Of a DNA stretch of 25,752 nucleotides, positions 1 through 25,752 are shown piece by piece; positions within the stretch are counted from its first letter, which is position 1; each line of letters starts with the position of its first letter. The DNA lies in the IMG/VR virus record IMGVR_UViG_3300050034_000058, positions 1 to 25,752 of that record. One strand, given 5' to 3'. A program made the position numbers and the translations under genes. The stretch comes from a virus. The notes under the pieces were generated by a model. The model was not told the DNA's origin. It saw nothing but the letters and a program-made list of their open reading frames with translations, and did no database searches.

Positions 1-1812
1 TGGCTCAAGGTAGGAGTAGACGTATGGCAGCGTGAATTCGTACGTGTTGCGGATGTAGGTGCCATGCTTCAGGCGCATGTTGGCCGCAAAGGTTGCAGCG
101 GTCAGAGAGTGGATGAAATTCCAATCCTGTGGGTCTTCAATGCGAGAACCGTAGCGATTGATTAGGCTCTGGTCGGACTCTTCAGTTATCTCGTTGGCAT
201 ACTGATTACTCCGATTGTCCCATTGCACCTGCACAGTATTGAAGGCATCCTGCCATGCGCTGCGAGTGATCTTTACAGGATCGACTCCCTCCTTGGCAAT
301 GAAGCAGGTATCGTCAAGCGCAACGATATATTCCGAGGGAGCAGTCCAGGTGCAGCCGTTGGCAGCTTGGGTGGTATCACCGAACGGAACCAGCTTGAGC
401 AAACCTTCACTGACGAAAGATGCACACATTCCGCTTTCCAACCACTTCGCCATGGTTGAGTCGGCTGTATCCTGCGAGTCAAGCACCGGACTGATGAAGA
501 AATTGTTTGCAGCAAACCAGTTCCAGGCCGTGGCTCCTACTTGCTGTACAGACGGAGTTCCGGGAGTGCCCCACGTCCCGTTTGGCCCGTTGTCTATGAA
601 TGCAGCCGGGAATGGAATAGCTCCTACTCCCAGACCCCACTGCGTGTCAGTGAGAACCCTTGTCATGCATTGAACAGGATTACAGTCAAGGATGGGTCCA
701 CCACTGGCATATACACCGCCGTAGATGTCAGGCGTGATCACCTCGAAGCTGTTCTGCTGAGGTTCGCCGCCCATGCCAAAATCCATTGGCTCGTACAGAA
801 GAGTGGCAGCACCGCTGTACCCCAAGGCTGCACCAGGGAAGCTGCCCTGCAAGAAGCTGAAAGGAGACTGGCCGATGTTTCCAGTGCTGAGGGTGAAGTC
901 CAGCATGGTGGATTCATTCTGACCAACCGCGTTGGGGTTCTGAATCTGGAACGTAATGGTGACTTCAGCACCAATATCGGCGGGAGCAAATCGGTAAGTG
1001 GCAGGTTCCGAACCACTCACGGAATAAGTCCCAGCGACATACGGAGTTCCACCTACTCTTGAGAGAGCATTTCCTGAGTTACTACCAGACCCAGCGTATT
1101 TCACACCCAGGTCAGCTTCAAATGCGTAGGAGCCGCCCACTTGAATAGCGCATCCAGAAGGTACGAGGTCGTTCTCCTGCTGATTGATAGTGGTCAGCAA
1201 GAAGCCATAGGAGAGGTTTACCGTCTGACCAACGTTAGCGGCAGAGAAATTGTAGGCTCCTGTGGAGGGGTTGACGGAGTAGGTGCCAGCAGTGAGTGTA
1301 GAACCATAGGCCAGCTTGTTGTACGGAATCGAAGTCGTGTTGCTCACTGTCGTGGTGGCAGGAGCACTGTAGTCACTGAAGGATGCCGAATAGGTTGAAA
1401 CCGGGGACACGCCATAGTCGTTGGTCAGAGCAGCAGCATTCGCCGGAGTGTAGCTGTAGGACGGTCCCGCAATGGTATAGCTTTCGTTAGCTGTGGGAGA
1501 TCCCAACCAAGACTGACCAGTCCACACGTCGCCAATTCCTGAGATTGGACCTGCACATAATCCAACTACGACATCAGCAGAATAAAGGTACTGACCGTCT
1601 CCCTTGCCACCTCCCTTACCTCCACCGCCTCCACCCTTCTTGCCGCTGGAGTCTGGTGTCGCAGTGAATCCGTCAATCCAGAAGATAAGCTGGTTGGTCT
1701 TGGCACATCCCATGATGACAGTCAGGGGCTTGCCCAAATCGGAAGTGTTGATCTTCACTCCGAAGAGTTTCTCTGGTTTGTTGCTTCCACCGCCTCCAAG
1801 AATGTTTCCCAT
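1..1812 (-). CDS. Tail tip / host-specificity protein (GTA gp15- or J-like), 3' end outside window
   Basis: I read 604 codons on the minus strand from an ATG at 1810-1812 to the window edge without a stop, so the C-terminus is missing. The start overlaps the stop of the NlpC/P60 gene (TAATG). This is the position of the large baseplate-hub/tip protein in phages that carry DUF2460, DUF2163 and NlpC/P60 genes. Residues about 57-73 form an extreme Gly/Lys linker. Two beta-rich modules of about 35 residues, each containing AGTYSV and ending in a G-x-x-V-x-(L/I)-(S/T)-(Y/F) strand, look like an internal duplication. The later part contains a segment with DPVKITRSAWQDAFNTVQV, in the style of phage tip proteins. 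It is inferred to form the tail tip that contacts the host surface. The family assignment rests mainly on gene order; exact domain limits are uncertain. Confidence 0.8.
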   Translation of the reverse strand, partial: MGNILGGGGSNKPEKLFGVKINTSDLGKPLTVIMGCAKTNQLIFWIDGFTATPDSSGKKGGGGGGKGGGKGDGQYLYSADVVVGLCAGPISGIGDVWTGQSWLGSPTANESYTIAGPSYSYTPANAAALTNDYGVSPVSTYSASFSDYSAPATTTVSNTTSIPYNKLAYGSTLTAGTYSVNPSTGAYNFSAANVGQTVNLSYGFLLTTINQQENDLVPSGCAIQVGGSYAFEADLGVKYAGSGSNSGNALSRVGGTPYVAGTYSVSGSEPATYRFAPADIGAEVTITFQIQNPNAVGQNESTMLDFTLSTGNIGQSPFSFLQGSFPGAALGYSGAATLLYEPMDFGMGGEPQQNSFEVITPDIYGGVYASGGPILDCNPVQCMTRVLTDTQWGLGVGAIPFPAAFIDNGPNGTWGTPGTPSVQQVGATAWNWFAANNFFISPVLDSQDTADSTMAKWLESGMCASFVSEGLLKLVPFGDTTQAANGCTWTAPSEYIVALDDTCFIAKEGVDPVKITRSAWQDAFNTVQVQWDNRSNQYANEITEESDQSLINRYGSRIEDPQDWNFIHSLTAATFAANMRLKHGTYIRNTYEFTLPYVYSYLEP

Positions 1813-2264
1813 TATTTCACCCCGTCTTTCAGAGTGAAGAAGAGTTTCTCCGACTTGAGGAATCTCAGTCTCGTTCTGGCATTCCCTGCTTTCACTTTGT
1901 CGCCATAAGCGTGTATGAAGTAATCGGGCCAGGATTTGATGATTGCCCCATGGCAGTACGACTTGCTACCGGTCAGTCTCCACACCACTAGGTCACCCGG
2001 CTGCACTTCGCTCTCAGGGATCTCACGGAAGAACTTCACAACCAAGTCCACATACTCTGAAGACGCTCTGTGAAGTCCGATGAACAGTGGGTAATCAGTG
2101 GGCAGCTTGAGTTCGGGGATGAGATCGCAGTTGTGATAGACACCGTAGAGAAGTTGTCCACAATCAACCCCACAATGTTTCACACAACTCCAGCCGATGT
2201 AGGGGGTTCCAATCCACGAGAGAGCCTCAGTGACTACAGCTTCGCGTTGTTCAGTGGTCAACAT
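1812..2264 (-). CDS. NlpC/P60-family tail tip peptidase
   Basis: A 150-aa NlpC/P60 papain-like peptidase. The likely catalytic Cys35 lies in HCGVDCGQL, His105 in CHGAII and a third polar residue His118 in YFIHAY. Family members cut peptidoglycan stem peptides, and tail-tip versions are thought to open the cell wall during DNA entry. I chose the ATG at 2264, 8 nt after the DUF2163 stop. The frame stays open to 2348, but that extension overlaps the preceding gene and its residues (Ser/Ala-rich) do not look like this family. The stop overlaps the start of the tip protein gene. The order DUF2460, DUF2163, NlpC/P60, tip protein matches the Rhodobacter gene transfer agent module (known family knowledge), here with a fibre gene inserted. 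Confidence 0.9.
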   Translation of the reverse strand: MLTTEQREAVVTEALSWIGTPYIGWSCVKHCGVDCGQLLYGVYHNCDLIPELKLPTDYPLFIGLHRASSEYVDLVVKFFREIPESEVQPGDLVVWRLTGSKSYCHGAIIKSWPDYFIHAYGDKVKAGNARTRLRFLKSEKLFFTLKDGVK

Positions 2265-2272
2265 AGTTGCAC

Positions 2273-3187
2273 CTATACTGCCGCTTGCGGCGGCGGAACT
2301 AGAGGCATCCCTCCGAACCGAACTTGGTTTGAAAACTTCTGACCGCACGTAGTCAAACTCTTATCGCAGCCAGCGATCACGCTGAAGGTGTCTCCAATCG
2401 AAACCGGGAAGATCCAGGGATATATGACTTCCAAGTGTCCGCTGGAATCATGTACCTTGACGCACTGACTCAGCCCGATGTTTGAGCCGGTCAGACAGGT
2501 AACCACACCCTGCGTGAAGTAGCCTGTTGGATGGCTGAAAGCTGTGACCGGAACCATAACCCAACCCGTTGTTCCAGTGGCAGCGGTGAAGTTAGTCGTG
2601 TACGAGGATGCTGAAAGCCCACAGTTGACATCACAAAATCCCCAAGGGCAGTTCGCTTGAATGATTCGAGTGGGGACCTTGACGTTCAGCAGGTAGCAGT
2701 AATCAGCACACTGAAAAGCGATCTTGTTTCGGTTGATTTCTTGAATGCTGGTGATCTGCCCCCAAAACTTGGTTTCAACGCCGGAGTTGACATCTCCGTG
2801 CAGACCAATCGGCATGTACACCGTCTGAACCATGATGCTTGCAGCATCAAACAATCCATTGAGCGCAGCATTGAGAATGCCCGTAGACGATCCTGGATAG
2901 ACGGTGTCCAGTTGTGGAATGCAGGTCAAATCCATTGTGTTGCTGTGTAGATCGAAACTTGCATCTGAAGTGATGGCCCCACGTGACCACTGGCCCCACT
3001 GTGAGGCGTAGAACGTCGTAGTAGATCCTGTCCATCCCGGAGTGGTAGATGGAATCGTTAGATCGAACTGTGCATCAGTAGCACAGAGAGTCTGGCCATT
3101 GGGCAAGCTGATGGTGAAAAGGTCAGCACGCACATTGTTTGCGCTTCTCTGCAAGAACATGATGAGTTGTATTGGCATTCGCTTCAT
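2273..3187 (-). CDS. DUF2163-like tail tip protein (GTA gp13-like)
   Basis: About 304 aa. Recognisable marks are the Cys-rich CPWGFCDVNCG segment in the middle and the C-terminal GCDKSLTTCGQKFSN followed by F-G-G-M-P. These resemble the conserved Cys-containing end of DUF2163 proteins in gene-transfer-agent-type tail tips. It probably forms part of the tip hub and may bind metal through its cysteines (inference). The ATG at 3185-3187 follows AGAGG by about 6 nt; the GTG directly before it is an alternative start. It lies between the signal-peptide fibre gene and the NlpC/P60 gene, with gaps of about 10 nt on both sides, so it is cotranscribed with them. Confidence 0.85.
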   Translation of the reverse strand: MKRMPIQLIMFLQRSANNVRADLFTISLPNGQTLCATDAQFDLTIPSTTPGWTGSTTTFYASQWGQWSRGAITSDASFDLHSNTMDLTCIPQLDTVYPGSSTGILNAALNGLFDAASIMVQTVYMPIGLHGDVNSGVETKFWGQITSIQEINRNKIAFQCADYCYLLNVKVPTRIIQANCPWGFCDVNCGLSASSYTTNFTAATGTTGWVMVPVTAFSHPTGYFTQGVVTCLTGSNIGLSQCVKVHDSSGHLEVIYPWIFPVSIGDTFSVIAGCDKSLTTCGQKFSNQVRFGGMPLVPPPQAAV

Positions 3188-3198
3188 CACTGTCCTCT

Positions 3199-5619
3199 CT
3201 ATTTCGCCGTCCAGGTTGCAGCAGCAGTGCAGACATACAATGTCGTCGTCGCGCCACCGTTTGTGTTGCTGTACAGAGAGCCCACGTTGCCTGCCACACA
3301 GAGAGCGGCTGACGGCACACCCGAAGAGCTATACCAACACGCACGGCCTCCGGCCCAGCACATCTCAGTGACGGCGGAATTGCCGATCATGATTTCATTG
3401 CTCTGAGTGGCTTGTGCGTTGTATCCGATGACGGTGTCATTACTCAGGCCATCTACGGAATTGGTTGCACCCTCACCGACGAATGTCGAAGTTGCCGTGG
3501 TCGTGCCGGAACCAGAGTATGCACCGACCGCTGTGTTGCCCGCCCCACTCACCAGAGCGCCTAGCGCACCCTTGCCCACGCCAGTGTTATCGTTTCCAGT
3601 TGTCACGGCAGGCATTGCGCCTTGCCCCATACCTGTGTTTTCATAGCCAGTCGTATCGGCGTTGAGAGTATTGAGGCCAAACGCGCTGTTGTTGTAGCCC
3701 GTTGTGTCCGCGTAGAGGGCGCCAGATCCTACAACCGTGTTATTGCTTCCGGTCGCACTAGCTTGGATAGCACCACCAAAGGATTCGTTTCCGGAACCGA
3801 ACAGCTTGACGGCAGCCCCGTTGATTGTCAGGGCCAGGACGTTGCCTTGCAGCACGGTCTGTGTTACTCCAGTGTTGCCAATCACCACCTGATTACTTTG
3901 GGTTGCCTGCGCGTTGTAACCGAGAACAGTTGTGTTGGTGAGGCCGTTTACACTGTTGTTTGCATTCAAACCCACAAATGTTGAGTAGGAGGTAGTCGTC
4001 ATCGGTGTTGACGAATTGAATCCAGCATAATCACCGACTGCTGTGTTGCCTGCGGCAGCAATAATCTGAGCCAAGGTGGATTTACCAACACCTGTGTTAT
4101 CGCTACCAGTGGTGTTGGCAACCAAAGAGCCTTGTCCGATGCCCAAGTTCTCATTTCCGGTCGTGTTGGCATTCAGAGAGTTCAAACCAAGTGCCACGTT
4201 GTTTGTGCCGGTCGTGTTGACGTACAAGGCACCTTGACCAACAGCCACATTGTTCATACCCGTGGTGTTCGAGTTGAGAGTGCCCGGTCCCACGGCCAAG
4301 TTGCCAGTGCCGGTTGAGAAGGCTGTAAGACCGCCACCAAGGTTCACTGAACCAGTTCCAACTCCGGTGGAAGTAACGCTCATTCCATTGATGAGAGGAA
4401 CCGTTATCGGTCCTGTGATAGCACCGCCACCTATGGGCAGGTATCCCGCAGTCGGACCTTCTGAGAAGGAAATTTCATCCAGGTTTTCAGATACAGTTAT
4501 TGCCGTGCCGGTTGTCGCCCCAATGTCAATCTGGAATTGCAAACCTGACGTTGAAGCCCACCCAGTTGGGAGGGTCGTTGCCACGTAGGACATATTGATA
4601 ACGTTTACATTTCCGTCCACAGAAATGGAGTCAAAATGCTCACAAGGCAAACCTCCGGAACAACTGGTATCTCCAGCAACACGGTGGAACTTCTCAATGA
4701 TGTGGTGCCACGTCCCGGAAGTCAGGTTGCAAGCGGCAGAAGACGTCTGCCAGGGACTGGAGTTATTAGCGATCTGCCAGTACCCTAAAGTCTGGTTACA
4801 CTGAGTGCCGAACATGAAATCAAGATTGTCACTGGCATCGAAGATGAACGAATCGAACTCGATGTTGTCAGCCGCACTTCCATTGGTTATGTAAACCTCG
4901 AAGTCGGAAGTGATCGAAGTGCAGCTATCACAAGATCCCGCCGAGTAAACCCAGAGTGCGTTGGTCTGGGTAGATGTGGCATTCGTGGTCTCAGAAATGA
5001 GCATCGAATGACCGTCTAGCGACGGCGACACATTGTTTATAGTCTGAGAAGTTGACGCAGGAGTATCCGTGCCACCTGGATTGCAAGCAGACAGAACGCA
5101 GACTGCCTTCCACTTCGTTAGAGAATCATCGATATTGCTGAACGATAGTGGCGGACCGCCAGTTTGGGCGTCCACGTATTGCTTGGTTGCGGCCTGCAGA
5201 TTGGTTGTCGGATCAGCAGTAAGCGTGACAGTGTTGAAGTGCCCTGCCGACGAATACACGTTATCCGTAGCATGTAGATCGGCTAGCCATAAGGTTCCGT
5301 TGTAACTGCCAAGAGGTCCGGAACCAAGGTCAAATGTCCCGCTACCAGTCAACTCAAGCTCGCCTGCCGGTGTTCCTCCAGGGGCCCAAAATATTGTCGG
5401 GTTGCTTGAGGCAGTGACGTAGAGGTTATCGAAAGAGTCTCCAGTCAAGGCAGACAACGGGACATAAGCCGACACATTGGCAGGGTTGCTTTCGTCATGC
5501 TGCCAGATGACGTTGACACTACCCGAAGGAGCAGCCGGGACGGTATTCGAAAAGTTGACATTCTGTGCCCCGGCCACTAATCCAAATGCAAAGAGAATGC
5601 AGGTTATGAACTTCGTCAT
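3199..5619 (-). CDS. Repeat-rich tail fibre / adhesin-like protein with signal peptide
   Basis: An 806-aa protein. Residues 1-18 look like a Sec signal peptide (Lys3, hydrophobic core, AGA cleavage site before Gln19), which is unusual for a virion protein. Residues 141-150 carry the fibre motif ATKQYVD. Residues about 158-390 resemble a concanavalin A/LamG-like sandwich with a TSGTWHH strand. Residues 430-590 and 605-752 are two copies of a YadA-head-like beta-roll array with units such as TGxxNxxxGxxxL; the shared GYNAQATQSN lies at 567 and 732, so the two copies are about 165 residues apart. The last 50 residues form a separate Cys-containing cap. The start overlaps the DUF2460 stop (ATGA), with GGAG 8 nt upstream. 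It is likely a receptor-binding side or tip fibre, or alternatively a cargo adhesin secreted by the host. The fold is inferred from the repeat pattern. Confidence 0.75.
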   Translation of the reverse strand: MTKFITCILFAFGLVAGAQNVNFSNTVPAAPSGSVNVIWQHDESNPANVSAYVPLSALTGDSFDNLYVTASSNPTIFWAPGGTPAGELELTGSGTFDLGSGPLGSYNGTLWLADLHATDNVYSSAGHFNTVTLTADPTTNLQAATKQYVDAQTGGPPLSFSNIDDSLTKWKAVCVLSACNPGGTDTPASTSQTINNVSPSLDGHSMLISETTNATSTQTNALWVYSAGSCDSCTSITSDFEVYITNGSAADNIEFDSFIFDASDNLDFMFGTQCNQTLGYWQIANNSSPWQTSSAACNLTSGTWHHIIEKFHRVAGDTSCSGGLPCEHFDSISVDGNVNVINMSYVATTLPTGWASTSGLQFQIDIGATTGTAITVSENLDEISFSEGPTAGYLPIGGGAITGPITVPLINGMSVTSTGVGTGSVNLGGGLTAFSTGTGNLAVGPGTLNSNTTGMNNVAVGQGALYVNTTGTNNVALGLNSLNANTTGNENLGIGQGSLVANTTGSDNTGVGKSTLAQIIAAAGNTAVGDYAGFNSSTPMTTTSYSTFVGLNANNSVNGLTNTTVLGYNAQATQSNQVVIGNTGVTQTVLQGNVLALTINGAAVKLFGSGNESFGGAIQASATGSNNTVVGSGALYADTTGYNNSAFGLNTLNADTTGYENTGMGQGAMPAVTTGNDNTGVGKGALGALVSGAGNTAVGAYSGSGTTTATSTFVGEGATNSVDGLSNDTVIGYNAQATQSNEIMIGNSAVTEMCWAGGRACWYSSSGVPSAALCVAGNVGSLYSNTNGGATTTLYVCTAAATWTAK

Positions 5620-6353
5620 ATTGTGTCTCCATTGACCGTGATGGTGCCTGAGGTGTTGCCCACCAGTACTCCGTTCACATAAATGAATCCGCCGGATGAG
5701 CCACCTGGCTCAGCGATTGCACCATTGATCGCACCCATGACGAATTCGGATTGGAATTTCACGCCCTGGATCATCCACTGATCTAGTCCGTTGTTGACGG
5801 TGTAGGACCGGGTTGAATCGAGCGTGTCCTCTGAGAAGCGGCAGAGGTAATAGAAGCTACCCGTCCAAGTGAGGACAGCGCCGACAGCCGGAGGACTAGA
5901 GAATGTGATTACTCCAGTTGCTGAAATCGTCCAACTGGTGTTCAGAGTTCCGTTGATGTAGATAAGTGGAGATCCGATAGTGAATTGAACTATGTCCACT
6001 GCCCCATTGATATTGCGAGACAACTGAAAGGCAGTGGTGGTTCCGTTTCCAGTGCCAAACTGATCCGTGAGAACTCCGCTGTTCTGCGGGTCCACGAATA
6101 GAAATGGGCTGGCTCCGCCGCAAGTGGACATGAAGGTGCCGAAGAATTTAGCCAAGATGCTGGAGGATATAGACTCGTTACCCTGAATGTGATCAAGGCT
6201 GAACTCGAACTGCCAAGTGGGGTAAGGTTGCAAAGCAAGCGCACTAACATAGCCAGCAGCAGACTTCTGTCTCACAGTGTTGAAGACGGGAGTTTTCTTG
6301 ATGCCGGAAGCCATTGAAATCGGCAAAGCAGGCATTGTGTAGTAGAAGCTCAT
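5616..6353 (-). CDS. DUF2460-like distal tail protein (GTA gp12-like)
   Basis: A 245-aa protein placed directly after the tape measure gene, the usual site for a distal tail protein. The N-terminal part, with FNTVRQKSAAGY and a W-x-F-E-F-S-L strand, matches the style of DUF2460 proteins, which start the tail tip in gene-transfer-agent-type tails. The middle has a beta-rich hairpin region (residues about 100-160) with the G-F/L-YING pattern seen in distal tail proteins. The C-terminus, after about residue 215, is a short Gly/Ser-rich strand pair. The ATG overlaps the tape measure stop (ATGA) and is preceded by GGAGG. The gene itself overlaps the fibre gene by 4 nt, so the three are translationally coupled. 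Confidence 0.82.
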   Translation of the reverse strand: MSFYYTMPALPISMASGIKKTPVFNTVRQKSAAGYVSALALQPYPTWQFEFSLDHIQGNESISSSILAKFFGTFMSTCGGASPFLFVDPQNSGVLTDQFGTGNGTTTAFQLSRNINGAVDIVQFTIGSPLIYINGTLNTSWTISATGVITFSSPPAVGAVLTWTGSFYYLCRFSEDTLDSTRSYTVNNGLDQWMIQGVKFQSEFVMGAINGAIAEPGGSSGGFIYVNGVLVGNTSGTITVNGDTI

Positions 6354-8866
6354 TTGTTTAGCCTCCGTAACTGGGCTCCGACATGGCGCTGGAATACTGA
6401 AGCGTGCTTGGCGAGCACCCGATCAACTCCCTCGGCATCCATGGCGTGAACGGTCGGTTGGAAATTCCAGTTATGGGTGTTGTGAGTGCCGGTGTTACCC
6501 TTGCTTCCCGATCCGCTAGCAGATGCAGCAACGTGATCAGTAAGCACGCGAGATACGACCGTCTCACCAGGGCTGAGCATTGCTGGAACGGTATCTCCAA
6601 CTCCTACACCGGGAACTGTTCCGCCCTCGGCAAACGCTAGAACTCCAACGAAGGCAGCAGCGGCCTCGATGGCACCTATGATGGGATTGGGAGCGGATGC
6701 CCATGCCTTACCAGCAGCTTTTTCAGCCGATGACAAAAGTGATAGTTTGTCGGACCCAGTCTGGATAGCGAGATCAGTGCCAGCGGCTGCGGCGTTTGTA
6801 GCTGTCTGAGCAGCCTTGGCAGCAGCATTCGCTGTTGTCTCCCGAATATTAGTCATGATCGAATGCTCGAGACGTTTGATCTCGAACTCAATCATCTGTT
6901 CCAGTAACTGGCCAGCCATTTGCCGCATTGCCAAGCCGAAGTTCTTGCCCTCGACGATCATCTTGGCAAAGTCAGAGTTGAACTCGGTCTGCACTCTCTT
7001 CATTGCTGTCTGAAGCGGAGTGAGAGCGTCTTGTTCCTTCTTAACGGCAGCGGCACCCGCGTTCCAGGCCAGTACTGAGTCTTGTCCTACCTTCTTTTGG
7101 AGAGCATCAATTTCGGCAAGTAGAAGTTTCTGTTGATTGAGATAGGCAATGTACTTCGGGTCTTCCTTATTCCCACCATTGGCCGCAAGCATAGCTTTGG
7201 CAGCGGCCTCAGCAGAGTCAATCTCTGCCTGCTTTTCCTTTACAACTTCCGATTCTTCCTTGTTTAACGCTTGTATCCTGGCGTTAGTCTCCTGATTGAT
7301 GAAAGCTATCTTGGCAGCTTGCGCTTGCTTCCAAGACATGTTTTCATGAGCAACAGCGGAGTTGACGCTTTCCTCATTCCGTGCAAGATCCTGCTTAGCA
7401 AGTTCCTCGTCATACTTGAGGGTTTCCTGAGCGACCTTCATCCTCTGCTGAGATTCCTTGTCTACCAGAGCATTTTCTTTGGCAATAGAATCCTCAAGCA
7501 GCTTGAGTTTTGTCTTTGCAGCGGTAGCATCAGCTTCGGCTTCTTTCGACCGCTCAGTCGCATTTGCCTGATTGACTGCATCATTACCCGCTGTCACATC
7601 CTGTAAATAGGCTGCAAGCAGCTTGGCTTGCTCATGAGGATCTCCCGCTGCTCTCTTCTTCGCTTCGTAGACCTTAGTTTCTGCGTTGATTTTGGCAACT
7701 GCCGTAGCAATAGCATCATCACGCTCTTGCAAGGCTAGTTTCTTGGAAGCAGCAGCTTCCTTATCAGGGTTGCTTGAGTCTTCAGGTTTGCTAATAGCCA
7801 AAGTTTTGGCTTCTGTATCGTTCAACATCCTTACAGCGGCGGCATGTTTCTCAGCTCCAGCGGCTGCAATGGCTTCAAGTTCTGCCTTTTGCTTCAGAGG
7901 TTCGAGATTTACTTTGCCCTGCTCAAGACCGGCTATCTTTACCCTTTTACCCGCTGCTTCCAACTCCTGACTCAAAGTTGTCACTTCATGAGCGGCCATC
8001 ATGGCCCCATGCTGGAATTGAGACATAGCATCAATTCCATTGCTTCCAAGTGCCTTCGCAGCAGTAACTCCTTGTTCTTGAGCAGTCTTAAGTTGTCCAT
8101 ACCAGCCAACTAAGTCAGAAACCTTGTCCTTGTAGATTTGTGTTCCCGGAACGAGACCCTCCATGGCCTCTTTAACAGCATCAATGTGAGTTCCGATACT
8201 CTTTACCTTTTCGGCAGCATCACTGACTCCCCTTCCCAGTTTCCCGAAGGGATCACCAGTCATGAATATTTCTTCTTTGAGAATTGCCCACCAACCGATG
8301 TATGCGTTCAGCTCTTTTGATTCCTTGGCAAAATCGGTGGATGACTTCTCAGCCCATTTGTCCATGGCAATGACGTTGTCGTTGATTGCCTCTGCTAGGA
8401 AGTTGTGCTTGGGCTTGTGTTCTAAGGCTGCAATAGTGTCATCTAGTTTTAAGTTGGCATTTGCAAGGGAGTGAGTTTCACTGTCGATACCCAAGGTCAG
8501 GTTAGCCGTCGCAGCGGCCACTTCACTCTGCTTTTCCTTGAGTTCGTTGTGCTTCTCTATCAGCTTGACGATAATTTCAATTGCTACAAGCACTCCGGCA
8601 ATCGGCAACATTGTTGCGAAGGCTGCACCAACGCCAGGGATTTTAGCTATGAGGGCGTTTAGATGGCGAGGAAGGTGGACACCTACCGATTCCTCAACAA
8701 GCATCAGTCCGCCACGAGCCTCACCCATTCCAGAGGACATGCCGCGACCAGCTTCGCCGCCCTTATCAGAAAGGTCAGAAAGGTCACCTTTTACCTTTCC
8801 GAGATCCTCCCGAAACTCAGCCGTTTCAGCTTGAAGTCGAACTATTAGGGCTCCGATTTCGCTCAT
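6350..8866 (-). CDS. Tape measure protein
   Basis: The 838-aa length, long heptad-rich and Ala/Lys/Glu-rich coiled coils (about residues 270-640), a hydrophobic segment near residues 70-120, and the position after the tail chaperones identify the tape measure. It sets tail length and is ejected with DNA. The C-terminal F-A-E-G-G-T-V-P-G region, followed by a PAMLSPGE motif, is typical of phage tape measure proteins. By the usual rule of about 1.5 angstrom per residue, the tail would be roughly 125 nm (inference). The start overlaps the stop of the second chaperone ORF (ATGA), with an AGAAGAG ribosome-binding stretch. The gene is intact. Confidence 0.93.
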   Translation of the reverse strand: MSEIGALIVRLQAETAEFREDLGKVKGDLSDLSDKGGEAGRGMSSGMGEARGGLMLVEESVGVHLPRHLNALIAKIPGVGAAFATMLPIAGVLVAIEIIVKLIEKHNELKEKQSEVAAATANLTLGIDSETHSLANANLKLDDTIAALEHKPKHNFLAEAINDNVIAMDKWAEKSSTDFAKESKELNAYIGWWAILKEEIFMTGDPFGKLGRGVSDAAEKVKSIGTHIDAVKEAMEGLVPGTQIYKDKVSDLVGWYGQLKTAQEQGVTAAKALGSNGIDAMSQFQHGAMMAAHEVTTLSQELEAAGKRVKIAGLEQGKVNLEPLKQKAELEAIAAAGAEKHAAAVRMLNDTEAKTLAISKPEDSSNPDKEAAASKKLALQERDDAIATAVAKINAETKVYEAKKRAAGDPHEQAKLLAAYLQDVTAGNDAVNQANATERSKEAEADATAAKTKLKLLEDSIAKENALVDKESQQRMKVAQETLKYDEELAKQDLARNEESVNSAVAHENMSWKQAQAAKIAFINQETNARIQALNKEESEVVKEKQAEIDSAEAAAKAMLAANGGNKEDPKYIAYLNQQKLLLAEIDALQKKVGQDSVLAWNAGAAAVKKEQDALTPLQTAMKRVQTEFNSDFAKMIVEGKNFGLAMRQMAGQLLEQMIEFEIKRLEHSIMTNIRETTANAAAKAAQTATNAAAAGTDLAIQTGSDKLSLLSSAEKAAGKAWASAPNPIIGAIEAAAAFVGVLAFAEGGTVPGVGVGDTVPAMLSPGETVVSRVLTDHVAASASGSGSKGNTGTHNTHNWNFQPTVHAMDAEGVDRVLAKHASVFQRHVGAQLRRLNK

Positions 8867-9306
8867 GAGCTACTCTCTTCTGCTGTTGGCTTCAGCGAAG
8901 GCCACACACTGTCAAATAGTTCTTCCGGAGTTTCGTAGCCACTCGCTGCCAAGTCGATGATGGCTTTGCGGCGAATTTCCAGCAGCTTCGAGCGAGGTGT
9001 CATCATTGGCATCTGACCAATTACCTTCTTGATGAACTTCTTGCCTTCTCGCAGCTTCTCCAACTTTGCCGACTCCTTTTCATCCCGAAGAAAATCGAAG
9101 GCACAGATGAGCGGGGAGTCTTCACTCGTTCGAACCGAGTTGTAAACCGCTGCGGCTGTCAAAGCGTTTGCGTACCTCTCATACCGGATACCTGCATTCC
9201 TTCGTTTGCAGAGAGCCTGGAACATCCCCGGTGTTAAGTCCCAGAACTCTTCCAAATCGAGATGCAGGTCGTACCTTGCCATCGCGAAGTAGTCAACCCA
9301 TGTCAC
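8863..9306 (-). CDS. Tail assembly chaperone, second ORF (probable -1 frameshift extension)
   Basis: 147 aa if read from a GTG at 9304-9306. No Shine-Dalgarno sequence precedes that GTG; the minus strand there reads TCCTCCT. The frame is open upstream as far as a TGA near 9390, so it overlaps the end of the first chaperone ORF in the -1 frame. Tail phages often make a longer chaperone (gpGT-type) by -1 frameshifting at this place. The LTPGMFQALCKRR segment (about residues 24-36) resembles the second domain of HK97-type chaperones. It would recruit tail tube protein onto the tape measure. An internal ATG start at residue 9 is a less likely alternative. Confidence 0.75.
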   Translation of the reverse strand: MTWVDYFAMARYDLHLDLEEFWDLTPGMFQALCKRRNAGIRYERYANALTAAAVYNSVRTSEDSPLICAFDFLRDEKESAKLEKLREGKKFIKKVIGQMPMMTPRSKLLEIRRKAIIDLAASGYETPEELFDSVWPSLKPTAEESSS

Positions 9307-9317
9307 AGGAGGACGCT

Positions 9318-9764
9318 CTAGGTAATCGTCCCCGCTGGCACGTTTGGGTCGGCAGTTGCACCTGTTTCCTTTTCCTTGAGAGTTTTTTCATAGGCCTCTT
9401 GGACACCAGGGAAACAAAGTTCGAATAGCTTGTCCGAGAGAATGCGCTGTGCTCCAGGGTTCAGAAGATCTACAACATGTTCAACATCAGCCTCGGGGTT
9501 AAAGCGTTGCAAAGCTCCCCAGATGATCTTTGGGAAATGCTTGCCGGAACTGATGTCTTTCCATGCGTCGATCTTCTTCAAGTCGAGGCCAGGTGTTATA
9601 ACCGTGCCATCCTTGTCTCTAACTTCAGTCGCATCTTCGATCCGAGCTAGAGCACGGTAATCTAAGCAGAGCTTCCATTCCTCTGGTTCAGTCCCGTCCT
9701 CTTTGTCAATGGACAGTTTGAAGTGAGGCGTGATCGCGAGTTTGAGAACTGTTTCGTCCTTCAT
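9318..9764 (-). CDS. Tail assembly chaperone, first ORF
   Basis: A 148-aa acidic protein between the tail tube and tape measure genes, the fixed site of gpG-type tail chaperones. Residues 20-45 (EEWKLCLDYRALARIEDAT) and the following helices resemble the chaperone N-domain found in many siphoviruses. Such proteins bind the tape measure and tail tube subunits during assembly and are absent from the mature virion. The ATG at 9762-9764 follows GAGG by 8 nt. The 3' end contains an A6 run (9383-9388 on the plus strand numbering) and a G4 run (9330-9333), both possible slip sites into the next ORF. Confidence 0.8.
   Translation of the reverse strand: MKDETVLKLAITPHFKLSIDKEDGTEPEEWKLCLDYRALARIEDATEVRDKDGTVITPGLDLKKIDAWKDISSGKHFPKIIWGALQRFNPEADVEHVVDLLNPGAQRILSDKLFELCFPGVQEAYEKTLKEKETGATADPNVPAGTIT
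9330..9388 (-). other. Candidate programmed -1 frameshift window
   Basis: In this stretch the first chaperone frame and the -1 frame leading into the second ORF are both open. The minus strand has GAA AAA ACT, where a Lys tRNA on AAA can re-pair with AAA one base back, and farther on GCG GGG ACG, where GGG can slip to GGG. No canonical X-XXY-YYZ heptamer with two matching tRNAs is present, so the exact site is uncertain. Confidence 0.45.
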
Positions 9765-9787
9765 GGGGTTCCTCGTAATACACAGGA

Positions 9788-9803
9788 GGGGACTTTCGTC
9801 CCC
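9788..9803 (-). promoter_or_regulatory. Perfect hairpin with GAAA tetraloop after the tail tube gene
   Basis: On the minus strand the 6-bp stem GGGGAC/GTCCCC closes a GAAA (GNRA) tetraloop. It sits in the 55-nt gap between the tail tube stop and the chaperone start. No U-run follows, so it is not a classic terminator. It more likely protects the 3' end of the abundant tube mRNA or dampens downstream expression. Confidence 0.55.
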
Positions 9804-9819
9804 ACCATGTCAGAGTTGG

Positions 9820-10236
9820 TTACAGGTAAGTCTTGACACCGGAAATCTTGATCTTGAGATCAAAGGTGGCAGGCTTGTCCAGTGGCCAAGAAGGCGTGAA
9901 CGACTCCACGATTCCACTGAAGGCGCAGCTATTCGTGGTGCCATACAGTGCCTTCATGGGAACTGCCACACCAGCAAGACGTATGGCCTCAAGAGCTACC
10001 TGAGTGGTGTCTCCAGGCAGGAAGAAACCCTTGACATCAGCAGTGCCAGGGTCCTGCGTGCTGCCGATGAAAGTGTCCACTCCGTTGACAGTTGCCATCG
10101 TTGTGGTTTTTTCGGTGGCAACCTTGTCTCCGCTGATGGCAATGCTGGTTACACCAGCGAGTGTGGTGAATGTAGCGGGAGTCAAAACTGATGCGAACTC
10201 AAACGCATCTGAGATGCCTACAATGGGGTTACTCAT
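9820..10236 (-). CDS. Major tail tube protein
   Basis: A 138-aa beta-rich protein immediately upstream of the chaperone pair, the standard place for the tail tube subunit. The N-terminal half has alternating small and hydrophobic strands with an AISGDKVATEKTTTMATV segment. The C-terminal half contains SGIVESFTPSWPLDKPATF, typical of tube proteins with a lambda V/HK97 gp13-like sandwich fold. Polymerised rings would form the tail tube. The ATG overlaps the end of the glycosyltransferase gene by 8 nt. A GNRA hairpin follows the stop. The assignment comes from position and general pattern, since tube proteins diverge strongly. Confidence 0.8.
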   Translation of the reverse strand: MSNPIVGISDAFEFASVLTPATFTTLAGVTSIAISGDKVATEKTTTMATVNGVDTFIGSTQDPGTADVKGFFLPGDTTQVALEAIRLAGVAVPMKALYGTTNSCAFSGIVESFTPSWPLDKPATFDLKIKISGVKTYL

Positions 10237-10972
10237 GGGTTGTCTCCTGTGTTGGTACTGTTACCTTCTTTTGTGGTTTTGCAACAGCCGGAGCTATCGC
10301 ACTGTAGAACTCTGGTGGTAGTTGATTCTGGGAAACTGATGGAAACTGTTTGTGGATGCCAAGCTGCGCAGGGAAACACATACTGTCGCCATGTGCTCGT
10401 GCAACTAGGAGTTCTGCACCGTCGATGCTGTCCAGTTGATCGTTCTCGAAGGCCTCATGTTGGAAGGCGTAATCCTCAACTCCCGTTGCCGGAAACTTAT
10501 GATTCTCCCACCAGGATTTGAGGTAACACTGGCTTGAACCGCAGGCATAGGGGATATGCGCACGACCAGGTTCGTAGAAATATCGGAAGGTGTTTCCATT
10601 ACTCGTGTCATAGAAGTAGACGCTGTCGAAACCAGTCACTGCCTTACCCGACTCTGCCAGACGTGCAACCTGCTCTTCTATGCGAGTGGCTGCATACCAG
10701 TCGTCACAATCCCAGGTGCAGATGATGTCGCCACTGGAGTAACTTGTTCCAAGATTGCGAAGAGCACCGACCGGCATACGCTGACAGCGGTAATACTTAA
10801 TGCGGTCGTCATCCGGTAACAGAGTCTCAATCGTGTCTCCGTCGTCATTGTTGTCAACGACGATTAATTCACGATTCTCGTACGTCTGATTCATGAAACA
10901 CTGCACAGCGACGAGAGCCATCTTCCCGTAACAAGCGGGCATGATACACGACACTTTAGGAAGATCTGACAT
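10229..10972 (-). CDS. GT2-family glycosyltransferase in the tail module
   Basis: A 247-aa GT-A fold glycosyltransferase of family 2. The N-terminal strand VSCIMPACYGK, the helix ending in NQTYENRELIVVDNN, and the WDCDDW motif (Asp88-x-Asp90, metal and nucleotide-sugar binding) are clear. A-L-R-N-L-G at about residue 70 is also typical. Residues 195-247 form a Pro/Lys-rich tail without a clear domain. The enzyme should transfer a sugar from a nucleotide sugar; the acceptor is unknown. Lying between the gp10-like gene (3 nt gap) and the tail tube gene (8 nt overlap), it is expressed with virion genes, so it may glycosylate a tail or capsid protein (inference). The ATG follows AAGGGA. Confidence 0.9.
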   Translation of the reverse strand: MSDLPKVSCIMPACYGKMALVAVQCFMNQTYENRELIVVDNNDDGDTIETLLPDDDRIKYYRCQRMPVGALRNLGTSYSSGDIICTWDCDDWYAATRIEEQVARLAESGKAVTGFDSVYFYDTSNGNTFRYFYEPGRAHIPYACGSSQCYLKSWWENHKFPATGVEDYAFQHEAFENDQLDSIDGAELLVARAHGDSMCFPAQLGIHKQFPSVSQNQLPPEFYSAIAPAVAKPQKKVTVPTQETTHE

Positions 10973-10975
10973 CTG

Positions 10976-11377
10976 TTATCCCTTCTTGTTTGCTCCCAAG
11001 TCTTGAATGAGGTTCTGCGCCTCTTCGACAAACACGTTTAGAACCTCGTCCTTGGAACTTTCCCAGGCGCGTCCCATCCAGTGCTGACCAGCTTGATTCG
11101 AGGTCCCGAACTCTTGAAGTGATCCCCAGAAAGCAGGTTTCTCCGGGCCAATCTTGATTTCTAAAGTGGTTTCGTCGCCATCACTGAGGAACTTCTTGGA
11201 GTAACTCAACTCCTCTTCAAGGATTCCGACACCCACTGGAACGGTCCCTTGCATGGCAGCAAGCATGGGAAGAGCAGCCCTATCACCACAGCGACCTAGA
11301 TAGCGTTTCGCTGCTGCGGGTGTGATTTCAGTTAGAAGCTGGGAGAGTTCGGCGAGACCTTCAATTTGAATAGCCAT
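10976..11377 (-). CDS. HK97 gp10-like head-tail joining / tail completion protein
   Basis: 133 aa. The N-terminal IEGLAELSQLL opening, followed by a helix and the later EFGTSNQAGQHWMGRAW segment, is the hallmark of HK97 gp10-like proteins, where E-F-G-T-x-x-x-P/A-x-x-F/W-M-R-P/A-A is conserved. They take part in joining head and tail. The ATG at 11375-11377 follows a strong GGGGGA ribosome-binding site. The gene is the first one after the plus-strand cargo gene, which separates it from the DUF3168 gene that normally lies beside it. Confidence 0.88.
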   Translation of the reverse strand: MAIQIEGLAELSQLLTEITPAAAKRYLGRCGDRAALPMLAAMQGTVPVGVGILEEELSYSKKFLSDGDETTLEIKIGPEKPAFWGSLQEFGTSNQAGQHWMGRAWESSKDEVLNVFVEEAQNLIQDLGANKKG

Positions 11378-11463
11378 TTATCCCCCAGGGCGGGAGACAA
11401 CATACAGGAAGGATGAAGCTGATGTTCGTTGTTGCCTTGCTGTAGTCGCCTTAGCCTTACATA

Positions 11464-11478
11464 TAGGGGTTAAATAGT
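11464..11478 (-). promoter_or_regulatory. Intergenic motif copy 1 (ACTAnnTAACCCCTA)
   Basis: The minus strand reads ACTATTTAACCCCTA. It lies 86 nt upstream of the gp10-like start, in the 163-nt gap (11378-11540) between that gene and the divergent plus-strand cargo gene. Three other structural gaps carry the same motif in the same orientation. The gap also holds the cargo gene's ribosome-binding site; on the plus strand TTGCTG and CATATA spaced by 17 nt are a weak promoter candidate. Confidence 0.5.
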
Positions 11479-11540
11479 TTTCACGATCACTAACCGTTCC
11501 AGGAAAACAGTACGTAGAGAGTAGTGAAAAGGAGAATCAC

Positions 11541-12218
11541 ATGAATGCTGTAAAGGACTATTCAACTATGGCGATTCTGTTCGTCATGTACGGGGTTGTA
11601 GCGACTCTAGTGTTTCTTCGCCGGTTAGTCGAATCTACGAAATATGCGTTTTGTATTGTAATGCTAGTTGGCCTGATGCCAATAGTGACGTTTGCGAAGG
11701 ACAAATCCCCGCTTGTCTATGACCAAACCGGAACCATAACATTCTCTGCTCCACACTATGATTCAACTTCAACTGTTGAAGTAGGTGGAACGACCTACAC
11801 GGCTGGTTGTAACACCACCGATACGGATGTATCCTGTTCAGATTATGCTGGTTCAATGATAATTGAATTTGGAGATGGAACGCACATGGTTTTCCCTCTA
11901 ATTCCTGATGACGAGGAGCTTCACTGGTCTACTTGTGACGATAAGTCCATGATGTGTGACCCTATGATGAATTTGATGCAGCAAGTCACCCCGGATAAAC
12001 CTATTCACTTCTCGTTCAGATGGATGAAACTTACCCACAAGCACATGGGTGGGGATACCTTTACTTGCTACTTCGCAGTCAGCTTTTCGATTACCGATAA
12101 GCATGGTAAGGAGAAACCACAGGAAAGGTGGTACAGCATTAACCCTCAACTTATGTGGAAAGCAGATGGTTCCACTGTTGGAAAGACAATTCCAAGCCAA
12201 TATCATTATGCCAAGTAG
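11541..12218 (+). CDS. Secreted or membrane-anchored cargo ('moron') protein of unknown function
   Basis: 225 aa and the only convincing plus-strand gene in the window. It sits between the DUF3168 and gp10-like genes. AAGGAG lies 7 nt before the ATG. Residues 10-27 are a hydrophobic segment, and residues 36-53 are a second one ending in V-T-F-A before KDKSPL, which could be a signal-peptide cleavage site. The rest is polar and beta-rich with five Cys between residues 90 and 140 (CNTTDTDVSC, STCDDKSMMCD) and a late Cys at about 177, suggesting disulfides outside the cytoplasm. It converges with the DUF3168 gene, with only 3 nt between stops. An opposite-strand insertion with its own signals is typical of a lysogenic-conversion cargo gene; it may act on the host envelope. 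I do not recognise a family with certainty. Confidence 0.75.
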   Translation: MNAVKDYSTMAILFVMYGVVATLVFLRRLVESTKYAFCIVMLVGLMPIVTFAKDKSPLVYDQTGTITFSAPHYDSTSTVEVGGTTYTAGCNTTDTDVSCSDYAGSMIIEFGDGTHMVFPLIPDDEELHWSTCDDKSMMCDPMMNLMQQVTPDKPIHFSFRWMKLTHKHMGGDTFTCYFAVSFSITDKHGKEKPQERWYSINPQLMWKADGSTVGKTIPSQYHYAK

Positions 12219-12221
12219 CCG

Positions 12222-12662
12222 TTAGTTATCCCTATACCACACGCGGCATTCGAGGAGGGCGCGATATACGAATCCTTTTCCGCCTTCCTCATAGTTCATA
12301 TCCCAGTCCTTCGTGATCTGGATACCCTGAACTATGGTGCCTGAGACGAACGGAGAGACAGTTCCATCCGGTAAGGCACCTTTGAATGACTCTAGCAAGT
12401 GTCTGACGATGTCTCCAAGCGACCGGGATTCATAGAAGCTGGCACAGTAACAGTCAACCTGGAACAGCGCACCGCGGAACTTCAGGCTTCCGGACATGGC
12501 ATAGGTGTCGTCGGTGGCAACGCGGCTCAGTATGATACAGGGGATTGAGCCGCCCTTCGGCAGCAAAATCCAATAGACCCCATTGCCGTTCGTCGTGGTG
12601 ACGATTGTGGCCACGTTGGTGTCGGACTGGATAAGCTGGAAAAGGCCCTTTTCTACACTCAT
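12222..12662 (-). CDS. DUF3168-like tail completion protein
   Basis: A 146-aa protein matching the DUF3168/gp17 layout: an N-terminal helix with LFQLIQSD, then a strand with IPCIILSRV, the FQVDCYC strand, an R-S-L-G-D-I-V-R helix and a C-terminal strand with Y-R-A-L-L-E-C-R-V-W. These proteins cap the tail and help attach it to the head. The start overlaps the adaptor stop (ATGA). The operon breaks directly after this gene, where the plus-strand cargo gene converges on it. Confidence 0.85.
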   Translation of the reverse strand: MSVEKGLFQLIQSDTNVATIVTTTNGNGVYWILLPKGGSIPCIILSRVATDDTYAMSGSLKFRGALFQVDCYCASFYESRSLGDIVRHLLESFKGALPDGTVSPFVSGTIVQGIQITKDWDMNYEEGGKGFVYRALLECRVWYRDN

Positions 12663-13036
12663 GACTGTGCCACCACCGTGTCATTTTCGACCCATGTGCT
12701 GATTTTCAACTGGATCTTCTGACCATCCTCGTCTAGAAATCCGTCAATGAGATGCCTCTGGTTGCGCACAAGGATGTTCATTCCGGAGTCTAAGCTGTAA
12801 TTCTTGGGGTATCGGATGGTTATCTGGTAGTATCCCAGTGCATTGCGAGCTTGTGCCTTGTCAACTTCACGGCTACGCCACTTGGCGACATTGGCATGAG
12901 TCGTCGTCACGATGGTTTCAGCGTTGGGCGTACCATCTACTGCCTGACCAGCATTAGGCTGAGTGATTGTAATCGGCACGTTGTACTGTGACGCGCTCAT
13001 GTACCGGACGCCAGTGCTAAGTTTCTTCGGTAGCAT
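12659..13036 (-). CDS. Head-tail adaptor (SPP1 gp16 / HK97 gp7-like)
   Basis: A 125-aa small beta-barrel-type protein. The opening P-I-T-I-T-Q-P strand, then AKWRSREVDKAQARNALG, then ITIRYPKNYSLDSGMNILVRNQRHLIDGF follow the usual head-tail joining family pattern (W-A ... v-R-y... I-kp-gdri-y-G-r-y-x-I). It forms the stopper ring below the connector. I start at the ATG 13034-13036, preceded by GCGAGG and starting 2 nt after the connector stop; an in-frame ATG at 13063 would overlap the connector gene. The stop overlaps the DUF3168 start by 4 nt. Confidence 0.82.
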   Translation of the reverse strand: MLPKKLSTGVRYMSASQYNVPITITQPNAGQAVDGTPNAETIVTTTHANVAKWRSREVDKAQARNALGYYQITIRYPKNYSLDSGMNILVRNQRHLIDGFLDEDGQKIQLKISTWVENDTVVAQS

Positions 13037-13038
13037 GA

Positions 13039-13731
13039 TTACCTCGCAATCCTCTTCGAGCAAAAACTATTAAGCATCTTGGACAGCGTGACGGCAATCT
13101 CAGATGTGGGTTCAACCGCGACGATGCTGCGGTTATCGAGGAAATGAGAGCCAAGAAACATGATGGCCATTTTCAACTGTGCGGGAACCTGAGTTGGGTC
13201 TTCGGGGTCATATCCACAGAAGTACGTGATGGATATGCAGTCCTGCCTACGGTCAGTCACTGGCCACTGATGGCCGACATTCAGGGTAATCTTGTTGGCA
13301 AATACCGTGTAGACTGCCGGGTCCAGCGTCTGTTTCACCCCATTTGGGTCGTTATAGGTGACCACCACGTTATTCACGATAGGAGAGCCAGACGGCACGA
13401 TGACCGGGCGACGTACCAGTTCAATGCTGTCCTTCGTCGGAAATCCATACCACCAATAGGGCGTCGCGGTGAAGGCGTAGTTCAATTCCGAGTACAGATA
13501 GTTACGAGGGTCTTGCTGACCGGGAAAATAGTCGTAAGTCTCCAGCATCTGCTCGTTGAGACAGGCCGTGGCCGCCATGATTTCAACAGTGTCAGTGGCG
13601 GCAGCGATGAACGTGTTGATCGTGTCCTCGTCGTCAGATCCCGATTCCGGAATGTCCACACGTGCGAAGTTGCACAGCTGGGCTACTGTGACAATCGGAC
13701 CTGACCGAGGCTGAAGAATGCTCTGATACAT
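13039..13731 (-). CDS. Head-tail connector (gp6-like / phiE125 gp8-like)
   Basis: A 230-aa protein. The N-terminal TVAQLCNFARVDIPESGSD followed by a helix (INTFIAAATDTVEIM) is the entry of gp6-like connectors. The middle has IELVRRPV, then YNDPNGVKQTLDPAVYTV and the I-S-I-T-Y-F-C-G-Y-D strand. The C-terminus has the helical V-P-A-Q-L-K-M-A-I-M-F-L segment with an N-R-S-I-V motif. This matches the phiE125 gp8 family. It forms the ring attached to the portal. GGAAG precedes the ATG; the start is 2 nt after the protease stop. Confidence 0.88.
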   Translation of the reverse strand: MYQSILQPRSGPIVTVAQLCNFARVDIPESGSDDEDTINTFIAAATDTVEIMAATACLNEQMLETYDYFPGQQDPRNYLYSELNYAFTATPYWWYGFPTKDSIELVRRPVIVPSGSPIVNNVVVTYNDPNGVKQTLDPAVYTVFANKITLNVGHQWPVTDRRQDCISITYFCGYDPEDPTQVPAQLKMAIMFLGSHFLDNRSIVAVEPTSEIAVTLSKMLNSFCSKRIAR

Positions 13732-13733
13732 GG

Positions 13734-14459
13734 CTACTTCCGTTTGTTGATTTCGAGTTGGTGAGCGTAAATGTCGAGTGAGGGTGCCTTGGGCTCTTCA
13801 ACAACAGGTTCGGGCACCTCGGCCACTTCAACTTCGTTCTTCAGTTCTGCTGGAGCATTGCGGAACAATGACAGATCGAAGGAGTTTTTCACCGGAGCCT
13901 TCTTCCCACCGACGGAGTCAGCATAACCATTCTTTACTGCTTCTTCCGGAGTGAGCCATGTCTCGGCCTTCATGTGTGCCAATACATCAGCCTTGGGCTT
14001 GCACGTCTTCTCTACATAGAGGTCAGCGGCGGAACTGGTCACTGTTTCCAGAGTGTCCGCCATCTTGCGCATCGTGTCGGCATCACCCATGGACATGCCC
14101 TGCGCCTCATGAAGCATGTAGCACGTGCCCGGAGCCATGGTTACTTTGCCAGCCGTCGCAATGAGAGAGGCCGCGCTGGCACACATTCCCACCACGTTGA
14201 TGTTCACTGGCTTTCCGCACTGCGCAAGAAGATTGCGGATGGAGACTCCCTGAAACATATCGCCGCCAGGACTGGATACATTCACGATGACAGAGGAGAA
14301 ATCACCTGCTTCTTCCATGGCACCTTTGACAGCATCGGCTGTGATGCCCTCTCCGAAGAAACTTTCCCCGATTACATCGAAGATGTCGAGCGAGAGTTCC
14401 TTGTTACTTGTTTGTGCTCGGAACGCGATAGGCGTTTTGTCCTTACGAAGAGGGTCCAT
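13734..14459 (-). CDS. ClpP-like (S14) prohead maturation protease
   Basis: 241 aa. Residues 62-67 are SSPGGD, the oxyanion-hole loop of ClpP-type enzymes. GMCASAAS at 91-98 holds the probable nucleophile Ser95, and His117 in MLHEAQG is the probable base. A C-terminal region (about 200-241) is acidic, Pro/Glu-rich and likely flexible. Such proteases cleave scaffold (delta) domains of the capsid protein during head maturation. The gene follows the portal gene (TAATG overlap) as usual, but the capsid gene that normally follows is instead about 4 kb upstream, between the terminase genes. Confidence 0.93.
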   Translation of the reverse strand: MDPLRKDKTPIAFRAQTSNKELSLDIFDVIGESFFGEGITADAVKGAMEEAGDFSSVIVNVSSPGGDMFQGVSIRNLLAQCGKPVNINVVGMCASAASLIATAGKVTMAPGTCYMLHEAQGMSMGDADTMRKMADTLETVTSSAADLYVEKTCKPKADVLAHMKAETWLTPEEAVKNGYADSVGGKKAPVKNSFDLSLFRNAPAELKNEVEVAEVPEPVVEEPKAPSLDIYAHQLEINKRK

Positions 14460-16099
14460 TATTCTTCTCCCATCGCCAGCACCATCAGGGCTGCATGTAC
14501 ATCTTCTGGCGTCTGATAAATCGTGTTGCAGTATGTTTGGGCCGCATCAAGCGGGCAGTTGAGTACCTCCGCCACGAACTTTGCGTCAACAGTTGACTTG
14601 GCCAGCTTTCGCTCGATGCGCTCAACTGCTGAGTTAGCCAACGCATTTAACCGCTTGTTTGGAACCTTCGCAGGAACCTTTTTTGTCTTAGCCGGTGGTG
14701 GAACATTGGTCGAGTTGGCATCCTCGCCAGTTCCTGAAGCATCCGAACTACCATCGTTGGGTTCCTTGCTTCCGTTTTCCTCGTTCGCATCATTAGGATC
14801 AGCATCGTCTGGGACTTTTTGGCCAGGAATAAAGAACTCGCCCTTGACTGGGTCGTAGATGGCTCCATTGGAAGGTCCACACAAGAAGTCTCCACCCTCG
14901 ATTGAATCTCTATCCTCGATAGCTCGACCCTCATTTGGGGTCATCTGCCACGAGTTAATCAGAGCCGCGTTGGTCTCAGCACGCTCTTTGGGCGAACCAC
15001 GAAGAATTACATCCGCGTCGTGCTTGGCATACAGTGTGGCCCACTGTTTCTTCGGGATAAGGTCACGAGTGATACTTTGTTCGATGGCCACCGTGTACGG
15101 TAACAAGCACGTGTTGAAATACTCATCCAAAAATGCCGTGGACGAGGCATAAGTTGAGTTTTGCTCACCCAATCCGAGCTTGACTAGGAGCGGCGCTCCA
15201 CCCAATACGCGAATAATCTCCTGCTCATTCCACTTGCGGGATTCAAGCAGTTGGCTATCCTTCGCGGTAAAGGTCATTTTTTCGAACTTCATGTCGGGGA
15301 TGTATGTGAACTTCCCAGCATTCTGCGATCCGCTGAAATCCTTCCGGAGTCGGTCGATAGTGTTCTGTGCTTGGATCTCATCGGGGGCAGTGTCAGGACT
15401 CACACTCGTCAGGAATCCAGACATTCCTAGACCATTCGAGAATGTGCGACCAGCAGTTTCTTCGGCGGCGATCAGGAGACTGATTGCTTCCTTCGCCAGC
15501 ATGATGATCGATGAACCTTCAAGACCGAACCCTTCTAGGTTCATCGCCGACACATGCCAGATCTCTTCCTGTTTGAATTCCCGGATGTTGCCCTGCCCAT
15601 CCGAGTAGCGCCAAAAAAGCGTAGGAGGATTCGTCTGCCTGTCCCAGTGCGGAGCCATGTTCCACGCCTGAAGGGGAATCAATGCGAGGATTTCACCGGC
15701 TTGGTCGAGGATCTTCTGGCAGTAGCAGTTGCTGTTCATAATCAACTGACTGGCGAGGAACCAGCGCATCTGGTACGAAGTCTGGTAACTGTTGGGACAG
15801 AAACGAAGTAGAGGGTAGAGAGGATCGCTTATCGCATGGGAGGTACGCAGGCGACCGTCTATGACAGAAGTCTGACGCAGGATAAGAGGCATCTTGGCAA
15901 TATCGTTTGCCAGTACACGCACACCAGATAGGAATGTTGCAACACGGACGGCGGTCGCGCGAGTTACAGCCTTGCCTGAGGAGGCAGGAAATCCGACGAG
16001 GGCTTGAAGCAAATCTCCCGATGGGGCTGCGAGAGTGCTCTCACCTTCATTTTTGAAAGCATACCGGATGATCGAGTTTATTTTAGTGAAAGGATTCAT
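14459..16099 (-). CDS. HK97-family portal protein
   Basis: 546 aa. It contains the family's typical blocks: V-A-T-F-L-S-G-V-R-V-L-A-N-D-I-A near residue 60, the H-A-I-S-D-P-L-Y region, the NSNCYCQK strand, IPLQAWNM, the EIWHVSAMNLEGFGLEGSS loop and the central coiled region with FSNGLGMSGFL. The portal is the dodecameric DNA gate at one head vertex. The C-terminus (about 430-500) is a low-complexity Asp/Asn/Pro/Lys stretch before a short helical tail. The ATG follows GAGGCGG. The gene restarts the operon after a 76-nt gap with a motif copy and a hairpin. Confidence 0.95.
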   Translation of the reverse strand: MNPFTKINSIIRYAFKNEGESTLAAPSGDLLQALVGFPASSGKAVTRATAVRVATFLSGVRVLANDIAKMPLILRQTSVIDGRLRTSHAISDPLYPLLRFCPNSYQTSYQMRWFLASQLIMNSNCYCQKILDQAGEILALIPLQAWNMAPHWDRQTNPPTLFWRYSDGQGNIREFKQEEIWHVSAMNLEGFGLEGSSIIMLAKEAISLLIAAEETAGRTFSNGLGMSGFLTSVSPDTAPDEIQAQNTIDRLRKDFSGSQNAGKFTYIPDMKFEKMTFTAKDSQLLESRKWNEQEIIRVLGGAPLLVKLGLGEQNSTYASSTAFLDEYFNTCLLPYTVAIEQSITRDLIPKKQWATLYAKHDADVILRGSPKERAETNAALINSWQMTPNEGRAIEDRDSIEGGDFLCGPSNGAIYDPVKGEFFIPGQKVPDDADPNDANEENGSKEPNDGSSDASGTGEDANSTNVPPPAKTKKVPAKVPNKRLNALANSAVERIERKLAKSTVDAKFVAEVLNCPLDAAQTYCNTIYQTPEDVHAALMVLAMGEE

Positions 16100-16142
16100 T
16101 CCGCCTCTGTTGCCTGTGGGCTACATGCTGGCTGTGTGAGCA

Positions 16143-16158
16143 AGAGCCAATGGGCTCT
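16143..16158 (-). promoter_or_regulatory. Perfect 6-bp hairpin upstream of the portal gene
   Basis: On the minus strand AGAGCC pairs with GGCTCT around a CATT loop, just downstream of motif copy 2. No U-run follows, so it is not a standard terminator. The motif copy upstream of the capsid gene has a related AGCC/GGCT pair in the same relative place. Confidence 0.45.
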
Positions 16159-16161
16159 GTA

Positions 16162-16176
16162 TAGGGGTTAAGTAAC
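16162..16176 (-). promoter_or_regulatory. Intergenic motif copy 2 (TAACCCCTA)
   Basis: The minus strand reads GTTACTTAACCCCTA. It starts at the stop of the HTH gene and lies 62 nt upstream of the portal ATG. It shares CAGAGCCCAT downstream of the motif with copy 3 (CAGAAGCCCAT). Confidence 0.5.
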
Positions 16177-16538
16177 TAACCGAGATTGTTCACATCGGCG
16201 GTTATGCTAGAATCACCCGGCTCAGCCAGCAGTGGATCGTACCCATACTGAAGCCGCTTGCCTCCAAGTTGCACCCCACGATCCATCCCTAACCCGGCAT
16301 AGTGGAGGATACTTTCCCATTTGTATTCCTCGTTTGTACGACTTATCGTATGACCTGCTTTGCTGATAGACACCTGCTTGGGTGGGCGACCACTTCTCCA
16401 GGGCTTCGACAACCCTGCTTCACGGATAATCAACGTCACATAACTTTGCGATAAGCAGAAATGAACAGCAATGTCACGCGGGAGTGTATCCGGATGTTTC
16501 TTCGTGTAGATGACCACCTTTTCGACAGTCGTCATCAT
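16176..16538 (-). CDS. Small helix-turn-helix protein between large terminase and portal
   Basis: 120 aa, starting at tandem ATG codons (16536-16538 and 16533-16535) that overlap the large terminase stop. Residues 19-42, with P-R-D-I-A-V-H-F-C-L-S-Q-S-Y-V-T-L-I-I-R, fit a homeodomain-like helix-turn-helix. The segment after it (SKPWRSGRPPKQ) is basic and could be a minor-groove arm. The C-terminal half (about 70-120) has no recognisable domain. It may be a DNA-binding regulator of late genes, or a packaging accessory that recognises DNA near the portal; the sequence does not decide. It directly precedes one copy of the intergenic motif. Confidence 0.75.
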   Translation of the reverse strand: MMTTVEKVVIYTKKHPDTLPRDIAVHFCLSQSYVTLIIREAGLSKPWRSGRPPKQVSISKAGHTISRTNEEYKWESILHYAGLGMDRGVQLGGKRLQYGYDPLLAEPGDSSITADVNNLG

Positions 16539-18265
16539 GACTGAACCATGAAAAACCTGCGCTTGGGCTTGATCATGTTTTCGGGGTCGATGGCTCGGGA
16601 GATAGCCATCAGCAACGAGGCGCATCCGTCAATTTTTTCCCTCTTTCTGTCGCGAGCAGGCTTGATGAAGCCTGTGCCTACCTGTGTTGCCCAGCGCAAA
16701 TTTGACATCTGCCAGCGCATGACTGGGTTCGCCGTTTGAGAAAGTTCGTGCCTCTCGATTTTCCTCATGAGTTCGAGGCAGGCCGGATTCATTTTGATAG
16801 GAGTTTGGGGATGGGATACGAACTTCTGCATCGGGAAGCCGGACTCGCCGAGCATTCTGATAAGTTCACTGCTCCAGGCATCGTCGTAGGCAATTTCTTT
16901 GAGGTCGTATAGCTTATTGATTTCAACGATCTGTTCGGAGATGTACCGCACATCCGTCATATTCCCCGGTGTTGGTACCAAGAAACCGTCTTTGGCCCAA
17001 ATGTCGTAGGGCACATGGTCGCGCTTGCATCTGTCCTGTATGTTGTCTTCTGGAACCCAGAAATATTCAAGGACTTGCCATTTCTCTTCGGAAGTCAACG
17101 GAGGGAACACCAACACAAGAGCAGACGTGTCGATTTTGGGCGCAAGGTCTACGCCACCGAAGCAGAGTTTGCCCTTCAGTTGCTCGATAGTCTCTTTGCG
17201 AAGACGTTTGGGGTCAGGATGCTTTGATAAATCTTCACAGCAGCAGTCATCCCAAGTGTCTATTTCGATTGCAGGACAAGCGGCTTCATCACTCCAGATG
17301 TTGCAGCGAAATCTCTTGAACTCTCCGAGTGCTGTGGGCTTACCTTGACTCTCTGCAAATTGATTTTGGAGTGCTGTGAGTGGAAGGATGTAACCAAGGG
17401 ATGGGTTGGGTTTGACCCAGTTGCTTTCATCCTTGTAGTCGTCCTTTGGATCTAAGCTAAATATGAAGACGGCTACTTCGTCGTCTGTAACCATCCTGTC
17501 TAGGATTCGTGAACCATATTCATGTTCACCCCAGCAAAGTGTGGACTTTCCTTCCGACGCGCCTGCCGTAGTGATGCCCCACAGGAGTGGCTGATTTCTG
17601 GTATCTCCACCGTAACGGAGGATGCTCCATAGGTTGTCAGTCAGCTTCCACCGGTGGATCTCATCCAAACAAGCAGCGGAGACAACAGCACCATCCGAAC
17701 TGTCTGCTCCCCTGGCAAGTGGTGTCATTCGAGAACCAGTTACCGTGGTATACAGTGCCAACACTGGAGAGTTACCCGACTTTTCTATGGCCGCTAGTAA
17801 CTCCGGATTCTTGTCCCGCATTGCAACTGCTTCGCTGAATACCTCACGAGCCTGCTTTTGAGCAGTGGCAGCACAGTACACTCTTGCACTCAGTTCGCCA
17901 TCAGCGATCAGGTGATAGAGCATCAGTGCTGCGACTAGGCCAGTCTTCCCGTTCTTCTTCGCCACCTCGCAGTACACCCGGCGGAAACGCCTGTATCCAT
18001 CTTTGCGTTTCCATCCATAGACGATGTAAAGCATCGCCTTCTGCCATGGCATCAACTCGATTGGTGTAGTTTGAGCAGATGGAATGCAGAATCGTTCACA
18101 GAAATCGACAACGTATTGACCAGCCGCTGCGTCAAAGTGAATGTCGGTTCGCTCTAAATCTCTAATGTGTCTCTGTATGGTTTTCTTGATCCACGGTCCT
18201 ACAACTATTGATCCGTCAAGCACTCCGTCGATATATTGTTGAGCCGTGGCTGTTACTGGGAGCAT
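16535..18265 (-). CDS. Terminase large subunit
   Basis: 576 aa from the ATG at 18263-18265. The ATPase domain has a Walker A-like KKNGKT (103-108) and Walker B LDEIHRW with Asp201-Glu202. The nuclease domain begins with GGVDLAPKIDTSAL (Asp373), the first metal ligand of the RNase H-like fold. This is the Terminase_1 family motor that cuts and packages phage DNA. The frame stays open upstream to 18349, but that part is the tRNA gene read as protein, so I use the internal ATG, which lies 23 nt downstream of the tRNA 3' end. The stop overlaps the HTH gene start. Confidence 0.95.
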   Translation of the reverse strand: MLPVTATAQQYIDGVLDGSIVVGPWIKKTIQRHIRDLERTDIHFDAAAGQYVVDFCERFCIPSAQTTPIELMPWQKAMLYIVYGWKRKDGYRRFRRVYCEVAKKNGKTGLVAALMLYHLIADGELSARVYCAATAQKQAREVFSEAVAMRDKNPELLAAIEKSGNSPVLALYTTVTGSRMTPLARGADSSDGAVVSAACLDEIHRWKLTDNLWSILRYGGDTRNQPLLWGITTAGASEGKSTLCWGEHEYGSRILDRMVTDDEVAVFIFSLDPKDDYKDESNWVKPNPSLGYILPLTALQNQFAESQGKPTALGEFKRFRCNIWSDEAACPAIEIDTWDDCCCEDLSKHPDPKRLRKETIEQLKGKLCFGGVDLAPKIDTSALVLVFPPLTSEEKWQVLEYFWVPEDNIQDRCKRDHVPYDIWAKDGFLVPTPGNMTDVRYISEQIVEINKLYDLKEIAYDDAWSSELIRMLGESGFPMQKFVSHPQTPIKMNPACLELMRKIERHELSQTANPVMRWQMSNLRWATQVGTGFIKPARDRKREKIDGCASLLMAISRAIDPENMIKPKRRFFMVQS

Positions 18266-18288
18266 AGGCCATACCCATCTCTCAAAAA

Positions 18289-18364
18289 TGGCAGGGGTGA
18301 CGGGGATCGAACCCGCATCATCCGGGTTTGGAGTCCGGCGTTCTGCCACATGAACTTCACCCCT
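18289..18364 (-). tRNA. tRNA-Trp (anticodon CCA)
   Basis: A full 76-nt cloverleaf. The acceptor AGGGGTG pairs with CACCCCT, followed by G and an encoded CCA end. The D-arm is GTTC/GAAC with GG in the loop. The anticodon loop is CTCCAAA, giving CCA (Trp). The T-arm is GCGGG/CCCGT with a TTCGATC loop. Two oddities are A at position 8 (usually U) and an A31-C39 mismatch at the base of the anticodon loop. It is embedded between capsid and large terminase genes, 23 nt from the terminase start, so RNase P and 3' processing would cut the polycistronic transcript here. Confidence 0.93.
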
Positions 18365-18421
18365 ATGAACTCGTACCTCATAGTCGAGAAATACTTATCT
18401 AACTAGCGATAACGCACGAAA

Positions 18422-18447
18422 GCCTCAACCCCGGATAGGGCTGAGGC
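18422..18447 (-). terminator. Terminator-like hairpin after the capsid gene
   Basis: The minus strand has GCCTCA-G-CCC, a short loop, GGG-T-TGAGGC, then TTTCG. The stem is 6 plus 3 bp with one internal mismatch and the U-tract is weak. It lies 30 nt downstream of the capsid stop and would give partial termination or a stable capsid mRNA 3' end. Confidence 0.6.
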
Positions 18448-18455
18448 ATTCGTGA

Positions 18456-18470
18456 GCAGCACACTGCTGC
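18456..18470 (-). promoter_or_regulatory. Second hairpin after the capsid gene
   Basis: GCAGCA and TGCTGC pair perfectly around a 3-nt loop, 6 nt after the capsid stop and just before the terminator-like hairpin. The double hairpin probably shields or ends the capsid message (inference). Confidence 0.45.
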
Positions 18471-18476
18471 GGTTGG

Positions 18477-19679
18477 TTAAGCGTTGGTGGTGAGCAACTG
18501 AACCGATTCCTGCAACGTGCAACGCTGGTCGGTGCGGCGATAGCCGAGAACAACTGTCTGTCCGTTCAATGCTGCGATTTGATCGAGCACCTTGACGTAA
18601 ATGTTGCTGTCGCCACGATCACCGATCACCCATCCAGCAGAAAAATTGCCGAACAAGACTGCTCCGGAAACTGCCGGAGATGCGGTGTACATGGGCATTG
18701 CGCTGGAGAAGGACACAGGGAAGCCAAGCAGACGAGCCTGACCATTCGCATCGTAGGTCACATAGGTCTGGAACTGTGACGCAGCGATCTGCGCTTTATA
18801 CAACCTGTGAAATTCCCCACGATTGATCAGGAAGGAAGCACCGGAATAGTACGCGGCCTTCAGTGCAGCAACCAAGTCGAGGACAGTGCTGATGGTCAGA
18901 GCAGCGGTCGTCTGAACAGTTGCGCCATTCAGATAACCCAGAGGCATTCCTGTACCAGTACCAAGAGAGGCGCTGCCGATGAACTGACCCTCTTCGTAGT
19001 TGTAAACTGCTCGCGCCAAATCGGAAGTTACGAACTGGCTCAATGCTTTTACATCCTGCATGAGTTCCCAGCTAATTGCGATGCTGTTGCCCGCCATGAA
19101 AGCAGACAAAGTCGTGGTGTTGAACTGAGGAACGGAAGTGCCGAAAGCGTTTACACCGGAGTTGGTGCTCTCTGCCTTGGCCGTTGCAACAGACTTGGCG
19201 GATTGATACGGCAGCTTGATGTCCATTTCCGTGGTGATGACGCGGCTCAGCTTGCGAGCGGATGCTTCGATCACCGCCAGATTGGGGATGGAGGGATCAG
19301 TCTGGTTTGGCACCAAGTAACTGCCGTCCGCTGCTGTTCCGCCTTCGGCGAGTGCCGCGTTACGGAAGTCGCGAGTTTTGAAAGCATTCCAGAAAGCAGT
19401 AGCGTACTCGGCGGTGCAGTTGTTGAACTTCTTGGTGGCACCCTTGAATTCCGGAACCACGATCTGGTTGGTGGGCTGTGCTACTTCGAGAAGGCCCTTG
19501 TCAACGGCTGCGACGCGAGTCAGGTTGGTGTTGATGGCGTCGAGTTCCTTCGTCCAGTTGCTGAACATTTCGTCTTCAGCGGACGTGAACTGACCCTTTT
19601 CAGCAGTTGCCTTGGTGAGCAACTCTTGCTGAAGATTCAGAATTTCCTTTTTGCGAGCGTTGAGAGTCTTGCTATCCAT
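18477..19679 (-). CDS. Major capsid protein (HK97 fold)
   Basis: 400 aa from the ATG at 19677-19679, preceded by AAAGAGG; an earlier in-frame ATG at 19736 lacks a ribosome-binding site. Residues 1-70 form a charged coiled coil (the delta-type scaffold domain removed by the protease). The rest has the HK97 order: VIEASARKLSRVI, the FGTSVPQF strand, an A-I-S-W-E-L-M-Q-D spine helix region, TGTGMPLGYLNG, the FLINRGEFHRLY strand-helix and the L-G-F-P-V segment followed by IGDRG. It builds the icosahedral head. Its place between small and large terminase genes is unusual; normally it follows the protease. Confidence 0.95.
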   Translation of the reverse strand: MDSKTLNARKKEILNLQQELLTKATAEKGQFTSAEDEMFSNWTKELDAINTNLTRVAAVDKGLLEVAQPTNQIVVPEFKGATKKFNNCTAEYATAFWNAFKTRDFRNAALAEGGTAADGSYLVPNQTDPSIPNLAVIEASARKLSRVITTEMDIKLPYQSAKSVATAKAESTNSGVNAFGTSVPQFNTTTLSAFMAGNSIAISWELMQDVKALSQFVTSDLARAVYNYEEGQFIGSASLGTGTGMPLGYLNGATVQTTAALTISTVLDLVAALKAAYYSGASFLINRGEFHRLYKAQIAASQFQTYVTYDANGQARLLGFPVSFSSAMPMYTASPAVSGAVLFGNFSAGWVIGDRGDSNIYVKVLDQIAALNGQTVVLGYRRTDQRCTLQESVQLLTTNA

Positions 19680-19779
19680 GACAGAACCTCTTTTTGAAGT
19701 TGTCCCAAGTCGCTCGGCGGAGCGGGATTGACACACGGCCTTTGTCAGGACTCAATGGAGCCGGGCATGGGCTTCTGAA

Positions 19780-19794
19780 GAGGGGTTATGTAGT
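19780..19794 (-). promoter_or_regulatory. Intergenic motif copy 3 (ACTAnnTAACCCCT)
   Basis: The minus strand reads ACTACATAACCCCTC, 100 nt upstream of the capsid ATG in the 183-nt gap (19680-19862) after the small terminase gene. The rest of that gap holds a weak CGCTC/GAGCG hairpin and the capsid ribosome-binding site, with no gene visible. Confidence 0.5.
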
Positions 19795-19862
19795 TACAAA
19801 TCGTCAGGCTGGGGAAGGTCAGACGGTGTATGAGGCGGGATGGGACCCGTCGGTTTCACTAG

Positions 19863-20294
19863 CTATGAATTCACTACCAACTTCGGCTTAGATATAGGCG
19901 TAGGGCGATTCCCTAAGAAACTTTGTAAGTTTGACTTCGGCGCAGCGGCGACTTGAACGCGACTGCGGTCAGCGGGATTGAGCGCGAACTTAGAACTCAG
20001 GGTGATCATTTGATTTGTTTCCGCTATGACCATCTTTTCGCGGTTCTGAAACTTGGTCGCCAATCCTACGAGCATGGCAAACATCAAACGGTCAGGTTCC
20101 TTGAGCACGCCAGGGCAGGATTGCTTAACGAGTTCGCGCCACACCTTGCGTTCCGCCTTGGTAAGATATTCAGGCGGGTCACCGATAGGGCGATCAGTCG
20201 TAGGTTCGTTAGCACGCTCTAGCTTGCGACTGGGTTCCTTGATGTAGGCCCCTTTTGTTTCAAGCAGAGCCGATGGTGTGCGAGGAAAAGGCAT
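19863..20294 (-). CDS. Terminase small subunit (P27 family)
   Basis: 143 aa. The N-terminal R-T-P-S-A-L-L-E-T-K-G-A-Y region, PPEYLTKAERKVWRELV, then LKEPDRLMFAMLV and the late A-L-N-P-A-D-R-S-R motif are the signature of P27-type small terminases. It binds the packaging site and regulates the large subunit. The ATG at 20292-20294 has only a distant AGGA upstream, so initiation may be weak. The small terminase directly follows the probable cos region and precedes the capsid gene rather than the large terminase gene. Confidence 0.9.
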   Translation of the reverse strand: MPFPRTPSALLETKGAYIKEPSRKLERANEPTTDRPIGDPPEYLTKAERKVWRELVKQSCPGVLKEPDRLMFAMLVGLATKFQNREKMVIAETNQMITLSSKFALNPADRSRVQVAAAPKSNLQSFLGNRPTPISKPKLVVNS

Positions 20295-20442
20295 ATTTTT
20301 GGCTAATTCCTATTTTGTGAAGCTGGGGTACACGTAATTTTGTGCGGCACCGGGCTGCGAGACAGCATGTGTTTAAGATCATGTGGGGGTACGGGTACAC
20401 GAGGTACTGCCCCTACACGCCCACCGCCCGGTACGGGTATAA
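20295..20442. other. Probable cos / packaging-recognition region
   Basis: A 148-nt gap with no gene between the HNH-kinase and small terminase genes, where cos sites of HNH-associated phages usually lie. It contains GGTACGGGTA twice (20388-20397 and 20430-20439, 42 nt apart), GGGTACACG twice (20326-20334 and 20394-20402) and a GC-rich core. Repeats beside the small terminase gene fit terminase binding sites. The nick position cannot be read from sequence. Confidence 0.5.
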
Positions 20443-21219
20443 CTAGGGGTTATTTAGTGCCTCTTGCTTGCGTCTTGCTTGTAGTCGTCGCTGACACTCA
20501 TCATCGGGAGTCGTCATCACGATGACCTCTGCTCCTGCTGACTCAAGGAGCTTCACGATGTAGGCATCGCGTCGTGCTACGATCAACCAAACATGGTTTG
20601 TACAGGTCGCTGTACCTTGTATGAAGGCGTCTCTATCGGCAAGCACGGAACCAATCGCTCCTTGTAGTGACTGATGCAAAGGCAACCCTGTGATGCGTGC
20701 CATCACTTCGTCGTAATCCCAACAGACATCGTCTTGTTGTCTGTGCTGCTCTACATATGTTGTCTTTCCACTACATACACCACCACACACAACAGTCGTG
20801 TTGCTACGATTGCTCAGGTTATCTAACCTTGTGCCTTTGCTTCCTGCCCATCCTGACTCGTGAGCAGTCTTCATCGAGTGGCAATCATGGCACAGTCCTT
20901 GCAATCGTTCGATGTTGTAGAACTCATCAAGTCCGAAGTTGTCCAACACAAGTCGCGCAAGCAAGACATGATCAACCTCAGTGCTTGCCTTATGACCACA
21001 CGCCACGCAAAGGATGTCTCTACGCAACACTCTTTGACGTGTTGCTTCCCATCGCTTGCATCGATACAACGGTCGGAGTTCTTCGTCTCTTCCAAACGCA
21101 TCGTAGAGATGACGTTTCTCTCTTGCTTGATTGTCAGTCTGATGAGATTGGCAATATCGCGAACCTGACAAGGCACGCTTCTGACAATCCTTACATAATC
21201 CACCGGGACTCACAGGCAT
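20443..21219 (-). CDS. HNH endonuclease fused to a P-loop kinase-like domain
   Basis: 258 aa. Residues 9-26 are a small zinc-binding knuckle (Cys9, Cys12, Cys23, His26). Residues 60-125 are an HNH nuclease with Cys71-x2-Cys74, Asp83-His84, Asn102 and Cys110-x2-Cys113-His114. Residues 140-258 are a P-loop domain with Walker A G-G-V-C-S-G-K-T-T (146-154), D-Y-D at 168-170 and an R-R-L-Q-A-R-R lid-like segment, like phage polynucleotide-kinase or zeta-type enzymes. HNH proteins beside terminase genes help cleave cos DNA in HK97-like phages. The kinase part could modify ends or a nucleotide (inference). The start is 6 nt after the upstream stop. Confidence 0.88.
   Translation of the reverse strand: MPVSPGGLCKDCQKRALSGSRYCQSHQTDNQAREKRHLYDAFGRDEELRPLYRCKRWEATRQRVLRRDILCVACGHKASTEVDHVLLARLVLDNFGLDEFYNIERLQGLCHDCHSMKTAHESGWAGSKGTRLDNLSNRSNTTVVCGGVCSGKTTYVEQHRQQDDVCWDYDEVMARITGLPLHQSLQGAIGSVLADRDAFIQGTATCTNHVWLIVARRDAYIVKLLESAGAEVIVMTTPDDECQRRLQARRKQEALNNP
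20444..20458 (-). promoter_or_regulatory. Intergenic motif copy 4 (ACTAnnTAACCCCTA)
   Basis: The minus strand reads ACTAAATAACCCCTA. The motif covers the last codons and stop of the HNH-kinase gene and lies about 150 nt upstream of the small terminase ATG, at the edge of the probable cos region. Confidence 0.5.
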
Positions 21220-21225
21220 GGATAT

Positions 21226-21411
21226 CTACGCCTCGCTTGCTTTGGATTGCGTCTCGTCGATCTCAGGTCCTATTCCCGGTCGATATGGCACGTTCAATTC
21301 GCCAGCTTTGAAATGCTTGACTTCATGCTGTCGAAACTTTACAACCATGGCCGCGATTTCGTCAGCGGTGTAGGTCACGGTCTTGTGGCGAATATTCTCG
21401 ACATAGCTCAT
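21226..21411 (-). CDS. Small protein of unknown function (61 aa)
   Basis: The ATG at 21409-21411 overlaps the stop of the replication gene (TGATG) and is preceded by GGAGG at good spacing, so translation is well supported. The protein is a single predicted helix region (D-E-I-A-A-M-V-V-K-F-R) flanked by polar ends, with His and Lys residues in the middle. No domain is recognised. Being coupled to the replication gene and followed 6 nt later by the HNH-kinase gene, it is probably part of the early/packaging operon. Confidence 0.7.
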   Translation of the reverse strand: MSYVENIRHKTVTYTADEIAAMVVKFRQHEVKHFKAGELNVPYRPGIGPEIDETQSKASEA

Positions 21412-22583
21412 CAAAGTGCCTCCACGTCGTCTTCAAACGGATCAGCAGGTGCGCCAACAGAGACTTTGGCCTGATACTTTGCCCGAAAGGCCTCTTCGTC
21501 TCCATCATCGTCGTCAAACGAAGCATCCTCGCCCTTGACATACACTTGCTCATCATCAGATTCATCTGCGTTTTGAAACCTCTCTTGGGACTTCGCAAAC
21601 GGATTAGCACGGGTATTCTTCTGAGCTTCGCGTTCCTGCCGTTCTTCTATTCCTGCCCTCTGCTTCGTAAGATAAACACCCGACTGTTCGTACAGCACGA
21701 AGAAATTCTTGGGATTGACAAAGTCTCCTGTAGACCGGATGTCACGAGGTTCTTTCCAGTTCGGACTTTCGGAAGCCCAGTGACTTGTCGTGAACATCCA
21801 GATCATTGCCGACTCTGCATGGCACCATGAAATATCGGAACCCTTGAGACGGATCAGGAGATTGACGAAGTCTCTACGGAAGCATGGCTTGCTGGAGAAC
21901 TTCTTCCAGGTCTCTACCAGATCGTCCACTTCTCTATCACGGGGATGCCAGTCCTGTGGTGAGGGATCGGGAGACACTTCTCCCGAGTCTGTGGCTGTTG
22001 TGGTTGGGGGTACAGGGGTCTCCCCTGTGTGTGCTGTCTCACGGAGTGATGGGTGTGGCACCGTTGATGCACCGTTGATGTCTGCACCGGTAAGAACGGT
22101 TGAGTCATCCACCATGTCCACTACGTGGAAAGAACAAAGTACCTTTTGGGGGCCTATCAGACCGCTCTGGATTTCGTGCTGGGCGGTCTGACTGACCGGG
22201 CTGGATTCGGGATCTCCGGCGTAATCATCATAGAAAACATGCTGGGCGGTCTGACTGACCGCTCTGGAATCACCTTCGTACTCATCATGGAATGTGCTTA
22301 TGACTTTCTTGGAACCTGCATACATCAGCAGATGGTAGTGAGTTGACTCTTTACCTTTTCCGGTAACAACAGTCATGACGCCCCGTTTTACAAGCTCATT
22401 TGTTGCGCGACGAATGGTTCTCTCACTGAAACCTGTGTCTCCCATCAGAGTTTCCTGACTTGGATAACACAATCCAGTGTCGGAGTATCGATGAGAAGCA
22501 ATCACCATCCACAAGCATTTGGCATATGCTGTCATTCCTTCACTTCGATCATTTCTTGCGACATCGAAGTCTTTGTAACTCAA
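21411..22583 (-). CDS. Winged-helix replication initiator-like protein
   Basis: About 390 aa, starting at a TTG (22581-22583) that overlaps the TGA of the previous gene, with GGAAGGGTGG upstream. Residues about 20-90 form a winged helix: LCYPSQETLMGDTGFSERT followed by R-R-A-T-N-E-L-V-K-R-G-V and a wing strand, as in HTH_36-type initiators. The middle (100-215) is low-complexity, Pro/Thr/Ser-rich and contains a repeated VSQTAQH segment spaced by 21 residues. Residues about 230-310 form a folded region with W-C-H-A-E-S-A-M-I-W. The C-terminal 50 residues are very acidic. Iteron-like repeats lie inside the gene, as in lambda O. It probably starts phage replication. Confidence 0.78.
   Translation of the reverse strand: MSYKDFDVARNDRSEGMTAYAKCLWMVIASHRYSDTGLCYPSQETLMGDTGFSERTIRRATNELVKRGVMTVVTGKGKESTHYHLLMYAGSKKVISTFHDEYEGDSRAVSQTAQHVFYDDYAGDPESSPVSQTAQHEIQSGLIGPQKVLCSFHVVDMVDDSTVLTGADINGASTVPHPSLRETAHTGETPVPPTTTATDSGEVSPDPSPQDWHPRDREVDDLVETWKKFSSKPCFRRDFVNLLIRLKGSDISWCHAESAMIWMFTTSHWASESPNWKEPRDIRSTGDFVNPKNFFVLYEQSGVYLTKQRAGIEERQEREAQKNTRANPFAKSQERFQNADESDDEQVYVKGEDASFDDDDGDEEAFRAKYQAKVSVGAPADPFEDDVEAL
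22160..22270. repeat. Iteron-like direct repeats, candidate replication origin
   Basis: GCTGGGCGGTCTGACTGACC occurs at 22178 and 22241, exactly 63 nt apart. GACCGCTCTGGA occurs at 22160 and 22257, with a variant GACCGGGCTGGA at 22194. Each long copy holds the dyad GCGGTC-TGACT-GACCG. The array lies in the low-complexity middle of the initiator-like gene, like the lambda ori inside O. Confidence 0.5.
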
Positions 22584-23047
22584 AATGAGCCACCCTTCCG
22601 ATAGTTATCCTGGATGGCTGCGAGCAACTCCATATCAGTCATCTTGCTGCTTCGTTTTGGGGGATCAGCACGTTCTGTGGAAGTTACATCGAGGGTTGTG
22701 GGCGCACTATGGGCCGACTGTGGGCCGACTGTGGGCTGATTTGAGATCGGCTCCGGTTCATACACCAAACCGAATTCCTTGTACTCCGCAACCATCTGGT
22801 CACGAGTCTTGTTCTTCATGACCTTCTCGGCATAGTTGACCTGAAACTCGAACCCCATAACCTTCTTCTGTTTTGACATGTAGAAGGCTGACTTGAGGGT
22901 TGCTTGGATGGCTTGTTCAATGACAATCGGAGGATACTTTCCAAGCCACACATAGAACTGAGTGAGATTGGGAGTATCACTGTCGAACTCACGGAATAGA
23001 ACTGCCCAAAGTTGACGAAGCCGAATGGCCTCTTGCTCGATGTTCAT
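22580..23047 (-). CDS. Unknown replication-region protein, possibly helicase-loader-like
   Basis: 155 aa. Residues 1-75 are helical and start with I-R-L-R-Q-L-W-A-V-L-F-R-E-F, followed by a segment ending in WLGKYPPIVIEQAI. This loosely recalls G39P-type helicase loader/inhibitor domains, but the match is weak and the function is not established. The second half is polar, with a Pro/Ser/Thr-rich linker encoded by a small tandem repeat, then a short amphipathic C-terminal helix (M-T-D-M-E-L-L-A-A-I-Q). AAAGGA precedes the ATG at 23045-23047. The stop overlaps the TTG start of the initiator-like gene, so both proteins are coupled and probably work together. Confidence 0.7.
   Translation of the reverse strand: MNIEQEAIRLRQLWAVLFREFDSDTPNLTQFYVWLGKYPPIVIEQAIQATLKSAFYMSKQKKVMGFEFQVNYAEKVMKNKTRDQMVAEYKEFGLVYEPEPISNQPTVGPQSAHSAPTTLDVTSTERADPPKRSSKMTDMELLAAIQDNYRKGGSF
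22710..22742. repeat. Short tandem repeat, three 11-nt units
   Basis: TGGGCCGACTG occurs twice in tandem (22710-22720, 22721-22731), followed by a degenerate third unit. It lies in the Pro/Ser/Thr-rich linker of the gene upstream of the initiator and could be slippage or part of an extended origin region. Confidence 0.6.
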
Positions 23048-23071
23048 ATAGTTCCTTTCTCAAGGAAGGCT

Positions 23072-23102
23072 GAAGGAGTGGAGCTTGAGTCACCACTCCT
23101 TC
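23072..23102. other. Perfect 10-bp inverted repeat
   Basis: GAAGGAGTGG and CCACTCCTTC pair perfectly around an 11-nt loop in the 72-nt gap between two minus-strand genes. A TTTT run follows only on the plus strand, so it could end plus-strand antisense transcription or act as an mRNA hairpin for the minus-strand operon. Confidence 0.6.
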
Positions 23103-23119
23103 ACTTTTGATCGGACGGT

Positions 23120-23353
23120 TCATGAGGCCGTCACCTTGGAATCCTCCGCTGGCGCATCGGACCTTATCTCAATACTGTCCGCTGGCTCAGTTTCCCAAAT
23201 AGGTCGGACTCTCTCTACGTGGGTGGAAGTCGGAACAGCTACATCTGCTTCTCGGATCGGTTCCACGACCACCGGCTTCTTACTCATCAGTCGCCCGAAT
23301 GCTCGGCTTACCGGATTCATCGATCTCCAAACTGCCTTTGCGGATTTGCTCAT
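23120..23353 (-). CDS. Small basic/acidic protein of unknown function (77 aa)
   Basis: The ATG at 23351-23353 opens a 77-aa protein with a basic first third (S-K-S-A-K-A-V-W-R-S-M-N-P, then A-F-G-R-L-M-S-K-K) and an acidic Glu/Asp/Pro-rich remainder. No family is recognised. A longer frame open to 23578 overlaps the 123-aa gene and is rejected. The ribosome-binding site is weak (ACAGGTCAG). The gene follows the 3' repeat of the 123-aa gene. Confidence 0.6.
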   Translation of the reverse strand: MSKSAKAVWRSMNPVSRAFGRLMSKKPVVVEPIREADVAVPTSTHVERVRPIWETEPADSIEIRSDAPAEDSKVTAS

Positions 23354-23401
23354 ATCTGACCTGTAATACGAAGCCAAATCATGCCGTGCAATTATCAAAC
23401 T

Positions 23402-23438
23402 GCGGGGCCGGTGGACACGGCCCCATTGTTGATGGTTA
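23402..23438 (-). repeat. Stop-codon-linked hairpin repeat, copy A
   Basis: Read on the minus strand, the element begins with the TAA stop of the 123-aa gene and continues CCATCAAC, then the 7-bp stem GGGGCCG/CGGCCCC with a 7-nt loop, then GC. Two other genes end in the same element. Confidence 0.75.
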
Positions 23439-23807
23439 TGCTGCCGATGCCTTCCACTCGGTCTCAAATTTAATATCGTCGTGAAAGAACAGGGTTTCCA
23501 TGACATCGTCCAGATGCTCACTAATGATGTCCCGAGCGATGCCACCCTCAGGCGCGACCTTGAACATCGCCATGACAACGGACATTACACCCGTATAATC
23601 CATGACTGTGTTCAGGTCTGCATCATCGACAAGCTGATTAAGAACGATGTGAAACGCCTTGTGGAATTCATCATGCGGAGAAGGTTCTTGCTCAAAGTTG
23701 TTCTCGACCAATTTCTGGACCGACTCCTCGAACTGGGCTCCTGCTGCGATCTCGTTCTCGGTAAGTGGAATCGGGTCCTGCTCCAGTACATCGATTTCTG
23801 GTTCCAT
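23436..23807 (-). CDS. Acidic protein of unknown function (123 aa)
   Basis: A helical, strongly acidic protein. The first 35 residues are Glu/Pro-rich, then H-K-A-F-H-I-V-L-N-Q-L-V and D-Y-T-G-V-M-S-V-V-M-A-M-F form hydrophobic helices. No family is recognised. A strong CTGGAGGC ribosome-binding site precedes the ATG at 23805-23807. The gene ends in K-A-S-A-A, and its TAA is the first codon of repeat copy A. Its start region (GGAGGCAAnAnATGGAA) resembles that of the 118-aa gene, which suggests that these genes share cassette-like boundaries. Confidence 0.72.
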   Translation of the reverse strand: MEPEIDVLEQDPIPLTENEIAAGAQFEESVQKLVENNFEQEPSPHDEFHKAFHIVLNQLVDDADLNTVMDYTGVMSVVMAMFKVAPEGGIARDIISEHLDDVMETLFFHDDIKFETEWKASAA

Positions 23808-23830
23808 TTATTGCCTCCAGTGAATCTGTT

Positions 23831-23866
23831 GCGGGGCGGGTCGCCCAGCCCCACGGTTGATGGTTA
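23831..23866 (-). repeat. Stop-codon-linked hairpin repeat, copy B
   Basis: The element begins with the TAA of the 99-aa gene: TAACCATCAAC, then GTGGGGC paired with GCCCCGC around a GGG/CCC inner stem. The stem bases differ from copy A yet still pair. Confidence 0.75.
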
Positions 23867-24163
23867 AGCTGCGGTGATTTCCTCTGCGGCGATGAGAAAT
23901 GGAAATGTCTCGCGAATGCGAGCTTCCAACCGCTTCATTTCGGGCGTGCCCATAAACCATTCATGTTCAGGGTCGCCGTTGATCTGCGCGAGCGCCCCGA
24001 CCAAATCCGCCATCGGATCGAGGAAGAGCGAACGCTGCGGGAGAGCTTCAAAGAATTCACATGCGAAAGTCTGAGCATCTTCGATTGAAGCAAAGGTGCA
24101 AAAGGACAGCAGCATCGTATCCTTGAGTTGTGTTTGCAATTGTTTCTTTTCGGTGCGTGTCAT
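23864..24163 (-). CDS. Protein of unknown function (99 aa)
   Basis: I start at the ATG 24161-24163, preceded by GGAG about 12 nt away; the frame stays open to 24211 but that extension overlaps repeat copy C. The protein has a basic N-terminus (M-T-R-T-E-K-K-Q), a hydrophobic helix with F-A-C-E-F-F-E-A-L and a C-terminus ending in I-T-A-A. It may be a small regulatory or anti-host protein; no family is recognised. The TAA begins repeat copy B. Confidence 0.68.
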   Translation of the reverse strand: MTRTEKKQLQTQLKDTMLLSFCTFASIEDAQTFACEFFEALPQRSLFLDPMADLVGALAQINGDPEHEWFMGTPEMKRLEARIRETFPFLIAAEEITAA

Positions 24164-24192
24164 ATACAAGAGTCTCCAAATCAAAGTAGGTT

Positions 24193-24231
24193 GCGGGGCC
24201 GGCAATTTCACCGACCCATGGTTGTGGGTTA
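24193..24231 (-). repeat. Stop-codon-linked hairpin repeat, copy C
   Basis: The element begins with the TAA of the 118-aa gene: TAACCCACAACC, then GGGTCGG paired with CCGGCCC (one T-G wobble) around an 8-nt loop, then CGCAAC. The changed stem bases keep pairing, which points to selection for the hairpin. Confidence 0.72.
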
Positions 24232-24585
24232 CCTACCACGGGTGAGGGCATCGACGATTTCGCGATTCGCCGGGTCCTGCTGGTAGTACTCGATTGCGGC
24301 CTTGTGATTTGCTGCCTTTTCCGCCCAACGCTTGGTGATGTTCGCGGCAATGCGCTTGTGTGCCCTGGTGTACTTGGCTCCCGGCGTGGGATTGTACTTG
24401 ATATACCCGAGTGCCGCCATAAAATCACAGTTCTGCTTCCAGAACGGTGAATCCATGTGGGTGTTATGGTGCAGCACCTTCATGAACTCGATTGCGGGAT
24501 CAATGGTCAACAAGTTGACACAGCAAGCAAGCAGGACGCGCCTGGTGTCGCGTAAATACTTAGCAGGTAATTCGTCAGTTTCCAT
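24229..24585 (-). CDS. Protein of unknown function (118 aa)
   Basis: The ATG at 24583-24585 has an excellent AGGAGG ribosome-binding site; an in-frame ATG 16 codons upstream lacks one. The first half is helical (Y-L-R-D-T-R-R-V-L-L-A-C-C-V), the second half is basic with K-Y-T-R-A-H-K-R-I-A and may contact nucleic acid (inference). No family is recognised. It is the first gene after the strong terminator at 24.7 kb, so a promoter must lie in 24586-24718, but I could not identify a convincing -35/-10 pair there. Confidence 0.7.
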   Translation of the reverse strand: METDELPAKYLRDTRRVLLACCVNLLTIDPAIEFMKVLHHNTHMDSPFWKQNCDFMAALGYIKYNPTPGAKYTRAHKRIAANITKRWAEKAANHKAAIEYYQQDPANREIVDALTRGR

Positions 24586-24719
24586 GTGTTGCCTCCTGTC
24601 ATTAGGTTTCTCCCGAGCGTGGGGTATGGTCAAACCGAGCTAATTGTGCATAAGTCCGATTTTTTCCGAAGAAATAGCAAAACAGTCTGTGGAAAACCAT
24701 GGGAAACTACCCAAAATAA

Positions 24720-24744
24720 AAGGCCGCCCGGTTAAGGCGGCCTT
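24720..24744 (-). terminator. Rho-independent terminator after the DUF6876-like gene
   Basis: The minus strand has AAGGCCGCC, a 7-nt loop, GGCGGCCTT, then a TTATTTT run. The 9-bp GC-rich stem plus U-tract is a strong terminator for the operon at 24.8-25.7 kb. Confidence 0.9.
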
Positions 24745-24771
24745 GTGTGCGCATATACGCGTGCGCGAGGA

Positions 24772-25125
24772 TCAGTATTCGCTGGGAAGCATCAGCACGT
24801 TGTCCGTGTAGTAGAAAGCGACAGTCTCCAACGGGAAATCGGTGTAGTCCAACTTCTGCGTGTAGACGATGTTTCCGTTTCCGTCATCGCAGGTGAGTAC
24901 GCCGGTCTTATCGGAGACGACTAACTTCCAATGTTGGAACTCCTCTCCGCTCACCTTTTTGTTGGACTGCGCGAAAGCAATTTCGTCGAGCAGCCAATAG
25001 GCTCCACCGTGCTCCGCCACGAACTGCGCTCCCTCTGTATACGTCATCTTCCGGTTGATTGAGTGCCGATACCACGTTTCAGTACCCGTGAAGTTGAGCA
25101 GGTCTGATTCTTTGAGGTCCTTCAC
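24772..25125 (-). CDS. DUF6876-like protein
   Basis: 117 aa from a GTG at 25123-25125, preceded by AAGGGAG. The order L-x-x-F-T-G-T-E-T-W-Y-R-H, then Y-T-E-G-A-Q-F-V-A-E and G-A-Y-W-L-L-D-E-I-A, then a W-K-L strand fits the DUF6876 family known from phages and plasmids. Its function is unknown. An in-frame ATG at 25227 would add 34 residues that overlap the 56-aa gene in another frame and look non-native. It is followed by a strong terminator and is therefore the last gene of its operon. Confidence 0.82.
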   Translation of the reverse strand: MKDLKESDLLNFTGTETWYRHSINRKMTYTEGAQFVAEHGGAYWLLDEIAFAQSNKKVSGEEFQHWKLVVSDKTGVLTCDDGNGNIVYTQKLDYTDFPLETVAFYYTDNVLMLPSEY

Positions 25126-25292
25126 CTTCCGGCTCCCTTCGCCGTCGCTGGCGCAGGCATTACCAACACTAGCGCGAGTATTTTGGTGTTGAGATCCTGA
25201 ACGTAACCCAGGGCCATTTCCCACCAACCAGGAGCGCCCGTAGTTGGAAAACTTATGTTCTCCAAGTAGGAATTCGGAATCAGGGGCGTCAC
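25122..25292 (-). CDS. Hidden small gene between two GTGA overlaps (56 aa)
   Basis: A GTG at 25290-25292 overlaps the TGA of the coiled-coil gene (GTGA), and its own TGA overlaps the GTG of the DUF6876-like gene (GTGA). AAGAAGG lies 7 nt upstream. It encodes 56 aa beginning with M-T-P-L-I-P-N-S-Y-L, containing a P-G-W-W-E-M motif and ending in a short hydrophobic helix (I-L-A-L-V-L-V-M). No family is recognised. The exact fit on both sides, with no spare base, is good evidence for a coupled gene even though it is short. Confidence 0.68.
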   Translation of the reverse strand: MTPLIPNSYLENISFPTTGAPGWWEMALGYVQDLNTKILALVLVMPAPATAKGAGR

Positions 25293-25681
25293 TTCGCGGC
25301 CTTCTTGCCGCCCTTGGTATCCGCCGGGGAAACGGGTGCTGGAGCCGGTGCGGACGGCGTCTCGGCGATCTGAGGGGCTTGGCTAACGGCTGACGCGGCT
25401 TCCGTAGCAGCTTTCTTGCGGGCTGCGCTGGCGATCAGACCGGCGCGAATGTTTGCCTTACCCTCTTCGCTCATTTGCTTGCGTCCGGTGCTACCTGCTA
25501 CCGGAATCACGACCTCACCCTTCAAGAACCGAATGGCGGTGTCGATCCGGCGGAGGCTGGTTTCAACTTCAATTTTCTGAGCAGCCAGATCGGTCTGCTG
25601 TTTGACGATCTCTGCCAGCTTGGTAGTAAGTTCGGTTTGCTGCGTGGTCAATGCTTCGGGTACTAAAACTGTCGTTGTCAT
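25289..25681 (-). CDS. Coiled-coil basic protein of unknown function (130 aa)
   Basis: Residues about 9-54 form a heptad coiled coil (T-E-L-T-T-K-L-A-E-I-V-K-Q). Residues 66-95 contain a basic R-K-Q-M-S-E-E-G-K-A-N-I-R-A helix resembling the small Lys/Arg helix found in many bacterial nucleoid-type proteins. The last 35 residues are Ala/Pro-rich and end in K-G-G-K-K-A-A-K. It may oligomerise and bind nucleic acid (inference). It is the first gene of the operon ending at the 24.7-kb terminator; the 71 nt upstream in the window hold a palindrome. Confidence 0.68.
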   Translation of the reverse strand: MTTTVLVPEALTTQQTELTTKLAEIVKQQTDLAAQKIEVETSLRRIDTAIRFLKGEVVIPVAGSTGRKQMSEEGKANIRAGLIASAARKKAATEAASAVSQAPQIAETPSAPAPAPVSPADTKGGKKAAK

Positions 25682-25696
25682 ATGCGGAACTCGTTT

Positions 25697-25724
25697 CTCT
25701 CGCTCGCGTGATCGCGTTCGAGAG
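25697..25724. promoter_or_regulatory. Imperfect 28-bp palindrome upstream of the coiled-coil gene
   Basis: CTCTCG and CGAGAG flank an inner CGCG/CGCG pair around a TGAT core, with two mismatched bases on each side. It ends about 16 nt upstream of the ATG, a place where a dimeric regulator or an mRNA hairpin could control translation. The window ends 28 nt farther on. Confidence 0.5.
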
Positions 25725-25752
25725 CCTCATCCAACGCTCAAACTCACACGAA

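Follow-up and report, generated by a model that had tools for sequence, protein, structure and literature searches.

A stop-anchored hairpin element between small, interchangeable genes in three related siphovirus-like phage contigs

Introduction

The promoter early stem-loops (PeSLs; Arbiol et al. 2010, Comeau et al. 2014) of T4-type phages are described as composite promoter-terminator motifs, and these stem-loop cassettes are repeated between small genes and mediate modular shuffling among related phages (PMC4503421). In the Cluster K mycobacteriophages, many non-structural genes are bounded by the short conserved repeats SAS and ESAS, which go with the start codon of the gene downstream and are dispersed across the right half of the genome; an ESAS consists of an inverted repeat, whose spacer varies, and the 13-bp SAS that follows it beside the start codon, and a hairpin in the mRNA received little support in that study (PMC3203893). 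A third system is formed by integron cassettes and CALINs, also in phages (PMC9892861), whose attC sites are defined by a box at either end, RYYYAAC and GTTRRRY (PMC12901181).

Here we describe an element of about 40 nt from the window, by which we mean the whole stretch of 25,752 nt of IMGVR_UViG_3300050034_000058 that was analysed (W), and from two related contigs, IMGVR_UViG_3300036889_000031 (L005, denoted V) and IMGVR_UViG_3300047539_000162 (L006, denoted X). Compared with the PeSLs, all ten copies are likewise intergenic stem-loops between small variable genes that are shuffled between related phages, whereas our element is anchored to a stop codon, is without a detected promoter or T-tract and belongs to a siphovirus-like and not a T4-type phage. 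PeSLs and SAS/ESAS are the closest precedents; as a shuffling joint the element resembles a PeSL, minus its promoter and terminator tail. The likeness to SAS/ESAS lies in short conserved repeats at gene boundaries, but the anchor is here the upstream stop codon and all copies sit in one array; the inverted repeat plus start-codon SAS of an ESAS was not found in our linkers, which differ downstream of the hairpin and have only GGAGG/GGAG in common. With integron cassettes and CALINs the array shares one-ORF modules that end in a foldable site, have the same orientation and are reshuffled, but the element is a much shorter site without the R''/R' box pair, and no integron integrase was found.

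Results and Discussion

Siphovirus-type genes for terminase, portal, protease, HK97-like capsid and tail lie on the minus strand of the window, and the gene annotation, with its HK97-type head genes, marks the phage as siphovirus-like and not T4-type. Protein searches with the products of genes A and C led to L005 and L006, where the matching DNA is 71-96% identical to the window and mostly collinear with it. The array lies near the minus-strand start of the window, with genes A, B and C between a terminator (24744-24720) and gene J (23353-23120), and it neighbours a replication-initiation gene, a position from which the array genes may be early genes. The features are as follows.

24720..24744, minus strand: canonical intrinsic terminator, a 10 bp stem and then TTATTTT, just before the array
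24229..24585, minus strand: gene A, 118 aa, without known family; the L005 copy is 94% identical (dN 0.02, dS 0.10)
24192..24231, minus strand: element copy W1, gene A stop TAA, CCCACAACCAT, hairpin GGGTCGG..CCGGCCC, CGCA
23864..24163, minus strand: gene B, 99 aa, without known family; among the three phages only in the window
23830..23866, minus strand: element copy W2, gene B stop TAA, CCATCAACCGT, hairpin GGGGC(U)GGG CGA CCCGCCCC, GCA
23436..23807, minus strand: gene C, 123 aa, no reliable family match; homologues in L005 and L006 at different array positions
23401..23438, minus strand: element copy W3, gene C stop TAA, CCATCAACAAT, hairpin GGGGCCG..CGGCCCC, GCA
23120..23353, minus strand: gene J, 77 aa, the constant gene at the end of the variable array in each of the three phages

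The three proteins A, B and C have no obvious relation to one another, as had been judged by eye, and neither Pfam, PHROGs, PADLOC nor NCBIfam gave anything reliable on the function of the array genes. The predicted fold of the gene C product is mostly helical, at low confidence (mean pLDDT 67). Since dN/dS is below 0.5 for the shared genes A, C and E (purifying selection), these are real genes.

The starting point of this work was a sequence-only reading in which three genes in a row were said to end in the same element, and the three copies are indeed in place on the gene strand, each starting with the TAA of its gene (stops at 24231, 23866 and 23438 on the minus strand). One stem had to be redrawn: that of the gene B copy, given as GGGGC/GCCCC, is GGGGC(U)GGG/CCCGCCCC. 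The pattern TAACCNNCAACNNTGGG has 3 exact matches in the window, as against 0.33 expected with two mismatches allowed. A covariance model was trained on the seven copies of L005 and L006 alone, with the window copies left out, and when run on the window it returned exactly the three copies with 59.5, 38.9 and 38.1 bits (E 7e-12 to 3e-7), while the next-best score was 7.8 bits, about 30 bits below the copies. Nothing like the element was found elsewhere in the window. The further copies at gene ends that had been named as support for the element exist, four in L005 and three in L006 at the same locus, which brings the total over the three contigs to ten copies, each immediately downstream of a TAA and on the gene strand. 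The stop codon of all ten element-bearing genes is thus TAA, compared with TGA in 10, TAG in 7 and TAA in 7 of the 24 other ORFs of the window (an uncurated ORF set).

Invariant across the ten copies are TAA, CAAC, GGG...CCC and CA, with loops and downstream linkers varying; conservation is best in the flanks CAAC and GCA and in the base of the stem, and not in the loop. Each copy has a GC-rich hairpin of 7-9 bp, with a bulged U in W2 and a bulged A in V2, which is mostly followed by GCA and is often bracketed by a direct repeat CAACC...CAACC. Stop and stem are 9-12 nt apart, the distance being 11 nt in seven copies, 9 nt in two others and 12 nt in the remaining one, and the gap from hairpin to the next ATG is about 19-50 nt. 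In 9 of the 10 linkers GGAGG or GGAG lies 4-10 nt upstream of this ATG, and the downstream gene therefore has its own ribosome-binding site. A module accordingly runs from the end of one hairpin through a short linker, the GGAGG ribosome-binding site, the ATG and the ORF to the next TAA and hairpin. An upstream ORF or reinitiation start within the hairpin (ATGGGG/GTGGGG) was considered and rejected, being unconserved, with AAGGGG in three copies.

Two gene ends in L006 deviate from this pattern. Gene I ends in TAACCGCAACGCAACCAATCC (4066-4090, plus strand), i.e. the flanks of the element without its hairpin, possibly through a deletion between the CAAC repeats. At 5229-5262 (plus strand) the gene C stop is followed by a different hairpin, TAACACTGGGGCAGCTTCGCGGCTGCTCC, and then by the window's own CAGTTTGATAAT.

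Between syntenic flanks the window reads A-B-C-J, L005 A-D-C-E-F-J and L006 I-G-E-H-C-J, and gene E, for instance, follows C in L005 and precedes it in L006. The homology between the window and L005 runs through gene A and stops where the hairpin of gene A ends (W 1557), that between the window and L006 starts with the stop codon that precedes C (W 1884), continuing via hairpin and linker into C, and the block shared by L005 and L006 consists of hairpin, E, hairpin and linker (V 2179-2584). Gene C itself contains two homology edges in its 5' part, at W 2077 and W 1980. For pairs of copies with the same upstream gene, the hairpins are 91% and 95% identical in two of three cases, with the downstream linker differing, and the third pair (W3/V3) is only 63% identical. 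Since most homology breaks within the array coincide with the element or its linker, the earlier suggestion of a cassette boundary is well supported by comparison of the three genomes: L005 and L006 share the element and the locus, with different and reordered small genes between the copies. The coincidence is partly built in, because the elements are alike and BLAST matches extend into them; for the same reason it is the change of gene identity across elements that can be followed, and not the exact cross-overs.

Further relatives were sought with the array genes, both flanking genes and the capsid gene, which gave the same two array contigs and two fragments, L044 and L045, in neither of which the covariance model finds a match. 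Neither the array DNA nor gene C had a match in any cultured phage. A looser pattern found 21 stretches in IMG/VR. The best site outside the group, on an unrelated phage contig (L014, 372-422, minus strand), has a stop, CAACC, a GC hairpin and GCA and scores 35.8 bits; it is not claimed as a copy because about one such score is expected by chance at that collection size, by a rough estimate. A similar stop, CAACC, GC hairpin and GCA site on another unrelated phage contig (L013, 7693-7736, plus strand) scores 28.9 bits, and both sites could be chance at collection scale. The single match in genome_contigs (L033) was dismissed, having no array and only 12.5 bits. Neither the IMG/VR pattern search nor the genome_contigs search has demonstrated a copy outside this phage group.

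The changed stem bases had been read as still pairing and hence as indicating selection for RNA structure, a claim that did not hold up. Two-sided changes occur in 0 of the 7-8 stem pairs, and the differences among the ten copies are one-sided (G-C to G-U); RNAalifold on the ten copies likewise detected no pair with changes in both partners, and its covariation term was +0.14. By pair counting, 91% of cells are paired, with pair types no more numerous than in shuffles. When 5' and 3' halves were swapped between copies the mean was -16.4 kcal/mol, as for the native hairpins (-16.4; permutation p = 0.52), and the folding z-scores of the linkers are modest (-0.35 to -2.6). Because two-sided changes are lacking, swapped halves are equally stable and z-scores modest, these data do not demonstrate selection on the stem at the RNA level. 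Every copy has the hairpin, yet its conservation could be at the level of DNA or of RNA.

As for transcription signals, the terminator before the array is identical in sequence in L005 and similar in L006. The same scan that detected it (24720-24744) called none on the gene strand at any copy, and no U-tract follows the hairpins, the longest T run in the ten linkers being 1-4. Rfam gave a tRNA as the sole gathering-score match in the window and, at E up to 10, nothing sensible for the element. By the Rfam, T-tract/terminator and box-pair scans the element is ruled out as an Rfam family, an intrinsic terminator or an attC site. A scan for sigma-70-like promoters, to which the search was confined, found none on the gene strand of the window region, and in L005 one gene-strand match inside gene F and none in the linkers. 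Because T-tract and promoter are both lacking, the array is probably one transcript that begins after the terminator at 24720.

Hairpins next to stop codons are also seen outside the array, where capsid and tail genes too end in a stop, CAAC and a hairpin, with stems unrelated to that of the array element. A gene end in the tail region (window 9780-9822, minus strand) reads TAACCAACTCTGACATGGTGGGGACGAAAGTCCCCTCCTGTGT (TARCCAACTCTGACATGG..GGGGAC GAAA GTCCCC), an extended hairpin with a GAAA loop that is kept in the two relatives. Its stem shows a truly compensatory replacement of A-U by G-C in L006, with TAA and TAG interchanged as the stop codon. The capsid gene end (window 18454-18479, minus strand) reads TAACCAACC-GCAGCA GTG TGCTGC, is similar in L040, L041 and L044, and is followed by the terminator-like GCCTCA..TGAGGC-TTT. 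Since capsid and tail genes have such hairpins, the latter with a compensatory change, a role in mRNA is favoured for the stop-adjacent hairpins of this phage group, which stops short of a proof for the array itself. The sequence-only reading had also proposed a reusable 3'-UTR, which appears plausible from the near-fixed stop distance and the two structural genes that end in stop, CAAC and hairpin.

The element recurs at one locus only, with near-fixed geometry and with changing gene content between its copies. The stem would start close to where a ribosome positioned on the stop codon has its downstream edge. We propose, at roughly even confidence for the proposal as a whole, that it is a reusable intercistronic hairpin, specific to this phage family, which serves as punctuation between the small accessory genes of a polycistronic array and has a role in both mRNA and gene swapping. 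In the mRNA, the hairpin would fold at the leading edge of the ribosome terminating at TAA, once the last ribosome stops, and the folded 3' stem may then slow decay by blocking 3'-5' exonucleases, insulate neighbouring cistrons, or both, and would do so without ending transcription. In the DNA, alike copies between genes may offer homology for general or phage recombination, such that gene swaps would leave the ORFs unbroken.

The copies may instead be pure linker homology: recombination and gene conversion between modules would have spread a common spacer, whose hairpin has no role in RNA and persists as a cassette joint. The absence of covariation and the stability of swapped halves agree with this, and the near-identical hairpins (91%) between different gene pairs, V2 (D/C) and X1 (G/E), are expected under conversion of the element; we nevertheless regard it as unlikely, as a stem of 7-9 bp is kept in 10/10 copies despite varying loops and drifting flanks, its distance from the TAA is almost fixed, and unrelated stems occupy the same post-stop site at the ends of capsid and tail genes and of gene C in L006. 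Conservation that is highest in the CAAC and GCA flanks and the stem base, and a real terminator just upstream of the array, would also suit an antitermination or processing signal, or a protein-binding site in RNA or DNA, in which a phage or host factor reads CAACC-GGGG...CCCC-GCA. Sites of the nut, put and stoperator type are not usually present once per gene and anchored to the stop codon. A copy after every gene, always stop-anchored, is unusual for them; moreover the loops are unconserved, unlike those of boxB-type sites, and Rfam has no match even at E up to 10, which makes such a signal quite unlikely.

The strong GC-rich hairpin immediately past the stop might be taken for a weak terminator or attenuator, with each hairpin reducing transcription of the next gene to give graded expression. 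This we consider improbable: there is no T-tract, the scan calls the upstream terminator but no copy, and genes past a real terminator would be silent because no promoter was found in the linkers. The resemblance to an integron array, with one ORF and one 3' hairpin per module, the same orientation and shuffled order, and a tyrosine recombinase in L005 located 2.9 kb upstream of the first element, might point to a dedicated site-specific recombination site, folded as a single strand like attC, at which a recombinase inserts or excises modules. It is, however, very hard to credit. The RYYYAAC...GTTRRRY pair is absent from both strands of the ten linkers, with a lone box in X1 only, and about 40 nt compares poorly with the folded multi-box attC. 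No integron integrase was found in the window, itself a genome fragment, and the L005 recombinase scores 67 bits against the 265-bit integron-integrase cut-off and matches ordinary phage integrases. That the element is the recognition site of a dedicated exchange or RNA-processing machinery unrelated to attC/IntI, which inserts, removes or cuts out one-gene modules in an integron-like or operon-dicing manner, is in our view very unlikely. We retain the intercistronic hairpin as the preferred reading.

Phages constantly swap small accessory genes but seldom leave the joints visible, whereas here a recognisable 40-nt element forms the joint. Because every module stays translatable, the element marks where an accessory gene starts and ends, and could be used to search for small phage genes not yet known. 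Should the hairpin control mRNA as well, it would show how newly acquired phage genes can work at once. Among the other features of the window, a tRNA-Trp(CCA) gene (18289-18364, minus strand) is situated between the genes for terminase and capsid, where it overlaps the longest reading frame of the terminase.
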